A DNA stretch of 64,000 nt from an uncultured Latescibacterota bacterium. GTDB lineage: Bacteria > Latescibacterota > UBA2968. Positions 1 through 64,000 of this stretch are shown here, one piece after another. Each line of letters opens with the position of its first letter. The first letter of the stretch is position 1. The translations under genes were made by a program, and so were the position numbers. The stretch is from assembly GCA_951812755.1 (NCBI GenBank), contig OX638329.1, positions 2,465,339 through 2,529,338 on the forward strand, in the 5' to 3' direction. The notes under the pieces were generated by a model. It was not told the DNA's origin. It worked only from the letters and a program-made list of their open reading frames with translations, and did not search any database.

Positions 1-2379
1 AGAACCCAATGCCGTGGCAACAGTTGTGGCTATTTGCTGCGGTGAAAGGCCGTATTGTTGCGCGCGGTCTCTCCTCACCGATACCCTGATTTCTTCTGTG
101 CCACTTTCCAGGCTGGTTTCCACGTCGTGAATGCCTTCAATATCGTCCATTCGCAGCCGAATATCTTCAGCCAGGATCGCCAGCACTTCGGGGTTTCGTC
201 CTTTGATTTCTACCCCGACGCCCGTGCCACTGCTGCCACCACGCCTGAAGCCCGCCTTAAAACGCACGCCCGGGATATCTTTGGGCAGCAAAGCACTTAC
301 CTTTTTTTTCACATCGTCTGTGCTCAACGGGCTTTCTTCGACGGGTTTCAGATACAAATAAATCGTATTGCCGCGTCGGGTACTAAATCGCGTTTTTATC
401 GCTTCGATATCCAGTTCTTCCTTTTGCGGGATGATAATGGCTTCGATTTGTTTGAAAAGCGCGAGTGCGTCGTCGATATCGTACGTTCGCGGCATTTCCA
501 CCATATAGCCCACCATGCGGTCGGGTTGATAGCGGTAGCGCTGTACTTCAATTTTGGTAAAGATATAGATGCCGCCAAATAGGATAAATGTAGCGACCAT
601 AACGGTAGTCCAGCGATAGTGCAAGGTGGTGCTAATTATGCGCGTGTAAACACCTTTGAGACCGAGATGCCGAAACCGGAAATAGAGATAGCCGATTGTG
701 GCGACGAACGCGCCCAGCGCGATCCACGCGCCTATCGGCATGGTTGAAAGTCCGCCCAAAATCCACAGGGTATTATCTTTGAGCCAGGTAGCCGATTCGA
801 CAATGCCCTCCTGGTAAATGAGATACGCAGCACCTGAGGCAAATAAAGTGCCCAATCCGATTTTCAAAACGAGATCGACGCGGGTCCCTGCATTTGAAAA
901 TGCCCGAGAGCAGGCCAGCGGTATGAGTGTTAAAGCCACGCATAGTGCGGCTACCACTGCAATGCATACGGTAATGGCAAAATCGCGCATCCACATTGTA
1001 TTGTACGATCCCGAAATAAAGATGAGGGGTACAAAGACACATATTGTCGTCAGTGCCGCCGCCAGTACAGGTATTCCGATTTCGCGGCTGCCCTCAATCG
1101 CTGCGGTTCGAGTGCCATCGCCTACATCAAAACGCCTGCGATAAATATTTTCCAGAGCCACGACCGCTGGATCGACCAGCATCCCAATGGCGACCATCAG
1201 CCCCATCATCGAGATCATGTTCAGCGTGATAGTCGATCCAAATACTTGTCGCATCAGATACATGATCATGAAAACGCACAAGACGGAAATGGGAATGGCC
1301 GATCCCACAATGAGCGTGCTGCGGAAATTTCGCAAAAACACAAAAATGATGCCAATAGCGAGCATGCCTCCCAAAACGGCGGATTGTCCCAGGCTGGCGA
1401 TGCCCCTTACCACTGCTTCTGATTGATCTCGGCGCAAGTGCAATCGCAATTTGTCCCGCCCAATTTCATCTTGAAGAGCGTCTAACTCTGCCCGGACCAG
1501 GCGGCAGGTTTCTACCAGATTGGCTGTCGAGGTTTTGCGAATTTCCATAGAGACCACATCGCGCCCGTCCATGCGTTCAAAATATCGCTTTTCCGGATAG
1601 TCGTAACTCACCTGTGCCACGTCTTTTATTTCCAGACCATTGGGAAGCGTGAGATCGCGTATTTGATCCACTTCGTCAAATTCGCCTACAGACCGAACGG
1701 CGAGGCGTTTGTCACCTTCGGTGACGTAACCGCCGGAAATATTGATGTTGTTGGAGCGTATCGTTCTGTTGAGGGTGCGGATGTCTAAGCCATGGGCGTG
1801 CATGCGATTTTTATCGACATCAACTCTGAGTATTCTTTCATCGGCTCCTTCCATTTCGACATTGCCCACCCCGGGGATGCGTTGCAAGCGCGGCAATATT
1901 GTGTTTTTATACACTGTGGCGAGTTCAGATTGATCATCGCCCATCCAGATCATATTGTAGTCCAGAATTTCCCAATCTGCCGAATCCCATCTGCGCATCT
2001 CAATGCGTTCGAGGTCTTCGGGAAGTCTGCCGCGAACTTGATCTATGCGATCTCGTACCTGAATAGATTTGAGATCCATATCGGTACCGTAGTCAAATTC
2101 CATGAACACATAACCCCGACTATCATAGGATCGCGCGCGGAGTGATTCAACGCCGGGAATCGTGCCCAGTATCTCTTCTATTGGCTTGGTAATTTTCTTT
2201 TGGATCTCTTCGGGCGATGACGAGGGATATGTATAGCTCACATACATCCTGGGATACTGCAAATCGGGCGCGTATTCGAGGGGCAATCTGAACAGGGCAA
2301 TAAAACCCATGACTATGAGACTGAGCGCTATCATTACAGCAGTAATGGGTTTTTTGATCGCATATTCCGAGAGTTTCAT
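1..2379 (-). CDS. RND-family efflux transporter permease (AcrB/HAE1-like), 3' part outside window
   Basis: Inner-membrane proton-driven efflux pump subunit. The reading frame is open from an ATG at 2379 to the window edge (793 codons, no stop), so the last third is missing. The start MKLSEYAIKKPITAVM is a typical RND N-terminus with TM1, followed by the periplasmic porter domain (about residues 35-330) and TM2-TM6. TM4 reads GLMVAIGMLVDPAVVALENI: the first proton-relay aspartate of AcrB is kept, the second is replaced by proline. A Shine-Dalgarno GAGGT lies 7 nt before the ATG. No membrane-fusion or TolC partner is in the window; these would be expected beyond the left edge or elsewhere. Substrate cannot be told. 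Long plus-strand ORFs over this gene are shadows. Confidence 0.93.
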   Translation of the reverse strand, partial: MKLSEYAIKKPITAVMIALSLIVMGFIALFRLPLEYAPDLQYPRMYVSYTYPSSSPEEIQKKITKPIEEILGTIPGVESLRARSYDSRGYVFMEFDYGTDMDLKSIQVRDRIDQVRGRLPEDLERIEMRRWDSADWEILDYNMIWMGDDQSELATVYKNTILPRLQRIPGVGNVEMEGADERILRVDVDKNRMHAHGLDIRTLNRTIRSNNINISGGYVTEGDKRLAVRSVGEFDEVDQIRDLTLPNGLEIKDVAQVSYDYPEKRYFERMDGRDVVSMEIRKTSTANLVETCRLVRAELDALQDEIGRDKLRLHLRRDQSEAVVRGIASLGQSAVLGGMLAIGIIFVFLRNFRSTLIVGSAIPISVLCVFMIMYLMRQVFGSTITLNMISMMGLMVAIGMLVDPAVVALENIYRRRFDVGDGTRTAAIEGSREIGIPVLAAALTTICVFVPLIFISGSYNTMWMRDFAITVCIAVVAALCVALTLIPLACSRAFSNAGTRVDLVLKIGLGTLFASGAAYLIYQEGIVESATWLKDNTLWILGGLSTMPIGAWIALGAFVATIGYLYFRFRHLGLKGVYTRIISTTLHYRWTTVMVATFILFGGIYIFTKIEVQRYRYQPDRMVGYMVEMPRTYDIDDALALFKQIEAIIIPQKEELDIEAIKTRFSTRRGNTIYLYLKPVEESPLSTDDVKKKVSALLPKDIPGVRFKAGFRRGGSSGTGVGVEIKGRNPEVLAILAEDIRLRMDDIEGIHDVETSLESGTEEIRVSVRRDRAQQYGLSPQQIATTVATALGS

Positions 2380-2467
2380 AAATGGGACCTCAAAAAGACA
2401 ATTAAAAATTAAAAATTGTGAATTAAGAATAGAAAGCAACAAACACAGCACAGGCGTTGAAATAAAC

Positions 2468-2483
2468 AAGTAACCATTTACTT
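2468..2483. promoter_or_regulatory. Candidate repressor operator upstream of the RND gene
   Basis: AAGTAA and TTACTT arms (2468-2473, 2478-2483) form a short palindrome around CCAT, about 90 bp upstream of the RND permease start. Short inverted repeats in this place are commonly bound by TetR-type repressors of efflux genes. No regulator gene is adjacent, so this is only a positional inference. Confidence 0.35.
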
Positions 2484-2691
2484 ACTTAGGGATAATATAC
2501 CATATTCCATCACAAAATCAACCGTAGTTTTGAAAAAAACAATTCGCCGTTAAAGAAAAGACTTGCAAATTTGCTTCAATGATATTTCATAAACATTATG
2601 TGTGACTTCAGGATCGTAGCAGCAAAACAAGTAGTCAGCGGCTAGCAAGACAAACAACGTCTGGCTTTGGGGCGGTTGGGTGGGGACAATG

Positions 2692-2715
2692 AACTGGTCT
2701 GGACTGCGACCAGTT
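2692..2715. repeat. Dispersed palindrome, copy 1 (AACTGGTC/GACCAGTT)
   Basis: Perfect 8-bp inverted repeat AACTGGTC (2692-2699) and GACCAGTT (2708-2715), followed by GTACACC. The same core followed by GTAC recurs at 50207-50222 and 53317-53340, and inverted at 61844-61867. It lies in the roughly 390-bp intergenic stretch 2380-2771, which otherwise shows AT-rich short repeats and no gene. Confidence 0.7.
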
Positions 2716-2723
2716 GTACACCG

Positions 2724-2755
2724 ATTCGTAATTCGTAATTCGTAATTCGTAATTC
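2724..2755. repeat. Tandem 7-bp repeat (ATTCGTA x4)
   Basis: Four perfect ATTCGTA units at 2724-2751 followed by a partial ATTC. The array ends a few bases before the Shine-Dalgarno of the aldolase gene at 2772. Such short arrays vary easily in copy number. Confidence 0.85.
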
Positions 2756-2771
2756 TTCAAAGGAGACTTCC

Positions 2772-3653
2772 ATGGGCAATCGCGTCAATCGCGCAGTTGA
2801 GTTGCTTTCACAAGATCAACCGATCTATTATATGGGCGCACATACCGGACATGTGCTTACGTTTGAACAGGGGCAGAATGACGCCAGTACCTGGGCGGAT
2901 TATATCAATGTGGGTATGGAACACGGGGCTTTTAATCTGGGGGGGCTTGACGACTATATGCGCGGCCTGGTCAGCGGAGGACCTACAAATAGTGGGCACA
3001 AGACACCCGCTGTTATTGTTGAAGCTCCTGTGGAGGGCGCGTCGGAAAATATTGTGCGCTACAATGCCTGGCAATTTCGGCAGATTCTCGCGCGCGGTGT
3101 TCATGGCGTTTTGCTCTGTCAGGCGGAATCGCCCGATGCGATACGCGCTTTTGTCGAATCGTGTCGCTATCCCATTAACAAAATCGGCGTTGGTCACGGC
3201 CTGGGTACAGGTACTCGAGGCGTGGGGTCCGAATCGTCGGCGACAGCGATATGGGGTGTTAACCGCGATGAGTATATTCAAAAAGCCGATCCCTATCCGC
3301 TAAATCCCGATGGCGAGTTGCTGTTGGGCATCAAGATTGAGAATGTGCGAGGGGCATCCAATATCGAACAGATTCTCAAGGTGCCCGGTATTGGATTTGC
3401 CGAAATGGGGCCGGGTGATTTGAGTATGTCGATGGGGTATTTGCACCGTCCAACGCCTTTTTCACCCGAAATGCAAGAGGTGAGGGATCGGGTGAAGGCC
3501 GCGTGTGCAGAAAATGGCGTTGCTTTTCTCGAGGGGGGTAGTCCAGAAACGGTTGCCGCAAAAATCGACGAGGGCGTGCGCGTAGTTTCCGGTGGCAGGG
3601 AGGAGATCGCGCGTATTGGACGCGAATATTCAGGCCGTAGTATGCCGGTTTAG
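2772..3653 (+). CDS. HpcH/HpaI-family class II aldolase
   Basis: Predicted metal-dependent aldolase cleaving 2-keto-3-deoxy or 4-hydroxy-2-oxo acids to pyruvate plus an aldehyde. The 293-residue length is slightly longer than the usual 250-270. Recognisable family blocks are VEAP, ARGVHGVLLCQAES, IKIEN (the metal-binding glutamate strand) and the near-C-terminal EMGPGDLSMSMG, equivalent to the family's GPADLSxSMG. An AAAGGAG ribosome site precedes the ATG. The gene stands alone and ends at a shared bidirectional terminator. The substrate is not determined; it could also act on sugar-derived keto-acids in carbohydrate breakdown. Confidence 0.88.
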   Translation: MGNRVNRAVELLSQDQPIYYMGAHTGHVLTFEQGQNDASTWADYINVGMEHGAFNLGGLDDYMRGLVSGGPTNSGHKTPAVIVEAPVEGASENIVRYNAWQFRQILARGVHGVLLCQAESPDAIRAFVESCRYPINKIGVGHGLGTGTRGVGSESSATAIWGVNRDEYIQKADPYPLNPDGELLLGIKIENVRGASNIEQILKVPGIGFAEMGPGDLSMSMGYLHRPTPFSPEMQEVRDRVKAACAENGVAFLEGGSPETVAAKIDEGVRVVSGGREEIARIGREYSGRSMPV

Positions 3654-3668
3654 TCGCGCAAAACAATA

Positions 3669-3693
3669 GGGCTGTGCGATGTTTGCACAGCCC
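3669..3693. terminator. Bidirectional terminator hairpin
   Basis: Perfect 9-bp stem GGGCTGTGC / GCACAGCCC with a 7-nt loop, between the convergent aldolase and YwqK-like genes. Confidence 0.75.
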
Positions 3694-3716
3694 CGAAAAT
3701 TCGATTTAATACGCGC

Positions 3717-4190
3717 TTAAAATGGATTGCCCTGTCGCGCCAGCTCAAATTTTCGCCAGCCTACTTGTTTGTCATTTTCGAATACTTTTTCCACCGTGTA
3801 AAAGGAGGATGGGTCGTATTCTCGCCAGACGCCCGTTTTTTTATCTTTCAGGTATAGACCTTCTTCTTTTTTTACACCGCTTCTAAAATAGGAAGCCCAA
3901 TACCCGTCTTTTTTCCCGTTTGTCCAGTTGCCTTCTGTGTTTTTTTGTCCGTTGCTGTAAAATGTGATTTCAAGTCCGTCTTGCATGACGCCATTTTTGT
4001 ATGTGCCCTGCCCGCGCACGTTGCCCGCGGCATCGTAATATGTCCAAACCCCAGCGCGGGCACCACTGTCGTATTGCCCTTCTGCGAGTACGCGGCCGTA
4101 TTGTTTTATTTGCGTCTGTCCTTCAAATAGCGCGGGCATTTGACACCCGGCTGTGAGCATTCCCATGAGAAGAATTAAAACTCTGATCAT
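3717..4190 (-). CDS. YwqK-like MORN-repeat lipoprotein
   Basis: Small exported protein of 157 residues. The N-terminus MIRVLILLMGMLTAGC is a lipoprotein signal with lipobox LTAGC, so Cys16 would be lipidated. The rest is four to five MORN_2-type repeats of the pattern G.Y..G...G.W..Y...G (about residues 30-140), as in proteins annotated YwqK family antitoxin. No toxin partner is adjacent, so a toxin-antitoxin role is not supported; envelope anchoring or peptidoglycan/lipid contact is more likely. The start ATG at 4190 is followed directly by the signal sequence. Confidence 0.8.
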   Translation of the reverse strand: MIRVLILLMGMLTAGCQMPALFEGQTQIKQYGRVLAEGQYDSGARAGVWTYYDAAGNVRGQGTYKNGVMQDGLEITFYSNGQKNTEGNWTNGKKDGYWASYFRSGVKKEEGLYLKDKKTGVWREYDPSSFYTVEKVFENDKQVGWRKFELARQGNPF

Positions 4191-4342
4191 TTATTTTCTC
4201 CTGTGTTGTTCTTTGATGGATATTTTACTGTAATACAACTAATATACAAAACTGCTTTCATAAGGCAAAGATGAAATGACAAATGATTTGATTGACTGAT
4301 AGCTCGATAGTTGGTAACTTCAATTTTTGCGGTGTCAAAATG

Positions 4343-4368
4343 TCTATCTCACCAGTCAGTCAGATAGA
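4343..4368 (+). promoter_or_regulatory. Leader hairpin upstream of ahcY
   Basis: A TCTATCT / AGATAGA stem with a 12-nt loop, 44 nt upstream of ahcY. The conserved core of the SAH riboswitch is not visible, so this is listed only as a possible leader structure. Confidence 0.3.
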
Positions 4369-4412
4369 GGGATATGCCTGCCGCGTATGCCAACCGATAG
4401 AAAGGATGAAAT

Positions 4413-5864
4413 ATGGCCGATGTAGTGTTGCCCGATAGCGCGACTGATATTCAAATTCCCGATTATTCGAATTTGCCCTATAAAGTCGCCGATATGTCTC
4501 AGGCAGATTTTGGACGGAAAGAGATCACAATTGCCGAGCGCGAGATGCCCGGGTTGATGGCTGTGCGCGAAAAATACGCAGACCAGAAACCTCTGAAGGG
4601 CGCCCGCATAACGGGTTCGCTTCACATGACGATTCAGACGGCAGTGTTGATCGAGTCGCTCAAGGTGCTGGGGGCTGATGTGCGCTGGGCATCGTGTAAT
4701 ATTTTTTCTACGCAGGACCACGCCGCTGCCGCGATTGCTAAAACGGATACACCGGTCTATGCGTGGAAGGGCGAGTCACTGGAAGAATATTGGGAATGCA
4801 CTTTGCAAGCACTCAATTTTGTGGAGGGCGGACCGACACTTATTGTCGATGATGGAGGCGATGCGACGCTGCTAATTCATCGGGGGTATCAGGCAGAAGA
4901 CGATCCCTCGATTCTCGATGAGCCGACCGATAATCGCGAATTGGAGATTGTCAATGCGGTACTCAGGCGACAACTCGAACGCAATCCGCGTTTTTGGCAC
5001 AATATGGCTGCCGATATTCAGGGTGTGTCAGAAGAGACCACAACGGGTGTTCACCGCCTGTATCAGATGCGGGATGACGGTACGCTTCTCTTTCCCGCGA
5101 TCAATGTCAATGATTCGGTGACCAAATCGAAATTCGATAATCTCTATGGCTGCCGCGAGTCGCTCGCCGATGGTATTAAGCGCGCGACTGATGTTATGGT
5201 CGCTGGCAAGGTCGTTTGTGTGTGTGGTTACGGCGATGTGGGTAAGGGTTGTGCCCAGTCTATGCGGGGATTTGGCGCGCGCGTGTTGGTGACGGAGATC
5301 GATCCGATATGTGCTTTGCAGGCGGCGATGGAGGGTTTTGAAGTGACGACTGTGGAAGATGCCCTTTCCGAAGCCAATATTTTTGTTACGACGACGGGAA
5401 ATGCGGATATTATCCGCATTGAGCACATGGAAAATATGCTCGATCAATCCATTGTGTGCAATATCGGGCATTTCGATAATGAAATTCAGGTCGATAAACT
5501 GGTCGGTTATCCGGGTGTTGTGCACGAAAATATCAAGCCGCAGGTCGATAAATACACGTTTCCAGATGGGCATGCGATCTTTTTGCTCGCGGAAGGCCGT
5601 CTGGTCAATCTCGGCTGTGCTACCGGGCATCCTTCTTTTGTGATGTCCAATTCATTTACCAATCAGGTGCTGGCGCAAATGGATCTGTGGGCTCAGCAGC
5701 GCGAAATTGGCGTTTACACGTTGCCCAAACACCTCGACGAGGAGGTTGCGCGTCTTCATCTTGAAAAACTCGGTGTGAAGTTGACCGAACTCACGCAGAA
5801 TCAGGCCGATTATATTGGCGTGTCTGTCGAAGGTCCGTATAAACCCGATCATTACCGGTATTAA
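4413..5864 (+). CDS. ahcY: Adenosylhomocysteinase
   Basis: Hydrolyses S-adenosylhomocysteine to adenosine and homocysteine in the cytosol, clearing the by-product of SAM-dependent methylation. The 483-residue protein has the NAD-binding [16 protein letters not shown], the substrate-domain block [14 protein letters not shown], the [16 protein letters not shown] segment and the family-typical C-terminus [10 protein letters not shown]. It belongs to the long form carrying the about 40-residue insertion. metF follows 43 bp downstream, so homocysteine release and methyl-group supply for its re-methylation are encoded together. A GAAAGGATGAA ribosome site precedes the ATG. Confidence 0.97.
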
Positions 5865-5871
5865 CGATTAG

Positions 5872-5907
5872 GGGACCGGGAGCTTATCTCCAGTCCCAAC
5901 CTTTTTT
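5872..5907 (+). terminator. Terminator/attenuator-like hairpin between ahcY and metF
   Basis: GGGAC and GGAG pair with CTCC and GTCCC (5872-5897), followed by a six-T run ending exactly at the metF ATG. It could partly end ahcY transcripts or set metF expression; metF has no clear Shine-Dalgarno in the same stretch. Confidence 0.5.
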
Positions 5908-6786
5908 ATGCGATTTTTAGACTATTTTACCGGCGATCAACCGGTCATTTCCTTTGAGATTTATCCGCCGCAGACGCAGGGTGGTATGCGCGCGCTCAAA
6001 GCGCGGATTGTTCCCAATTTGCTCAAGCTAAATCCCAGTTATATGACGGTTACGTATGGTGCAGGTGGCTCTACCCGCGCCAAGACTCTGGAGATTGCTT
6101 CGCTTATCCAGAATGAATTTGGTCTGACTGCTGCGTGTCATCTTACCTGTGTGGGGTCGTCCCGGACAGATATCGATGATATTTTGAAGACGATTCGCAC
6201 AAAGGGTATTCGCAATATTGTCGCGCTTCGCGGCGATCCCCCTCGCGGAGAAGATACTTTTGTGCCCGCGAAGGATGGATTTGCTTATGGCAATGAGCTT
6301 GTGGCGCATATTCGCAGTACGGAACCCAAAGGCGATGGGTTTGGATTGGCTGTTGCGGGGTATCCTGAGAAACACCTCGAAGCGCCCGATTTCGATACGG
6401 ATATTGCAAATCTTAAGCGCAAGGTCGAGTCCGGTGGGGATATTGTTATTACACAGCTTTTTTACAATAACGATTACTTTTTCCGCTTTGTCGATCGCGT
6501 GCGCGCAGCCAATATCACAGCACCTGTTGTTCCGGGTCTGATGCCGATTCTTTCGGCGGGGCAGATCCAGCGCATCGCATCTCTGTGCGGGTCTGAAATT
6601 CCCAGGGATTTGCAGGATCAACTCAACGGTGCTGTTGATGATGAAGACAAGGCGATGAAAGTCGGTATTGATCAGTGCATCGCGCAGGCAACCGAATTGC
6701 TCGAGCAGGGCGTGCCGGGTATTCACTTTTACGTGCTCAACAAATCTATCCATATGCGCCGGATTATCAGTGCGCTTCCTCTCTAA
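5908..6786 (+). CDS. metF: 5,10-methylenetetrahydrofolate reductase
   Basis: FAD-dependent reduction of methylene-THF to 5-methyl-THF, the methyl donor for methionine synthesis. 292 residues, the normal bacterial size. Visible blocks in order: SFEIYPP (catalytic Glu), TYGAGGST, HLTCVGSS, ALRGDPP, AGYPE, ITQLFYN, PGLMP, and GVPGIHFYVLN at the C-terminus. Its 3' end overlaps the convergent DUF98 gene by 20 bp. The neighbouring ahcY supports a methionine-cycle role. Confidence 0.96.
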   Translation: MRFLDYFTGDQPVISFEIYPPQTQGGMRALKARIVPNLLKLNPSYMTVTYGAGGSTRAKTLEIASLIQNEFGLTAACHLTCVGSSRTDIDDILKTIRTKGIRNIVALRGDPPRGEDTFVPAKDGFAYGNELVAHIRSTEPKGDGFGLAVAGYPEKHLEAPDFDTDIANLKRKVESGGDIVITQLFYNNDYFFRFVDRVRAANITAPVVPGLMPILSAGQIQRIASLCGSEIPRDLQDQLNGAVDDEDKAMKVGIDQCIAQATELLEQGVPGIHFYVLNKSIHMRRIISALPL

Positions 6787-7384
6787 GTGGAAATTTCTCA
6801 GTGATCAGCATGATTGGCTTTTTATTGGCGAATACCCTGTAGGTGCGGCAGAGAAGAGGTTCTCCTTCAAGGTGCGCGATGGCTTCCGGCAAATCCCGTG
6901 CGGTTTCACAGCAGCACCACAACAATTCACGGCGGGTTTCCAGTCCGCTGTTTTGCAGAATTCCTCCCAATCCCGCAGGATCTGATTCCATTCCGTCCAA
7001 AATGCCTTTTGGCAAGTGTTGCGGTACAATGAGAGATGTAGCATACGCCTGAATTTTCGGCGTTTCGTTGCCGATTGAGGGCGTTTGTAGTACTACTTGT
7101 CGCGCGATGACGTGTGTTCCTACCGGTAGTTCAAGCCAGACATGCTCGGCGCAGAGTGTCTGTTTCGCCTGGTGGAGGAGCACGACTTCCACCGGTGCGA
7201 GTGTATAGGCTTCGATGAGCCTTGTGACGGTGCCGTCGGTGACGATCAATGCCCGCTGGAATGGCGTTAATTGCGCGATGTTGATTTCTCTCGATGTTGC
7301 CGGTTTTTCTGCCTGTGCGACAAATATATTTTTTACACGCGTGTCAACAAAGTTTGTCGAATTGAAAATTGGGTCTGTCTGCAT
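6767..7384 (-). CDS. DUF98 / chorismate-lyase-like protein
   Basis: About 205 residues matching the DUF98 family: LTPFQRALIVTDGTVTRLIE, a central LELPVGTHVIARQVVL strand and the C-terminal ITEKFPL. Archaeal relatives make 4-hydroxybenzoate from chorismate for methanopterin synthesis, and the fold is related to UbiC. Here the product and pathway are unknown. The ATG at 7384 is chosen because AAAGGA lies 9 nt upstream; the longer TTG start at 7414 would place that site inside the gene. It is convergent with metF and overlaps it by 20 bp. Confidence 0.75.
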   Translation of the reverse strand: MQTDPIFNSTNFVDTRVKNIFVAQAEKPATSREINIAQLTPFQRALIVTDGTVTRLIEAYTLAPVEVVLLHQAKQTLCAEHVWLELPVGTHVIARQVVLQTPSIGNETPKIQAYATSLIVPQHLPKGILDGMESDPAGLGGILQNSGLETRRELLWCCCETARDLPEAIAHLEGEPLLCRTYRVFANKKPIMLITEKFPLREEAH

Positions 7385-7998
7385 TGAGCGATTGTCCTTT
7401 CGCAATGCTACCAACTATATCCAAAGACCGAAGTCTGGCCTCGTAGCATGATAAATTCTTTAATTTTTAAACTAATTCTTGGAGAAGGCTGTTCGCAAGA
7501 AAGCGATTGCCAGGATCACAACCTTACCCAAGATATCCGTTTCAATACAATTCCATAGGTAGTTAGATTAAAAATTTGACCTCCGCCATTATCCTCCCAG
7601 ATGTTTTCTACGTTTCAGTTCTATAGTAGTTCAAAAAAAGAGGGGAACGCTTATCTTGCGTACCCCTTTGTTCCAATTCCATAGTGGTTCGATTAGAAGG
7701 TGCTTCACGGATCAATCGAAAATAACAAACCAAATGGCACACGCAAGATATGATTGTGTGCGTTAGTGAAAATTGCAAATCTCCTTTTTATTTCTCATTG
7801 ATTTGAAACATTGCATTTGTATTGCTAAAACGTTATTTTGGTAAGACATAAAAATGCAAAATGCGAAGGACGCATTGCCATGCATGAGCGCGTTGATCTG
7901 TTTTTGGAGATCACCATATCTATATCCTATCTCCGCATTCCTTATGGCTGGGCCAAGGAGAAACGCCTCTAAGACCCGGTTTGTCCACGAGTTGGATC
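7385..7998. other. Gene-poor intergenic stretch with repeats and a hairpin
   Basis: No convincing gene. A GGGGAACGC / GCGTACCCC hairpin (7642-7666, one mismatch) is followed by TTTG. The motif TTC[CT]ATAG[GT]..GTT occurs three times, at 7551, 7619 and 7677. The rest is AT-rich. Confidence 0.55.
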
Positions 7999-8571
7999 AT
8001 GAACAAAAAAAAGAAAATGTGCAAAGTCGTCTTTTTGGATATAGATGGCGTGCTACAGTCACCTTCCCAACAGAATCGTTTCAAGCATGATTTAGATCAA
8101 TTGCGCGAGTATTTGGCTAAAAAGTTCGACGATGTCTCCTATCTCGATATGGACAAGTACGATCTTGGGGCAATCTACTATGACTGGCGCAAAGAGGCGG
8201 TTGAACGCCTAAGGCGATTATGCGAAGACTTTGGTGCCGACATCGTGATCAGTTCAGATTGGCGTTCAAGAAAGACCATCTCGTTGCTCAAGGCGTATTT
8301 CCGCATCCATGATCTCCATCAATTTGTGACCGATATGACGAATGAGACCAGCCGAGCACCCCATTACCGAGCGGGGGAGGTCAAAGAGTACATAGACGCT
8401 CATCCGGAGATCGAACGATTCGTCATTTTTGATGACAGCTATAAGAAAGAATTTGATCAGCTCTTCAAAGATCAATTTGTCTGTACGTACTCATACATCA
8501 CAGAAGTTGATGATCGTCGAGCACGCCAGATTTTGTCCGGTGTTCCCATAACTCAAGAGAACGAACCGTAG
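7999..8571 (+). CDS. HAD-superfamily hydrolase (HAD_SAK-like)
   Basis: Soluble phosphatase-type protein of about 190 residues. HAD motif I is KVVFLDIDGVL near the N-terminus, motif II is VISSDWR about residue 90, and a late FVIFDDS supplies acidic metal ligands. This arrangement resembles the HAD domain found in Swiss Army Knife RNA-repair proteins, here stand-alone. The exact start is uncertain: ATG at 7999 gives a lysine-rich leader, ATG at 8017 starts just before motif I. The 128-bp repeat copy follows immediately downstream. Substrate unknown. Confidence 0.75.
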   Translation: MNKKKKMCKVVFLDIDGVLQSPSQQNRFKHDLDQLREYLAKKFDDVSYLDMDKYDLGAIYYDWRKEAVERLRRLCEDFGADIVISSDWRSRKTISLLKAYFRIHDLHQFVTDMTNETSRAPHYRAGEVKEYIDAHPEIERFVIFDDSYKKEFDQLFKDQFVCTYSYITEVDDRRARQILSGVPITQENEP

Positions 8572-8579
8572 CGCACTAA

Positions 8580-8707
8580 TGCATCGTGGCGTAAATCATG
8601 CCCCATATAGACATGAACAGCAAAACCTTCTGGATTGCGGCTAAAACCATGCCGCAATGACAATCGCAAGTAAGATTGATATGGGTAGTCTCTTTTGCCG
8701 CGATGAA
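8580..8707. repeat. 128-bp dispersed repeat, copy A
   Basis: Nearly identical to 35751-35900, except that copy B has a 22-bp insertion after CTGGATT. It contains a REP-like palindrome ATTGCGGC / GCCGCAAT also present at 17746 and 26080. Both copies sit just downstream of a stop codon. Confidence 0.9.
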
Positions 8708-8741
8708 CTAAGCCCAATTTACGAATCTACAAAAGGACAGC

Positions 8742-9506
8742 ATGCGAATTGTCACATGGAATGTAAACGGGCTGCGGGCAGCACTTCGCAAGGGGTTTAT
8801 GGATCACATTAAAATACTAAATCCCGATGTGATCCTTTTGCAAGAAATTCGGGTTTTGCCCGAGCAGTTACCGGAAAGCGAGCGTAATCCCGAAGGATGG
8901 CATGTTATCTGGCATCCGGCCGAGCGCAAGGGCTATGCGGGTACAGCCGTGTGGTCTCGCACGCCTTTAAGAGAAGAAGGACGCGGTGTGGGTGAGGCCG
9001 ATTCCGAAGGTCGGATTTTGCGGGTGAGCACTCGAGGTATTCAATTTGTCAGTGTGTACCTGCCTTCGGGGTCATCGGGCGACGAGCGCCAGGCGATCAA
9101 GGAGTTCTGGATGGATCGCTTTCGCCCCTGGGCCGATGGCCTGGTCAAAAAACGGATTCCCACAATTATGGGCGGTGATTTTAATATCGCGCATACCGAA
9201 CGCGATATTTTTTATTCCAGGAGCAACAAAAAGAATTCGGGTTTTTTGCCGCATGAACGCGCGTGGATGGGTGATCTCATCGCATCGGGCTGGCGCGATT
9301 TTACGCGAGAACACTACGGCGATATTCAGGGGCCATATTCGTGGTGGTCCAATCGGGGGAGAGCCAGAGAATTGGACCGCGGCTGGCGCATTGACTATTT
9401 GTTGGGCAATGCAGCAGCCGCAAAGCGCGTTCAGTCTGCCCATGTTGACCGCAAAGGCGGCTTGACCATATCTGACCACGCACCGGTTGTTGTCGATTTG
9501 AAATAG
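8742..9506 (+). CDS. xth: Exodeoxyribonuclease III
   Basis: AP endonuclease and 3'-5' exonuclease of base-excision repair, 254 residues. The endonuclease/exonuclease/phosphatase fold is complete: TWNVNGLRAA (Asn), LLQEIRV (catalytic Glu), the tyrosine block SVYLPSG, GGDFNIAH (Asp/Asn), the late RIDYLL and C-terminal SDHAPVVVD (catalytic His). The start ATG is preceded by AAAGGA. It is followed 22 bp later by tldD and may share its transcript. Confidence 0.96.
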   Translation: MRIVTWNVNGLRAALRKGFMDHIKILNPDVILLQEIRVLPEQLPESERNPEGWHVIWHPAERKGYAGTAVWSRTPLREEGRGVGEADSEGRILRVSTRGIQFVSVYLPSGSSGDERQAIKEFWMDRFRPWADGLVKKRIPTIMGGDFNIAHTERDIFYSRSNKKNSGFLPHERAWMGDLIASGWRDFTREHYGDIQGPYSWWSNRGRARELDRGWRIDYLLGNAAAAKRVQSAHVDRKGGLTISDHAPVVVDLK

Positions 9507-9528
9507 CTGATACACACAGGAGATTTCT

Positions 9529-10959
9529 ATGCACACTCTTGAAACCCATCCTTTTGCAACGCTATTCGGTATTGATGAAAGCGTGGTTGCACAGGCATTG
9601 TCCGAAGCGATGTCCAGAGGTGCCGAATTTGCCGATCTGTATTTTCAGCATGTGCGTACCACTTCACTCAGTTTGGAAGATGGCATTATTTCTCGTGCAA
9701 GTACAGGTGTTGATCAGGGCGTGGGGATTCGCGCGGTGATTGGGGATCAGGTTGGCTATGCTTTCTCCGAAAGTTTAGAGGCGGATGCGATTTATGTAGC
9801 TGCACGGACAGCGGCTGCGATAGCAGAGGGAACAAAAAATGTGCCGCCGCAACATCTGCAAGGTAGAGACGTTGACAATTATTACGCGATTGATCGCGGC
9901 TGGGATGAGGTCAATATTACCGAACGTCTGCCATTGGTGCAAAGTGCCGAGACTATGACTCGCGCAATGGATCCCTCAATAGAAAAGGTATCTGTGGGGT
10001 GGATGGACAGGGATGAGCGCGTGCTCATTGTGACCAGCGATGGCGTTTTCAGTACGGATCGGCGGCCTATGGCGACGCTGTATTGTTCCGTGACTGCCAA
10101 CAAGAACGGCGTGCGGCAGAGCAATGGCGCTTCGGTTTCTCGGCGCGAGGGTATTGACTATTTCACTGAGGAAAACATCAGGGAGGTCTGCCATAAGGCA
10201 GTTGATCGCACGATGATCCTTTTTGAGGCGCAGCGTCCACCTGCCGGCGAAATGCCTGTGGTGCTCGCGGCAGGTGCTTCGGGTATTTTGCTCCACGAGG
10301 CGATTGGGCACGGTCTGGAAGCGGATTTCAACCGCAAGGGTACTTCTATTTACGCGACGATGATGAATGAGAAAGTCGCCCCGGATTTTGTAACGATTGT
10401 CGATGATGGCTTGCAGGAAAACGATCGCGGGGCTCTCAATATAGATGACGAGGGGCAGGCTACCTCGTGTACGACGCTTATTGAAAACGGCGTCTTAAAA
10501 AGCTATTTGCACGACCGCATTTCGGCAAAGCACTATGGGGTTTCACCCACGGGATCGGGCCGCCGGGAGAGTTTTCGCCATGTTCCTATGCCGCGTATGC
10601 GATCCACGTATATGCTCGACGGACCCCACTCCCGGGACGAGATTATTCGCGCTGTCGATTACGGTATTATTGCCGATACGTTTACCAATGGCCAGGTGCA
10701 AATTGGCGCGGGCGATTTCACTTTTTATATCAAGAATGGATGGCTTATCGAAGGCGGTGAGATCACTGCGCCGATTAAGGATGTCAATATTATTGGCAAT
10801 GGTCCCGAGGCGTTGAAAAATGTCGTTATGGCAGCGGGCGATGCCGTGTTGGATGATGGTAGCTGGACGTGTGGAAAAAACGGACAGGGTGTGCCCGTTT
10901 CGATGGGTGTTCCGACGATGCTGGTGGAAAAGAGTATGACTGTGGGTGGGGTGAACTAA
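9529..10959 (+). CDS. tldD: Metalloprotease TldD
   Basis: Catalytic subunit of the TldD-TldE heterodimeric zinc protease that degrades unfolded peptides and, in some bacteria, trims modified peptides. 476 residues, the usual length. The active-site helix LLHEAIGHGLE carries the HExxxH zinc motif, and the RRESFRHVPMPRMRSTYM block and a late glycine-rich GAGDFTFY are family-typical. AGGAG lies before the ATG. tldE begins on the base after the stop codon, so the two are translated together. Confidence 0.94.
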   Translation: MHTLETHPFATLFGIDESVVAQALSEAMSRGAEFADLYFQHVRTTSLSLEDGIISRASTGVDQGVGIRAVIGDQVGYAFSESLEADAIYVAARTAAAIAEGTKNVPPQHLQGRDVDNYYAIDRGWDEVNITERLPLVQSAETMTRAMDPSIEKVSVGWMDRDERVLIVTSDGVFSTDRRPMATLYCSVTANKNGVRQSNGASVSRREGIDYFTEENIREVCHKAVDRTMILFEAQRPPAGEMPVVLAAGASGILLHEAIGHGLEADFNRKGTSIYATMMNEKVAPDFVTIVDDGLQENDRGALNIDDEGQATSCTTLIENGVLKSYLHDRISAKHYGVSPTGSGRRESFRHVPMPRMRSTYMLDGPHSRDEIIRAVDYGIIADTFTNGQVQIGAGDFTFYIKNGWLIEGGEITAPIKDVNIIGNGPEALKNVVMAAGDAVLDDGSWTCGKNGQGVPVSMGVPTMLVEKSMTVGGVN

Positions 10960-12297
10960 ATGGAACAGAGACAGAACAAAATGGAACGAGAACTTCTCCA
11001 ACAGGCCGAGCAGGCGGTTGAGCAGGCGCGAAGGGCAGGGGCAAATAATGCGATAGCGCGGGTGCGGGATGAAAACAGCACGGAGTACACGTATCGCGAT
11101 GGAAATATTGAGCAGGTTCAACAAAGTGCTACCCGCGGCTTGAGTATTCAATTGTATGTCAATGGGCGGTATTCAACACACCAGACCTCGGATTTGCGCG
11201 CGGCGTCGGTTGCCCGGTTTATCGAAGATGCGGTTGCGCTGACGCAGCATCTGGCCGAAGATCCGCATCGCATTATTCCCGATTCTGCGCTATATGCAAA
11301 TCGTCCGGATACCGATCTCCAATCCGACGATGCCCTGGTGCGCGATTTGCCTCGCGAAGCGTGTATTGAGTGGCTTAAAAAAATGGATGCTGTCACCCAT
11401 ACAGATGACCGTGTGGTGAGTGCTACCGCCGATGTTTATTATGGTTGGAATACATCTGCTCGGGTGAGTTCAAATGGATTTTCGGGGATACAGAACGGGA
11501 CTTCGATAGGTTATGGCGCGAGTGTGACGCTCAAAGAGGGCGAGCATGGGCGTCCCGAAGATCATCGCTATGTGCGGGCGCATCATTTGTCGGATTTGCC
11601 CGATCCTGAGACGGTTGCGCGGGAGGGCCTCGACCGCGCGATTTCCCGGTTGGGCAGTGAAAAAGCTCCGAGCGGACGGGCGACTATGGTGGTTGATCCC
11701 GAAGCGGGCGGGCGTTTGATTGGCGCGATATGGGGTGCATTGCAGGCGCATAGCATTCAGCAGAACCGGTCTTTTCTCGCTGATAAAAAAGACGCGCAAA
11801 TTGCCAGTTCGCTCCTGACGGTGACAGATGATCCCCTGATGGTGCGCGGCCTCGCATCTCGGCATTACGATGGCGAGGGGATTTCGGCAAAGCGCAGGTG
11901 CGTCGTCGATCAGGGCGTTTTGCAAATGTATTACGTCGATACGTATTACGGGCGAAAACTCGGTTGGGAGCCGACAACTGGAACATCGTCCAATCTCGTT
12001 TTTGCGCCTGGCGATAAAGATCTCAATGGTCTGATTGCAGAGATTAAAGACGGCTTTCACGTCACGTCGTGGCTCGGTGGCAATGCCGATACGACAACTG
12101 GGGATTTTTCTTATGGTTTTCGCGGCTTTCGCATTGCCAACGGGCGAAAAATGGGTGCGGTATCAGAAATGAATATTGCCGGTAATTTTCTCGATCTGTT
12201 GCAAAATCTCGTCGCCGTGGGCAATGATCCCAATGTCTATTCCAGCCTGCAATCGCCCACTTTGGTTTTTGACAATGTGGCGTTTAGCGGGAAGTAG
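10960..12297 (+). CDS. Metalloprotease subunit TldE/PmbA
   Basis: Non-catalytic partner of TldD, 445 residues. It aligns with the family through AGGRLIGAIWGAL, RGLASRHYDGEG, and FRIANGRKMG, and lacks the HExxxH motif present in the preceding gene, as expected for the E subunit. The first ATG abuts the tldD stop; a second ATG at 10981 is also possible. The operon holds no visible peptide substrate gene, so general proteolysis is the safer reading. Confidence 0.9.
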   Translation: MEQRQNKMERELLQQAEQAVEQARRAGANNAIARVRDENSTEYTYRDGNIEQVQQSATRGLSIQLYVNGRYSTHQTSDLRAASVARFIEDAVALTQHLAEDPHRIIPDSALYANRPDTDLQSDDALVRDLPREACIEWLKKMDAVTHTDDRVVSATADVYYGWNTSARVSSNGFSGIQNGTSIGYGASVTLKEGEHGRPEDHRYVRAHHLSDLPDPETVAREGLDRAISRLGSEKAPSGRATMVVDPEAGGRLIGAIWGALQAHSIQQNRSFLADKKDAQIASSLLTVTDDPLMVRGLASRHYDGEGISAKRRCVVDQGVLQMYYVDTYYGRKLGWEPTTGTSSNLVFAPGDKDLNGLIAEIKDGFHVTSWLGGNADTTTGDFSYGFRGFRIANGRKMGAVSEMNIAGNFLDLLQNLVAVGNDPNVYSSLQSPTLVFDNVAFSGK

Positions 12298-12323
12298 AAT
12301 GAGTGGCACACAGAGGTAAAATA

Positions 12324-13604
12324 ATGTCTGCCGCGTCAAAAAAGCCGCGCCATATTGCGCTGGATATTCTCTGCCGCGTTGAACGAGGGGCATATCTCGA
12401 CCGCTTGCTCGACGCGCAACGCGAACATATCCGCGATCCCGATGGCGATTTGCTCCAACATCTCGTGCGGGGTACGCTGACCTATCGGGCGCGTCTTGAC
12501 TATATTTTGACGCCCTATCTCAAAAAACCCCTGTCCAGACAGCACGCCAAACTTCGCAATCTCCTGCGCCTCGGTGCTTATCAACTCCAATATCTCGACC
12601 GCGTGCCGCCTTATGCAGTTGTTTCTGAAGCTGTTATTCTCGCCCGTCACATTCTCGGGGAGCCGGTTGCCAAACTGGTCAATGCGGTGTTACGCGGTGT
12701 GTCCGAAAACCGCAAACCCGTTGTCTTTCCCGATTTTGATCGCGATCCCCTCGAATATCTCGCCATTACTACTTCACATCCCCGGTGGCTTGTCACGCGA
12801 TGGATCAAACGCTACGGCATAGATGAAACACGCGCCCTATGTGAGTTTGACAATGTCCAACCCGCTCTGACCATTCGCCCTAATGCGTTGCGAACGACGT
12901 CTGATGTCCTGTGTGAGCAACTCGCAGTTGAAGGGATTGAGGCCGAGTTTGTAGCGCCTGATCTTCTCGCCGTATCCCATGTGGGTCGCCTTTTTCAGAG
13001 CAGGGCTTATTGCGATGGTCTCTTTAGCGTTCAAGGCGCGGGGGCTGCGATGGTTGTTCCCTTGCTCGATCCCCAACCAGGCGAGGCTGTTCTCGATTTG
13101 TGCAGTGCGCCGGGTGGCAAAGCCACTGCTATGGCCGAGCGCATGAAAAATCGAGGTTTTATTCTCGCGACCGATCTCTACTCGCGCCGTCTCGAAATAT
13201 TAAAGCAAAACACGCACCGGCTGGGAGTTACATGTGTTTATCCACTCGCTGCCGATGCGCGTTATTTGGCTGTCAGTCGCTTATTTGATCGGGTTCTGGT
13301 CGATGCGCCCTGTTCCTCACTGGGTATTCTGAACCACCATCCCGACCTGCGCTGGCGGAAATCCGATATTCACGGTCTTGTGCGCTTGCAGCGCACTCTT
13401 CTCGATAGCGCTGCTAATTACGTGTGCCCGGGCGGCGTTCTGGTTTACAGCACTTGTACCCTCGAACCGGAAGAAAATGAGCGCGTTGTCGAAGGTTTTT
13501 TAAGCGATCATCCGGGCTTTCGGATTACGCATCCGTATCTGCAATTGCTGCCTCATCAAACTGACAATGATGGTGTTTTTGCTGCGCGGTTGAAGCGCGA
13601 ATAG
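12324..13604 (+). CDS. rsmB: 16S rRNA (cytosine-967-C5)-methyltransferase
   Basis: SAM-dependent rRNA methyltransferase, about 426 residues. An N-terminal NusB-like RNA-binding domain (LLQHLVRGTLTYRARLDYIL) is followed by the RsmB/NOL1 catalytic domain with SAM motif CSAPGGKATAMAERM, catalytic DAPCSSLGIL and YSTCTLEPEEN; both cysteines of the NOL1 family are present. AGAGG upstream favours the ATG at 12324 over the GTG at 12303. It trails the tldD-tldE operon by 26 bp. Confidence 0.93.
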   Translation: MSAASKKPRHIALDILCRVERGAYLDRLLDAQREHIRDPDGDLLQHLVRGTLTYRARLDYILTPYLKKPLSRQHAKLRNLLRLGAYQLQYLDRVPPYAVVSEAVILARHILGEPVAKLVNAVLRGVSENRKPVVFPDFDRDPLEYLAITTSHPRWLVTRWIKRYGIDETRALCEFDNVQPALTIRPNALRTTSDVLCEQLAVEGIEAEFVAPDLLAVSHVGRLFQSRAYCDGLFSVQGAGAAMVVPLLDPQPGEAVLDLCSAPGGKATAMAERMKNRGFILATDLYSRRLEILKQNTHRLGVTCVYPLAADARYLAVSRLFDRVLVDAPCSSLGILNHHPDLRWRKSDIHGLVRLQRTLLDSAANYVCPGGVLVYSTCTLEPEENERVVEGFLSDHPGFRITHPYLQLLPHQTDNDGVFAARLKRE

Positions 13605-13619
13605 ACGCACAGGCGAAGC

Positions 13620-13722
13620 CTACAACGGAGCGAAGCGAGTAATCCGCAGATGAACGCAGAAAAAACGCGAATAATTTGAGCGTTTTACGCAGATGTGTAG
13701 GGGTGAAAAATCTTTCGCCCGT
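13620..13722. repeat. CGCAGATGAA repeat with two hairpins
   Basis: Contains CCGCAGATGAACGCAGA, an AAAACGC / GCGTTTT stem (13662-13686) and a GGGTGAAA / TTTCGCCC stem (13701-13720). The same parts recur at 54081-54148 and in separate pieces at 25027, 40681, 43902 and 61811. It lies between the convergent rsmB and sulfatase genes and may end transcription of both. Confidence 0.75.
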
Positions 13723-13740
13723 CGTTGGCATTCGTCCCAT

Positions 13741-15225
13741 TCAGATCAACTCGTAGTGCCCAGGATCAGGTAGCGGCACTGGCCGAGCATCTTCGGTGTT
13801 GATGCTCCAGTCGGCTAACCGCAGGCGCATGGCGGCGAGGGCGTCGCGATGTTGATCTTCGTCGATCACATTGACCAACTCGCCTGGGTCGGCGACGAGG
13901 TCATAGAGTTCGTCGCGGTCTCCCATGGGGTCGTGAACGTATTTCCACTGGCGTGTGCGGACCATCTTGCACCGACCGGCTGCCTCGCGCCAATGCAAGG
14001 TGTCAAGCAGGGTCCTGCGGCCCCAGGGTTGAGGTAGCTTTTCCAGGTCGGACATGGTAAAGAGCGGTCCTCCGCTTCCGTATTCGGAAAAAGTCGCGTC
14101 CCGGGGTGCGGCTTCGGTCACGGTGGGTAGTGGTATTCCGTGCATGGAATGCGGCTGCGCCAGCCCTTGCAGTTGCAACAGTGTGGGCACGACATCGATC
14201 AGATTGGCCATGCTTTGATCGCGCGCTCCGGCGGTGACCTGCCCGGGCCAGGAGACGATCAGCGGCACTCGCGTCAGGCTGTCGTAGAAGACTCCGCCCT
14301 TGCACTGCATGGCGTGTTCCCCCATAAAATCTCCGTGGTCCGAACAAAAGACCACAATCGTCTGCTCTCGCAGCCCCAGGGCATCGAGTTTGTCGAGTAT
14401 TTGGCCGAGGGCGTCGTCGATAAAGCGTACCATACCAAAATACGAGGCCATAACGCCGTAGAGATCTTCGGGCGGGTCGCGGCGCACCCCCAGCATTTGG
14501 TAGAGTGCTCGGTTGCGTTCAGGGGCGCGCTCGTCGTCGAATTCGTCGTCGCGCCAGGGGGGTAGGTCAATGTTTTCGGGTGGAAATAGGGCCGCGTATT
14601 CAGCCGGGCACAGCCACGGTTCGTGTGGATCGGGAAAGGAAACCCACAGGGCAAAGGGCTGGTCCTGGTGCTTTTCGATAAAGCGCGTCGTCTGTCCGGC
14701 GATCAGGCCGGTGGAGTGATCCTCTAACGGCAGTTCGGAGGTGCCGTAGCTGAAGCGGGGATTCTGGTGGGCGAGCTGGCGATGCTCGGCGGCGACCTTG
14801 CGGCGATCTTCTGCCGGCCGGAACCAGTCCATGCCCCGCGTCTCCTCGCCGCGACCGCCGTGGGTGAAGGGGTTCCACACGTCGAAGAGTGCCAAATCCT
14901 CCTCCCGCTGGAAGCAGTGGTTTTTGCCGATCAGGCCCGTGGCGTAGCCCGCCGTTTTCCAGAGTTGCCAGGCGTGTTCGGCACCGGCTGGCATCAAGGT
15001 CTGGTTGCGCCTGCCCCCGTGCGAGTGGGGAAACTGCGAGGTCCAGAACGAGATGCGCGCGGGTACGCAGAGCGGGTGCGGGGTGATGGCGTTCTCAAAG
15101 AGCACGCCGTCGGCGGCCAGGCGTTCCATCGACGGGGTTTGGCAAAAGGTGTTGCCGTAGAGGTGGCTGGCTGTGGCGCGCTGCTGGTCGGTCATTATTA
15201 CGAGGATGTTGGGGCGGTCAGTCAT
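13741..15225 (-). CDS. Sulfatase (formylglycine-dependent)
   Basis: Hydrolyses sulfate esters; 494 residues. The N-terminal metal block NILVIMTDQQR and the sulfatase signature CVPAR (Cys53, matured to formylglycine) are present, as are GYATGLIGKNH, FCSDHGDFMGEH and a C-terminal DELYDLVADPGE segment. No signal peptide is seen, so the protein may be cytosolic, or exported without a clear leader. The gene is visibly richer in GC than its neighbours. It lies 19 bp downstream of sat in one minus-strand operon, linking sulfate release with sulfate activation. The substrate (glycan or choline-type) is unknown. Confidence 0.93.
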   Translation of the reverse strand: MTDRPNILVIMTDQQRATASHLYGNTFCQTPSMERLAADGVLFENAITPHPLCVPARISFWTSQFPHSHGGRRNQTLMPAGAEHAWQLWKTAGYATGLIGKNHCFQREEDLALFDVWNPFTHGGRGEETRGMDWFRPAEDRRKVAAEHRQLAHQNPRFSYGTSELPLEDHSTGLIAGQTTRFIEKHQDQPFALWVSFPDPHEPWLCPAEYAALFPPENIDLPPWRDDEFDDERAPERNRALYQMLGVRRDPPEDLYGVMASYFGMVRFIDDALGQILDKLDALGLREQTIVVFCSDHGDFMGEHAMQCKGGVFYDSLTRVPLIVSWPGQVTAGARDQSMANLIDVVPTLLQLQGLAQPHSMHGIPLPTVTEAAPRDATFSEYGSGGPLFTMSDLEKLPQPWGRRTLLDTLHWREAAGRCKMVRTRQWKYVHDPMGDRDELYDLVADPGELVNVIDEDQHRDALAAMRLRLADWSINTEDARPVPLPDPGHYELI

Positions 15226-15244
15226 GGTGTTCTGTCTCGTCTTT

Positions 15245-16507
15245 TTATGTGGCTGCCGACATGGCTTTGCTCAATATCTCCGATGTGCTCGGGCGCATGA
15301 TTCGGGGATCGACTTGAGATCCATTGCTCAGTGTTTCGCGCACTTGAGAGCCGGAAATAAAGACTGGTTGTTCATCGGGGTGGTTTTCCATCAAATCCAC
15401 GCGTCCAAGTGATTCGTAATAGGCGGCAAACCCCACGTTTACGGGCTGAATTTGGAGTTCGCCATTTAGATTTTCAAAAATTTCCTGTGCATCAAAGTCT
15501 CCCCAGATCGCGCTGCCGTCGTGATAGGGGGCATCGGCGTGTTTGCGGCCGATAATGATGTCGGTAAATCCAAAGTTCTGGCGATAAATGGCGTGCATGA
15601 CGGCTTCTTTTGGTCCGGCGTAAAACATTTTGATATCCAGTCCGAGCAAAATGACTCTGTCCGGTACAGATTCTCCGCGTTTTTGCCATAGACCCGCATC
15701 GCTATCCCCTTCGCCCAGTCCTCGAGATGCGATGAGTGCTTCGTAAGTTTGCATGCGAATCTCTGCGCGCACGTCGTCCGATTTGGTTTCGCCCACGAGG
15801 GGATTTAAGCACGCGCCTGCGTTGTGTCCCTGGCGCAGGAGGGTTTCCAAACCATATACCAGCGCGTATTCGTGGGCGCGATGCAGGGCATTGCGCGTTT
15901 GAAATGCCACAACGCGGTTCCAGCCTTTTTGTACCAGGAGGGGCCTGACTTCTCGCGGGCTGAGGACATATTGTCCAAAATGTGGGTTTTTGGGTTGGGG
16001 AAGTACCTGAATTTCACCGCCGAGGAGATGGGTTTTGTCGCCATCGTCATTGAGGACCATATCGGCACCGGGGTGGTCTGTGCGGTCCGTCAAATATACG
16101 CGCTGGAGATATTTGGTTTTGTCCCATTCAAAGATGTCGCTGATGTCCAGCACCGCCACGATTTCGCCAGATGTGTTTTCCAATGCGACTTTCTGGCCAA
16201 TCGAAAGGGTTTCGGCGAAGTCGGAGCTCACGGGCAATGATATTGGTATCGTCCAGGCATAGTGCTTGCCATTCACTTCGATGACGGATTCGTCGAGTAC
16301 CCGATGATATGTTTGTGCATCCATCGGTCCTGTAAGCGGACTCAATCCGCCGTCGCCAAAACGATAGACCGAGGATAGATCTGCATCGCTGACCGGGACG
16401 CGCGTCAGTCCGTTTGCTTTGGACAAAAATGTTTCAACATCTGCTACCATGCGATTGACCGGCTCGGATAGGCCACCATGGGGCGCAATCAAGGGTGTGT
16501 CGGACAT
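15245..16507 (-). CDS. sat: Sulfate adenylyltransferase (ATP sulfurylase)
   Basis: Forms adenosine 5'-phosphosulfate from ATP and sulfate, or runs in reverse. 420 residues of the monofunctional Sat type. Catalytic [12 protein letters not shown] holds the QTRN and HxxH motifs; the later GRKHADAP replaces the common GRDHAG block with a charge change. [11 protein letters not shown] near the C-terminus is typical. AGGAGG lies 9 nt before the ATG. It leads an operon with the sulfatase, and no cysC, aprAB or cysH is in the window, so assimilation cannot be told from other uses. Confidence 0.94.
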
Positions 16508-16555
16508 TCGAATAAACCTCCTGTTATTATGATATTCTTGATTTACTAAGTAATG

Positions 16556-16583
16556 AATATATCTTTGACCTGTTTTCTGTCAA
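16556..16583 (-). promoter_or_regulatory. Sigma70-type promoter of the sat-sulfatase operon
   Basis: On the minus strand TTGACA (16578-16583) and TATATT (16556-16561) are separated by 16 bp, about 50 bp before the sat start. A perfect palindrome TTACTAAGTAA (16543-16553) lies just downstream of the -10 box, where a repressor could act. Confidence 0.65.
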
Positions 16584-16613
16584 GAAAGAAAGCGGTTTTG
16601 GACCTCTGCTTCT

Positions 16614-17669
16614 TCAACGCAATTCATCCCACTTGAATTCCAGGCGGATGAGGTCTGGGGGAGATTCGCGGTGGTGGAGAGATTTATAGGTTATGGTGTT
16701 GAAATACACTTTTTGGGCGCGCGTTGTGAAATAAGGCATCGCATAGTACCCATCGGGTACAACTGCGCCTTCGTAATTGTCCAGTATGGCATAGGAGAGG
16801 ATGTCGAGTGATTCGGGATCAAATTTGAAGAGACACAATTTCATGCCGCGTATTATATCCATGTAATTTCTACCGATGAAGTAGTAGTTGCCATCTCGCT
16901 TGAAAAGTCGCGGTCTGCCTATCTGGGCGCGTATGAATGTGCAGGTTTCCGTCAGGTTCACTTCTCGGATTGTGCGGAACGATTCATCGGTGAGATGCAT
17001 TCGCTGGATGCCGTCCAGTCCTCGCGTGTTGAAGATGTATCCGTCTTCATATCGCAGGAAGGATGTTTCATTGATGGGTGCGTTGCCAAAGGCTTTTGTG
17101 AGATTTGCCACAAATTGCCAACTCTTCCCGTTGTTATCGGATCGAATTACATCCACGCTCGGACTGTTATTTCGATAATGCCGGTAGGGTGTCAGGAGCA
17201 TATAGGTCGTTTCGTCCTCTGTCAGAGCTTCAAACGCATAGACATATTCTGTGCCGTTGATGGGACCGAGTTTTTCGCCGCCTTCAAAATGTATGCCATT
17301 ATCTGAAGACCGATATGCGAGTAGCCCGAATTTGTCTTTGGAGTTTGGGAAATGCGGATCCACGTACAGGCCAATATCGCCATTGGCGAATCGGACAAAT
17401 TCTCCGTTCTGGATCGTGAAACCATCCAGATGCGCGACAATTTTTCGATCTGAAATTATCCCCGTGGTGGGATTGTAGCGAAACATTTCCCAGTCAGCCG
17501 CTGGTTCTGTGTTGTGTCGGGTGCCGCGTTTGTAGGCGATCAGGATATTATGCTCGTCCAGAAACAATATGTGGGGTGCCTTCACATAGGGTAGCGTTTT
17601 TTGTTCTGCTGCCCGTATCAGGATTTCCTGGGTTTTGTAATGGGGCAGGATGGGAGTATGAGGTTTCAT
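16614..17669 (-). CDS. Sialidase-like beta-propeller protein
   Basis: 351-residue soluble protein with BNR/Asp-box-type repeats: YRSSDNGIHFEGG and IRSDNNGKSWQFV are S-x-D-x-G-x-x-W boxes. Further blades cover the rest of the chain, suggesting a five- or six-bladed propeller. No signal peptide is visible. Related proteins are annotated exo-alpha-sialidase, but the catalytic tyrosine-glutamate pair cannot be confirmed here, so glycan binding is as likely as hydrolysis. It is 106 bp from the sat promoter region, on the same strand but upstream in its own unit. Confidence 0.65.
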   Translation of the reverse strand: MKPHTPILPHYKTQEILIRAAEQKTLPYVKAPHILFLDEHNILIAYKRGTRHNTEPAADWEMFRYNPTTGIISDRKIVAHLDGFTIQNGEFVRFANGDIGLYVDPHFPNSKDKFGLLAYRSSDNGIHFEGGEKLGPINGTEYVYAFEALTEDETTYMLLTPYRHYRNNSPSVDVIRSDNNGKSWQFVANLTKAFGNAPINETSFLRYEDGYIFNTRGLDGIQRMHLTDESFRTIREVNLTETCTFIRAQIGRPRLFKRDGNYYFIGRNYMDIIRGMKLCLFKFDPESLDILSYAILDNYEGAVVPDGYYAMPYFTTRAQKVYFNTITYKSLHHRESPPDLIRLEFKWDELR

Positions 17670-17708
17670 ATTGGTTTGTCAAATAAGTTTTGTGTCTAAA
17701 ACCACTGG

Positions 17709-17770
17709 ACTCCGGCCTACGCCGGAGTGACGAACAGCGGTTGTCATTGCGGCATGCTTTAAGCCGCAAT
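17709..17770. repeat. Two adjacent palindromes, the second REP-like
   Basis: ACTCCGGC / GCCGGAGT (17709-17728, 4-nt loop), then ATTGCGGC / GCCGCAAT (17746-17770). The second matches palindromes at 8634-8657, 26080-26104 and the split copy at 35806-35852. It lies between the sialidase-like and LRR genes. Confidence 0.75.
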
Positions 17771-17823
17771 CCAGTCCATCGGAAAAACATATCAGTAAAT
17801 TTTTTTGAAAGAGTAATATTGCT

Positions 17824-18432
17824 CTACTGACAATTGTCGCCTGTAAAAAGGGGAATGCCCTGAAGCCATGTCTGAAAGGCAGCATTGAGCGGCGCGCATA
17901 GCTCCGTGTCTTGAAAGATGAATTCCTTTAGATTTGTCAGGTTTGTCAGGCTCTGCGGGAGTGGGCCTGTCAGGCCATTCTGGTCGAGATGCAGTCCCGT
18001 GAGGTTGGATAGGTTGCTCAATTCAGAGGGGACTGATCCGCTCAATACATTTCTGGAAAGATACAGGTCCGTGAGGTTGGTTAGATTGCCCAATTCGGAT
18101 GGGATAGGGCCATGCAACTGATTGTCGGAAAGATTCAGTGTTTTGAGGTCGGACAGGTTGCCCAGTGCCCCGGGAAACTCGCCCGTCAGATTATTGTTGG
18201 CAAGGTTCAGGAAGATGACCCGTTCGTTAGAAACTGTGACGCCGTGCCAGGTCGAAAGATCACTATCGCTCAGCCAGTTTGTCTTGTTCGTCCAATTTGT
18301 CCCATTGGTCGCATTGTACAGGGCTACCAATACATCGCGGTCTGCCGATAGTGAATGCTCTGGTCCCGTGCTGTTATTCCCACAACTGAAAAGGAGAAAT
18401 ACCAGCATAATGTAAATGGGGAATGGTCGCAT
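17824..18432 (-). CDS. Leucine-rich-repeat lipoprotein
   Basis: About 202 residues. The N-terminus MRPFPIYIMLVFLLFSCGNN is a lipoprotein signal with the lipobox ending in Cys17. A capping segment ALYNATNGTNWTN precedes four plant-type 24-residue LRRs (LNLSDNQLHGPIPSELGNL and relatives), then a C-terminal cap with two cysteines. Such proteins are usually surface ligand binders. The ATG at 18432 is preferred over 18462 because AGGATGG lies 5 nt before it and the signal begins there. Confidence 0.82.
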   Translation of the reverse strand: MRPFPIYIMLVFLLFSCGNNSTGPEHSLSADRDVLVALYNATNGTNWTNKTNWLSDSDLSTWHGVTVSNERVIFLNLANNNLTGEFPGALGNLSDLKTLNLSDNQLHGPIPSELGNLTNLTDLYLSRNVLSGSVPSELSNLSNLTGLHLDQNGLTGPLPQSLTNLTNLKEFIFQDTELCAPLNAAFQTWLQGIPLFTGDNCQ

Positions 18433-18453
18433 TATGCCATCCTGATATAAGAA

Positions 18454-18484
18454 AACAGGCACTTAACGTATATAAGTGCCTGTT
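18454..18484 (-). terminator. Rho-independent terminator of tRNA-Lys
   Basis: Perfect 12-bp stem AACAGGCACTTA / TAAGTGCCTGTT with a 7-nt loop, followed on the minus strand by TTCTTATAT. It lies just downstream of the tRNA and before the LRR gene. Confidence 0.85.
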
Positions 18485-18491
18485 CGGATTA

Positions 18492-18567
<76 letters not shown>

Positions 18568-18613
18568 GTTTTTTTATGTGCGATTGGAAATGTAAAGAAG
18601 CCTTTGTGCGATG

Positions 18614-19087
18614 TCAAGTCTCGCGTACATAAGTTCCGCTGCGCCCACCGCTTTTTTGTAAGAGACAGATTTCGCTGATGACCATGTTGCGATCTATTGC
18701 TTTGCACATGTCGTAAATGGTCAACAGGGCGACACTGACCGCGGTGAGCGCTTCCATTTCGACACCTGTGCGGTCGGGTACGCGCACGGTTGCACGCGCT
18801 GTAATGCACGCGTCCTCGACTTCAAAATTGAGTTCAACGCCCGTAATGCCCAGGGGGTGACACATTGGGATGAGGTCAGAGGTGCGTTTGGCGGCCATGA
18901 TGCCCGCAATGCGCGCTGTTTCCAGCACGTTGCCTTTGGGGATATTTCCCCCGGTGACGAGTTGCAGGGTTTCGGGTTGCATTTCGATTTTACCCGATGC
19001 GATTGCCTCGCGGTCTGTCACATCTTTGTCTGTGACATCCACCATCTTCACGGATCCCTGTTCGTCAATATGTGTCAATTTTGCCAT
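18614..19087 (-). CDS. moaC: Cyclic pyranopterin monophosphate synthase
   Basis: Second step of molybdenum-cofactor synthesis: conversion of the MoaA product to cPMP. 157 residues, standard length. [44 protein letters not shown] and [10 protein letters not shown] contain the expected active-site His, Glu and Lys/Asp residues. It starts 6 bp after the moeA stop, so the two are co-transcribed. moaA, moaE and moaD are not in the window. Confidence 0.96.
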
Positions 19088-19093
19088 GATCTT

Positions 19094-20317
19094 TTACCAA
19101 CTGTTTAGTAAAATGAGATCCAATTCAGTTCCCGCAGGTACATGGGCATCTTCGGCATTGACTACGAATAAGCTGTTTGCGCGGGCCATTGAAAATAGAT
19201 CAGCCGAGCCGTGATGTCCGACCCATGTGCTTTCCCATGTGCCATTTTTGTCTTGAATACTGTGCGCGGGTACAAATTGTTTTCGCCCGGGCGTTTGTCG
19301 AAAGTCGGCACTGAGCACTGTGCGGACGATGGGGAGATGCAAATCTGTCATGCACTGCATTTTTCTGATTGCAGGGCGCATGAGCAATTCCAGGCCGACC
19401 ACAGAAGATACCGGATTGCCGGGCAATCCAAATACCTGTCGCGCGCCTTTTACGCCAAATGTCAGGGGTTTGCCGGGTTTCATGCGGATGCGGTCAAATA
19501 GTACTTCGACACCCAGATCCCGCATGCCGTCTTGCACCAGATCGTATTCGCCGGCGGAGACACCACCCGAAAGGGCGACTATATCACAGGTCTCCAGACC
19601 TTCACCAATGGTTTGTATTAACGCCTGGATATCGTCTTCTACAATGCCGAGATAATGCGCCTGCGCCCCTGAGCGCAGGACTTGAGCCATCATCGAGTAT
19701 CCATTGCTGTTTCGTATTTGCCCGGGTTTGGGTTTGTTGTGTGGTTCCACCACTTCGCTGCCGGTTGCCACAATGCCGACTACTGGTTGGCGATAGACCT
19801 CGACATGGATATGTCCCACAGCGGCGAGAATGCCAACTTCGAGGGGGCGTATGACTGTGTTGGCTTGCAATACGACCTGATTGACGCGCACATCTTCGCC
19901 GAGGCGGGCGATATTTCTACCTGTTTCCGTGGTGTCGAGTACCTGTACCTTTTGGGTGTCTGTGTGTGGTAAAGTATCCTCGACCATAATTACCGTGTCT
20001 GCGCCATCGGGCATGGGTGCGCCTGTCATAATTTGAGATGCTTGCCCGCGTTCTACGCGCTTTTGCGGCACGGTGCCCGCTGGAATCTCTTCGATCACAT
20101 CGAGTATGACCGGTGTATTCTGGGATGCGGATGCGATATCTGCTCCCTGAAGGGCATAACCATCCATGAGGGCTTTGTCAAAGGGTGGCATGTCGATATC
20201 CGAATGCACGTCTTCGGATAAAACGCGCCCGAGCACATCGTCCAATCCAACGCGGGTTTTGTCAATTATCTGTGTGTTTTCCAGTACTATGCGAATGGCA
20301 TCATCCATTTCAATCAT
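19094..20317 (-). CDS. moeA: Molybdopterin molybdenumtransferase
   Basis: Inserts molybdate into adenylylated molybdopterin. 407 residues with the MoeA domain order: N-terminal MPPFDKALMDGYAL, middle VGIVATGSEVV, ALSGGVSAGEYD, and FGLPGNPVSSVVGLELL in the MoCF-binding domain. The C-terminal beta domain ends near LDLILL. AAGGAG precedes the ATG. First gene of a moeA-moaC operon, divergent from the AbiE locus. Confidence 0.96.
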   Translation of the reverse strand: MIEMDDAIRIVLENTQIIDKTRVGLDDVLGRVLSEDVHSDIDMPPFDKALMDGYALQGADIASASQNTPVILDVIEEIPAGTVPQKRVERGQASQIMTGAPMPDGADTVIMVEDTLPHTDTQKVQVLDTTETGRNIARLGEDVRVNQVVLQANTVIRPLEVGILAAVGHIHVEVYRQPVVGIVATGSEVVEPHNKPKPGQIRNSNGYSMMAQVLRSGAQAHYLGIVEDDIQALIQTIGEGLETCDIVALSGGVSAGEYDLVQDGMRDLGVEVLFDRIRMKPGKPLTFGVKGARQVFGLPGNPVSSVVGLELLMRPAIRKMQCMTDLHLPIVRTVLSADFRQTPGRKQFVPAHSIQDKNGTWESTWVGHHGSADLFSMARANSLFVVNAEDAHVPAGTELDLILLNSW

Positions 20318-20404
20318 AACTTTACTCCTTGTCTATTTTCCTCATCGCGCATAATATACGCAAACGGATCAAAACATCTGCGATTTTTTTCTTGTATTTT
20401 TTGT

Positions 20405-20435
20405 ATAGTATGTCGATATTTATTCGACATACTAT
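20405..20435. promoter_or_regulatory. Inverted-repeat operator of the abiE-like operon
   Basis: Perfect 11-bp arms ATAGTATGTCG (20405-20415) and CGACATACTAT (20425-20435) with a 9-bp spacer, 33 bp before the antitoxin start. The left arm covers a TATAGT -10-like box. AbiEi proteins are known to repress their own operon by binding inverted repeats in the promoter; this fits that model. Confidence 0.65.
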
Positions 20436-20468
20436 GTTGAAAACAACAATATTTTGACGGGAAAAATC

Positions 20469-21128
20469 GTGATAGAGTGTATCAGGCGGCAGATTCCACA
20501 CGAAGAGTTTGATTATCTGGCTCTTTTGGACTGTTTGAAATGTTATGCCCATCCGCGAGACAAGATCACGGACTTGCTGCGGAAGGGGTGGATCATTCGC
20601 GTGAAAAAGGGGTTATACGTCTTTGGCGATTCTTATGCGCGTGGTGCTTACGCAAGAGAAGTGCTGGCCAACTTGATCTATGGACCTTCTTATATTTCAA
20701 TGGACTACGCCCTGTATTATTACGGTCTGATTCCCGAGCGAGTTGAAACGATCACTTCGGTTACGTGCGGTTACAACAGGACGTTTTCCACACCTGTGGG
20801 GAAATTCACGTACCGCGGAGTGCCCCTTTTGGCCTATCAGACGGGGGTGCAGCGCATTGAATTGGAATCCAAACGCGCCTTTTTAATAGCAACACCAGAA
20901 AAAACTCTTGCGGATAAAGTGCGCAACCAACGCGGATATGCGATTCGCTCGCAGCGCGATATGAAAATCTATTTGTTTGACGACCTGCGCGTTGACGAAG
21001 ATCGGTTCTACCGTCTCGATGCAGACAAATTGCGCGATATTGTCGAGCGCTATCGCTCTCAAAAACTTCGACTGTTGCAGGCGTTGCTCTATCGACACCA
21101 GCGTTCAGAGGATGTTGTTTATGCATGA
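20469..21128 (+). CDS. AbiEi-family antitoxin / autorepressor
   Basis: About 219 residues. An N-terminal winged-helix (FDYLALLDCLKCYAHPRDKI, then LLRKGWIIRVKKGLYVFG) is followed by the AbiEi C-terminal region YISMDYALYYYGLIPE...TSVTCG and ATPEKTLADKV. Known homologues block their nucleotidyltransferase toxin and repress transcription. The start is uncertain: GTG at 20469 has GGGA upstream, a TTG at 20454 is also in frame. Its stop overlaps the toxin start by 8 bp (ATGCATGA), the usual translational coupling of such pairs. Confidence 0.85.
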   Translation: MIECIRRQIPHEEFDYLALLDCLKCYAHPRDKITDLLRKGWIIRVKKGLYVFGDSYARGAYAREVLANLIYGPSYISMDYALYYYGLIPERVETITSVTCGYNRTFSTPVGKFTYRGVPLLAYQTGVQRIELESKRAFLIATPEKTLADKVRNQRGYAIRSQRDMKIYLFDDLRVDEDRFYRLDADKLRDIVERYRSQKLRLLQALLYRHQRSEDVVYA

Positions 21129-21978
21129 GGCTATCCGTCAAATGTTGGAAAAATACGATTGCCGACGGCTCGAGGATTATGTGCAGGCACTGCGAGAAAT
21201 CTTGCAGGAAATTGCCTTACTCGGGTTGTGGCGCAGCAAATTTTTTGAGCGGGCAGCTTTTTATGGCGGCACATCACTGCGAATTTTGCATGGGTTAGAC
21301 CGTTTTTCAGAAGATATGGATTTTTCGCTTTTAAGTTCAAAAAAAAATTTCAATTTGGGCAGGTATGGCGATGCCTTACAGCGGGAAATGCGTGCTTATG
21401 GCTTTGATGTTTGGGCGGAAACAAAAAGCAAGCGAACCACGAGTGCGATACAATCGGCATTTCTCAAAGCAAATACGCTCAAACAACTCCTGATTATTGA
21501 AGCAGGGGTAGAAATTGTGCGCGAACTGCCCAAAGGACAACAGGTGAAAATCAAAGTGGAAGTGGATACCGATCCTCCCGGGGGATTTGAAACTGAAATC
21601 GCGTATTTGTTACAGCCTATTCCCTTTCCTGTGCGCGTCTATACTCTACCCGATTTGTTTGCTGGAAAAATGCACGCTTTGTTGTGCCGAAAGTGGAAGC
21701 AAAGGGTCAAGGGACGCGACTGGTATGATCTGATCTGGTATGTGACGCATCACCCTACATTGCATTTATCGCACCTGGAGCAGCGTTTGCGACAAAGCGG
21801 TGACCGAGATGTTATAACGCCGCAAGTATTCAGAAAAGACATGCATGATGCCATTGATGCGTTAGATGTCGATCAGGCCGCAAGAGATATAGAACCGTTT
21901 GTCAAAAATCCCGAAACACTGGACGTCTGGTCTCACACTTTTTTTCACACGCTTGTAGGTCGCATTCAACTTATATGA
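21121..21978 (+). CDS. AbiEii/AbiGii-family nucleotidyltransferase toxin
   Basis: Type IV toxin of an abortive-infection or toxin-antitoxin module, 285 residues. Nucleotidyltransferase motif I is complete: YGGTSLRILHGLDRFSEDMD, giving GGT...DRFSEDMD. Motif II is KVEVDTDPP, and motif III is AGKMHALLCRKW...RDWYDL. ATG at 21121 is chosen because it overlaps the antitoxin stop; the longer in-frame extension to 20977 lies fully inside the antitoxin gene. Nothing in the sequence suggests inactivation. Confidence 0.88.
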   Translation: MHEAIRQMLEKYDCRRLEDYVQALREILQEIALLGLWRSKFFERAAFYGGTSLRILHGLDRFSEDMDFSLLSSKKNFNLGRYGDALQREMRAYGFDVWAETKSKRTTSAIQSAFLKANTLKQLLIIEAGVEIVRELPKGQQVKIKVEVDTDPPGGFETEIAYLLQPIPFPVRVYTLPDLFAGKMHALLCRKWKQRVKGRDWYDLIWYVTHHPTLHLSHLEQRLRQSGDRDVITPQVFRKDMHDAIDALDVDQAARDIEPFVKNPETLDVWSHTFFHTLVGRIQLI

Positions 21979-21986
21979 GGAGCAAT

Positions 21987-22706
21987 ATGTCCAAAACAGC
22001 AATTATTACTGGCGCAGGTACCGGTATTGGTGCGAGTATCGCCATTGCTTATGCCGAAGCGGGCTATAATCTCGCGCTCGCGGGGCGGCGCGTAGAACCT
22101 CTTGAAGAAACGGCAAGGCAATGCGGCACTGAGAATATCGAGATTTGCGCTACCGATGTTGGCGACCGCCAGGGGGTTCAATTGCTCGCCGAACAAACGG
22201 TCGCGGCATTTGGGCGCATCGATATTTTGGTGAATAACGCGGGCATCAATACCAAAAAACGCCACTTGATCGATATTGCGGATGAAGACTGGGACCGCGT
22301 TATGGAGATCAATCTCACGGGTGCTTTTAATGCGTTTCGCGCTGTTTTGCCGCAAATGAAAGTGCAAAATGACGGTCTGGTTATCAATATTTCATCTATG
22401 GCTGGCAAAAGAGCGGGTATGATCAGTGGTGTGGCTTATTGCGCGTCCAAATTTGGCATGGCCGCGCTGAATCAATCGATCAATGTCGAGTTTCGGGAAG
22501 ATGGCATTCGCGCCTGCTGTATTTATCCCGGTGAAGTCGATACACCTATCTTAGACCACCGCCCCAATCCCGTTTCTGATGAAAAACGCGCCGCCGCTCT
22601 TTTGCCCGAAGACATTGCCGCCGCAGCACTTATGGTCGCTCAGATGCCAGACCGCGTCATTGTCGAAGATATTACCATTTTTCCACGCCGGGTGGTCGGA
22701 AGATAG
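21987..22706 (+). CDS. Short-chain dehydrogenase/reductase
   Basis: NAD(P)-dependent oxidoreductase of the classical SDR family, 239 residues. TGAGTGIGAS is the nucleotide-binding TGxxxGxG, NNAG and the catalytic serine in NISSMAG are present, and the active site is YCASK. GAGGAG lies 6 nt before the ATG, and it starts only 8 bp after the toxin gene. Substrate unknown. It may be an ordinary metabolic gene rather than part of the AbiE module. Confidence 0.93.
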   Translation: MSKTAIITGAGTGIGASIAIAYAEAGYNLALAGRRVEPLEETARQCGTENIEICATDVGDRQGVQLLAEQTVAAFGRIDILVNNAGINTKKRHLIDIADEDWDRVMEINLTGAFNAFRAVLPQMKVQNDGLVINISSMAGKRAGMISGVAYCASKFGMAALNQSINVEFREDGIRACCIYPGEVDTPILDHRPNPVSDEKRAAALLPEDIAAAALMVAQMPDRVIVEDITIFPRRVVGR

Positions 22707-22763
22707 TATGTCCGTGATATCCACTTATGTGCGTGCGTTAGAATTAGTAAGGAAAAAAATAAA

Positions 22764-24305
22764 ATGAAAACGGAAATCATTATCAATGTCGCTTCACATG
22801 AGTCGAGAATTGCTATTCTCGAAGATGGTCGGCTTGCAGAAATTCTCGTTGAACGCGCTGAAAAAGAACGCATGGTTGGCGATATTTATCAGGGTGTTGT
22901 CACCGCTGTTCTGCCTGGCTTACAGGCTGGTTTTGTCGATATTGGGCAGGAAAAAGCGGCTTTTTTACACGTTTCTGATATGCCTGGCTCGCCCGGATCA
23001 ATGGTCGAACTCGATTCGGAAATTCTCGAGGACATCCGGGATCAGACCAATGGACAGGGCAAATTCTCTATTGATGAGTTTTTGTCCAAAGGCCAGGAAG
23101 TTATTGTGCAGATTAAGAAAGAGTCTATCAGTACAAAAGGACCGCGCATTACTGCTGTGCCATCGCTCGCCGGTCGGTTTATGGTGCTTGTACCAGATGG
23201 GGATAAAGTGGGTGTATCGCGCAAAATTACCAATTGGCGCGAAAAGCGGCGTCTTCGGGATATCGGGGGCAATATCAAGCCCGAGGGCTTTGGGCTTATT
23301 GTGCGTACCGAAGCCCGTGGCAAGGGCGAGCGGGAACTCAGGCGGGACCTCAAGCAACTTTTGACAACGTGGAAACGACTTCAAAAACAGGGTAAGAAGA
23401 GCAGTGGTCCCAAATTGCTCCACAAAGAAATAGGCATGACGTCTGGCCTTATTCGCGATTTGTTCACTGAGGATGTTCACCGCCTGGTCATCGATTCGAA
23501 ACGCGAATACAAGCAAATTCAGACATATCTCAAAGGGGTCTCGCCAGAGTTGCGCCAGACCGTTGAATACTACGGCGATACGCGGCCGATTTTCGACGCT
23601 TTTGGTATTGAGGCCGAAATTGAAAAACTCACGGAACGCAAAATCTGGTTCAGGGGTGGTGGTTATCTGGTTATTGATCCGACAGAAGCGCTGGTTGCCA
23701 TCGATGTCAACAGTGGGCGCAGTGTGGGTAAAGGGCGCGCCAAACAGGATGAGACCGTGCTCAAGACCAATTTGGAGGCCGCCCGAGAAGTTGCTCGTCA
23801 ACTTCGCTTGCGCGATATGGGCGGGCTTGTGGTTGTCGATTTTATCGATATGAACCACGCGCGAGATCGCAAGCGCGTCGAAGACGAAATGCGCCAGGCC
23901 ATTCGCCGAGATCGGTCCAAAATTCGGTATTCGCGCATTACGGAGTTTGGTCTCATGGAGATGACCCGCCAGCGGGTGCGCCCAAGTTTGATGGCCACTT
24001 ATTCTGCGCCCTGCCCGCAATGCCATGGCACGGGACATATTCCGAGCCAGGAAACCGTGCTGTCGCGCATCGAACGCTGGCTCAAACGCTCTCGCGCCGC
24101 CGCGCTCGAACGACGGCTTACCGTCCAGGTTCACCCCACGCTCGGGTTTTATTTGCTCGAGAATCGCCGGGAACGCCTGAAAGCCATTCGCAAATCCACT
24201 CGGGTCTGGCTCGATGTTGAATCAGCTCCGGATTTGACCGAAGAAGATTATCGCGTTTTTTCCAGAAAACGAAAGATCGATGTGACAAATGAAGTTCAAA
24301 CTTGA
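22764..24305 (+). CDS. rng: Ribonuclease E/G
   Basis: Endoribonuclease for rRNA maturation and mRNA decay. 513 residues. An S1-type RNA-binding domain (GDIYQGVVTAVLPGLQAGFVD, from residue 35) is followed by the catalytic DNase I-like region with metal-binding AIDVNSGRS and VVDFIDM, and the zinc-link CPQCHGTG. It lacks a long C-terminal scaffold tail and thus resembles RNase G. Order rng-rplU-rpmA is common in bacteria. The minus-strand 378-residue ORF over it is a shadow. Confidence 0.95.
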   Translation: MKTEIIINVASHESRIAILEDGRLAEILVERAEKERMVGDIYQGVVTAVLPGLQAGFVDIGQEKAAFLHVSDMPGSPGSMVELDSEILEDIRDQTNGQGKFSIDEFLSKGQEVIVQIKKESISTKGPRITAVPSLAGRFMVLVPDGDKVGVSRKITNWREKRRLRDIGGNIKPEGFGLIVRTEARGKGERELRRDLKQLLTTWKRLQKQGKKSSGPKLLHKEIGMTSGLIRDLFTEDVHRLVIDSKREYKQIQTYLKGVSPELRQTVEYYGDTRPIFDAFGIEAEIEKLTERKIWFRGGGYLVIDPTEALVAIDVNSGRSVGKGRAKQDETVLKTNLEAAREVARQLRLRDMGGLVVVDFIDMNHARDRKRVEDEMRQAIRRDRSKIRYSRITEFGLMEMTRQRVRPSLMATYSAPCPQCHGTGHIPSQETVLSRIERWLKRSRAAALERRLTVQVHPTLGFYLLENRRERLKAIRKSTRVWLDVESAPDLTEEDYRVFSRKRKIDVTNEVQT

Positions 24306-24330
24306 CATAAAGTGATACTTCGGATAAATT
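24302..24330 (+). promoter_or_regulatory. Promoter of rplU-rpmA
   Basis: TTGACA (24302-24307), 17-bp spacer, TAAATT (24325-24330). The -35 box overlaps the rng stop codon. The leader before rplU is about 95 nt, long enough for a ribosomal-protein autoregulatory structure, though none is recognised. Confidence 0.7.
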
Positions 24331-24431
24331 TAGCTCTCTTTGGGCTTTCCGATTCACGCTGGGTCGGGGAGTCTGTTTGTAAATGGCAAAAGTTGAAACT
24401 TGGGACTGAAACTGTTTCTGGAGGTTTAAAT

Positions 24432-24743
24432 ATGTATGCAGTAGTAGATATCGCTGGCAGCCAATATAAGGTAGAAGCGGGCGATAATATCCGCGTTGCC
24501 CGGCTCGATGCCGAGGAGGGGGATTCACTTACTTTGCCCCATGTGTTGCTCGTAGGTGGCAGCGATGAAATCAAAGTGGGTACGCCACAAGTTGAGGGGG
24601 CTGCTGTCGAAGCTCTTGTCAAAGGGCATGGTCGGGCAGATAAAATTACGGTTTTTAAGATGAAGCGCCGAAAAAATTATCGCCGAAAAAATGGGCATCG
24701 GCAATCTTATACCGAACTTCAGATTGAAAAAATTGTAGCGTGA
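24432..24743 (+). CDS. rplU: 50S ribosomal protein L21
   Basis: 103 residues starting MYAVVDIAGSQYKVEAGD, with the conserved KITVFKMKRRKNYRR basic block near the C-terminus. GGAGG lies 7 nt before the ATG at 24432; the upstream in-frame extension covers only leader sequence. It binds 23S rRNA in the large subunit. Followed 24 bp later by rpmA. Confidence 0.97.
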   Translation: MYAVVDIAGSQYKVEAGDNIRVARLDAEEGDSLTLPHVLLVGGSDEIKVGTPQVEGAAVEALVKGHGRADKITVFKMKRRKNYRRKNGHRQSYTELQIEKIVA

Positions 24744-24767
24744 GAGCTAAAATCAAGGAGGCTTTTC

Positions 24768-25019
24768 ATGGCACACAAAAAAGGTGTTGGTAGCTCGAGA
24801 AATGGCAGGGATAGTGCGGGAAGACGCCTGGGGGTCAAGTCCCCTGGTGGTCAAGTTATTTCTGCAGGGACAATTATTATTCGCCAGCGTGGCACAAAAG
24901 TTCATCCCGGGAATAATGTCAAGAAGGGTAAAGACGATACGTTGTATTCGCTCATTGATGGCCGTGTCAAATTTGAAAACCTCGGTAAGAAGCGCAAAAA
25001 GGTCAGTGTTTACGCGTAA
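24768..25019 (+). CDS. rpmA: 50S ribosomal protein L27
   Basis: 83 residues beginning [16 protein letters not shown], the typical N-terminal tail that reaches the peptidyl-transferase centre, with [15 protein letters not shown] and [12 protein letters not shown]. There is no Firmicutes-type cleavable extension. AAGGAGG precedes the ATG. Last gene of the ribosomal operon. Confidence 0.98.
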
Positions 25020-25026
25020 GAAGTGT

Positions 25027-25127
25027 GATCCGCAGATGAACGCAGATGAGCGCAGATGAGCGCAGATGGAAAAGAGAGGCTGGGTGGAGCGGACTGGCTA
25101 CTGGCTACTGACTACTGACTACTGAGA
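25027..25127. repeat. CGCAGATGA 12-mers and a CTACTGA short repeat
   Basis: CCGCAGATGAACGCAGATGAGCGCAGATG... has four units of the dispersed CGCAGATGAA family (25031-25070). A GGCTACTG/GACTACT microrepeat follows at 25096-25124, up to the mdh start. Confidence 0.8.
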
Positions 25128-25134
25128 TTCATCC

Positions 25135-26061
25135 GTGAACAAAATTGGGATTGTTGGTGCTGGCAATGTGGGGGCGACTTCTGCACAGCGCATTGCCGAG
25201 AGAGAATTGGCCCGCGAGGTTGTGCTTCTCGATGTGGCCGAGGGTATTCCGCAGGGCAAGGGCCTCGATATGGCGGAGTCTGCACCTGTCGAGCGTTTTG
25301 ATACCCGCCTGATTGGCACCAATGACCCCAGCGCGCTTGCAGGGTGTAATCTCGTGGTGATTACCGCCGGGATTGCGCGCAAGCCAGGTATGAGTCGCGA
25401 TGATTTGCAGGCGACCAATGCCGATATTGTCGGTACGGTTTCCGAAGGGGTGCGGGATGTCGCTCCTCAGGCTATTGTTGTCGTGGTCTCGAATCCGCTC
25501 GATGTGATGACGTATGTGGCGTTACAAAAAACCGGCTTTCCTCCGCATCGCGTGGTTGGGATGGCCGGTATTCTCGATTCTGCGCGTTTTCGTTTTTTTA
25601 TTGCTGAGGCGCTCGATGTTTCCGTTGAGGATGTGACGGCTTTTGTGCTGGGCGGACACGGGGATTCTATGGTTCCTCTGCCGCGCTATTCTTCTGTTGC
25701 GGGGATTCCGCTGACTGAATTGCTCGATAGTGCCACTATTGATGCGATTGTTCAGAGGACGCGGGATGGCGGCGCGGAGATTGTCGGTCATTTGAAAACA
25801 GGGAGTGCGTATTATGCACCGGCTTCGGCGGTTGCCGAAATGGCCGCGGCGATTGTGCGCGATAAGAAACGCATTTTGCCCTGTGCGGCGTATTTGACCG
25901 GGCAATACGGTATCCACGATCTGTTTGTGGGGGTGCCCATAAAGCTCGGTGCCGGAGGGGTTGAGAGTATTATCGAAATTGGCCTGACGCCAGAAGAGAC
26001 CACAGCCTTACAAAAATCTGCCGACGAGGTGCGAGAAAATATTGCGAAACTCGAGTTGTGA
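25135..26061 (+). CDS. mdh: Malate dehydrogenase
   Basis: NAD-dependent interconversion of malate and oxaloacetate, 308 residues. [11 protein letters not shown] is the Rossmann loop, [13 protein letters not shown] has the substrate arginines, [13 protein letters not shown] is typical, and [10 protein letters not shown] contains the catalytic histidine. The arginine at the RKPGM position fits malate rather than lactate dehydrogenase. It starts with GTG at 25135; no strong ribosome site is seen because the repeat array abuts it. Confidence 0.94.
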
Positions 26062-26076
26062 AATAGAATTATGATC

Positions 26077-26155
26077 GTCATTGCGGCATGGTTTTAGCCG
26101 CAATCCAGTGGTTTTAGCCGCCACGCCGTAGGCACAACGCCAGTAATCCAGTGGT
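26077..26155. repeat. REP-like palindrome cluster
   Basis: ATTGCGGC (26080-26087) / GCCGCAAT (26097-26104), then CAGTGGTTTTAGCCGCCACGC and GCACAACGCCAGTAATCCAGTGG. The latter part is the reverse complement of the 22-bp insertion and flank seen in the repeat at 35751-35900, so this site holds both forms side by side. Confidence 0.75.
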
Positions 26156-26191
26156 TTTGAGTCGCCATGTGCGTGTAGCGGTTTCTTAATC

Positions 26192-26235
26192 AGCCCGTTC
26201 AATCTCCCAAACAGGGTTCGTTGGACGGGCTTTTA
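26192..26235 (+). terminator. Terminator after mdh
   Basis: AGCCCGTTCAA (26192-26202) pairs with TTGGACGGGCT (26221-26231) with one G-T pair, then TTTTATC. Related hairpins occur at 34152 and 35982. Confidence 0.7.
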
Positions 26236-26243
26236 TCTTATGT

Positions 26244-26399
26244 CTGATGTTACGCAGTTCTGGTTTTTTGTCATGCTGAGCGGAGTGGAACGGAGCCGAA
26301 GCATCTTTTCCACCTTCGTTGGCAGTAGATTTTTCGACTCCGCTGTGCTGCGCTCAAAATGACAGGCACATTATATTCTGGCCTATGCGTAACATCAGT
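26244..26399. mobile_element. MITE-like element, copy A
   Basis: 156 bp bounded by perfect 13-bp terminal inverted repeats CTGATGTTACGCA / TGCGTAACATCAG. The interior includes GTCATGCTGAGCGGAGTGG and GGAGCCGAAGCATCT, which recur inverted in the shorter copy B at 59957-60054. No ORF. It ends 28 bp before hsdM. Confidence 0.7.
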
Positions 26400-26427
26400 T
26401 ATAGACGAAAAATAAGAGGACGATCAA

Positions 26428-28562
26428 ATGCAAGATAGCCAGGTCAATCGCATTCCCAACTTTATCTGGGGCATTGCCGATGATGTGTTGCGCGATCTGT
26501 ACGTGCGGGGCAAGTACCGCGATATTATCCTGCCGATGACGGTGATTCGGCGGCTGGATGCGGCGCTCGAGCCGACCAAGCAGGCTGTTCTCGATATGGG
26601 AACCAGACTGGACGATGATGGCGTTATTGAACAGGAGGCCGCTCTGAAGCAAGCAGCCGGGCACGCTTTTTACAACGCTTCGCCATTCACTTTGCGCGAT
26701 CTTCGCGCCCGCGCCAACCGGCAGCAACTTCGCGCTGATTTTGAGGCGTATCTGGATGGATTTTCGTCCAATGTGCAGGATATTTTGAAGAATTTTGAGT
26801 TTCGCAATCAGATTCCGCGTTTGTCTGATGCCGATGTTCTGGGCGCGTTGATTGAAAATTTTTGTCGCGGGATATCAATCTCAGTCCTTACCCGGTGGAG
26901 AACAGCGATGGTTCTGTGCGGTTTTCCGGTCTGGACAATCATGCGATGGGTACGATTTTTGAAGAATTGGTGCGGCGGTTTAATGAGGAGAATAACGAGG
27001 AGGCTGGCGAGCACTGGACGCCGCGCGATGCGGTCAAGCTGATGGCGAATCTGATTTTTCTCCCGGTTGCGGATGAGATTGAGTCGAGTACCTACTTGCT
27101 CTACGATGGTGCTTGCGGTACGGGTGGCATGCTGACTGTTGCCGAGGAGACGCTTCGAGATCTCGCCCAGGCGCGGGGTAAGCAGGTTTCCACGCACCTT
27201 TATGGACAGGAGATCAATGCCGAGACCTATGCTATTTGCAAGGCGGATTTGTTGCTGAAGGGCGAAGGGAGCGCGGCAGATAATATTATTGGAGGACCGG
27301 AGTATTCGACGCTTTCCAATGATGCTTTTCCATCCCACAAGTTTGATTTTATGCTGAGTAATCCGCCCTATGGCAAGAGTTGGAAGAACGATCTGGCTCG
27401 TCTGGGAGGCAAGAGCGGTCTATCCGATCCGCGATTTCTTATCGCTCATGACGGCGATGCGGAGTATTCTCTGCTCACCCGCTCCAGCGATGGGCAGATG
27501 TTGTTTCTCGCCAATATGCTTTCGAAGATGAAGCGCGATACCAGTCTGGGTAGTCGCATTGCCGAGGTCCACAACGGGAGTTCTCTGTTCACTGGCGACG
27601 CTGGGCAGGGTGAGAGCAATATCCGTCGCTGGATTATCGAGAATGACTATCTGGAGGCGATTGTCGCGCTGCCGCTCAATATGTTTTACAATACGGGCAT
27701 CGCCACGTATATCTGGGTGCTGACTAATCGCAAGCCAGCGCATCGGCAAGGCAAGGTGCAACTTATTGACGCGACCGGGTGGTATAGCCCTCTGCGTAAG
27801 AATCTGGGTGCCAAGAACTGTGAGTTGTCCAATGGTGACATCCGCCGCATTTGCGACGCTTTCTTGGCGTTTGAGGAGACCGAGCAGTCGAAGATTTTTC
27901 CCAACAAGGCATTTGGCTACTATAAGGTGACGGTTGAACGACCGCTAAGGCTCGCTGTCGATTTGTCGCCCGAGCAACGGGTGCAATTTCGGGATGCCTG
28001 TCGAGAGGCAGATGAAGAGCCTCTCGCCGATGTGGTTGATGGGGTAGCCGAGACCATTGGCAATGGTCCCCATCTCGACTTCAATTGTTTCTTGGATGCG
28101 GTTGCCGCAGAGGCTTCTGAGCAGGGTATCAAGCTGATCGCCAAACGAAAGAAGCTGTTGCAAACGTCGCTGGCATTTCGGGACGAAGCCGCTGAACCGG
28201 TGATTAAGAGGGTCCACAAATTGGGCAATAGAGAGCCAGACTCGATTCGCGGTCTGGTAGAGGCGACTGTGAACGATCAGTGTGTCGTTGTCGAATACGA
28301 ACCCGATAGCGAGTTGCGCGATACCGAACAGATACCTCTACTTGAGGATGGCGGTATTGAGGGCTTCTTGCACCGTGAGGTGTTGCCCTATGCTCCTGAT
28401 GCATGGTACGTTCCGACGAGTGTCAAAATTGGCTACGAGATCAGCTTTACCCGCCATTTCTACAAGCCACAACCCATGCGGTCACGAGAAGAAATCCGCG
28501 CTGATATAATGGCGCTGGAGCGAGAGAATGAAGGAGTGTTGGCGGAGATTATGGGGGAGTAA
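26428..28562 (+). pseudogene. hsdM: Type I restriction-modification methyltransferase HsdM, one -1 frame break
   Basis: N6-adenine methyltransferase subunit of a type I system, about 710 residues when both frames are joined. The first frame (26428-27042) carries the HsdM N-terminal helical domain to LGALIENF; the second, from 26862, continues INLSPYP...LDNHAMGTIFEELVRR, SAM motif DGACGTGGM, catalytic SNPPYG and a long C-terminal extension. The break lies on AAAATTTTTG (26855-26864); reading one base back at the A AAT TTT heptamer gives a continuous conserved sequence. It could be a homopolymer error, a real mutation or programmed slippage. AAGAGG precedes the ATG. Confidence 0.9.
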
Positions 28563-28573
28563 ATACCATACCG

Positions 28574-28651
28574 ACCTTGAAGATATGAACAAAGTTGGCT
28601 ATACTAAATGCGGCGTTGAATATACGTTTTTCGAGTGCCTGCGCGAGTAAA
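28574..28651 (+). promoter_or_regulatory. Promoter-like segment, also at 34188-34276
   Basis: TTGAAG (28578-28583), 17 bp, TATACT (28601-28606), 85 bp before the DUF433 start. The whole 78-bp stretch is repeated with about 70% identity before the AlbA_2 pseudogene. It also reads as a 21-codon ORF from ATG 28586 to TAA 28651, with peptide similarity kept in the second copy. Confidence 0.55.
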
Positions 28652-28691
28652 TGAGAAGAGACGCGCGAACGAAATCCGACTTGAGAGAGCA

Positions 28692-28994
28692 ATGAAATCT
28701 TTAGATGACCATATTGAGATTACCCCCGGTATATGTAGCGGCAAGCCGCGTATTGCTGGCCATCGCATTACCGTAGCGCACATCGCCATCTGGCATGAAC
28801 GCCTGGGCAAATGTGCAGATGAAATCGCCACAGAATACGATTTGACACTGGCCGATGTGTATGCAGCATTGGCCTACTATTTTGATCACCGCGAGGAAAT
28901 TGACCAATCGATTCAAGAGAGTGAAGAATTTGTGAAGGCCTTCCGCCAACAGACCTTCTCAAAGCTGGCTGAAAAGCTGAAAAAAAAGAGATAA
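28692..28994 (+). CDS. DUF433 antitoxin
   Basis: 100-residue DUF433 protein: HIEITPGICSGKPRIAGHRI, then IAIWHERLGKCADEIATEYDLTLADVYAALAYYFDH, the winged-helix core of the family. DUF433 proteins are paired with DUF5615 PIN-like toxins. ATG at 28692 is chosen because the conserved domain begins right there; the upstream in-frame extension is not conserved. The partner gene starts 2 bp after the stop but is truncated. Confidence 0.85.
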   Translation: MKSLDDHIEITPGICSGKPRIAGHRITVAHIAIWHERLGKCADEIATEYDLTLADVYAALAYYFDHREEIDQSIQESEEFVKAFRQQTFSKLAEKLKKKR

Positions 28995-28995
28995 T

Positions 28996-29097
28996 GTGGC
29001 GAAGATTAAGTTCTACACAGATGAGCATATCTCAAACGCTGTGGGGATGGGGCTTCGCCAAAGGGGCGTGGATTGTCGAAGAAGCAAGGATTTATGA
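28996..29097 (+). pseudogene. Truncated DUF5615 PIN-like toxin
   Basis: GTG-initiated 33-codon frame with KIKFYTDEHISNAVGMGLRQ, the conserved N-terminus of DUF5615 including the acidic TDEH site, then RGVDCRRSKDL and a stop. The family normally has about 110-120 residues, so the catalytic core is lost. The next gene's ATG (29094) overlaps the stop. Confidence 0.7.
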
Positions 29098-29659
29098 GCG
29101 ATAATTCAATTATATCAGTAAGAAATGGAGTAATATCCGCAGTAGTAGCAGGTATTATTTTGACGATAATAATTCCTGCCATCAGAGAGCATGCTGTCAG
29201 ATTTCTAACCTGGCTATGGCGTGGTGTGCTATGGTGTTGGCAAGCTCTTATATCATCGTATTCTCTTCCTGTTGGGCCTGGATTATCGTTTTTCTATTCG
29301 CCATTGTCGGAGTCATAACTATCTTTCAAGCCTTAAGGCCCGTTGACAAGCCTGATTATGTATTATATGTCGAAGACGACATACATGGGGCAAAATGGCG
29401 CTGGGGATGGATCAGAAATCGCTTATCTAATTTGTGCTGTTATTGCCCTCATTGTGACGCAGTTATCGTTTACCGTTATGACCTAATACTTGAGGAAACT
29501 CACTTTTTTTGCGAAAATTGCCGTCACTCTCTTATAGCTACTATTAAAGGAGGAAACAAAAGTTATGCGTTTGGAGCGGTTGAGCGTGAGATTGATAGAA
29601 GGATTAGGACAGGTGAATACAAAAAAATTGGACAACCAACCGCTGGTGAGATTGAATAA
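29094..29659 (+). pseudogene. Membrane protein with zinc ribbon, single-base frame break
   Basis: First frame from ATG 29094 (AAGGA upstream) gives a TM helix GVISAVVAGIILTIIIPA and a second hydrophobic start LWRGVLWCWQALISSYSLPV. Near 29271 the frame is lost; the other frame continues WAWIIVFLFAIVGVITIF, completing the second TM segment, and then a zinc ribbon with CPHC and CENC pairs and a basic tail to 29659. One missing T around GTTGGG would explain it. No family is recognised. Tail-anchored ribbon proteins in defence loci are known but no function is assigned. Confidence 0.6.
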
Positions 29660-29668
29660 GAGTAACCC

Positions 29669-30959
29669 ATGACCTACAATCCCAGATCCTATCCCTCCTA
29701 CAAGCCCTCCGGCGTGGAATGGCTTGGTGATGTGCCGGCGCATTGGGAGATGAGGCGGCTACGGAATGTGGTAAATATGCGAGTAAGCAACGTGGATAAA
29801 CATGTAAAGGCAGACGAGGAGCCGGTCCGTCTTTGCAGTCTATAAGAATGATTACATCGATCAACAAATGAACTTCATGCGGGCAACCGCTACTGCTAAT
29901 GAAATTGAGCGTTTCCTGCTTGAGAAAGATGATGTCCTCATCACCAAGGATTCTGAAGCGTGGAATGACATTGGAGTGCCAGCACTGGTCACTGAGCCAG
30001 AGTCCGATCTTATTTCAGGCTATCACTTGGCCTTATTGCGTCCGCGAACTGATGAACTTGTGGGCGGCTATTTGCTTCGTGCTTTACAGAGCAAGAGCTT
30101 GGCTTATCAGTTCCATATTGAGGCAAAAGGCGTAACCAGATATGGGCTTGCTCACGACAGTATCAAATCGGTCTGGCTTCCCCTCCCACCTTTCTCCGAA
30201 CAAATCGCTATCGACCGCTATCTCGACTATACTGACAGATGCATCCGCCGCTACGTCAGCAGTAGGGAGCGGCTCATCGAACTGTTGGAGGAATATCGGC
30301 AGGCGGTCATCCATCACGCAGTCACGCGCGGCCTTGACCCTGATGTGCGCCTTAAGTCCTCGGGTGTGGAGTGGCTGGGCGATGTGCCAGAGCATTGGGA
30401 GGTGAGGCGGCTTAAGACACTTTGCAGCATGAAAAGTGGAGATGGTATTACTGCAATGTCGATTGAGCCTACGGGTGAATACCCCGTCTATGGTGGCAAT
30501 GGGCTAAGAGGCTATACATCGGACTACACTCATGATGGCAACTATGTGTTGATTGGCAGACAAGGTGCTTTATGTGGGAATATTCATATTGCTCGCGGTC
30601 AATTTTGGGCATCGGAGCACGCCGTAGTTGCTTCCCTATCTGCCGGTTATGTTCTTGAATGGTTTGCTGCTATCCTGGATGTGATGGACTTGAATCAATA
30701 TTCAATTGCCGCTGCCCAACCTGGACTTGCCGTTGAACGAGTGCTGAATCTAAGTTTACCTGTGCCACCACTGCAAGAGCAGGCACACATTGCACGCTAT
30801 ATAGAAAGTGAAACCGTCGATATTGATCGCGCCCAGCGAGAAATTGAGTTGCTGGGCGAATACCGCACGCGGTTGATCGCTGATGTGGTTACGGGCAAAG
30901 TAGATGTGCGCGAGGCAGTGACCGATCTGTCCAAACCGCTTTTTAATCAACAGAAATAG
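29669..30959 (+). pseudogene. hsdS: Type I restriction-modification specificity subunit HsdS, disrupted
   Basis: DNA-recognition subunit. The N-terminal frame from ATG 29669 (SGVEWLGDVPAHWEMRRLRN, a typical first TRD start) stops at TAA 29843-29845 after VRLCSL. The remaining protein resumes in another frame just before KNDYIDQQMNFMRATAT and runs through the central conserved helix, the second TRD (SSGVEWLGDVPEHWEVRRLK) and the C-terminal helix EYRTRLIADVVTGKVDVREA. A deletion of about 10 bp near 29840 fits. As it stands only a 363-residue C-terminal product starting at 29868 is possible, so the first half-site could not be read. Confidence 0.88.
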
Positions 30960-30966
30960 AGGTTAT

Positions 30967-31539
30967 ATGGACAATCGCGCAGTTCCCAAGATGACGCCCG
31001 GACGCGCCGCGCTGGTGGGGCTGATTAACTGCTATCTGCGTGGCTTACTGGATCCATTTGTAACGTTGCTGGAAGTGCATAAGCTCATGTATTTTATGCA
31101 GGCCGCAGGCGAGCCGTTGAAACTGCAATTCGCCTATGGCCCTTATGCTGAGAATCTGCGGCATGTGTTGAACGCTGTTGAGGGACATCTGGTGTCTGGC
31201 TATGCCGATGGCGGCGGTGCTCTCGATAAAGAATTGGAATTGGTTCCGGGTGCGCTCGATGATGCCCATGCGTTTCTCGAAAACGCACCTGAAACGCTCG
31301 CGCGGTTTGAAAGGGTTTCCGTGCTCATTGAAGGATTCGAGTCGTCGTTTGGTCTGGAATTGCTCTCTACGGTGCATTGGATCGCCAGCGAGGAGAAGAT
31401 ATTGGACTTTGACGACATAGTGAATCATACTTACGCTTGGAACGAAAGAAAGAAACAGTTTTCGCGGCGTCAGATTAAGATCGCATTTGATATTTTGTCG
31501 GAGAAGGGATGGATTGACGGTTGTTTGACGGTTGCTTGA
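30967..31539 (+). CDS. Stand-alone DarG C-terminal-domain-like protein
   Basis: 190 residues. The stretches MTPGRAALVGL, LLEVHKLMYFMQAAGEPL, YGPYAENLRHVLNAVEGHL, LELVPGALDDAHAFLE and GLELLSTVHWIA match the C-terminal half of the DarG antitoxin of DarTG systems from memory of that family. The N-terminal ADP-ribose-removing macrodomain is absent and no darT is near. In known DarG the C-terminal domain binds and blocks DarT. AGAGGTTAT lies before the ATG, 7 bp after hsdS. The last codons are formed by the first units of the 11-bp repeat array. It may be a decayed antitoxin or an anti-DarT solitary domain. Confidence 0.65.
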   Translation: MDNRAVPKMTPGRAALVGLINCYLRGLLDPFVTLLEVHKLMYFMQAAGEPLKLQFAYGPYAENLRHVLNAVEGHLVSGYADGGGALDKELELVPGALDDAHAFLENAPETLARFERVSVLIEGFESSFGLELLSTVHWIASEEKILDFDDIVNHTYAWNERKKQFSRRQIKIAFDILSEKGWIDGCLTVA

Positions 31540-31665
31540 TGGTTGTTTGATAGTTGTTTGATAGAAAACCCGAAAAATGATTCGGCAGGATAGGTTTGAT
31601 TTTGTAAATTATTGTTATACAAATACTTACTATTTTTCAATTTGTTTGATGGTTGTTTGATGGAA
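31514..31665. repeat. 11-bp direct-repeat arrays, left side of AlbA_2 gene
   Basis: Units of consensus TTGAYGGTTGY: four at 31514-31557, ending in TTGATAGAAAACCCGAAAA, then two more at 31648-31665 ending in TTGATGGAAACCCAAAT. The first overlaps the stop of the DarG-like gene. A larger array of the same unit is on the other side of the next gene. Confidence 0.85.
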
Positions 31666-31766
31666 ACCCAAATGATCACCGACACCATCGAGTGCGGTTT
31701 GGAAGATTGTATCTGCGACCTAAGGGTGTAGAGAAGCGTAATTTTGATGAAAGCGAGCATATTAAC

Positions 31767-33455
31767 ATGAGTGAAAGCCAGGACATCGCGCTCATTGATG
31801 AGTTGCGCAGTATGCCGACAGAAACCGAATGGTTGGAGTTCAAGCGCAATCGCTATGAACCTCAGCAGATCGGGGAATATCTGTCCGCGCTTGCAAATTC
31901 GGCCTGCATCGCTGCCAAGACGGCTGGCTATCTTGTCTTCGGTATTGCCGATGAGACACATGAGGTTGTCGGCACAGATTTTGATCCCTATAATACCAAA
32001 GCGAAGGGCAATCAAGACCTGCTGCTCTGGGTTGGGGCAGGGTTGCATCCGAATGCAGGGTTCGAGCCACGTATTGTTAATCATCCGGGTGGTCGGGTCG
32101 TTGTCTTTGAGGTTGGCCCCGCGAGAGATCAACCTGTTAGCTTTCGCGGAAAAGCTTATATCCGCGTAGGTTCCAGCAAGACCGAACTTAGCAAGCACCC
32201 CGAGAAGGCTCGTGTGATTTGGACGCGCGGGAGCGACTGGTCTGCAGAGGTGTGTGAACAGGCGAGGCTTGATGATCTTGACCCCAATGCCTTGGTCAAG
32301 GCGCGCGAGCAGTTCGTCATCAAGCATCCGGCGCAGGCGGATGAAGTTGAGGAGTGGGACGACGCGACGTTTCTCAACAAAGCCCGGGTTCTAAGGCAGG
32401 GTGCTGTGACGAATACGGCACTGCTGTTGCTGGGACGGCCGGAATCGTCGGTTCTATTCTCGCCGATGGTGGCTAAAATTTCCTGGATACTCAAGGACGA
32501 TCACAATATCGAGTTAGATTACGAGCACATTGGGCCGCCATTCTTGCTTGCAGGGGACCGCCTTCTGAAGCGCGTCCGCAACCTCACTGTGCGCGCCCTG
32601 CCGAGTGGGACACTGTTCCCTCAAGAAATTACTCAGTACGACCCATGGGTAATCCGCGAAGCCCTGCACAACAGCATCGCACATCAGGACTATCGTCTGC
32701 GCGGACGGATTGTTGTCGTCGAATTTCCCGACCGCATCTTGCTGACCAATGTCGGGGATTTTTTGCCCGGCGATGTCGAGACGGTCATCCAACAGGACGC
32801 CCCCCAGGCCATCTACCGCAATCCATTCTTAGCTGATGCCATGGTTGAATTGAATCTGATTGATACTCAGGGTGGCGGTATTAAGCGCATGTTCGATACA
32901 CAGAGAAAGCGTTTCTTTGCGCTTCCAGACTACGATTTGACACAGACAAATAGCGTGGCTGTGAGCATCCACGGTCGCATTCTTGATGAGCGCTATACTC
33001 GGCTCCTGATGGAACGAACTGACCTGAACCTCAGTCAAGTTATGCTACTTGACCAGATGCAAAAGGGAATGCGTATCAGCCGGGAAGATCATCGCTCTCT
33101 AAAGGCCAGCGGTCTTGTTGAAGGCCGTTACCCTAACTTAATGGTCGCTGAATCGATTGCTAAGGTGACGGATGACACTGACCGTTACCTAATAGAACGC
33201 GGATTCGACAAGCAGTACTACCTGGATATGATTTTAACCTTAATCCGCGAACATGGCCCGGTCAGTCGCAAAGAGATCGATCAGGCCCTGATTTCGGAGC
33301 TACCTGATCGGCTGACAGAGGAGCAGAAGCGGTGGAGGGCTCAAAATCTCATACAGGATCTGCGTCGCTCCGGTTTGATCGTCAATCAGGGGACCCGTGC
33401 CCAACCTGCATGGATGCTCTCAGACGCACATCAGGGAAGGACATTTCATAAATAA
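31767..33455 (+). CDS. AlbA_2 (Schlafen-type ATPase fold) domain protein, RecG-like annotation family
   Basis: 562 residues. N-terminal AlbA_2 domain: ETEWLEFKRN...EYLSALANSACIAA and GYLVFGIAD, then FRGKAYIRVGSSKTEL. The central part has the HATPase-like block IREALHNSIAHQDYRLRG, and the C-terminus carries a winged-helix LTLIREHGPVSRKEIDQAL. Such proteins are often mis-annotated RecG-like helicase; they are DNA-binding regulators or defence effectors. ATG at 31767 is used because the domain begins there. The gene sits between arrays of 11-bp repeats, which are plausible binding sites for it. The reading frame is intact, unlike most of its neighbours. Confidence 0.8.
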   Translation: MSESQDIALIDELRSMPTETEWLEFKRNRYEPQQIGEYLSALANSACIAAKTAGYLVFGIADETHEVVGTDFDPYNTKAKGNQDLLLWVGAGLHPNAGFEPRIVNHPGGRVVVFEVGPARDQPVSFRGKAYIRVGSSKTELSKHPEKARVIWTRGSDWSAEVCEQARLDDLDPNALVKAREQFVIKHPAQADEVEEWDDATFLNKARVLRQGAVTNTALLLLGRPESSVLFSPMVAKISWILKDDHNIELDYEHIGPPFLLAGDRLLKRVRNLTVRALPSGTLFPQEITQYDPWVIREALHNSIAHQDYRLRGRIVVVEFPDRILLTNVGDFLPGDVETVIQQDAPQAIYRNPFLADAMVELNLIDTQGGGIKRMFDTQRKRFFALPDYDLTQTNSVAVSIHGRILDERYTRLLMERTDLNLSQVMLLDQMQKGMRISREDHRSLKASGLVEGRYPNLMVAESIAKVTDDTDRYLIERGFDKQYYLDMILTLIREHGPVSRKEIDQALISELPDRLTEEQKRWRAQNLIQDLRRSGLIVNQGTRAQPAWMLSDAHQGRTFHK

Positions 33456-33640
33456 AACAAAGAAAACGAGTCTAAAAAAGGGTAGTATATAAAAGAAAAA
33501 ATATATAAATATTTGTTTTAAAAAGATTTGTCCTTTAATAAATTTTAGAATATTTTGAGAGTTTATTAAAGGATTTATTAAAGGATTTAGTAAAGAAGCG
33601 TTGTTTTTCAAGCTCTTAATTGACTATGGAAATGAATCTT
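33456..33640. other. AT-rich noncoding stretch with 12-bp tandem repeat
   Basis: Strongly AT-rich, with three units of TTTATTAAAGGA (33562-33597, the last degenerate). No gene is seen. The base composition contrasts with the chromosome around it and supports foreign origin of the island. Confidence 0.6.
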
Positions 33641-33650
33641 TTTACTTTGT

Positions 33651-33760
33651 TTGACGGTTGCTTGACGGTTGCTTGACGGTTGCTTGACGGTTGCTTGACG
33701 GTTGCTTGACGGTTGCTTGACGGTTGCTTGACGGTTGCTTGACTGTTACTTGACTGACGA
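33651..33760. repeat. 11-bp direct-repeat array, right side of AlbA_2 gene
   Basis: Eight perfect TTGACGGTTGC units without spacers (33651-33738), then TTGACTGTTAC and a partial unit. A further TTACTTGACTGAAACCCC occurs at 33826-33842, matching the ends of the left arrays. The 11-bp period places each unit on the same face of the helix. No unique spacers exist, so it is not a CRISPR. Confidence 0.95.
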
Positions 33761-33898
33761 CCAACGATGCGAGGTCACATTTTCCATAAGTTATTGAATA
33801 TACGACGGTTATTTTTCTTGGCTGTTACTTGACTGAAACCCCATTTTGAACGATATATTTTTGTATCCGAAAAGCAAACCGAAGTGAGAGAGTAAGGT

Positions 33899-34120
33899 AT
33901 GAAGAGTCGGAATAAACTAACACAATCTCAGAAAGAAGAGCTGGACGCGCTTGCGGCTCTGCCCGATGATGAGATAGATACCTCTGATATTCCTGAGGTT
34001 ATCGAGAGGTCAAATTCTATACGCGGTCTGTTTCATAAGTCCGCCAGTGAACGCAGCAAGGCGCTGGATGAACTTAGAAACAGACGTTCGCCAGTTACGG
34101 ATACCTCCGAACATCGCTAA
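33899..34120 (+). CDS. Small antitoxin-like protein
   Basis: 73 residues beginning MKSRNKLTQSQKEELDALAA, then LPDDEIDTSDIPEVIE, a motif common at the N-terminus of BrnA/CopG-type antitoxins (MPDxEIDTSDIPEV). The usual C-terminal DNA-binding ribbon-helix-helix is not visible; the chain ends in a basic SKALDELRNRRSP. AAGGT lies directly before the ATG. No toxin is adjacent. It may be a truncated antitoxin. A terminator follows at 34152. Confidence 0.6.
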   Translation: MKSRNKLTQSQKEELDALAALPDDEIDTSDIPEVIERSNSIRGLFHKSASERSKALDELRNRRSPVTDTSEHR

Positions 34121-34151
34121 GGCCATATACGCCCGTGTAGTGAAAAAACAG

Positions 34152-34185
34152 CCCGTCCAAAAAGTTGGATGGGTTATTTTTTTAT
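34152..34185 (+). terminator. Terminator, first copy of a duplicated segment
   Basis: CCCGTCCAA / TTGGATGGG stem with AAAG loop and TTATTTTTTT tail. The 60 bp from 34117 is repeated at 35950-36019. Confidence 0.85.
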
Positions 34186-34187
34186 TT

Positions 34188-34276
34188 GCAGTCTTGAATA
34201 TGCGGACAAATTTGGCTATACTAAACGCAGTCTTGAAGATGCGTTCTTTGAGTATCTGGGCGGGAGTAATGGGCTA
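34188..34276 (+). promoter_or_regulatory. Promoter-like segment, second copy
   Basis: TTGAAT (34194-34199), 17 bp, TATACT (34217-34222), 83 bp before the ATG of the AlbA_2 pseudogene. Box spacing and distance to the start match the copy before DUF433 (28574-28651). Confidence 0.55.
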
Positions 34277-34305
34277 TAGAGCCAAATTATTACAGGTAAT
34301 TTCTC

Positions 34306-35750
34306 ATGGCAGAATTACGATTCGACATCACGCCGTTTCTGGATCAAGACGAAGGTCAGCACTTTGATCGCAAGTCGTTGTATGAAGGGATAGGTGAGGC
34401 CAAACGGTCACGTAACCGGCGCGCGGTGCGAGACCAGGTTGCGGAGTACATCGCTGCTTTCGCTAATGCCGAAGGTGGCGTATTGATTCTGGGCATAGAG
34501 GATGACCGCACCATTACAGGACATCGGCTTCCGCAGGATGCTTTGAGCAATATCCTGAATACCCCGAGCACTCGCTTACAGCCCGCACAACCCGATGGTT
34601 TTGTTATGCAGGTTGAAGGGCGCGAAGTGATTGTTTTTGATGTACCGGCTTCGGATGTTCCCGTTCAAGTAATCGGGGATGGATTCCCGTTGCGAATGGG
34701 TGACCAGACCGTGCAATCCAGCGAGAGCCAAATCAATACGCTCAAGTTTGAAGGTATGGCGGAGAGTTGGGAGAGCCGACGGTCATCAATGACTTTGGCT
34801 GATCTGGATGAGCGACTGTTAGAACGCGCACGACAAGGGGCGGGTTTATCCGCTTTGAGTGATGAAGAATATTTGCTCAAGCGCAAATTGGCCGACCGCC
34901 GTGGGCGAGGGGTCGTGCTTCGAAATGCTGCGGAGTTGCTCTTTGCCCGTTATGGTCCGGACCATCCCAATGCCGGTGTCCGTCTATTTCGCGTCATTGG
35001 CACCGAGCGACATACCGGACCCGAGCACAATGTCGAAGAACGTCCGCGTTGCGAAGGTAATTTGCCTGCGGTTATATTGGAAATTCGGACTGTTATCAGC
35101 AGTTTGCTGCGACGCCCTATGCGGCTTGTGGGTAGTCGCTTTCAGGAGTCCGTCGAATATCCGGATTTCGCATGGCTGGAGGCGTTACTCAATGCCATCG
35201 CGCACCGCGATTACAGATGCGTGCTTTATCCGGTCTCGATACCTTAAATGCCAGTTATCTTTTGCGCGGCCTCCGCGACCGAGATTTGCTGGAGCTTCAT
35301 TCTCATGGTCCCAATAGCTACTACACGTTGACTTCTGTTCTGACATCGCAAGTTGGAGATTACAAACTGGAAACCGGAGAGTCCAGAGCGAAAGATGGGA
35401 GGGAGTTCGGCCTGGATACAGGTAAGCCTGGTGCGGATGAGGGGGAGTTCAGCACGGATGGGAGGGAGTTCGATGCGGATGGGGGGGAGCTTCCCGATTA
35501 TATTAGAGCGCGTATTGCAAAACTTGGAAAACGGCCGCGTCGTGTGCGTGTGCGCCCCATCATCCATTTAATATGCAATCAAGGAGAGTGGGTAACTTCC
35601 GCTGAAATTGCCCGGTTTCTCAATATCGGTCAAAGCAAACTAACGGCGGGTTATATTACTCCGATGATGCATAGCGGAGAACTTGAGTCACGCTTTCCAG
35701 ACAAGCCTAATCATCCACGCCAGGCTTATCGGACCAGGGTGTCTCCTTAG
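34306..35750 (+). pseudogene. AlbA_2-domain protein with internal deletion and frameshift
   Basis: N-terminal AlbA_2 domain intact: EGQHFDRKSL...AEYIAAFANAEGGVLILGIED, GFPLRMGDQTVQ, then LEALLNAIAHRDYR, where frame 1 ends at 35247. The next expected part, the HATPase-like core of about 100 residues, is missing. The other frame resumes with ALSGLDTLNASYLLRGLRDRDLLELH, a low-complexity GREF/GEF-D-G repeat, and a winged-helix C-terminus ending NHPRQAYRTRVSP. Deletion with frame loss near 35210-35235 explains it. A 313-residue N-terminal product could still be made. Confidence 0.8.
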
Positions 35751-35900
35751 TGCATCGTGGCGTAAATCATGCCCCATATAGACATGAACAGCAAAACCTT
35801 CTGGATTACTGGCGTTGTGCTTGCGCGTGGCGGCTAAAACCATGCCGCAATGACAATCGCAAGTAAGATTGATATGGGTAGTCTCTTTTGCCGCGATGAA
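35751..35900. repeat. 128-bp dispersed repeat, copy B, with 22-bp insertion
   Basis: Same as 8580-8707 apart from an insert beginning ACTGGCGTTGTGC within the palindrome. It starts directly after the TAG of the AlbA_2 pseudogene. Confidence 0.9.
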
Positions 35901-35981
35901 TTAGGTTCGCTTCCTGGATGGCAAATAGCGTGTTTGCACTGACCAATCACTAAGGCCGAATATACTCGTGTAGTTTAACAA

Positions 35982-36018
35982 AACAGCCCGTCCAAAAAGT
36001 TGGATGGGCTGTTTTTTT
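35982..36018 (+). terminator. Strong terminator, second copy
   Basis: Fourteen-bp stem AACAGCCCGTCCAA / TTGGATGGGCTGTT with AAAG loop, then TTTTTT. It closes the defence island and also lies at the 3' end of the convergent membrane gene. Confidence 0.92.
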
Positions 36019-36035
36019 TCGTATCACTGGCGGGG

Positions 36036-36359
36036 CTATTTGATAGCGAGTTCTTCGTCTTCTTTTTCCAGAGATACAGTTTCTTGAAAGGGGTCGCGGT
36101 CGAGACGGTCGCCCAGGATAACGGTTAGCACGGCACCGCCTACAAATGCGGTTATGAATCGCGCACCTGAAAAGAAGGCGATGGCCGCAGCTATGAGGCT
36201 GTTGCTGATTACAGCGGTGACCATGAAGTCATCTGTATCAGATGTACTGTGGCGTTTGCGATAGGGTTTATCGAATAGCATGCGGAGGGCATTGCCAGCT
36301 ACTGTGCCGATCAGGGCGAAGATTATGAGCAAAATTGTGGAAAATAGTCGAAAGATCAT
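36036..36359 (-). CDS. Small integral membrane protein
   Basis: 107 residues from ATG 36359. Three hydrophobic stretches are visible: LFSTILLIIFALIGTVAG, AVISNSLIAAAIAFF and AFVGGAVLTVILG, with an acidic C-terminus. AAGGA lies 8 nt before this ATG; an upstream ATG at 36383 overlaps the stop of the MazG-like gene (TAATG), so translation may be coupled. No family is recognised. Confidence 0.65.
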   Translation of the reverse strand: MIFRLFSTILLIIFALIGTVAGNALRMLFDKPYRKRHSTSDTDDFMVTAVISNSLIAAAIAFFSGARFITAFVGGAVLTVILGDRLDRDPFQETVSLEKEDEELAIK

Positions 36360-36382
36360 GGGGGTGTCCTTAGAGTGGGTCA

Positions 36383-36784
36383 TTATGGATGATTGTCAAA
36401 CCCGCCTTCGCGCGCCTGGCGGGTCATTTCTTTTATGAGTTTGGGCGCGGGGTCTTCCCATCCTTCGGGTTTGAGTATTTTGCCGTCTTCTCGGCGAATG
36501 ACTTTTCCGTTTACAACTTTTTGCATGTTTGCATTGTGGACGATGTCGAAGAGCGGATCGAGGTTGATGCCGTTGCGTACGGCGAAATCGCAGATGTAGT
36601 AAATCGCATCGACGAGCGCGTCAGCCTGTTCTGTGACGGTTTGTGCCGCCATTAGCTCGTCGAGTTCGTCGTTGACCATTTCTCGTATAAATGCGATGCC
36701 TTCTGTTGTCATGTTTTGCGGATGCGCTGGCAGGCCGTCGTTACAGGCCATTGTAAATTCGCGCACTTGAGCTGTGTATCCCAT
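36383..36784 (-). CDS. MazG-like nucleoside triphosphate pyrophosphohydrolase
   Basis: 133 residues. MazG-fold signature: REMVNDELDELMAA (acidic metal-binding helix) and EQADALVDAIYYICDFAVRNGI, then the FDIVHNANMQKV...DGKILKPEGW tail typical of PRA-PH/Cof-like MazG proteins. Expected to hydrolyse a nucleoside triphosphate or similar pyrophosphate bond. ATG at 36784 is preceded by AGGAG. It forms an operon with the small membrane protein. Confidence 0.82.
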   Translation of the reverse strand: MGYTAQVREFTMACNDGLPAHPQNMTTEGIAFIREMVNDELDELMAAQTVTEQADALVDAIYYICDFAVRNGINLDPLFDIVHNANMQKVVNGKVIRREDGKILKPEGWEDPAPKLIKEMTRQAREGGFDNHP

Positions 36785-36976
36785 GTGTGCTCCTGGTAAA
36801 AGGTAAGATGTGTACATTAGAAATTACGAAAGTACAAGATCAAAAACAAATGCAATGATTCTGCTGCATAAAGCGTCTATACATTTTTGGTCTTTGACTT
36901 TTGGGCGTTGCGTCTATATTTTTTGGCGCGATATGTTGTTGATTGGCGAACTATGACGCGAAAGGATTTAGATTAC

Positions 36977-38203
36977 ATGGCGAGTATTAATGCAAATTAT
37001 GACAAATTGGCTGCGGGATATTTGTTTCCCGAGATCGCGCGGCGGACGCAGGTTTTTCTCGATGCCCATCCAGAGGTGTCCGTGATGCGGTTGGGCATTG
37101 GCAATACGACTGAACCACTGACCAAAAGCGTGATTGCCGGTTTGCACGATGCGGTGGATCAGATGGCGCGTGTGGAGACGTATCGCGGCTATGCCGATGG
37201 CGGAGAAGGCGAGCCGGAGATGCGGGAGGCTCTGGCGAAACGCTATGCAAAGTACGGGGTTGAACTCGATGCGTCTGAGGTTTTTGTGAGTGATGGAGCC
37301 AAGTCGGATTCGGCGAATATCCAGTCGATTTTTGGTATGGATAATGTGATTGCTGTGCAGGATCCGGCATATCCGGTATATGTTGATAGCAATGTGATTT
37401 CCGGACGGACGGGCGAGGCGGTGAACGATCAGTACGAAGGACTGATTTATATGCCGTGTAAAGAAGAGAATGGTTTTATGCCCGAGGTGCCAGATCAAAA
37501 AGTGGATTTGATCTATATTTGTAGTCCGAATAATCCGACGGGTGCTGTGGCTACCCGGGCGCAGCTTCAGGCGTTTGTAGATTATGCCATAGAACACAAG
37601 GCGGTGATTATTTACGATGCAGCTTATGCCGGGTATATTTCCGATGCGGATTTGCCGCGGAGTATTTACGAGGTTGAGGGGGCAAAGTCCTGTGCGATTG
37701 AGATCAATAGTTTTTCAAAAGATACCGGGTTTACGGGTGTGCGTCTGGGGTGGACGATTGTGCCGATGGATCTTATTGTGGAAGATGCAGGGGCGGGCAA
37801 ATTGAATACGCTGTGGGGCAGGCGCCAAAATACGTTTTTTAATGGAGCTTCGAATATTGTGCAACTGGGTGCTTTGTCGGTGTTTACAGAAGAAGGCGAG
37901 CGCGAATGCCAGGAGTTGATTGCGTATTATATGGAAAATGCACGCATTATTCGGGCGGGTCTGAGAAGTCTTGGGATAACGGTTTTTGGCGGTGTACACG
38001 CGCCCTATTTGTGGCTCAAGACACCGAATAGTATGTCGTCGTGGGACTTTTTTGACAAGTTGTTGTCAGAAGCCCATGTCGTCGGTACACCGGGTTCTGG
38101 TTTTGGACCTGCTGGCGAAGGTTATTTTCGCTTGAGTTCGTTTGGACATCGAGAAGATGTCGAGCGGGCAGTGGCGAGTATTCAGGCGAATTTGAAAATT
38201 TGA
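36977..38203 (+). CDS. dapL: LL-diaminopimelate aminotransferase
   Basis: PLP aminotransferase making LL-diaminopimelate directly from tetrahydrodipicolinate for lysine and peptidoglycan. 408 residues. LAAGYLFPEIARR, MRLGIGNTTEPL, YRGYADGGEGEPEMREALA, SDGAKSDSANIQ, the cofactor site SFSKDTGFTGVRLGWT (Schiff-base Lys) and SGFGPAGEGYFRLSSFG all match DapL rather than other class I/II aminotransferases. ATG at 36977 begins the conserved part; ATG 36953 is an alternative. Presence of DapL suggests the succinylase dap route is not used. Confidence 0.95.
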   Translation: MASINANYDKLAAGYLFPEIARRTQVFLDAHPEVSVMRLGIGNTTEPLTKSVIAGLHDAVDQMARVETYRGYADGGEGEPEMREALAKRYAKYGVELDASEVFVSDGAKSDSANIQSIFGMDNVIAVQDPAYPVYVDSNVISGRTGEAVNDQYEGLIYMPCKEENGFMPEVPDQKVDLIYICSPNNPTGAVATRAQLQAFVDYAIEHKAVIIYDAAYAGYISDADLPRSIYEVEGAKSCAIEINSFSKDTGFTGVRLGWTIVPMDLIVEDAGAGKLNTLWGRRQNTFFNGASNIVQLGALSVFTEEGERECQELIAYYMENARIIRAGLRSLGITVFGGVHAPYLWLKTPNSMSSWDFFDKLLSEAHVVGTPGSGFGPAGEGYFRLSSFGHREDVERAVASIQANLKI

Positions 38204-38290
38204 GGTGAGTTAAAGCAACCACAGATGAACACAAAGGCAAGCGGCTGAGAAATGGGGCGTCTTACCTTTTACCGCTGAGGACTAATTCTC

Positions 38291-39736
38291 ATGACAGAAC
38301 GCAATCCAAACATCATTTTTATTCTGGCTGATGATATGGGCTATGGGGATCTGGCTTGCCAGAATCCAGAGTCTAAAATCCCAACGCCCAATCTGGACCG
38401 GCTGGCGTCGCAGGGGGTGCGTTTTACCGATGCCCACGCGCCGTCCAGCGTTTGTACGCCGTCGCGCTATGCGATTCTTACAGGGCGATATTCCTGGCGC
38501 ACCCGGTTGAAGGGCGGCGTGTTGTGGCCCTGGGATCCGCCTTTGATTGAGCCGGGGCGTACGACGGTGGCGGCATTGTTGCGAGATCAGGGGTATCGCA
38601 CGGCCTGTATTGGGAAGTGGCATTTGGGATGGCACTGGGATACGAAGGATGGGCGTGCGGCTTATGAAGGCGCGGAATACGGGGTGTTGGGCAGGGATCA
38701 GCGGTATGAATTGGGCAAGAATATCGATTTTAGTAAGCCAGTCACTGGCGGGCCTATAGAATGCGGGTTTGATTATTATTTTGGCGATGATGTGCCCAAT
38801 TTTCCGCCCTATACCTGGTTTGAAAATGATCGGTTGGTGGATGAGCCAGTTGAGGAGAAGCCCGAGGAGATGTTTGGATCGCCCGGGGCTATGGCGCCGG
38901 GGTGGTCTCTGGAGGCGGTGATGCCCGAGTTGACCCGGCGCGCGGTACAATATATTGAGGCGGCGGATGAGCAACCGTTTTTTTTGTATTTTCCACTGAC
39001 TGCGCCGCATACGCCGATTGTGCCAATAGATGAGTTTAAGGGTATGAGCGAGGCGGGTGAATACGGAGATTTTGTGTGTGAAGTGGATTGGACTGTGGGC
39101 GAGGTGATGGCGGCGCTTGATCGAAAAGGGATTGCCGAGAATACGCTGATTATTTTTACCAGCGATAATGGGCCGGAAAATTTTGCGTATAGACGGATCC
39201 AGGAATACGGTCATTACAGCATGGATGGTTTGCGGGGGTTGAAACGCGATGTGTGGGAAGGCGGGCATCGGGTTCCGTTTGTTGTTAGATGGCCCGGTCA
39301 GATTGAGGCGGGCAGGGTTTGCGATGAGGTGATTTGTCTGTCCGATTTTATGGCTACGGCGGCGGCGATAAACGGCGCGTCTTTGTCGGAAGACATGGGT
39401 GAAGATAGTTATAATATATTGCCCGCGCTTTTAGATGAGACTGTTGATACGCCCATCCGGGAGGCAACTGTGCATCACAGTATTCGAGGGAAGTTCGCCA
39501 TTCGGAAGGGGCGCTGGGTGTTGATTGATGCGCCGAGTGGGGATGATAATAAAGAGCCGGGTTGGTTTGTGGAAGAACGCGGGTATGTACCACACGATCA
39601 TCCGGGCGAACTTTTTGATCTCGAACGCGATCGGATTGAGCGATTTAACTGTTATGCGGAATATCCCGAGATTGTTGAAGAACTCAAAACATTGCTCGAT
39701 AGGTATAAGCGAGAAGGCCGAAGTGTTTCGCGCTGA
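38291..39736 (+). CDS. Arylsulfatase-type sulfatase
   Basis: 481 residues. Metal block IIFILADDMGYGDLA, sulfatase signature CTPSR at Cys55 followed by GRYSWRTRL, IGKWHLGWHW, FTSDNGPE and the C-terminal LFDLERDRIE. The WHLG and SDNG motifs place it in the S1 arylsulfatase type, different from the one at 13741. No signal peptide is visible. It is 21 bp upstream of the NHL gene and may share its transcript, though a functional tie to the envelope genes is unproven. Confidence 0.93.
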   Translation: MTERNPNIIFILADDMGYGDLACQNPESKIPTPNLDRLASQGVRFTDAHAPSSVCTPSRYAILTGRYSWRTRLKGGVLWPWDPPLIEPGRTTVAALLRDQGYRTACIGKWHLGWHWDTKDGRAAYEGAEYGVLGRDQRYELGKNIDFSKPVTGGPIECGFDYYFGDDVPNFPPYTWFENDRLVDEPVEEKPEEMFGSPGAMAPGWSLEAVMPELTRRAVQYIEAADEQPFFLYFPLTAPHTPIVPIDEFKGMSEAGEYGDFVCEVDWTVGEVMAALDRKGIAENTLIIFTSDNGPENFAYRRIQEYGHYSMDGLRGLKRDVWEGGHRVPFVVRWPGQIEAGRVCDEVICLSDFMATAAAINGASLSEDMGEDSYNILPALLDETVDTPIREATVHHSIRGKFAIRKGRWVLIDAPSGDDNKEPGWFVEERGYVPHDHPGELFDLERDRIERFNCYAEYPEIVEELKTLLDRYKREGRSVSR

Positions 39737-39757
39737 TCTGAGATGAGGGATGATTTT

Positions 39758-40693
39758 ATGGGACGTATTTTTTGCATCCTGATTGTATTTGCATGGGTTG
39801 GCATGGCCAACGCAGAGGTGCAGGTCGCGTTTCGCTTTGAGGCTGTTTTTGGCGAAATAGGGGGTGGCGATGGGCAGTTTCTCGATCCCGAGGGATTGAC
39901 TCTGGATACGTCGGGCAATGTGTTTGTGGTGGATACCGGGAATGATCGCGTCCAAAAATTGTCTCCAACTGGCACCTTTTTGAGGGCAGTGGGGGGACCG
40001 GGCTGGGAAGATGGACAATTTAATAAACCGGGTGGTATTGCCGCGAGCAAGGGGTTGGAGATTTATGTGGCTGATGGCCGAAATCGCCGCATTCAGGTGT
40101 TTAATCTCAATTTGCGTCTCCTATCGGTGATTGGGGGTGCGGATGCTGGTGGTTCTATGGATCTGGGTACGCTCAGTGGTATTGCCGTGTCAGATGCAGA
40201 TGAGATTTTGGTGAGCGATATCGATGCGGATCAACTGGTGCAGATCGATACGTATAGCCGCGTTGATCGCAGTTTTGGCGGGTTTGGGTATGGGGCTGGC
40301 AATTTGCGGCGGCCTTTGGGGATCGCAATAGAGGGACGTGAGGTGGTTTATGTTTGCGATAGTGAGAATGATCGGATCGCGGTGTTCGACAGATTTGGCA
40401 ATTTTCAAAAGACAATGGGAGAAGATGTTTTATTGCAGCCTTCGGCACTTTGTTTAGGACCTGAGCGGACGTTGATTGTAGCGGATACGGGCCACCATCG
40501 CATTGTGGTGTTTGATCTCGATTCAGGCGGTGTTGCTGGCTCTTTGGGCGGTCCCGATCCGGGAAAGGGTGCGATGGCATTTCAATTTCCCCGGGGTGTC
40601 GCGCTTGGACGCGCTGGCAGGCTGTTCGTTCTGGATTCGGGCAATGGGCGCATTCAGAAGTTGCAATTGCAAGTTTCAAGGGTCCGCAGATGA
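39758..40693 (+). CDS. Exported NHL-repeat beta-propeller protein
   Basis: 311 residues with signal peptide MGRIFCILIVFAWVGMANA. Six NHL-type repeats are seen, each with a phrase such as VFVVDTGNDRVQKLSPTG, IYVADGRNRRIQVFN, VYVCDSENDRIAVFDRFG, LIVADTGHHRIVVFD and LFVLDSGNGRIQKLQ, enough for one propeller. Likely a periplasmic or surface binding scaffold. The ATG at 39758 has GAGG upstream and starts the signal; 39743 is the alternative. Its stop lies within the CGCAGATGAA repeat that separates it from the giant barrel gene. Confidence 0.85.
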   Translation: MGRIFCILIVFAWVGMANAEVQVAFRFEAVFGEIGGGDGQFLDPEGLTLDTSGNVFVVDTGNDRVQKLSPTGTFLRAVGGPGWEDGQFNKPGGIAASKGLEIYVADGRNRRIQVFNLNLRLLSVIGGADAGGSMDLGTLSGIAVSDADEILVSDIDADQLVQIDTYSRVDRSFGGFGYGAGNLRRPLGIAIEGREVVYVCDSENDRIAVFDRFGNFQKTMGEDVLLQPSALCLGPERTLIVADTGHHRIVVFDLDSGGVAGSLGGPDPGKGAMAFQFPRGVALGRAGRLFVLDSGNGRIQKLQLQVSRVRR

Positions 40694-40798
40694 ACGCAGA
40701 TGAAAAGAGGGGCTGTGAATTGGGAAGGATGAAGTGAGACGTAGGGGCGAAAATTTTTTCGCCCGTCCATAATGTAGGGGCAACCTTCGTGGTTGCCC
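40681..40798. repeat. CGCAGATGAA repeat plus two GTAGGGGC hairpins
   Basis: CCGCAGATGAACGCAGATGA, then GGGCGAAA / TTTCGCCC (40745-40764) and GGGCAACC / GGTTGCCC (40778-40798 with TTCGT loop). Both hairpins follow GTAG. The NHL stop codon is inside the first part. Confidence 0.85.
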
Positions 40799-40887
40799 GT
40801 ATTCATGGGCAGACCGCATTAACACAACAGGCCGGGATGTTCCGCGGGGCGGGATGTCCTATTTTTTTTAGAAGCGAGACGCGAGAG

Positions 40888-43800
40888 ATGAGTTTTAGCA
40901 CCCTTCGTATTGCTCAGGGTATTGTATTTTTTTTGGCCTGTGTTGTGACGGCACACGCGCAGGTTCCCGTGCCAGAGCAGTTTACGTTGTTCGATGGGGA
41001 ACGGGTGTTTCAAGCGGATGGGAGCCGCGGGCCTTTTGCGGTTTCTGACCGTGCGATTGAGGCGGCGAGCGAACGGGTTTGGGTAGATGGGGTGTTGTTC
41101 ATTCGGGACCGGGATTATGTGGTAGATGCCGATCGCGCGTTGCTGACGCTTTTGCGGGATGTTGCGCGGGGTGTGGAGATTGTGGTGCGTTTTAGGCAGC
41201 GTCCTCTGGTGGCCGCGCCTGTGGTTCAGCGTCGTCAATTTCAACCGGGGAAAGGTGATGGGGATCAACCGATTGTGCGTGTGTTTGCGCCACCTGTTGT
41301 GCGAGATAGGGATGAAGAGCAGAAATTGACGATTGGCGGTCATAAGAGTATTTCTGTAACTGCGGGGTCTCAACACGCGGTTCATCAGGCTTTGCAGTTG
41401 CGTATTTCGGGCGAGGTTGCCGAGGGGGTCAATTTGTTGGCTGTGCTGTCCGATCGCAATTTGCCTATAGGAGAGCAAGGTGCGTCGAAGCGGTTGCAAG
41501 AATTGGATCGCGTGTTTTTCCAGGTTAATGCCAATCAGGTATCGGCTACGCTCGGCGATCTCGATATGGCGTTTGACGGGACTGTGTTTGGGCGCTATCG
41601 AAGGCAGTTGCAGGGCGCGCGCGTGTTGGCTCATCGGGAGAAGGGTCAGGTTGCGGCTTTTGGAGCGGTGTCGCGGGGGCGATGGGAAACGCGGCGGCTG
41701 GTGACGGTTGAGGGGTTTCAGGGGCCTTATTCATTGTCGGGGGGTGGGTTGAGGGGGCAAATTGTGCCAGAGTCCGAGCGGGTGTATCTCAATGGGCGGT
41801 TGCTCAGACGCGGAGATGGGGCAGATTATACGGTTGATTACGAGCGCGGACATGTGGCGTTCACGCCTGAAATACCGATTGGGGTCGAGAGCCGCGTTAT
41901 AGTGGAATATCAGGTGATTGATGCCGGTATGAGAAGTCGGCTGATGGGTATGGAGTCCCGCGTGTCTCTCGCTGAGGGGATGTCTGTGGGAACAACGCTG
42001 ATTCGAGAGTCTGACCGTTCTGCATTGTCGCCTGGGATAGCTTCAGTACATCGGCAGTTGGGGGTGGTGTACGCGACGTACACGCCGTGGTCAAATGCGC
42101 GTATTTCTGGGGAGTTTGCCCTGAGTGATCGGGATATGGGAAGTGGACGCGGGTTTCGCATGGATGGCGCTTGGAAAGCGCGCAATTTTGAAGTTATGGG
42201 TCGGTTTCGCCAGGTCGGAGCCAATTTTGAAGCATTTGAGAGATTGGACCGGGGGCAGGCTGCCGGGCGATGGGGGTGGCAAGCCGATACTGCGCGAACC
42301 GCCCAGCGCGAGGGCGAGATGGCTGTGCGTTGGGATTTGGGCAAGGCGTTTTTCGTTACCGGGGAATACGGACAGCATTTGGGTGCTGTGCGAACGGATC
42401 GGAAAAGTGTGGGGATTCATTCGCCTGTGGGGATGTACCGCTATGAGTCGCTCGGGCGCGGTAGCGGCGAGATGCGCCGGCACGAGGGGCAAGTCGAAGT
42501 GTCGGTGGGGGGTGTTGTGCCGGGGTTTCGTTTTTCGCTGGAAAATGGGGTGGGTGATGGGGTGGGTAGCAGTTCGCTTTTTTATGCCACACGTCCGCGC
42601 GTTTTGCCTCAAGGGATTGACAAGCAGGAGTTGGTGTGGCACATGGGCGTTGGCGAAGGGCGAAATTGGTCGTGGGTATCGGAGTTAAAATATCGAAAGT
42701 TCAGGCAGCGAGAAACGGTATGGCAGGATAGTTTGCGCGGGTGGTTGCACACCCACAGGGCACAGATGACAAATTGGAGAGGTTGGATTTTTTCTGGTTC
42801 TTATACCCATGGGAACATTCATATCGGGCGCGAGCACCAACAAATGACGCATCTGGGGCGCGTGCGGTTGGGGCATAATCGTCCTGGCTCATCGCATCAG
42901 ATAACGTATCGCGTTTCGAGTACGCGGGTCAGTCAGCCCATTTTTGTCGAGGTGGCGTCCGGGCTGGGGGAATATATTTGGGAGGATGCCAATGGCGATG
43001 GTTTGCGCGATGAGGAAGAGTTTGTGCCCGATGTCGATGGCAATTATGTGCGGGTTTATGATTATGGGCAGTTTGCCCCTGCACGCGATGGTGCGCTGGG
43101 CATGCGCGTGGAAATCGATTTTCGGCGTTTGATTGGAGATGAGCACATTTTATCCGTTGTTGCGCTGGATGCGTCGTTGCGTGCGGATCGGCAGATTGCG
43201 GTTGGAACCAGGCACGCGGCTCCCTGGGATCTGTTTGGTTTTGATGCAGATGCCGGGATTTTGGGTGCTCGCAGGGATGGACTGGTGCGTCTTTATTTGT
43301 TTCGGTATCACAGGCGTGGATCGTTGCGTTTGACTGCGCGCGTGCGCGATCAGGTCAATCGGGCGTTTTACGGAGGTGCTGCTGAAGTTTTTGTGCAGGG
43401 TGGTGCATTGGGAAAATTGAGACCTGTCAATCGCCTTGAATTGGAGACGGAATTTGATCTGGGACACAGAGCGCGCGAAGGCGCAGGGGCTTTTGCCTAT
43501 CGCATTGATGGTGCGAGTGGTGCGCTGCGCTGTGCGTTCAGGTCCGCGCATAAATGGTATTTGCGTTTGGGCGTTTTGAGCGGGCGAGATTGGGAAGGTA
43601 TCCGGGCGTTGCGCGTGTGGCATGTCGGTGTCCGGCCAGAGGTGATTTACGCTTTGCCCGGTCGCGGGCGATTGCGCGGGCGATTGGATTGGACGCGGGT
43701 TTGGGCGACGGATATAACACCCTTATTTTTGGGGTTGGCAAGGGGTAATCGCCAGGGGCAGAATTGGGCGTGGCGGTTGGGGATGGATTACCGCTTTGGC

Positions 43801-43896
43801 AAATATGTATCGGCGCGGGTGATGTACGATGGTCGCGTAAGACCGGCTCGTCAGACCATACATCTCGGGCGCGTGGAGATGCGGGCGGTGTTTTGA
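40888..43896 (+). CDS. Giant outer-membrane beta-barrel protein (unrecognised)
   Basis: 1002 residues from ATG 40888, where a signal peptide MSFSTLRIAQGIVFFLACVV ends at AHA-Q. The first part repeats a segment of type RVWVDGVLFIRDRDYVVDAD...VRFRQR and later RVYLNGRLLRRGDGADYTVD...VEYQV, seen in large surface proteins of uncultured lineages. The remainder alternates aromatic/polar strands, as in a barrel, and ends with VEMRAVF, a C-terminal Phe beta-signal for BAM. A DANGDGLRDEEEF calcium-loop motif lies near residue 700. No named family fits. It is 95 bp before an Omp85 gene, which may insert it. Confidence 0.75.
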   Translation: MSFSTLRIAQGIVFFLACVVTAHAQVPVPEQFTLFDGERVFQADGSRGPFAVSDRAIEAASERVWVDGVLFIRDRDYVVDADRALLTLLRDVARGVEIVVRFRQRPLVAAPVVQRRQFQPGKGDGDQPIVRVFAPPVVRDRDEEQKLTIGGHKSISVTAGSQHAVHQALQLRISGEVAEGVNLLAVLSDRNLPIGEQGASKRLQELDRVFFQVNANQVSATLGDLDMAFDGTVFGRYRRQLQGARVLAHREKGQVAAFGAVSRGRWETRRLVTVEGFQGPYSLSGGGLRGQIVPESERVYLNGRLLRRGDGADYTVDYERGHVAFTPEIPIGVESRVIVEYQVIDAGMRSRLMGMESRVSLAEGMSVGTTLIRESDRSALSPGIASVHRQLGVVYATYTPWSNARISGEFALSDRDMGSGRGFRMDGAWKARNFEVMGRFRQVGANFEAFERLDRGQAAGRWGWQADTARTAQREGEMAVRWDLGKAFFVTGEYGQHLGAVRTDRKSVGIHSPVGMYRYESLGRGSGEMRRHEGQVEVSVGGVVPGFRFSLENGVGDGVGSSSLFYATRPRVLPQGIDKQELVWHMGVGEGRNWSWVSELKYRKFRQRETVWQDSLRGWLHTHRAQMTNWRGWIFSGSYTHGNIHIGREHQQMTHLGRVRLGHNRPGSSHQITYRVSSTRVSQPIFVEVASGLGEYIWEDANGDGLRDEEEFVPDVDGNYVRVYDYGQFAPARDGALGMRVEIDFRRLIGDEHILSVVALDASLRADRQIAVGTRHAAPWDLFGFDADAGILGARRDGLVRLYLFRYHRRGSLRLTARVRDQVNRAFYGGAAEVFVQGGALGKLRPVNRLELETEFDLGHRAREGAGAFAYRIDGASGALRCAFRSAHKWYLRLGVLSGRDWEGIRALRVWHVGVRPEVIYALPGRGRLRGRLDWTRVWATDITPLFLGLARGNRQGQNWAWRLGMDYRFGKYVSARVMYDGRVRPARQTIHLGRVEMRAVF

Positions 43897-43975
43897 TCCG
43901 CAGATGGACGCAGATAGACGCAGATAGACGCAGATGAAAAATCAAATGTAGGAGCGGCATCCCTGCCGCGATTGG
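43896..43975. repeat. CGCAGATGGA repeat with GTAGGAGCGGC hairpin
   Basis: CCGCAGATGGACGCAGATAGACGCAGATAG... (43902-43938) starts at the barrel stop codon, then GCGGCA / TGCCGC hairpin (43954-43969). Confidence 0.75.
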
Positions 43976-43991
43976 GGCTGAGAATAGGTAG

Positions 43992-45653
43992 ATGAATACA
44001 GGTGCGTACATAAAAGTGTGGCGATGCTTGCTTTTTGCGGTGTTGCTGGTCTGTGTCGCGTCCAGCGCGGGGGGAGAGGTGCGTGCGATTGTGAAGCGCG
44101 TGCAGGTTGAAGGGGCGCGATCTGTAAGTGCGCGCGATGTGCGGGGGTGGTTGGTTACGCGGGCGGGCGTTGCGGTGGATTCGGCGTTGTTGCAAAAGGA
44201 TGTTCGCCGAATTTTGAAGGGGTATCAGGCGCGTGGATTCTGGCGGGTGGCGGTGGCTTTTCCCAGGATTGCTATGCGGGGGGAAGATGCGACGGTGGCT
44301 TTTGCTATTGTCGAAGGGGCGCGAACGCGGGTCGCGTCTGTGGAGATAAAGGGTGATCCGGTCTTTGATCTATCAGGGGCTTTTGGCCTGACGCGGGGTA
44401 TGGTGTTGATCGAAAGCGATTTGGACCAGCGGTTGGATCGTTTGTTGCGTTTTTATGAAGATCGGGGCTATCCGTTTTGCGCGTTGCATCCAGATGTGCG
44501 ATTTGATAGTGATGGTGCGCGCGTGTATGTGGTGGTGTCACCTGGTCCTCTGGTGCATGTCGATGCGGTGCGGTTTGAGGGCAATCAAACGACGCGGGAA
44601 GATGTTTTGTTGCGGCATATTTCGTTTGTCGCAGGGGAAGTTTATGACCAGCGGCGCGTGGATGCTTTTGTGAGGCAGTTGCAAAATTTGCCGTTTATTG
44701 ACCGGGTTTATACGCCTGAACTCGTAGTTACCGGTGATGAGATGGCGCTTGTGATCGGTGTGGAGGAGTCGCGCCACACGCGTATTGAAGGGGTACTCGG
44801 TGTGGGTTCTGGACAGGGTCTGACCGGGGAGATCGCGCTCGATGTTCTGAATTTTTCCGGTGGGGGGCGAGAGGGTTACGCGCTGTGGTCACGGCGGGGG
44901 GTGGGTTTGTCAAATTTGCGGGTTTCCTATCGCGAGCCTTATGTGTTAAATAGTCCGCTTTCCGGTTGGGGGGTAGTGGAAATGGTTGCGCGTACGGGGT
45001 ATGTGACGCATAAGTTTGGGGGAGGCGCAGATGTTTCTGTGGGGGAGGGCACGCGATTTTTTGGCGGGGTTGCACACAGGCGCGTTTTGCCCGATTCTTC
45101 GGGGTTGGGGTTTTTCGAGGGCGAGAGGATGTGGTCTCTCGAGTCGGGTGTTCGGTTTGATCGGCGAGGGCGTGCTATGAGTGGTTGGCAGGCGGAGATC
45201 AAGGGAGAGATTGGCGAGGTTTCAGATGGGATCAGGCGCGTGCAGTGGGGTGTTGATGGGCAGGTGTTTTTGCCTGTGAGCAGGCGGTCTGTTATTGCGG
45301 GACGGGCGCGTGCTTTGTGGGTGGGGCAGAAAGGGGATGTGCCGCAGACTGCCGGTATCTGGCTGGGTGGGGCGCAATCGCTGCGGGGCTATCGGGAAGA
45401 GGTGTTTTGGGGGACGAATGCGGGGTGGGTCAATGTGGAATGGCGGTGGTTGCTGGGACCGAAAGCGCGTCTTTTTGCTTTTGTCGATGCGGGAAGGATT
45501 GAGGGGGCAGGGTCGCGTTCATGGCCCGTGTCCTATGGCGTGGGGCTTTTGGCAAATGGACGGATGGGGGCAGTTGGGATAGATTATGGTTTGCCACGCG
45601 GTGAGAGTTTGGGACAGGGGATGGTGCATGTGCGGATGGTCAGCGCGTTTTAG
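43992..45653 (+). CDS. Omp85-family outer-membrane protein (BamA/TamA-like)
   Basis: 553 residues with an N-terminal signal LLFAVLLVCVASSAGG. About three POTRA domains follow (VKRVQVEGARSVSARDVRGW; RVASVEIKGDPVFDLSG; HVDAVRFEGNQTTREDVLLR), then a bacterial-surface-antigen barrel from about residue 270 containing LGGAQSLRGYRE, the conserved LRGY motif of the substrate-crossing strands, and a C-terminal Phe (VSAF). It is shorter than BamA (five POTRA) and closer to TamA or FhaC-type sizes. The genomic place after the giant barrel suggests a dedicated assembly or secretion role. Confidence 0.88.
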   Translation: MNTGAYIKVWRCLLFAVLLVCVASSAGGEVRAIVKRVQVEGARSVSARDVRGWLVTRAGVAVDSALLQKDVRRILKGYQARGFWRVAVAFPRIAMRGEDATVAFAIVEGARTRVASVEIKGDPVFDLSGAFGLTRGMVLIESDLDQRLDRLLRFYEDRGYPFCALHPDVRFDSDGARVYVVVSPGPLVHVDAVRFEGNQTTREDVLLRHISFVAGEVYDQRRVDAFVRQLQNLPFIDRVYTPELVVTGDEMALVIGVEESRHTRIEGVLGVGSGQGLTGEIALDVLNFSGGGREGYALWSRRGVGLSNLRVSYREPYVLNSPLSGWGVVEMVARTGYVTHKFGGGADVSVGEGTRFFGGVAHRRVLPDSSGLGFFEGERMWSLESGVRFDRRGRAMSGWQAEIKGEIGEVSDGIRRVQWGVDGQVFLPVSRRSVIAGRARALWVGQKGDVPQTAGIWLGGAQSLRGYREEVFWGTNAGWVNVEWRWLLGPKARLFAFVDAGRIEGAGSRSWPVSYGVGLLANGRMGAVGIDYGLPRGESLGQGMVHVRMVSAF

Positions 45654-45731
45654 TTTGTGTGACATCTGTGCGTGGAGTATATTTTGTGGCGCAGAAATTC
45701 GTATGCAATTATTATTCAGGAGGAGATCGTT

Positions 45732-47204
45732 ATGTTGAGCAGGATTCGCAGTGTGATGGTGGTCGTTCTCGCCGCGGGTTTCATGTGGGGCTGTGGCGGT
45801 GAGCGTGGGATGGAGTCTTCCGAGGTGGAGGAACGGATTGGACGTCCGCTGAGTAAGATAGCCGTAGCGGACGGTGGTATGTCTCAGGCGATGGTGGTGG
45901 CGACTGTGTCGCAAGATGACGCACCTGTGGCTGGTGTGATGGTCGAGTTTGCGCGTTCTGTTGCCGGGCAGGCTCCGGATTATCAGTGGTCGGATATGAC
46001 CGATGATATGGGGCGCGTCACGGTGGAGATATTCGGTCAGACGAGTGGATATTATCAGGCGCGTGCGTCTCAGGATGGCTCTGTGATGGGGCGCTGGTCG
46101 AGTATCCCAATCAATGGGGGCTACACGTCAACAGTAGCGTTGCCCATTGGTGGGATGGCGCAGGTGACGGGTACGTCTAAACTCATATCCGTTGGCCTGG
46201 TCGTGTCCAAAACAGGGCGGTTATCCGAGATTGGACAGGGGTTTATCAATGGTTTTGAAATGGCTCTTGAAGAGGTGAACTCACAATTGAGTGATGCGAG
46301 CTTGAGGTTTATTGTCGAGGATGATCAGAGCACCATAGAAGGTGCTACTGCGGCGTATAATAAACTTATTCACGAAGATGGCGTGCCAGCTATTCTCGGT
46401 GTTTATACTTCTACTATGGTGCGCGCGGTATTTCCCATTGCGCAGGAAAATGAGGTTGTGGCGATTAGTCCTACCTCGGCCGCACGCGGCCTTAGCGCGA
46501 TTGGCGATTTTGTCTTTCGCGTCAGTCTTACCGTTGATACGTTGATTCCGGGGAGTGTAAAACTGACGCGGGAAAAATTGGGCTATGAGCGCGTGGCCAC
46601 GATGTTTCAAAGCATGGATGTTTTTTCGCAGAGCAGCGACGAAGTGCTAAAGCAGGCCTTCAGTGAGAATGGCGTCGAGGTTCTGACCACTGAGACTTTT
46701 GAAACCGGTGCTATGGATCTTTCCGCGCAATTTTCCAGGATTGTGGCACTGAATCCAGATGCGATTTTTGTTTCGGCTATATCAGCAGGGCGGGCACAGG
46801 CTCTGATCGATGGGGGGCAACACGGTATTCCTATTCTGATTCCTTTGCTCACTCTGGACGGGGTAGAACGCGCTGGAGCGGCGGCTGAGGGGGCAATTAG
46901 TTTTACTTCTTGGAGCAGTACGGGCAATGTACCGGCCAATCGCGCCTTTGTTGAGAATTATATGGCGAAATACGGTGCCGAGCCGGGCCGATACGCCGCA
47001 GTGTCCTACGCGACGGTTCATATTTTCGCAAAGGCTATTGCAGATGCCCAGTCCTCTGATTCGCGCGCGATTCGGGACGCGCTGGCTCAGATTGAGAATT
47101 TGGATACGATTTTGGGCGCGTTTTCTTTTGACGCCAATGGAGATGCGGTTTACGATCCGGCGGTACTGATTGTCAAGGATGGCAAGTTTGAGGTTTTTGA
47201 GTAA
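45732..47204 (+). CDS. Periplasmic-binding lipoprotein with N-terminal beta-sandwich
   Basis: 490 residues. Lipoprotein signal with MVVVLAAGFMWGCGG. Residues about 45-150 form an Ig-like or carboxypeptidase-regulatory type domain (VAGVMVEFARS, TDDMGRVTVEIFG, GYYQARAS). The rest is a Peripla_BP_6/LivJ-type receptor: ISVGLVVSKTGRLSEIGQGF, ILGVYTSTMVRAVFPIAQEN, SPTSAARGL and AVSYATVHIFAKAI. AGGAGG precedes ATG 45732. No ABC permease or ATPase is adjacent, so a sensor or scavenging role at the outer membrane is as likely as import. A strong terminator follows. Confidence 0.87.
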   Translation: MLSRIRSVMVVVLAAGFMWGCGGERGMESSEVEERIGRPLSKIAVADGGMSQAMVVATVSQDDAPVAGVMVEFARSVAGQAPDYQWSDMTDDMGRVTVEIFGQTSGYYQARASQDGSVMGRWSSIPINGGYTSTVALPIGGMAQVTGTSKLISVGLVVSKTGRLSEIGQGFINGFEMALEEVNSQLSDASLRFIVEDDQSTIEGATAAYNKLIHEDGVPAILGVYTSTMVRAVFPIAQENEVVAISPTSAARGLSAIGDFVFRVSLTVDTLIPGSVKLTREKLGYERVATMFQSMDVFSQSSDEVLKQAFSENGVEVLTTETFETGAMDLSAQFSRIVALNPDAIFVSAISAGRAQALIDGGQHGIPILIPLLTLDGVERAGAAAEGAISFTSWSSTGNVPANRAFVENYMAKYGAEPGRYAAVSYATVHIFAKAIADAQSSDSRAIRDALAQIENLDTILGAFSFDANGDAVYDPAVLIVKDGKFEVFE

Positions 47205-47231
47205 TGATTCAACACAGATAGCACGAGAAAA

Positions 47232-47262
47232 GGGCGCGTTTTGACGCGCCCTTTTTATTTTT
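47232..47262 (+). terminator. Rho-independent terminator
   Basis: GGGCGCGT (47232-47239) / ACGCGCCC (47244-47251) with TTTG loop, then TTTTTATTTTT. Ends the binding-protein transcript; the convergent PIG-L gene ends 24 bp away. Confidence 0.92.
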
Positions 47263-47274
47263 GGTCAGTGGAGT

Positions 47275-48093
47275 TTAGAAAAAGGGGAAAAGTTTTGGGA
47301 TATTGTCATCTGTGAGCGCGCTGCCGTATTCGCAGCCTTCATAAGCTTCGGCATATTGGATTTTTGAGCCGTGTTCTTGTCCGTAGTATTTGATCAATAG
47401 GTCGCGATAGCGATCCGCTACGGCGCGAAATTGGTTGAGGCGATGCTGCAACCATTCGCGGCGGCTTTGCGGCGATTCAGGTACCTGGTCGAGGTGGCCC
47501 GCGTTGAAGGGCAACCATTCGTACATTTGCGATGTGTGGCAGTGTAGCATGTCGAGTTTTTTTTCGATGACATCGTCTATGGCTATGACGACATCGGGAG
47601 AAAATGGTTGCGGTTTTTGGAAGTTGTCGCTCAGGTACGCGATGACGGGGTTGTACGACAGGGCGGGGGTGTCTGTGCAGATGTTGGGTACAGTGACCAT
47701 GTATGCCGAGTCCTGTACGAGGATGGATGTGTAGCGGTGATCGGGGTGGTAGTCGTTGGGGCGATGGGTCAGGATGAGGTCTGGCGTATAGTTGCGAATC
47801 AGGCGGATGATTTTTTTGCGGTTTTCAAGGGTGGGCTCAAGTTCGCCGTCGTGGTTGTCGATTACGCGGTATTCAATGCCCGCGACTGCACCTGCTGCCT
47901 GGGCTTCGGCGCGGCGGCGATGGGCGAGTTCAACGCCGCCGATTTCGTGATGCCCCGCGTCGCCATTGGTGACAGAGACAAATTTTACTTTGTGACCGAG
48001 GTTCGCGTATTTGATGGCGATGCCGCCCGCTTTGATATCGCAATCGTCGGGGTGGGCACCAAAGACGATGATTTTTAGTGGTTTGTTATTCAT
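47275..48093 (-). CDS. PIG-L (LmbE) family deacetylase
   Basis: Zinc-dependent N-deacetylase, 272 residues. IIVFGAHPDDCDIKAGG has the AHPDD metal motif, THRPNDYHPDHRYTS the second histidine ligand, and HTSQMYEW is typical of the family. The substrate could be an N-acetyl sugar or GlcNAc conjugate. It starts 9 bp downstream of the MFS gene on the same strand, so the two may be co-transcribed. Confidence 0.9.
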   Translation of the reverse strand: MNNKPLKIIVFGAHPDDCDIKAGGIAIKYANLGHKVKFVSVTNGDAGHHEIGGVELAHRRRAEAQAAGAVAGIEYRVIDNHDGELEPTLENRKKIIRLIRNYTPDLILTHRPNDYHPDHRYTSILVQDSAYMVTVPNICTDTPALSYNPVIAYLSDNFQKPQPFSPDVVIAIDDVIEKKLDMLHCHTSQMYEWLPFNAGHLDQVPESPQSRREWLQHRLNQFRAVADRYRDLLIKYYGQEHGSKIQYAEAYEGCEYGSALTDDNIPKLFPFF

Positions 48094-48102
48094 GGTGTTT
48101 CC

Positions 48103-49287
48103 TCAATTTAATGGGTTTTCTTGTTTTCTATATAGGCGAAAGAGACCTATACCACAGGCGAGTGCGCCGAGACAAAATAAGACGGAGATGCCAAAGGGCC
48201 AGATGGGACCCCAGTCGATGAGTTTTCCACCACCGAGGCTGCCGGAGAGCATGCCCAGGCTCCAGGCGAGGTGGGCTGCGCCAACGACGCGGCCTTTTTC
48301 GTCTTCGCGGGCGATCAATTGTATGAGGCCCGGCATGGTGGTCGAAAGAGACCAGGCGGAGGCGGTTGCGAGAATACCAAAGACGTAGATGCCAGTAAGG
48401 GTGTGCGCGGTCAGGGCGAGGCCGAGGGCGCTGATGGCGACGAGCGATGCGGAGACGAGGATGGGACGCCAGCGCCCAATGCGGTCGCAAAGCCGACCGG
48501 TGAGGACCTGAAAACAGGCCGCAATGGTCAGGCTGATGGCAGTATAATCCGTGGCTGCGGCGCTGGTGCCCGCAATGCGAAAAATGAGCAGGGGCAAGAG
48601 CAGGGTGACGGTGCCCCAATAGCTGGTGGGCAGGTAGCGAATGCCCAGCAGGAGGCACACGTCGAGACGGCGGAACAGTTGTATGAATTCGGATAGGTTG
48701 CGACCATTTTTACCAGATTTTGGCGAGGGTATCGCGGGGAGAGTCAGAATGCTTATCAGAATGAGCACTACCCCTGCAAGTGTGATGCCAAAACCGAGGA
48801 TTTGAAATCCATACGCATCGGCGATGGGGCCAGAGAGAAGATTTCCCGAAGCGGCCCCGAGGGTGTTGCCGAGGAAATAACCTGCTGATGCGATGCCGAT
48901 GACAGAGGATGGGGCTGCGCTGATGAGATAGCTTTGCCCTCCGGCGCTGTTAAATCCAGATGAGATGCCAATGCCGGTACACAGGGCAGTCAGGAGGAGG
49001 GGATCGCCGCTGGAAAAAATAACGCCGGCGAGAATAGGTCCCAAAGTACCGAGGACGTAAACGGGTTTGACGCCCCAGGCGTCGGCAAGGCGGCCCGCAG
49101 GCACGGCAAAGACACCGCCTAAAATGAGAAATGCTGCGCGCAATCCCCCGGAAAAGAAGGGTGTACCGAGCAGATCTGCTTCAACATATACGGGCAAGAG
49201 GGTGTTGAGGGGGGCAGAGACAAAGCTGCTAAAAAAAGAGACAATGAGCAGGGCGATGAAACGGCGATTGAGGAGTTCGGAGTACAT
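48103..49287 (-). CDS. MFS transporter
   Basis: 394 residues with about twelve TM helices in two halves. Loop 2-3 carries motif A as GRLADAWGVKP; the second half has GRLCDRIGRWRP at the matching place. This is the DHA1-like drug-exporter pattern. No clear ribosome site precedes the ATG at 49287. It diverges from the MerR-type regulator, an arrangement often seen in multidrug resistance (Bmr/BmrR-like). Confidence 0.9.
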   Translation of the reverse strand: MYSELLNRRFIALLIVSFFSSFVSAPLNTLLPVYVEADLLGTPFFSGGLRAAFLILGGVFAVPAGRLADAWGVKPVYVLGTLGPILAGVIFSSGDPLLLTALCTGIGISSGFNSAGGQSYLISAAPSSVIGIASAGYFLGNTLGAASGNLLSGPIADAYGFQILGFGITLAGVVLILISILTLPAIPSPKSGKNGRNLSEFIQLFRRLDVCLLLGIRYLPTSYWGTVTLLLPLLIFRIAGTSAAATDYTAISLTIAACFQVLTGRLCDRIGRWRPILVSASLVAISALGLALTAHTLTGIYVFGILATASAWSLSTTMPGLIQLIAREDEKGRVVGAAHLAWSLGMLSGSLGGGKLIDWGPIWPFGISVLFCLGALACGIGLFRLYRKQENPLN

Positions 49288-49312
49288 TTTTTAATTTTTT
49301 TTGTTTTCGCCC

Positions 49313-49343
49313 TTGACTCTCCAGTTACTGGAAGGTGTATATT
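49313..49343 (+). promoter_or_regulatory. MerR-type promoter with 19-bp spacer
   Basis: TTGACT (49313-49318) and TATATT (49338-49343) are separated by 19 bp, the over-long spacing of MerR-activated promoters, and the spacer holds the dyad CTCCAG-TTA-CTGGAAG. It drives the regulator gene at 49389. Confidence 0.8.
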
Positions 49344-49388
49344 GTCCGTTGAAGGCCTTCAAACACCCGTATCACATGGAGAAAATCC

Positions 49389-50192
49389 ATGCTCAAGATT
49401 GGAGAATTTGCCAGGCTTGTCGATGTGCCGGTCAAGACATTGCGCTACTATGACGAAATCGGTTTGTTCAAATCCGATTACATCGATGAGCAAACCGGCT
49501 ACCGCTTTTACTCATTCGAGCAACTCCCGCGGCTCAATCGCCTGCTGGCTCTCAAAGACCTGGGCTTGTCGTTGAGCCAGATTGATCAAATGCTGCAAGA
49601 AGATCTTTCGGCGGATCAACTGCGCGATATGCTTTTGCAGAAACAGGTCGAACTCGAAGATTTGGCGAGAGATATCCGGGAACGTGTTGCCCGCGTGGAA
49701 GCCCGACTGAGTCTTATCGAAATGGAGGATAAAATGCCAGATTATGAAGTTGTCATCAAAACAGTTGAACCGGTTCTGGTCGCTTCCAAACAGGAGGCCA
49801 TTCCACACTTTTCAGCCATTGGTTCTGTGATGGATCGCCTGTACAATGGGGTTGTCGCCCATATTGTGAAACACAAAGGACAGTTTGCGGGACCGGGGAT
49901 TACGGTATGGCATGAAAATTTTAAACCCGAGGCAAGCGTGCCGATCAAAAAAACCATACCAGAAGGTGATGACGTCAAGGTCCGCGAGTTGCCGGGTGAT
50001 CAAATGGCGTGTCTGGTACATCACGGAGGCTTTGAAGGCTTTCCGCAGGCCTATCAAGCGGGCGTTCAATGGATTGAGGCCAACGGCTATGAGATCACCG
50101 GACCGAGTAGGGAAGTGTATTTGCAATTTAGACCCGATGGCAATCCCAAGGATTATGTGACGGAAATACAGTTCCCTGTGGCAAAAGTATGA
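49389..50192 (+). CDS. MerR-family regulator with GyrI-like effector domain
   Basis: 267 residues. MLKIGEFARLVDVPVKTLRYYDEIGLF is the MerR helix-turn-helix and wing, a dimerisation coiled coil covers about residues 75-120, and the C-terminal half is a GyrI/BmrR-like ligand-binding domain (FVLVASK-type strand VEPVLVASKQEAIPHF; GPSREVYLQF). By analogy with BmrR it senses hydrophobic drugs. The DNA dyad with 19-bp spacer just upstream fits autoregulation; the adjacent divergent MFS gene is the likely target. Confidence 0.92.
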   Translation: MLKIGEFARLVDVPVKTLRYYDEIGLFKSDYIDEQTGYRFYSFEQLPRLNRLLALKDLGLSLSQIDQMLQEDLSADQLRDMLLQKQVELEDLARDIRERVARVEARLSLIEMEDKMPDYEVVIKTVEPVLVASKQEAIPHFSAIGSVMDRLYNGVVAHIVKHKGQFAGPGITVWHENFKPEASVPIKKTIPEGDDVKVRELPGDQMACLVHHGGFEGFPQAYQAGVQWIEANGYEITGPSREVYLQFRPDGNPKDYVTEIQFPVAKV

Positions 50193-50196
50193 GCAG

Positions 50197-50244
50197 GGGC
50201 GGGTTGAACTGCTGTCGCAGTTGTACATCGCTCAAAACCCGCCC
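50197..50244. repeat. Two-tier palindrome, copy 2
   Basis: Outer arms GGGCGGGTT (50197-50205) / AACCCGCCC (50236-50244), inner arms AACTGC / GCAGTT (50207-50222), followed by GTAC. Same architecture as 53303-53366. Confidence 0.85.
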
Positions 50245-50267
50245 GTACATCAGCATCCGACAAGAGA

Positions 50268-50300
50268 AATACCGGGATGATTTTGTGTCCCGGTATTTTT
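50268..50300. terminator. Bidirectional terminator
   Basis: AATACCGGGA / TCCCGGTATT with a 10-nt loop, then TTTTAATAT on plus and ATTTCTC on minus, between convergent genes. Confidence 0.9.
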
Positions 50301-51028
50301 TAATATATGAAGTCCGATTTAAATTTTTCGATGCAGTCGTGGCGCGTGCCTTCAAAGAGGTAGATTTTGCCGCGTATTGTCGCGGTTTCTCCGGGCGCGA
50401 GGGCACCTGCGCGAATTGACTGGTGCATGCAGCGCCAGGGGTTGTGACCTTGAACGGAGAGAAAGTCTGTCCAGGCTATGCCCGCAATCCATGTGCGATC
50501 TGTGGATTCGCGCATCAGAATGCCGCCTGTGGCATTGGTGGGCGATGTGGGCCATTTGTCAGACCAGACGGTTTCGGTATCTATTGCGTCGCGAAATGTG
50601 TGGTTGTAGTGAATGTCGCGGTGGATGAGGGGGACCAGGCCTTCTTCGGCGAGGAAATAGGTGCGCTCGTGGTCGTCGTCAAAAAATGCTGGAGTTTCGG
50701 AGACTTCGGGCTGTTTGCCGGGGTTAAAACAGGGGATGATCGCGGCAATTTCGGGCCAGGTGCGGTCGGTTTTGTTGGCGATAGAGAGTAGTAGATCCGC
50801 CCCATTTTCACTGCCTGTGACGTTGAGATGCAGACCGAGGTCGGGATGTTCGAGGACGCCCGCATTGTCGTCCAGTGTTTTTCGCGGCACATGATCCCCG
50901 CCCGTGTGCTGCCCCGGGTGTACGGCTTCAAACATGTTCCACTCGTAGAACCAGAGGTACATGGTCAAATCATTTCGCCCTTCGGGCGCGAATGAAAATC
51001 CGCGTCGCCATTTATTCAATGTGATCAT
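50300..51028 (-). CDS. Conserved-looking hypothetical protein
   Basis: 242 residues; no domain recognised. No signal peptide or TM segment. The chain has many aromatic and charged strands (MYLWFYEWNMFEAVHPGQHTGG, AWTDFLSVQGHNPWRCMH, CIEKFKSDFIY) and histidines in HTGGDH and HRDIHYNH that could bind a metal. Composition suggests a beta-sandwich. Its neighbours, a terminator and a Nudix gene, give no pathway. Confidence 0.65.
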   Translation of the reverse strand: MITLNKWRRGFSFAPEGRNDLTMYLWFYEWNMFEAVHPGQHTGGDHVPRKTLDDNAGVLEHPDLGLHLNVTGSENGADLLLSIANKTDRTWPEIAAIIPCFNPGKQPEVSETPAFFDDDHERTYFLAEEGLVPLIHRDIHYNHTFRDAIDTETVWSDKWPTSPTNATGGILMRESTDRTWIAGIAWTDFLSVQGHNPWRCMHQSIRAGALAPGETATIRGKIYLFEGTRHDCIEKFKSDFIY

Positions 51029-51093
51029 TTTTTAGCTTTCAGCGGTCAGCAGTTATAGTCCTCGCTCAATTCCTCCGCCCTGCGGGTTTTTAT

Positions 51094-51150
51094 CACTGGA
51101 TAGAGTCACTCCAGTGCAGGCTCTGTCCATCCTTTAATCCTGCCCATCCT
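51094..51150. repeat. CACTGGA/TCCAGTG palindrome and ATCCTGCCC repeats
   Basis: Stem CACTGGA (51094-51100) / TCCAGTG (51110-51116), then TCCATCCTTTAATCCTG and CCCATCCTGATTCAG pieces between the hypothetical and Nudix genes. Confidence 0.5.
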
Positions 51151-51153
51151 GAT

Positions 51154-51924
51154 TCAGACGATATTTTTTGCCATGCCATTGGGCATGAAAATTTCGTGGC
51201 GTTTGGGGTCGGAGTAGCCTTCGATTTCCATGTGGGTGACGCCGGGGCTTTCGATAGCGGCTTTGACAATGTGTTTGTTAAATGTGCTGACAATTTTGCT
51301 GGAGAGATACTCCGGGACGGGCAACCAGAGGCATTCTTCGATTTCCTCGGCTTGTATGGAAATGTCTTCGCTCAGGGGCGAGAGACGACAGACAAAGTAG
51401 ATGTCCGATTTGTCGTAGCGGTAGCCGTGCCAGTGCCGGAAGCAGACCAGTTTTTCAAATTTTGTACGCACGCCGGTTTCTTCGAAGACTTCGCGCTGGA
51501 CGCAGTCGGCGATGTGTTCGCCCGGGTGCAGGGCACCCCCGGGTAATTTGTAGTAGGGCCTTGTAGAGCTTCGGTGCAATTCGCTGACCACCAGGAGTTC
51601 TTCGCGCTCATTGATGACGACCCCGCCCGCGCCTATGTAATGCGTGGCGTATTCGGGTATGAAGGCATTGGGCTCGAGTTGTTTGGTGAGTACAAGATAA
51701 TCTGTTCCCGAGTGGTGAAATGAAAATCCCGCTTGTGTTGCCACTGGAATGAGTGCTGCCCGTTCAATGGGGATGTTGATCCAGACGAGCTTAAATGCCT
51801 CGCGTTTCCACTCCTGGAGAGATGCGGAAAGGCGCATGCGAAATTCCTCGGGATCGTGCGGCAGCGCAGTAGGATCGAGTTCAATGCCCTGAAAGCGATT
51901 TGGCGTGGCTTCGAGTATTTGCAT
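51154..51924 (-). CDS. Nudix hydrolase
   Basis: 256 residues. An N-terminal domain of about 110 residues (GNAT-remnant-like, similar to eukaryotic NUDT6-type layout) precedes the catalytic region, whose Nudix box is GGALHPGEHIADCVQREVFE followed by ETG. A hydrophobic DIYFVCRLSPLS strand follows. Hydrolyses a nucleoside diphosphate linked to X; substrate unknown. The long N-terminal part is notable among bacterial Nudix proteins but known. Confidence 0.9.
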   Translation of the reverse strand: MQILEATPNRFQGIELDPTALPHDPEEFRMRLSASLQEWKREAFKLVWINIPIERAALIPVATQAGFSFHHSGTDYLVLTKQLEPNAFIPEYATHYIGAGGVVINEREELLVVSELHRSSTRPYYKLPGGALHPGEHIADCVQREVFEETGVRTKFEKLVCFRHWHGYRYDKSDIYFVCRLSPLSEDISIQAEEIEECLWLPVPEYLSSKIVSTFNKHIVKAAIESPGVTHMEIEGYSDPKRHEIFMPNGMAKNIV

Positions 51925-52014
51925 AGATTACCTCGTTCATTGGATGGTTGTGAACCGGCACATGGTAAGGAACATCACAAAATCGGGCAAGGGGTTTGCG
52001 GTGGGCAGTTCTAC

Positions 52015-52043
52015 TTGACAGCAGTCATGAGGACAATCATATT
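52015..52043 (+). promoter_or_regulatory. Candidate promoter of the PLP-enzyme gene
   Basis: TTGACA, 17 bp, CATATT, 75 bp before ATG 52119. Confidence 0.45.
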
Positions 52044-52118
52044 GAATGAAGTAAAAAATGATGCGCGAGGTTGAAACAGTTTAGAGGTTGGAGGCGTTAA
52101 AAGCGAGAGAGGGGTAAC

Positions 52119-53306
52119 ATGGCGTCTATTTTTGAACAGTTGGGCGTACGTATTATTATCAATGCTGCTGGGCCAGTTACGCGTTTGAGCGGGGCGCGCA
52201 TGGACGAGGATGTGATTGATGCCATGCGCGAGGCTGCGCAGGTGTGTGTGGATATTGCAGAGCTACAGGCGGGGGCAGGGCAGTTGATTGCCGAGGTGAC
52301 AGGTGCCGAAGCCGGGTATGTGACATCGGGTGCTGCGGCGGGTCTGGTGCTTGCGACGGCGGCGTGTGTTACGGGTATGGATCCGGGAAAGATGAACCGA
52401 TTGCCCGATACATCGGGGATGAAAAATGAGGTGATTATGCCCCGGTCACATCGCAATTTTTACGATCACGCGGTGCGTTCGGTGGGCGTGACGCTCATCG
52501 AGGTGGGTATTCCAGATCGGTTTAGTGGCGCGGGGGTGCGCGATACAGAGGCTTGGGAAATTGTCGATGCGATGACCGATCAAACCTCGGCGATTGTTTA
52601 TGTGGCGCAGTCTTTCGCACAACCGCCTTTGCCACAGGTGACGGCTGTGGCGCACAAACACGGCGTGCCGGTCATTGTCGATGCTGCTGGGCAGTTGCCG
52701 CCAGCGGCAAATTTGAAGCGGTTTGTCAGCGAAGGTGCCGATGCGGTTTGTTTTAGTGGCGGTAAAACTATTGGCGGGCCTCAAGGGGCGGGCATTTTGT
52801 GCGGTCGCCGCGATCTGATCTCCGCAGCCGCATTGCAGCATCTCGATCTGGATGTGTATTATGATTTATGGGATCCTCCGCCTGCGTTGATCGATAAATC
52901 TGCGTTGCCAGGTGCGCCGCAGCACGGAATTGGGCGACCGTGCAAGGTGGGGAAAGAGCAGATTGCGGGTCTGATGGTTGCGCTGCAAAAGTTCGTGGCA
53001 GAGAGCGACGAGGCGCGGCAGTCTCGCTGGTCGCAGTGCCTTCAGGGTTTGGCAGACGCGATAGGCGATTTGCCGGGGTGCGATATTAGCATGGATGCCT
53101 ACCGCACAATACCCATTTTGCGACTCGCGCTTTCTCCGGCGGAAAGAGGCGTGGAGGTGGCGCGGCAATTAATGGAAGGTGATCCGAGTATTCATGTGAG
53201 TACATCGGGCGTTTATGATGGCGTATTGACTTTTAATCCCATGTGTTTGTCAGAAGATATGATCAAACCGATTGCTGATCGGCTAAAAGTGTTGATTATC
53301 CGGTAG
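52119..53306 (+). CDS. SelA-like PLP-dependent enzyme
   Basis: 395 residues of the selenocysteine-synthase/DgaE-like class of fold-type I PLP enzymes. RIIINAAGPVTRLSGA is the family start, YVTSGAAAGLVLATAA holds the phosphate region, VIVDAAGQLPP supplies the ring-stacking Asp, and SGGKTIGGPQGAG carries the Schiff-base lysine. The SelA tRNA-binding N-terminal region is absent, so a beta-elimination or amino-sugar lyase role (as in D-glucosaminate-6-phosphate ammonia-lyase) is more likely than selenium chemistry. AGAGGGG precedes the ATG. Confidence 0.85.
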   Translation: MASIFEQLGVRIIINAAGPVTRLSGARMDEDVIDAMREAAQVCVDIAELQAGAGQLIAEVTGAEAGYVTSGAAAGLVLATAACVTGMDPGKMNRLPDTSGMKNEVIMPRSHRNFYDHAVRSVGVTLIEVGIPDRFSGAGVRDTEAWEIVDAMTDQTSAIVYVAQSFAQPPLPQVTAVAHKHGVPVIVDAAGQLPPAANLKRFVSEGADAVCFSGGKTIGGPQGAGILCGRRDLISAAALQHLDLDVYYDLWDPPPALIDKSALPGAPQHGIGRPCKVGKEQIAGLMVALQKFVAESDEARQSRWSQCLQGLADAIGDLPGCDISMDAYRTIPILRLALSPAERGVEVARQLMEGDPSIHVSTSGVYDGVLTFNPMCLSEDMIKPIADRLKVLIIR

Positions 53307-53366
53307 GCGCGGGTTGAACTGGCCTGAGAGGCGGCCAGTTGTACCTCACTCGAAACCCGGGCCTAC
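53303..53366. repeat. Two-tier palindrome, copy 3
   Basis: Outer arms GTAGGCGCGGGTT (53303-53315) and AACCCGGGCCTAC (53354-53366) with one mismatch; inner AACTGGCC (53317-53324) and GGCCAGTT (53333-53340), then GTAC. It starts in the stop region of the PLP gene and ends 28 bp before the next ATG. Confidence 0.9.
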
Positions 53367-53394
53367 TCGTTGGGCTTTTTTCAGGAGGCGTGCC

Positions 53395-54093
53395 ATGGGT
53401 GTTATCACTATTTCGAGGGAATACGGCAGTGATGGACGTACTGTTGCCCGGAAGGTTGCCGAGGCACTGTCCTATCACAATATAGATAAAGAATTGCTCG
53501 TGGAGGTGGCACAAAAAGCCAAAGTGCCTGTGTCAGAAGTTGAACGCTATGACGAGCTACCCGAACATCCCGCACTGAGAATTTTGCGAAAATTCCTCAC
53601 GCCTGGATACGCAGATACCTTGACGGGGTTGTCGGAATACGAGTGGTGGGCAGCGGCGACTGTGCCCGAGTTGTCGGACCACAGGGATCAGGCACTGATA
53701 ACCATGGATGAAGAGGTTTACGCGAAGCTGACCGCAGAGGTGGAGGCGCAGTTGGCCGATCAGGGCGATGTGGTTATATTGGGCAGAGGCGGGCAGGCTG
53801 TGTTGAAAGACCGCGAAGATACATTGCATGTGCGCGTGGTGGCGACACAAAATTTTAAGCTGGATGTGGTAAAAGAGCGCGATCAATTGACTAATGACGA
53901 GGATGCAATAAGGCGGATGAGAGAAGTGGATGAGCGCCGCAGGACGTATATCAAACGCCATTATAAGGTGCATTGGGATAATCCACATCTATACTCTGTC
54001 ATAGTGAATACCGGCTTTCTGGGCGTTGATGGAGCCGTAGATGCGATTGTTTGCGCTGCACGGAAAGTGATCCGGAGAAAAAAACGCGAATAA
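53395..54093 (+). CDS. Cytidylate kinase-like protein
   Basis: 232 residues of the cytidylate-kinase-like family (PF13189 type). MGVITISREYGSDGRTVA is its modified P-loop, then NIDKELLVEVAQK, and VVILGRGGQAVL with the RxRVVAT segment; RRTYIKRHYKVHW is the lid. These proteins are annotated AAA or kinase-like; the nucleotide substrate is not certain. AGGAGG lies before ATG 53395. The upstream in-frame extension crosses the palindrome and is not used. Confidence 0.85.
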   Translation: MGVITISREYGSDGRTVARKVAEALSYHNIDKELLVEVAQKAKVPVSEVERYDELPEHPALRILRKFLTPGYADTLTGLSEYEWWAAATVPELSDHRDQALITMDEEVYAKLTAEVEAQLADQGDVVILGRGGQAVLKDREDTLHVRVVATQNFKLDVVKERDQLTNDEDAIRRMREVDERRRTYIKRHYKVHWDNPHLYSVIVNTGFLGVDGAVDAIVCAARKVIRRKKRE

Positions 54094-54105
54094 TTTGAGC
54101 GTTTT
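54081..54105. repeat. AAAACGC/GCGTTTT hairpin of the CGCAGATGAA family
   Basis: Stem AAAACGC (54081-54087) / GCGTTTT (54099-54105), then CGCAGATGAACACAGAT. The 5' arm contributes the last residues (RRKKRE) of the kinase-like gene. Confidence 0.8.
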
Positions 54106-54128
54106 TCGCAGATGAACACAGATTGTAG

Positions 54129-54155
54129 GGGCGAGGCATGCCTCGCCCTTCTTTT
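54129..54155. terminator. Palindromic terminator
   Basis: Perfect palindrome GGGCGAGGCA|TGCCTCGCCC (54129-54148) after GTAG, then TTCTTTTTT on plus. It separates convergent genes; the gdh stop is 8 bp away. Confidence 0.85.
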
Positions 54156-55568
54156 TTAAAGTCCCATTTCGATATATGCCCGTGCAATTTTTTCTATGGC
54201 GATGACAAATGCCGCGGTGCGTAAATCCGGTACGTTGTCGCGCGATTTGTGGATTTCACTCATGGTTTGATAGGCAGTGCTCATGGTATCTTCGAGGCCA
54301 GAGCGCACGAGGTCCAGTTCATCCGAGCCGTAAGAGAGTCTTGCTTTGAGATGGTCTGGAACGGGTTTGCCAATCATTTCTTCCAGGGCGTTGATGATTT
54401 GCGCGCCGCGATGTGCTTCGTGGCGTCTATCGAGGCGCCCAAAGCGGATGTGCGAGAGGTTCTTGATCCATTCAAAATAAGAAACTGTAACGCCGCCTGC
54501 ATTGAGATAGGCGTCGGGTATGATGGTTTTGCCGGCTTCGCGCAATACGTTGTCTGCCATGTAAGTGATGGGACCGTTGGCCGCTTCTGCAATTACGGGG
54601 GCTTTGATGCGTCTGGCATTTTCAAGTGTGATCTGGCCTTCAATGGCGGCTGGTATGAGCACGTCGCATTCTGCTTCGAGCAGTTTTTTGCCATTTGCAA
54701 CATATCTGGCTCCCGGAAAGTGTTCTAATGAACCGCATTCCGCGCGGTAAGCAGCGACTTCTTCAATTGAGAATCCCTTTTCTGACAGGATTGCCCCTTC
54801 GCGTTCAATAATGCCGATGATGCGTGCGTCACCTTCTTCTTCGAGATATTTGGTCGCGTGAAAGCCCACATTGCCCAATCCCTGCACGATAATGCGTTTG
54901 CCTTCCAAATTGCCTTCCAGTCCCGCGTTTTTGACGTCTTCCGAGTTGTTGAAAAATTCTTTGATGCCGTAAAATACACCCCGTCCGGTTGCTTCGACGC
55001 GCCCCTGAATTCCGCCCTGGGAAAATGGTTTGCCCGTTGTGCAGGCAATGGCGTTGATGTCTTCCGGGTGCAGGCTGCGATATGTGTCTGCAATCCAGGC
55101 CATTTCTCGTTCCCCAGTTCCCATATCGGGCGCTGGGACGTTGAGGGCTGGATTGATATATCCCTTTTTGATCAATTCCTGTGCAAAACGCCGGGTAATG
55201 AGCTCGAGTTCGTGCTCGTTGTATTTGCGGGGATCAATGCACAGGCCACCTTTGGCACCGCCAAAGGGCACATCGACGATCGCGCATTTGTAAGTCATGA
55301 GTGCGGCGAGTGCTTCCACGTCATCCTGGTTGACTGTGGGTGCGTAACGGATGCCTCCTTTGACGGGCAAGCGATGCTCGCTGTGAACAGAGCGCCATCC
55401 CGTGAAGATGCGGTAGCTGTCGCGGAGTTTTACAAAGAAGCGCACCATGTAAATGTTGTTGTTGATTTTGATCTGGTCGGCCAGTCCTGGGGGCAAATCG
55501 AGTGTTGCCACTGCGCGGTCAAACATGAGGTCAACGCTATCTTTGAAGCTGGGTTCATGTGAGGCCAT
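54156..55568 (-). CDS. gdhA: Glutamate dehydrogenase (Glu/Leu/Phe/Val family)
   Basis: 470 residues. VKGGIRYAPTVNQDDVEAL, MTYKCAIVDVPFGGAKGG (catalytic lysine) and NVPAPDMGTGEREMAW define the substrate domain; VQGLGNVGFHATKYLEE is the NAD(P) Rossmann loop; AEAANGPITYMAD and NAGGVTVSYFEWIKN are family hallmarks. It links 2-oxoglutarate and ammonium metabolism. AGGAG lies before the ATG at 55568. Cofactor preference cannot be judged. Single-gene unit. Confidence 0.95.
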   Translation of the reverse strand: MASHEPSFKDSVDLMFDRAVATLDLPPGLADQIKINNNIYMVRFFVKLRDSYRIFTGWRSVHSEHRLPVKGGIRYAPTVNQDDVEALAALMTYKCAIVDVPFGGAKGGLCIDPRKYNEHELELITRRFAQELIKKGYINPALNVPAPDMGTGEREMAWIADTYRSLHPEDINAIACTTGKPFSQGGIQGRVEATGRGVFYGIKEFFNNSEDVKNAGLEGNLEGKRIIVQGLGNVGFHATKYLEEEGDARIIGIIEREGAILSEKGFSIEEVAAYRAECGSLEHFPGARYVANGKKLLEAECDVLIPAAIEGQITLENARRIKAPVIAEAANGPITYMADNVLREAGKTIIPDAYLNAGGVTVSYFEWIKNLSHIRFGRLDRRHEAHRGAQIINALEEMIGKPVPDHLKARLSYGSDELDLVRSGLEDTMSTAYQTMSEIHKSRDNVPDLRTAAFVIAIEKIARAYIEMGL

Positions 55569-55629
55569 AAGTATTTCTCCTGAAGGTGAAACGTGAGACT
55601 TGTATCTTTGTGTGAGGTCTCTTCACCTC

Positions 55630-56529
55630 TTATCCGCTTTTAAGCAGATGGCGCAGGGCTGGCTCAAGGTGGGGATGGGCAAAGGAGAAGCTGGTGTTTT
55701 CGAGGCGTGAAGAGATAACGCGGGTGCTGGCGAGTAAGAGGGCATCGGCCATTTCGCCCAGTGCGAGTTTGGCGGCAAATGCGGGTAGCGGAAAAATTGT
55801 TGGGCGAGATAAGACGCGACCGAGGGTTTTGGTAAATTCGCGATTGGTGACAGGCGTTGGAGATACGACGTTGATTGCACTGCTGATGGATTCGTTGTCT
55901 ATTGCAAAGAGGAATAGAGAGACCAGGTCGTCAAGGGTGATCCAACTCATGTATTGATTGCCCGATCCGATGATGCCGCCCAATCCCAATTTGAAGGGCA
56001 AGAGCATTTTGCCGAGTGCTCCACCTGTGGGGGACAGAACAAGGCCGATGCGGGGGTGAACGGTTCGTATGCCGGCTTCTGTGGCGGGTTTGGCGGCGTT
56101 TTCCCAGGCGATGGATACGTCGGGGAGAAAGCCTGATCCGGGTTGGCTCTCTTCGGTGAGGATTTCGTCGTGGCGGTTGCCGTAATAACCGATGGCAGAA
56201 GCGGAGATGAAGACTTTTGGCAGCGGAGATATAGACGCGAGTGTTTGGGCGAGCAGTGTGGTGCCCTGTACTCGACTGTCGCGGATGCGCGCCTTTTGCG
56301 CTGAGGTCCAGCGTCGGGAGGCGATGTTTTCTCCTGCGAGGTGTATGACGCCATCTATGTTGGTGAGGCGCGAGGGGTCAAGGGTATTAGAAGATGGATC
56401 CCATGTGATTTCACTGTCGTTGCGGGCATTGCCCCGGGTGAGAGATAAGACGCGATCACCACGCGCGCTCAGTGCGGTTTTGAGTGCCGAGCCGATGAGG
56501 CCAGAAGCACCGGATATCAGGATTTTCAT
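55630..56529 (-). CDS. TIGR01777-family NAD-dependent epimerase (YfcH-like)
   Basis: 299 residues. Starts ILISGASGLIGSALKTALSA (GxxGxxG), then VIHLAGENIASRRWT, SASAIGYYG (catalytic Tyr region) and a DUF1731 C-terminal PAFAAKLALGEMADALLLAS. Role in bacteria is uncertain; relatives act in cell-division placement or ornithine-derived pigments in plastids. The ATG at 56529 has no adjacent ribosome site; AGGAGGGG is instead about 32 nt upstream, separated by a perfect hairpin. Confidence 0.87.
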   Translation of the reverse strand: MKILISGASGLIGSALKTALSARGDRVLSLTRGNARNDSEITWDPSSNTLDPSRLTNIDGVIHLAGENIASRRWTSAQKARIRDSRVQGTTLLAQTLASISPLPKVFISASAIGYYGNRHDEILTEESQPGSGFLPDVSIAWENAAKPATEAGIRTVHPRIGLVLSPTGGALGKMLLPFKLGLGGIIGSGNQYMSWITLDDLVSLFLFAIDNESISSAINVVSPTPVTNREFTKTLGRVLSRPTIFPLPAFAAKLALGEMADALLLASTRVISSRLENTSFSFAHPHLEPALRHLLKSG

Positions 56530-56539
56530 GATTGGGTAC

Positions 56540-56566
56540 GGGCGGGTTTGAAACCCGCCCCTCCTA
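56540..56566 (-). promoter_or_regulatory. Hairpin between Shine-Dalgarno and start codon of the epimerase gene
   Basis: On the minus strand TAGGAGG is followed by GGGCGGGTT-TCA-AACCCGCCC (56540-56560), then GTACCCAATC-ATG. Folding of the 9-bp stem would bring the ribosome site to about 10 nt from the ATG. Confidence 0.55.
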
Positions 56567-56582
56567 TTTTTTAAAATCCGCC

Positions 56583-56993
56583 CTATTTATACAGCATCAG
56601 ATAGATGATGACGCCTGTAATTGAGACAAATATCCAACTGGGCCAAACCCATCGGGCCAGGCGGCGGTGGCGATTAAATTCGCCTTTGTAGGCTCGCCAG
56701 ACGAGCGCGATGATGAAGGGCACATTGACGGCGGCGAGGATGATGTGCGGGATGAGTATGGCAAAGTAGATCGGGCGCGTCCAATCGCGGTGTGGATAGG
56801 GCACAGAGCCGACCTGACTGTGATAGATAAGGTATGAGGTCAGAAAGAGAGCCGACAAGATCAACGCTGTGACCATGCATTTCTGATGCGTTTTGATGTC
56901 GCCGCGTTTGATATAGATGAATCCCAACAGAAGAAAGATGGTGCAAAGTCCGTTGAGGATGGCGTTTGTCGTGGGCAAGTCTGTGATGGACAT
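56583..56993 (-). CDS. DUF420 membrane protein
   Basis: 136 residues, four TM helices: NAILNGLCTIFLLLGFIYI, MVTALILSALFLTSYLIY, IPHIILAAVNVPFIIALVW and WVWPSWIFVSITGVIIYLM. Histidines in HQKCMV, YHSQVG and IPHIIL are conserved in DUF420, a family near cytochrome-oxidase assembly (YozB/CtaM-like). ATG at 56993. It follows the metalloprotease gene by 8 bp on the same strand, but no oxidase gene is here. Confidence 0.88.
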   Translation of the reverse strand: MSITDLPTTNAILNGLCTIFLLLGFIYIKRGDIKTHQKCMVTALILSALFLTSYLIYHSQVGSVPYPHRDWTRPIYFAILIPHIILAAVNVPFIIALVWRAYKGEFNRHRRLARWVWPSWIFVSITGVIIYLMLYK

Positions 56994-57001
56994 ATTTTGG
57001 T

Positions 57002-59575
57002 CTAACGTTTATCCAGTGCCTGTTCAATCATGTGGAGGATATAGCCGGTGTGAGCTTCTGTGCTTGCATCGGTTGTTTTTTTTATTTTGAGCATGTTTTG
57101 AATGGTTTTGAGGTTGTGTAGTGCGACGGCGCGAGATGCATAGATCCGCTTGCTTTCGGGGTCGATGATGTCGATGAGGCGATTGACGTATTCGGCCTGC
57201 AAGTTCTGGCGGAAAGAATTGACCGTGTCTTTGGCGTCTGCCGCAAAGACGGCATCGGTCAAGTCGGCCATCATATCGGACAGTGCATATTCGTTGCCAT
57301 AGAGCGCGGTGTCGAGCAGGCGGGCCTGGACTATAGGGTGTAAGAGATGGCTGAAGACGCGTTGTTGAATGCCGATTATGCGGTCGTGAATTTTGGGGTC
57401 TTCTGGGGCGCGGGAGAAGTCGAATCCGCGTCGTTGTTTCTGCAAATGGTTATAGAGTTCGGGAGGCATATCAAATGCTTTGGGCGATAGGACGTATTTG
57501 GCAAGTGCGTCCATCGCGCGTTTCTGGTCGGCGAGAGCAACTGGCGTGAATGGACGGGTTGCACCGGGTTGGCCGATGACCGCGCGGTCAACGTAAATAC
57601 CGCCGATATAACGGGAGAGTACGGTTGCGGCATTGCGATGCTGCGCCGAGAGAATGAGATAGGCCGATCTCAGTTCGTGATAGGTGTTGCCCGGTGTGTC
57701 GTACTTTGCGAGGATTTTGTTTTTGACGTCGTTTACCAGTTCAATCCGACCTGTGGCGTGGGCAATGGCATCGCTGCTGAGGTCGTAGATCATCACGCGC
57801 GGGTCAATGCCGCGATTTGACGAGCGCATGTCGTCGGCGTCATTGCCAAACATGAGTTCGGGTTCTGTGGAGCGCGCGAGAATTTTTTCGAGGCGTTTTT
57901 GTTCGTCTTTGATATTGTCTCGCCCTGGTGAATACCCAAATACAATGGCCCAAATATCGTAGGGACCAGGGCGTGTGGTGTAGTAATGTCCCTGTTTTTG
58001 CCCAGGCAATGCGAGGTTGACGCCTGGATAGTCCATGACCGAACCCGTGAGGCCCATTTTGCCGGTTCGGCTCTTGTCGTGAAGTTGTGCCGGGGTGTGC
58101 AGTTGACTGGATTTCATGTTGTGGTTGAGACCGAGCGTGTGGCCGATTTCGTGCAGGATGAGATAGTAGATGCTATCTTTGAGCAGTGCGTCAACTTCAA
58201 TTTTGGACGCGCCAGAAACGCGCAGGGCGTGGGTGCCAAAGAGGTTGGATGCGTGTAGCTCGTGGCCCAGGGAACAGTATTGTGGCATGTCTGAATCGGC
58301 ATTGGGTGTCGCGTTGTCAAAGAGCTTGTCATAGCGCAGGCTGCTCGTGAGAAATGCAAATTCGAGCATGATGTCAGCACCCAATATTTGCCCGGTCCGC
58401 GGGTTGACAAAGCTCGGCCCGTATCCGCCAAATGGTGGATTGGGCGATGAGGTCCAGCGCAGAACATTGTATCGGATATCGCCGGCTTCCCAATCGGCAT
58501 CATCGGGCTGTTCTTTGACCACCACGGCATTTTTGAATCCAGCGGCTTCAAAGGCGATATTCCAGGCGAGAGCCGCTTTTTTGATGGTTGGACGCAATTC
58601 TTTCGGGGTGGTGTTTTCGATCCAATAGGTGATTGGTACGACTGGTTCAGAGTGTTTGGCTTTGGGAGCACTTTTTTTCAAGTGCCAGCGGTGAATCAAA
58701 TCGCGATAAGGCGTTGCGCTCCTGGAGGTCAGGTCGGTCACTTGCGTGCTGAAGTAACCGACGCGCGGGTCGTCAAATCGCGGTTGATAATCATTTTTTG
58801 GCATTTCGATCAGGGTGTGTTGCAGGGTAATCGTCACATTGCGGGCATCGGTTATGCCGTCTCCACCGCCTTTGGGATTGGGATTTTCATAGGTGTAGGC
58901 GATAGTGAAATCCGTGTTTTTGGGGTAATTTTTGATGGATAGACATTTGGTTTTGATTTTGCTGAGTTTGCCCAGGGAAAAATTGTTGCGGTTCTGCGTT
59001 CGGTTGACGCGATGGAGTGCTTCTGTGAGGAAAATACCATCGGCTTTGATGAGGATGTTGCCCGTGGAGTCATTGCGTGCCGCGATTTTTTCCGATACGA
59101 GAATAGAAGGGCTGATGTTGGCTTCGGCTGCGCGACTCAGGGCGTTTTGGGGATCGAAATAATATGCGGTGTTTTCTGAGATGATTTCGATTTTGTCAAA
59201 GTGCTTCTGAATGGAAAGCACGCGACTGCCGCGATAGTTACCCCTGTATGTTCCCGCTGATACGGGGGCGTTAACGGTGTGGGTGAAGTAGATGTATTCT
59301 TTGCCGATTTGCGATTCGCGGATTTGCAATTGCAACGCGCCTGTGGTCGTGTCTTCATAAACGGTGAAGAGGCCGGGATATTTGCGGCTGGATTTGGTGA
59401 GGTCAGCAATGGTTTTCTTTGGTGTGTCCTTTTTGGGAGTTGCTCTTTTTTGAGTTTTTGCGGAGTCTCGTTTGGCGACCTTTGTCGAATCCGCAGGTTG
59501 TTTTTCCTGCGCTTGAACGGAGAATGCGATTCCAAAGACAAGTGTGACTGCGATTAATAGGCGTTGAACATTCAC
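57002..59575 (-). CDS. Large exported zinc metalloprotease (DUF5117/DUF5118 type)
   Basis: 857 residues. Signal peptide LLIAVTLVFGIAFSVQA. A lysine-rich low-complexity segment (about 25-60) is followed by DUF5118 and DUF5117 regions (about 65-330), then the metzincin-like catalytic domain with ILHEIGHTLGLNHN near residue 470 (HExxHxxGxxH), and SVMDYPGVNLALPGQ, a Met-turn-like block. The C-terminal part is helical. Such proteins act in the periplasm or outside the cell. It is the first gene of a minus-strand unit with DUF420. Confidence 0.92.
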   Translation of the reverse strand: MNVQRLLIAVTLVFGIAFSVQAQEKQPADSTKVAKRDSAKTQKRATPKKDTPKKTIADLTKSSRKYPGLFTVYEDTTTGALQLQIRESQIGKEYIYFTHTVNAPVSAGTYRGNYRGSRVLSIQKHFDKIEIISENTAYYFDPQNALSRAAEANISPSILVSEKIAARNDSTGNILIKADGIFLTEALHRVNRTQNRNNFSLGKLSKIKTKCLSIKNYPKNTDFTIAYTYENPNPKGGGDGITDARNVTITLQHTLIEMPKNDYQPRFDDPRVGYFSTQVTDLTSRSATPYRDLIHRWHLKKSAPKAKHSEPVVPITYWIENTTPKELRPTIKKAALAWNIAFEAAGFKNAVVVKEQPDDADWEAGDIRYNVLRWTSSPNPPFGGYGPSFVNPRTGQILGADIMLEFAFLTSSLRYDKLFDNATPNADSDMPQYCSLGHELHASNLFGTHALRVSGASKIEVDALLKDSIYYLILHEIGHTLGLNHNMKSSQLHTPAQLHDKSRTGKMGLTGSVMDYPGVNLALPGQKQGHYYTTRPGPYDIWAIVFGYSPGRDNIKDEQKRLEKILARSTEPELMFGNDADDMRSSNRGIDPRVMIYDLSSDAIAHATGRIELVNDVKNKILAKYDTPGNTYHELRSAYLILSAQHRNAATVLSRYIGGIYVDRAVIGQPGATRPFTPVALADQKRAMDALAKYVLSPKAFDMPPELYNHLQKQRRGFDFSRAPEDPKIHDRIIGIQQRVFSHLLHPIVQARLLDTALYGNEYALSDMMADLTDAVFAADAKDTVNSFRQNLQAEYVNRLIDIIDPESKRIYASRAVALHNLKTIQNMLKIKKTTDASTEAHTGYILHMIEQALDKR

Positions 59576-59761
59576 GGCTATATCTCCTTTTGGTTGTGTT
59601 CGTTACAAGTATCTTCTATACGAAATTACCTAATTGTTTTAAAATTTTCAAGTGTGTATTGTATATCGGCTATATGAGCTATCAATTGACTTTATGTTTT
59701 TTTTTCTTATCTTTTGCGTTCAATTTTTTGAAGGATTGGATCACTAACGCGAGGTTTGAAA

Positions 59762-59956
59762 ATGTCAGAGGCGGGAAGCGCGTGGTTGACGCCTAAGGAG
59801 ATCGCGGATCGGTTGAGTAGTCGAAAAGCGAGAGAAGTACAGGAAGATTTGCTCTATGGGCGCCGAACACGGCGTGAGATATTGGATCTGGTGATGGAAG
59901 CTGTGGGCTGCAATGAATATTCGGCGGAAGATTTTTTGCGTGAAATTGTGAAGTAA
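59762..59956 (+). CDS. Small hypothetical protein
   Basis: 64 residues: MSEAGSAWLTPKEIADRLSS, then a charged helix KAREVQEDLLYGRRTRREILDLVMEAVG. The LTPKEIADRL start resembles a helix-turn-helix entry of excisionase-like proteins, but the rest does not confirm it. GAGG lies before the ATG. The stop codon directly abuts MITE-like copy B. Function unknown. Confidence 0.6.
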   Translation: MSEAGSAWLTPKEIADRLSSRKAREVQEDLLYGRRTRREILDLVMEAVGCNEYSAEDFLREIVK

Positions 59957-60054
59957 CTGACGTTACGCACATTATACCAACGTAGGCGGAACAGATGCTT
60001 CGGCTCCGTTCCACTCCGCTCAGCATGACAAAACGCCTGACATGCGTAACATCA
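59957..60054. mobile_element. MITE-like element, copy B
   Basis: 98 bp with terminal inverted repeats CTGACGTTACGCA (59957-59969) / TGCGTAACATCA (60043-60054), one mismatch. The interior AGATGCTTCGGCTCCGTTCC and ...CTCAGCATGAC is the reverse complement of copy A's core. It is shorter than copy A by about 58 bp on one side. Confidence 0.7.
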
Positions 60055-60090
60055 ATAAAGTAAATAAAAGCTGACCACTATTTTTGTTTG

Positions 60091-60129
60091 CCGCGTATGG
60101 GATTTTCAATACGCGGCTCAATATTTTTT
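60091..60129 (+). terminator. Terminator-like hairpin before nadB
   Basis: GCCGCGTAT (60091-60099) / ATACGCGGC (60110-60118), then TCAATATTTTTT, 31 bp before the nadB ATG. It may end the upstream small gene or attenuate nadB. Confidence 0.65.
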
Positions 60130-60149
60130 GACCTGTAGGGTACAACGCC

Positions 60150-61811
60150 ATGTCTGAGGTTTCTAAATCTGATTATCTGGTCATTGGCAGTGGTATTGCG
60201 GGCCTCTCGTTTGCGCTTAAAGCGGCAGAGACGGGGTCTGTCACTCTGATTACTAAAAAAGAGTTTCAAGAATCCAATACCAATTACGCACAGGGCGGTA
60301 TTGCTTCTGTTTTGCATCCAGACGATTCGTTTGAGCTTCACAGGGAGGATACTATTCAGGCTGGCGCGGGGTTGTGCCGCGAAGATGTGGTGGATATGGT
60401 GGTACAGGCAGGTCCCGATATGGTTAAGGCGCTCATTGCATGGGGGGCAGAGTTTACGCGCGAGAGCGAGCGGCGTACAACTGAGTCAGCCGTTCAAAAT
60501 CTCGCGCTCGGGCGCGAGGGTGGGCATTCAAAGAATCGCATTGTGTATGCCGCCGATCTGACCGGGAGAGAGATTGAGCGGGCGTTGTCCGAAGCGGCGA
60601 TAGCCCATCCCAATATCGCGTTGTACGAGCATCACATGGCGATTGATCTGATTACGGAACACCATGTGTATGGTTCGAAAATTTCAACGCCGGGAAAAAT
60701 TCAGTGTTGGGGGGTTTACGCATTGGATGCCTTGCAGGGACAGGTGAAGACTTTTTTGGCAAAATATACGTTGTTGTGTAGCGGCGGGTGTGGTCAGATT
60801 TATTTGCATTCGACCAATCCGGCGATTGCTACGGGCGATGGTATTGCCATGGCGTATCGCGCGGGCGCAAGCGTGGGCAATTTGGAGTTTATGCAGTTTC
60901 ACCCTACGACGCTTTATCACCGGGATGCGGATTCATTTTTGATTTCTGAAGCGGTGCGCGGGCATGGCGGTATTCTGGTGGATCGGACAGGGCGGGCGTT
61001 TATGGCTGATTATCACGAGATGGGGCCGCTTGCACCTCGGGATGTGGTTGCGCGGGCGATTGATAGCGAGTTAAAAAAGAGCGGTGATCCCTGTGTGTTT
61101 CTCGATATTACGCATTGTCCAGGTGCAGAGCTTCAGGAGCGTTTTCCCACGATTTATGAACGGTGTTTGCAATTTGGCATTGATATAACGCAGGAGCCCA
61201 TTCCGGTTGTGCCCGCGGCGCACTATATGTGTGGTGGGGTGTTCACAGATACGCAGGGGCGCACGGATATTGAAAGGCTTTACGCTTCGGGTGAGGTCGC
61301 TTGTACGGGGTTACACGGCGCGAATCGCCTGGCGAGCAATTCGCTGTTAGAAGCGCTGGTTTTTTCAGATCGCGCGTTTTCCGAGGTCCAGCAGAACATA
61401 GATGCGCGGCTCGATTTTCCGGATGTGCCGGCATGGCAAGACGACGATGTGTTTAATACAGAAGAATGGGTGTTGCTATCACATGACCGGCAAGAAGTAC
61501 AGCGTTTGATGTGGGATTATGTGGGGATCGTGCGGTCGGATTTTCGATTGAAGCGCGCAGCCCGTCGTATTGGCGTGATTGTGCAGGAGGTCGAAGAATT
61601 TTATAAGCGCACACGAGTTACCGAGGCATTGCTGGAGTTGCGCAATATGACGACTGTTGCCGCGCTGACTGTGCGCTGTGCATTGTCCCGGCGCGAAAGC
61701 CGGGGGTTGCATTATACGCTCGATTGTCCTGCGCCATTCAAATCTGCAGATGATACGGTGGTGTCTGCCTGGGAAACGTGGGGCACAGGTTTGCCGGTGA
61801 TTGATGTGTGA
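60150..61811 (+). CDS. nadB: L-aspartate oxidase
   Basis: FAD enzyme converting aspartate to iminoaspartate, first step of de novo NAD synthesis. 553 residues. YLVIGSGIAGLSFALKAAE is the FAD-binding dinucleotide fold; TNYAQGGIASV, MQFHPTTLYH, GHGGILVDRTGRAF and GLHGANRLASNSLLEALVF are family hallmarks, with the helical C-terminal domain (YVGIVRSDFRLKRAARRI) complete. nadA and nadC are not adjacent. The stop codon reaches into the composite repeat. Confidence 0.95.
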   Translation: MSEVSKSDYLVIGSGIAGLSFALKAAETGSVTLITKKEFQESNTNYAQGGIASVLHPDDSFELHREDTIQAGAGLCREDVVDMVVQAGPDMVKALIAWGAEFTRESERRTTESAVQNLALGREGGHSKNRIVYAADLTGREIERALSEAAIAHPNIALYEHHMAIDLITEHHVYGSKISTPGKIQCWGVYALDALQGQVKTFLAKYTLLCSGGCGQIYLHSTNPAIATGDGIAMAYRAGASVGNLEFMQFHPTTLYHRDADSFLISEAVRGHGGILVDRTGRAFMADYHEMGPLAPRDVVARAIDSELKKSGDPCVFLDITHCPGAELQERFPTIYERCLQFGIDITQEPIPVVPAAHYMCGGVFTDTQGRTDIERLYASGEVACTGLHGANRLASNSLLEALVFSDRAFSEVQQNIDARLDFPDVPAWQDDDVFNTEEWVLLSHDRQEVQRLMWDYVGIVRSDFRLKRAARRIGVIVQEVEEFYKRTRVTEALLELRNMTTVAALTVRCALSRRESRGLHYTLDCPAPFKSADDTVVSAWETWGTGLPVIDV

Positions 61812-61902
61812 TCCGCAGAAAAAAACGCGAGTGAGCGGTGTACAACTGGCCGCTTCTCAGGCCAGTTCATTTGAGCGTTTTTCGCAGATGAACGCAGATG
61901 AA
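61811..61902. repeat. Composite repeat: palindrome nested in CGCAGATGAA unit
   Basis: CCGCAGAAAAAAACGCGAGTGAG, then an inverted copy of the AACTGGCC / GGCCAGTT palindrome (61844-61867), then TTTGAGCGTTTTTCGCAGATGAACGCAGATG. Without the 30-35 bp palindrome the flanks match 13659-13692 and 54078-54114. Confidence 0.85.
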
Positions 61903-61965
61903 AAAGAGGGGCTGGTGGCTGGTGGGTTGGGCGGGCTGACTGCTGACAACTTTTCAGGAGTTTTT

Positions 61966-63780
61966 ATGCGCAGCGGTATTGCTGTGATTGATTTTGGTGG
62001 ACAATATGCTCACTTGATTGCGAATCGGATTCGCAGGTTGCGGGTTTATTCCGAAATTTTCCCACCGGATGTTGATCCTGCGGCATTGTGTGGCGTGTCG
62101 GGCATGGTTTTTTCGGGTGGGCCATCCAGTGTGTATGATCCCGATCCGCCCGCGTTTAATCCCGGATTGCTGGATACTGATTTGCCCGTGCTCGGGCTGT
62201 GTTATGGGCATCAGTTGTTGTGCATGCATTTGGGGGGTGAGGTGGTTGCAGGGGAGGTGCGAGAATACGGTTCTGCCAGATTGAATATTGCAGGTGGGTC
62301 AGATTTGTTTGCCGGGCTTGGAGATTCCCAGGAGGTGTGGATGAGCCACGGCGATGTGGTTGCAATTTTGCCCGAGGGTTTTGAAATTTTGGGTACGACT
62401 GAAGATTGTCCTTCGGCAGCGGTTGGCGATGTTAAACGCCGAATCTACGGCTTGCAATTTCATCCCGAGGTGGCACATACGCCGCGTGGATTAGATATTC
62501 TCGATAATTTTTTGACGATATGCGATGCGCCTCGAACCTGGACAATGAGCAATTATGCCGAAGTGGTTATGGAGGAGATGCGAGAGAAGGTGGGGGACCG
62601 CAATGTGTTTTTGCTGGTGTCGGGTGGAGTCGATTCTTCGGTGGCTTTTGTGCTGTTTAACAAAGCGCTGGGCGCAGACCGGGTGTTGGGGTTGCATATT
62701 GACAATGGTTTTATGCGAAAAGGCGAGACGGCTGCGGTGGAGGTTTTTCTGAAAAAGGAGGGGTTTGACAATCTGATGGTCAAGGATGCCAGTGACGATT
62801 TTTTGTTGGGTGTGGAGGGGCTGGTTGATCCAGAAGCAAAGCGCGAGGCGATTGGACACACATTTTTGGAGGTGAAGGACGAGGTGATGGCGCACTTGCA
62901 TCTGGATGCAGACCAATGGGTGTTGGGACAGGGTACGCTTTATCCCGATACTATAGAATCGGGAGGAACAGAGCACGCCGCGTTGATTAAGACGCACCAC
63001 AATCGCATTGATTTGATCGATGAGTTGATTGCGCAGGGCAAGGTTGTCGAGCCTCTGGCACAGTTGTACAAGGATGAGGTGCGCGAGTTGGGGAGCGAGT
63101 TGGGGTTGCCCGATCATCTGGTGTGGCGACATCCGTTTCCCGGTCCTGGTCTGGCTGTGCGCTGTTTGTGCTCAGATGGTGAGGTGGAGGGGAGTGATAT
63201 TGCAGCGGCGGAGAGGGCCGCTTCTGAGATCGCTTCTGAGGCGGGTTTGCAATTGCGTGTTTTGCCTGTCAGAAGTGTGGGGGTTCAGGGTGATTTTCGC
63301 ACGTATTCGCATCCTGCGGTTGTTTCGGGTTTTACAGCCGAAAGTAATGGCGATTGGCGCGTGCTTGAAGATATGTCAACGCGGATTACCAATAGTGTGC
63401 CGGGTATTAATCGCGTGGTTTGTCTTATTGCGCCAGATGTGTTGCCCAGGTTGCGTCTTAAACGCGCATTTTTGACCTTTCAGAGGCTCGATGTTTTGCG
63501 GGAGGCCGATGCTATTGCCATGCGCGTGCTCGACCGTGCGGGTCTTATGTCCGCTGTGTCTCAGATGCCGACTGTTCTGGTGCCGTTGACGACAGATGGT
63601 CAAGATGAGATTGTGATTTTGCGTCCGATTACGACTCCGGATTTTATGACTGCGCGATTTGCCGAGTTGCCCCACAATCTGGTGCGCGATATGGCGGATG
63701 AGATACTGGGTCTGCCCGGTGTCGCTGCCGTGGGTTACGATATAACTCATAAACCGCCGGGGACTGTGGAATGGGAATGA
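61966..63780 (+). CDS. guaA: GMP synthase (glutamine-hydrolysing), long form
   Basis: 604 residues. Class I glutaminase domain: VIDFGGQYAHLIANRIR, GLCYGHQLLCMHLGG (nucleophile Cys) and GLQFHPEVAHT; ATP pyrophosphatase domain: LLVSGGVDSSVAFVLFNKA. The dimerisation part is about 80 residues longer than in the common bacterial type and has two related blocks: LPVRSVGVQGDFRTYSH and later VLVPLTTDG...TTPDFMTARFAELP, ending KPPGTVEWE. That layout resembles the human enzyme. AGGAG precedes ATG 61966; the upstream extension crosses repeats. Confidence 0.95.
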   Translation: MRSGIAVIDFGGQYAHLIANRIRRLRVYSEIFPPDVDPAALCGVSGMVFSGGPSSVYDPDPPAFNPGLLDTDLPVLGLCYGHQLLCMHLGGEVVAGEVREYGSARLNIAGGSDLFAGLGDSQEVWMSHGDVVAILPEGFEILGTTEDCPSAAVGDVKRRIYGLQFHPEVAHTPRGLDILDNFLTICDAPRTWTMSNYAEVVMEEMREKVGDRNVFLLVSGGVDSSVAFVLFNKALGADRVLGLHIDNGFMRKGETAAVEVFLKKEGFDNLMVKDASDDFLLGVEGLVDPEAKREAIGHTFLEVKDEVMAHLHLDADQWVLGQGTLYPDTIESGGTEHAALIKTHHNRIDLIDELIAQGKVVEPLAQLYKDEVRELGSELGLPDHLVWRHPFPGPGLAVRCLCSDGEVEGSDIAAAERAASEIASEAGLQLRVLPVRSVGVQGDFRTYSHPAVVSGFTAESNGDWRVLEDMSTRITNSVPGINRVVCLIAPDVLPRLRLKRAFLTFQRLDVLREADAIAMRVLDRAGLMSAVSQMPTVLVPLTTDGQDEIVILRPITTPDFMTARFAELPHNLVRDMADEILGLPGVAAVGYDITHKPPGTVEWE

Positions 63781-64000
63781 AAGACAAAAACGGAGGTTCT
63801 GATCCGAGACCTCAAGGGGAATCCAATCACGACAAGGATCAGGAAATTCTTGAAATCCGCGTGGGTCAAATTTCTATGAACCTTCTTTCACTCCTTATGC
63901 TTTTTTTTGCGGCTAATATCGCCATTGTTGCCCAATTTCTATTTTCTTTTGAGATCGAGTTGCGTTTCCCCGGCATTGATAGCTGGAAGTTATTGGGGTC
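63777..64000 (+). CDS. Membrane protein, 3' part outside window
   Basis: ATG at 63777 overlaps the guaA stop (ATGA). The visible 74 residues have a polar N-terminus (KNGGSDPRPQGESNHDKDQ) and a TM helix ISMNLLSLLMLFFAANIAIV. Continuing open frame to the window end. No family is recognised. ATG 63771 is also in frame. Confidence 0.6.
   Translation, partial: MKDKNGGSDPRPQGESNHDKDQEILEIRVGQISMNLLSLLMLFFAANIAIVAQFLFSFEIELRFPGIDSWKLLG

Follow-up and report, generated by a model that had tools for sequence, protein, structure and literature searches.

The principal finding of this analysis is a three-gene module encoding, in order, an exported NHL β-propeller protein, a predicted giant β-barrel related to SprA/Sov, and an Omp85 protein; it is conserved across the phylum Latescibacterota and in many distant families, and is not a chance cluster. 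The locus occupies positions 39758-47204 of the window, the 64,000-nucleotide stretch of DNA analysed here, within a Latescibacterota genome of 6.53 Mb assembled as a single contig. The favoured reading, with a probability of about one half, is that the three genes constitute a private outer-membrane assembly module, and that the giant channel of SprA type which it builds has a link to type IX secretion. A conserved SprA relative travelling with its own BamA-type protein through many families would be a natural client-insertase pair for the insertion of barrels of SprA size, and the module points to an undescribed set of type IX components outside the Bacteroidota, in phyla such as Latescibacterota.

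The four consecutive exported proteins that the original prediction placed on one strand are confirmed in the window as four plus-strand open reading frames (Table 1). In the last of these, described there as a lipidated binding protein with an extra N-terminal β-sandwich, the lipobox, FMWGC, is atypical, and the N-terminal Big_1 match is weak and sub-threshold. Within the barrel protein, the D/N/G-rich loop is possibly of calcium-binding type.

Table 1. Features of the locus, in window coordinates.
Feature	Position	Strand	Description and evidence
NHL β-propeller protein	39743..40693	+	316 aa, N-terminal signal peptide; Pfam NHL E 2.5e-40, 5 repeats
SprA-related giant β-barrel protein	40888..43896	+	1002 aa from ATG, β-rich, C-terminal Phe
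First SprA-type small domain (residues 36-104), N-terminal to barrel	40993..41199	+	Residues 39-107 match SprA domain, P 93%; homologous to second copy
Strands of the transmembrane barrel (residues 146-1002), with second small domain inserted among them	41323..43893	+	AF2/DSSP
Second SprA-type small domain (residues 275-344), between early barrel strands	41710..41919	+	TIGR04189 match at residues 291-380; hhalign at 279-423
Barrel loop GEYIWEDANGDGLRDEEEF, D/N/G-rich, conserved in family	42964..43062	+	Sub-cut-off SdrD_B match; D700, D704 and E711 nearly invariant
Omp85 insertase-type protein	43992..45653	+	553 aa, signal peptide, three POTRA, 16-strand barrel, C-terminal Phe; Pfam, NCBIfam, AF2, Foldseek
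Three POTRA domains of Omp85 (about residues 33-260)	44088..44771	+	Align to BamA POTRA 3-5; TIGR03303 positions 152-460; AF2
Periplasmic-binding protein	45732..47204	+	Peripla_BP_6 E 2.5e-50; N-terminal Big_1 match weak, sub-threshold

No Pfam or NCBIfam family matches the barrel protein over its length, and searches of PDB sequences and plasmid records gave no useful match. The earlier view that it fits no known family thus holds for Pfam, which returned nothing, but not for NCBIfam, where residues 291-380 match positions 603-692 of the SprA/Sov model TIGR04189 (E 1.7e-8) in one local stretch that does not extend over most of the length and, at 32.2 bits, lies below the curated cut-off of 200. 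A family profile built from 61 relatives was compared by hhalign with an alignment of Latescibacterota SprA proteins. In this profile-profile comparison residues 279-423, comprising a small domain and the barrel strands that follow it, align to a single SprA segment (P 97.4%, E 1.6e-11), and that SprA domain is matched a second time by residues 39-107 (P 93%), such that both the SprA-type small domain and the homologous barrel strands after it are present in the barrel protein. The two domains, at residues 43-103 and 275-342, are moreover homologous to each other: their alignment scores 74, and none of 1000 shuffles exceeded 45. The repeated motif V-[DN]-G-x-L-x4-D-Y that the original prediction regarded as distinctive occurs nowhere in literal form; what exists are two related segments, VDGVLFIRDRDY at residue 66 and LNGRLLRRGDGADY at residue 301, with spacers of 5 and 7, which belong to the two homologous domains. 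On this profile evidence the barrel is a relative of SprA/Sov and not a protein without a family. Nor is it SprA itself, given its half length, its 32 bits against the 200-bit cut-off and the presence of a separate SprA elsewhere: the window's own genome (G000) encodes a 2087-residue SprA over the cut-off, so that the barrel is not its sole SprA-type translocon, and for 58 of the 60 relatives searched an SprA over the cut-off is likewise encoded elsewhere. The C-terminal residue is Phe in 75 of 85 members of the barrel family and in 49 of 54 members of the Omp85 family, as expected for clients of a BAM-type machinery.

The predicted structure is that of a putative giant barrel. The AF2 model made from the family alignment (pLDDT 85.1, pTM 0.73) has about 37 predicted strands of at least nine residues, which likely close into one barrel; the SprA barrel has 36 strands (PMC12611786). 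When the model was used in Foldseek, the SprA structures 8gl6, 8gl8 and 6h3i ranked second, third and sixth with TM scores of only 0.24-0.25, which, though low, are the highest query-normalised values in the list. The first match by E-value is a Deinococcus S-layer complex, and the best matches by that measure include SlpA/SDBC, SusC and LptD.

Membership of the third protein in the Omp85 superfamily is supported by Pfam (three POTRA domains, E 1.4e-22; Omp85, E 1.1e-5), by an AF2 model with three POTRAs and 16 barrel strands (pLDDT 90.4), and by Foldseek, which finds BAM structures at TM up to 0.74 and TamA at up to 0.68. It is not a BamA equivalog as defined by TIGR03303, a family with five POTRAs, since it has three and scores 132.6 bits, below the cut-off of 297, the match covering BamA POTRA 3-5 and the barrel; the genome's full BamA is a separate and distinct protein, scoring 516 bits. 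TamA is similar in size and also combines three POTRAs with a 16-strand barrel, but the score against the TamA family (NF047950) is 33 bits where the cut-off is 625, and the module includes no TamB partner. Two-partner secretion, which the original prediction had named among known Omp85 systems, resembles the locus in that the Omp85 gene adjoins that of its client. TpsB proteins, however, have two POTRAs and export a helical passenger, whereas here the protein has three POTRAs and a fold of insertase type, and the proposed client is another barrel. Consistent with this, models of the TpsB type (ShlB/FhaC) are not the best match: POTRA_2 gives 25.5 bits (cut-off 24) and ShlB 18.7 (cut-off 22.7), far below the 80.6 bits of POTRA and the BamA-type score. 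The two-partner secretion type was accordingly ruled out and, judged by family scores and predicted fold, the module Omp85 is of insertase type, BamA/TamA-like. The Omp85 gene tree, its deep forks open, is compatible with a single origin of all module copies as well as with several. In family f8 (L037:4466-5584 and L039:5604-6722) the module Omp85, still beside the barrel, measures only 372 residues as called and seems to have lost POTRA domains.

Given that the whole 6.5-Mb genome contains only 11 Omp85 matches, the likelihood that barrel and Omp85 adjoin by chance is well under 1%. Within Latescibacterota, the order NHL-barrel-Omp85 is found in families f1 and f2, barrel-Omp85 in f6 and f8, and NHL-barrel in f3, f5 and f9, the loci of f3 and f5 being partly cut by contig ends; adjacency of barrel and Omp85 has been lost in f7 and f9. 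Of 64 genomes of the phylum, 31 carry both barrel and Omp85, 28 carry neither (all members of family f4, plus G012 and two MAGs that are incomplete), five carry the barrel alone (all MAGs of 57-80% completeness) and none carries the Omp85 alone. Barrel and Omp85 are almost perfectly co-inherited within the phylum. An initial locus scan with the Omp85 as query found matches in the genus only. The barrel profile was run over a set of 386 relatives, of which 322 lie beyond the phylum, and 40 strong-match loci from the latter were examined, with adjacency counted by profiles on stop-to-stop frames at those loci with enough flanking sequence. Omp85 lies just downstream in the same orientation at 24 of 33, the NHL propeller just upstream at 30 of 39, and both are in place at 20 of 32; at 20 weaker and more distant loci, Omp85 follows the barrel in about half. 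Most of the 15 genomes in which the barrel is alone, cut or without an adjacent Omp85 carry a module-type Omp85 elsewhere besides BamA (540-620 residues, 1e-78 to 1e-171), G266, G167 and G093 being ambiguous. The gene order is therefore not unique to this contig. Other recurrent neighbours, namely a TPR protein, an S24 peptidase, NDK, a thiamine synthase, an integrase and an MglA/MglB-like GTPase pair, vary from clade to clade and were rejected as module parts. At one locus (L147:4481-10779), in a genome that its Ser-rich proteins suggest to be Fibrobacter-like, barrel and Omp85 are preceded by genes for a Roadblock protein and an MglA-like GTPase. The genome with locus L148, likewise inferred to be Fibrobacter-like, also has the barrel together with Omp85.

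The NHL protein stands just upstream of the barrel in 18 of the 25 Latescibacterota loci with room for it. Its relatives bear export signals and lipoboxes, and in several genomes outside the phylum the protein is a lipoprotein. No BamB family match was found in Pfam or NCBIfam, the propeller being of the NHL type. In the BAM complex of E. coli the propeller protein BamB is bound to BamA; by this analogy, which adds a propeller partner to the Omp85 fold, POTRAs and 16-strand barrel that the module shares with BAM, the NHL protein would be better compared with BamB than with a sensor. The binding protein and a sulfatase encoded upstream are both confined to the genus and for that reason are not module parts; the former, absent in all other families and already missing in one member of the genus (G008), is a recent neighbour. 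The G008 locus also has a 1023-residue protein with NHL repeats inserted between barrel and Omp85 (L045:11083-14154).

Genomic distribution associates the module with type IX secretion. Counted over the 322 outside genomes, the barrel occurs in 64, SprA (E below 1e-30) in 76 and both in 57, giving a Fisher p of about 1e-38 with shared ancestry ignored, and the distribution of the barrel follows that of SprA. Likewise, in about ten families the module is directly preceded by PorV, an M6-type protease and DUF5683-like proteins, in that order. The protease carries a T9SS sorting tail (Por_Secre_tail) in addition to FG-GAP repeats and, beside PorV, might play the part of PorU in Bacteroidota. The barrel is thus linked by gene position to PorV and to proteins with a T9SS C-terminal domain, the kind of protein that SprA transports. 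In the window's own genome a set resembling the upstream half of this extended cluster lies apart from the module at 5.30-5.31 Mb (L181:6693-16665; 5303693-5313665), where successive genes encode PorV, a protease-like protein with a T9SS tail, a 1047-residue protein that joins a protease-like N-terminus to a propeller and an Omp85 barrel, and two short DUF5683-like proteins. G266 encodes a full-length Bacteroidota-type SprA in addition to a barrel standing alone. In family f7 (L213:5483-17796) the module Omp85 and SprA are divergent and about 4 kb apart, with an LptF/G-like permease between; not being common to f3, f5 and f9, this proximity was set aside as evidence.

In the proposed mechanism, the Omp85, a BamA paralogue reduced to three POTRAs, would insert the roughly 37-strand barrel, whose BAM-type C-terminal Phe fits such insertion. 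The original prediction that the Omp85 is a dedicated assembly factor for the barrel gains from the conserved order, the co-inheritance and the insertase type, from which the assembly role itself may be inferred. The exported NHL propeller, periplasmic or in some relatives lipid-anchored, would dock on the Omp85 POTRAs in the manner of BamB. Once inserted, the barrel, as a shorter SprA relative, may act as a large outer-membrane channel for export or attachment, working within or beside the type IX system with PorV and T9SS-tailed proteins, while its two SprA-type small domains could serve as plug or cap. More tentatively, and with the balance of probability somewhat against it, the module might represent a second SprA-related translocation system beside the canonical type IX system in FCB-group bacteria, equipped with a private BamA-type insertase and a BamB-like propeller and, in its original form, encoded in one cluster with PorV and a T9SS-tailed protease. 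If true, the module would amount to a BAM machine reserved for one giant client, and to a branch of type IX-type secretion not yet described.

The strongest rival to private assembly is that barrel and Omp85 together form one stable machine for assembling or exporting other surface proteins, such as T9SS barrels or lipoproteins, in which the barrel would be a chamber or scaffold, much like the accessory barrel BamG of the Bacteroidota BAM complex, and the propeller would be an adaptor. The gene set is stable at 1:1:1 over large distances, the module Omp85 persists elsewhere when not adjacent, and the BAM of Bacteroidota has an accessory barrel and extracellular parts (PMC12611786), all of which speak for such a machine; yet an SprA-type giant barrel is without precedent as a BAM subunit, and this one has its own insertase-type C-terminus, leaving the account rather improbable. 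Less probable still is an independent barrel, an SprA-like channel that has its own cargo and relies on ordinary BamA for insertion, while the co-transcribed Omp85 and NHL genes next to it serve separate tasks in the outer membrane. Genomes with a barrel lacking adjacent Omp85 or NHL, and the true BamA in the genome, are consistent with independence, but not so the joint absence of barrel and Omp85 in an entire Latescibacterota family and one further genome, the lack of any genome with Omp85 only, and an adjacency kept between distant families.

Whether the barrel is instead a structural, S-layer-like protein akin to Deinococcus SlpA/SDBC, or a barrel for uptake or lipid handling unrelated to secretion, is raised by the Foldseek matches that lead by E-value. 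Sequence-profile homology, on the other hand, is to SprA only, and the barrel is associated with PorV, T9SS-tailed proteins and SprA-bearing genomes, which makes this explanation quite unlikely. Least probable by far is the ligand-sensing envelope system of the original prediction, in which the NHL propeller and the binding lipoprotein serve as sensor modules of the barrel: the four genes do adjoin in the window, but the restriction of the binding protein to the genus and its loss in G008 leave the idea unsupported, and no signalling genes are recurrently linked to the module.

With regard to known systems, the barrel resembles SprA/Sov (TIGR04189; PDB 6H3I, 8GL6, 8GL8) in the homologous small domain and adjacent barrel strands, in a predicted strand number near 36 and in its occurrence in T9SS-bearing genomes, and differs in its length (about 1000-1200 residues against 2000-2400), in lacking most of the N-terminal and extracellular parts of SprA, in its two small-domain copies, in its own NHL and Omp85 module, and in coexisting with a true SprA. 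For the Bacteroidota BAM with BamG and BamH, outer-membrane protein assembly has been proposed to be adapted to the complex proteins that the FCB group makes, SprA among them (PMC12611786); that complex, however, has other accessory proteins and uses the housekeeping BamA, not a second Omp85 beside an SprA relative. In a literature search largely confined to open-access journal papers, no paper was found that links type IX secretion with Latescibacterota or uses 'SprA-like' together with T9SS, and none describing such a module was found for Omp85 with NHL or with SprA. The parts belong to known superfamilies; neither their combination nor the distinct barrel family seems to have been described, and there is a fair chance that the module is a system of its own.

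Around the module, an aminotransferase (36956-38203) and a PIG-L-type deacetylase (47275-48093) flank it and form with it a conserved syntenic block (36956-48093), the gene order being unchanged in further genera of this taxonomic order. Further upstream, a Schlafen AlbA_2 gene at 34306-35750 is apparently broken by a frameshift (open reading frames 34306-35247 and 35172-35750). An AlbA_2/HATPase protein that is intact (31653-33455) is encoded nearby, as is an N6 DNA methylase (26862-28562).

Follow-up and report, generated by a model that had tools for sequence, protein, structure and literature searches.

GTAG-tagged REPs form a superfamily in which RAYT cleaves at GTAG, as set out in passages of Di Nocera et al. 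(2013, PMC3733652), where many families comprise 20-100 units; the same superfamily is treated in passages of Nunvar et al. (2010, PMC2817692). A second described system is the split ribosome-binding site of phage T4. According to the portion consulted of PMC3014915, a hairpin between the Shine-Dalgarno (SD) site and the AUG would shorten the spacing from 27 to 11 nt in gene 25, and from 22 to 5 nt in gene 38; these split sites are common to T-even phages and have been reporter-tested.

The locus studied here lies in the window (the whole stretch of 64,000 nucleotides that was analysed), in the minus-strand spacer between a DUF420 gene and an epimerase-like gene, and shares features with both systems. 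Like the GTAG-tagged REPs, its hairpin belongs to short GC-rich palindromes with a 3-nt loop and a one-sided GTAG head, which lie mostly between genes, and the genome holds several such families together with a RAYT-like gene. The family size of 27 also falls within the range given in the passages of PMC3733652. It differs in that the head of the window copy reads GGAG, and in that the genome's RAYT-like gene carries another REP type. Like the hairpins of T4 genes 25 and 38, the stem would bring an SD-like motif closer to the start codon, from 30 to 10 nt; however, the motif in the window belongs to the repeat, and the case is limited to one species and known from sequence. The hairpin is quite probably a GTAG-tagged REP copy, tolerated in a leader that would not need a strong SD, the SD-like motif arising mostly from the element itself. 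The features of the site are as follows.

56540-56560, plus strand: hairpin arms, GGGCGGGTTTGAAACCCGCCC, two perfect 10-nt arms with 1 base between them
56536-56564, minus strand: GTAG-class REP copy (head, hairpin and right flank), as assigned from the 27-copy alignment and stem pairing
56564-56561, minus strand: head of the REP copy, GGAG
56560-56540, minus strand: hairpin of the REP copy, GGGCGGGTTTCAAACCCGCCC
56539-56536, minus strand: right flank of the REP copy, GTAC
56560-56565, minus strand: AGGAGG, SD-like motif, overlapping the head of the REP (GGAG) and the base at which its stem begins
56529-56527, minus strand: ATG of the epimerase-like gene
55630-56529, minus strand: downstream gene, TIGR01777/YfcH-family epimerase-like oxidoreductase (TIGR01777, E 2.6e-97, model 1-292)
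56583-56993, minus strand: upstream co-directional gene, DUF420 protein (Pfam DUF420, E 1.5e-43)
56567-56585, minus strand: TAGGGCGGATTTTAAAAAA, candidate decayed second REP half, picked out by eye and overlapping the DUF420 stop TAG (56585-56583)

The perfect hairpin reported before the epimerase start by the first-pass annotation is real, with one match in the window at up to 3 mismatches as compared to a shuffle mean of 0.01, and its 21-nt core is predicted to fold as 9 bp with a 3-nt loop. Downstream of the DUF420 stop the minus-strand spacer reads ...AAAAAATAGGAGGGGCGGGTTTCAAACCCGCCCGTACCCAATC-ATG. The last G of AGGAGG (56565-56560) is the first base of the stem, so that the motif is composed of the element head GGAG (GTAG in the family), flanked by one base of the stem and one outside it. 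The gap between AGGAGG and the ATG was counted as 30 nt instead of the 32 nt first given, while the estimate of about 10 nt once the stem is removed holds, 10 nt of the gap lying outside the stem. The ATG at 56529 is sound, since the encoded protein matches TIGR01777 from model position 1; on this ground a mis-called start was rejected, and no start further downstream is indicated. The protein also matches Epimerase and DUF1731 of Pfam. TAGGGCGGATTTTAAAAAA is perhaps a decayed second half of the REP, as its likeness by eye to the family's left arm plus loop (GGGCGGGTTTTAAA) would suggest.

The palindrome is dispersed through the genome. The 21-mer has 6 exact places in 6,530,187 bases (one contig) and 27 places at up to 3 mismatches, the window copy included, as compared to none for the reversed pattern. 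Alignment of the 27 copies gives the consensus GTAG-GGGCGGGTTTNAAACCCGCCC-GTAC. The head beside the stem is GTAG in 17 copies, GTAG one base further out in 2 and a one-base variant in 8, a count that leans upward because the script oriented each copy so as to favour GTAG on the left. The variant heads are ATAG (2), GTTG (2), GGAG (2), GCAG (1) and GTAC (1); GTAG is therefore the head of the family, while the window copy has GGAG instead. The right flank is GTAC in 10 copies, CTAC in 8 and other letters in 9.

Conservation of the stem as a paired structure is evident from its changes. Standard pairs account for 97.9% of stem cells across the 26 distinct rows, as compared to 93.4 in shuffles (0 of 500 as high), and 10 stem cells are changed on both sides, as compared to 1.3 (0 of 500 reaching 10). 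Two measures of covariation are weak, namely the 3 of 9 pairs changed on both sides, a value reached by 34 of 500 shuffles, and the number of further pair types, of which 146 of 500 shuffles gave as many. In 17 of the 26 distinct rows no pair forms between the final base of the head and the base opposite it. Copies are mostly intergenic, 20 lying outside and 7 inside naive ORFs of at least 100 aa, and the 26 hairpin places other than that of the window occur in varied gene contexts.

A wider pattern, GTAGGGGC-gap-GCCC, gave 145 matches on both strands, symmetrical hairpins being counted twice, as compared to 34 for the reversed control. Several inner stem types occur among the matches listed, which suggests the presence of several GTAG families in the genome. 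A blind scan of 200 kb for tags beside stems, with few copies in range, did not recover GTAG as the commonest tag (3 of 148 edges; CTGG 6 and GTAC 5). Within the window, three further GTAG-headed hairpins with other inner stems are located at 40741-40764, 40774-40798 and 54125-54148. Two REP-like copies, at 50193-50248 and 53303-53366, hold a second palindrome (GAACTG...CAGTTGTAC with a short tail) within the loop; at the place of the 53303-53366 copy, congener G006 has an uninterrupted REP. Among the matches listed, which extend to near 5.14 Mb, GTAGGGGC hairpins are crowded at about 0.70-0.83 Mb of C1 of the window's own genome (G000), mostly in one orientation. Another copy (L013) lies 7 nt before a probable ATG, judged from the reading frame, of an ABC-transporter-like gene, and no SD core is in view before that ATG.

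Beyond the species, 31 of the 60 genomes searched (own included) hold a match to the 21-mer with no more than 3 mismatches. The counts for the own genome and 10 congeners are 27, 10, 15, 3, 10, 9, 7, 3, 1, 6 and 4, respectively, with none for the reversed control in any of these; the control matched in 7 genomes outside the genus. The word 'Latescibacter' does not occur in the main texts of PMC3733652 and PMC12306157, and a literature search with the letters of the palindrome returned papers on unrelated subjects in every case.

The transposase side of the system was approached through profile and protein searches. Pfam Y1_Tnp has no match in the own genome, yet the idea of a genome devoid of such a transposase had to be abandoned, as a RAYT-like protein of a congener (L170/L177), used as the query, matches an own gene (L182, C1:5586920-5587498) with E 4.3e-42 and 52% identity. 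The congener protein itself scores 29.6 bits with Y1_Tnp, above the cut-off of that model, and 65.2 bits (E 5.6e-18) with NF047646, below the 80-bit cut-off; the own gene likewise matches NF047646 below the curated cut-off. Inside its ORF the own gene holds GTAGGGGCGAAA...TTTCGCCCCTAC; similar hairpins border it on either side, and those in and around the gene have the GTAG tag. The REP type in and around it is GGGGCGAAA...TTTCGCCCC, other than that of the window, so the sole RAYT-like gene found in the genome is flanked by a different REP type. The congener gene L177 carries GTAGGCGCGGGTTTCAAACCCGCGCCTAC, a variant of the window's type, within its ORF. The sequences suggest that the window family is likely to be mobilised by RAYT.

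A GTAG-tagged hairpin (stem of at least 7 bp) inside the ORF, between the HUH and tyrosine motifs, was observed in RAYT-like genes of the phylum. It occurs in 13 of 15 distinct RAYT-like ORFs that pass a motif filter (42 loci), and is absent in L185 and L193; the loci concerned are L182 of the own genome, L177-L188, L209 and L212. The background of GTAG hairpins in coding DNA is about 0.005 per 210 coding bases, as counted in two stretches. The inner hairpin is identical to a flanking one in L178, L181 and L187, and nearly so, or in its core, in L182. Among plasmid relatives (5 matches, of which 4 were covered) it was present in 1 (Monoglobus, L222). Passages of PMC3733652, PMC6006769 and PMC8266576 contain no description of this in-ORF hairpin.

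The history of the site was read from the DUF420-epimerase junction of 8 congener genomes (L019-L026). The count excludes G008, which has a different upstream neighbour and GGAG 6 nt before its ATG, and G010, which has no epimerase match; the named records L078-L081 and L118 duplicate leaders already counted and were not added. The window palindrome is absent from all 8 junctions, a presence/absence variation at orthologous sites as known from GTAG-tagged REPs. Five of the spacers are short and without a palindrome, and three (L019, L021 and L026) hold other GTAG palindromes. Comparison of 200 kb of the own genome with 147.5 kb of congener G006 displayed many small spacer differences. At the expected right edge of the element G009 reads GTACCCAAT and G001 reads GCACCCAAT, which could be the native target or the remnant of a lost copy.

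None of the SD cores AGGAGG, GGAGG, AGGAG, GAGG, GGAG and AGGA is found within 40 nt of the ATG at any of the 8 congener junctions. Earlier, a palindrome inserted behind a ribosome site had been proposed. The insertion part of this proposal survives, as evident from the dispersed nature of the element and its absence from the congeners; the SD-first order is unsupported, since no SD core is present at the congener junctions, and the element's head shares bases with AGGAG. The sequence comparison suggests that the SD-like motif would have arrived with the element, with no sign of a palindrome inserted behind a pre-existing SD. The comparison with homologous loci proposed at that stage yields congeners devoid of both this palindrome and an SD core. 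The further suggestion that the palindrome is tolerated because it folds is not needed, since the gene persists in the congeners with no SD core before it, and the use of SD in the genome is partial. In 200 kb of the genome, an SD core stands 4-13 nt from the first ATG in 56 of the 153 ORFs that reach 200 aa, probably an undercount because the first ATG of each ORF was taken as its start; for an interval placed 50 nt further upstream the figure is 13 of 153.

The alternative that survives best is a split ribosome-binding site, in which the AGGAG of the REP head would act as the SD, the stem folding the spacer away and leaving the SD about 10 nt from the ATG. The REP would then have landed in a lineage deprived of its ancestral AGGAGG and its head changed from GTAG to GGAG, giving a working ribosome site whose spacing to the start is set by the element's own stem. 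This is unlikely. The geometry is that of T4 gene 25, with 30 nt reduced to 10 nt on folding, and the stem is predicted to be very stable; as a hairpin-bridged SD is known from genes 25 and 38 (in the portion consulted of PMC3014915), such an arrangement could work. In the window species, the 40 nt before the ATG also contain no SD core besides AGGAGG. Moreover, outside the genus, five f2 genomes (L028 and L030-L033, 5 of 6 genomes being covered, with L029 of G020 left out) and L037 of the same family have AGGAGG with a spacing of 6 nt to the ATG, and an SD before the epimerase gene is therefore probably ancestral and would have been lost in this genus. TTCGAAAGTTGACA, which precedes the ATG in G009, is missing by eye from the window genome (the MAFFT alignment places the gaps otherwise); together with AGGAGG as the sole SD core of the leader, this would fit recruitment and counts against neutrality.

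Against recruitment, the arrangement is confined to a single species, none of the 8 congeners that share the junction having an SD core, and L052, the second copy with a GGAG head, is located between 3' ends according to ORF calls. In the predicted leader, the GGA of the head pairs with the U-CC of the right-flank GUACC, and GGATTTT of TAGGGCGGATTTTAAAAAA pairs with AAAATCC of codons 2-4 to form an outer helix. Around the ATG the mean unpaired probability is 0.62, as compared to 0.47 to 0.73 in seven congener leaders, and for AGGAG it is 0.43; the predicted folding therefore suggests neither a clear help nor a clear block to translation.

A transcription terminator or attenuator between the DUF420 and epimerase genes is highly improbable. 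A simple scan listed the plus strand, antisense to both genes, as terminator-like, with the stem followed by CTCCTATTTT; this T-rich tail is confined to the antisense side, and in the gene direction the stem is followed by GTACCCAATC without a T run. The element is also found in many contexts and is built like a REP. An RNA thermometer or other cis-acting switch whose melting exposes the ribosome site, the temperature-sensitive switch of the first-pass annotation, is barely credible: an initiation-region hairpin is indeed present with an extension predicted to pair partly with the SD-like motif, but the hairpin is predicted to be too stable to melt within the growth range (-16.2 kcal/mol at 37 C, still -10.5 kcal/mol at 60 C), similar hairpins occupy the 26 other places, and Rfam at its gathering threshold matches only a tRNA across the window, with none at the hairpin.

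The preferred reading, a tolerated GTAG-tagged REP copy, may be stated as a sequence of steps. The REP would be non-autonomous, its spread probably due to a single-strand transposase of the RAYT type, and would have entered the short DUF420-epimerase spacer, most simply in the species' own lineage. A T to G change would have turned the head GTAG into GGAG, which with its neighbouring bases gives AGGAGG, an apparent ribosome site. The epimerase gene probably starts independently of AGGAGG, by weak or SD-independent initiation, perhaps aided by the nearby DUF420 stop, and the REP copy would be tolerated in its leader.

The spacer position also recalls REPs that follow stop codons. Liang et al. 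are said to have found in 2015 that REPs near stop codons affect translation. The window hairpin likewise lies in a spacer after a stop codon; it differs in that it begins 22 nt beyond the DUF420 stop and is adjacent to the start codon that follows. REP-linked ribosome stalling is mentioned in PMC12306157.

The GGAG head may have weakened recognition by the transposase, freezing the copy. This we only infer, because GGAG is not among the head changes in the passages of PMC8266576, in which the S. maltophilia enzyme cut altered heads less well or not at all (GCAG being barely cut), while with the Marinomonas enzyme the cleavage site was shifted instead.

These observations add Latescibacterota material to the known GTAG superfamily. 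They also indicate that the tag of a repeat can by itself mimic a Shine-Dalgarno site, and leaders in repeat-rich genomes can therefore be misread. If AGGAGG is used, the locus would provide a natural example of a gene that owes its ribosome site to a mobile element.
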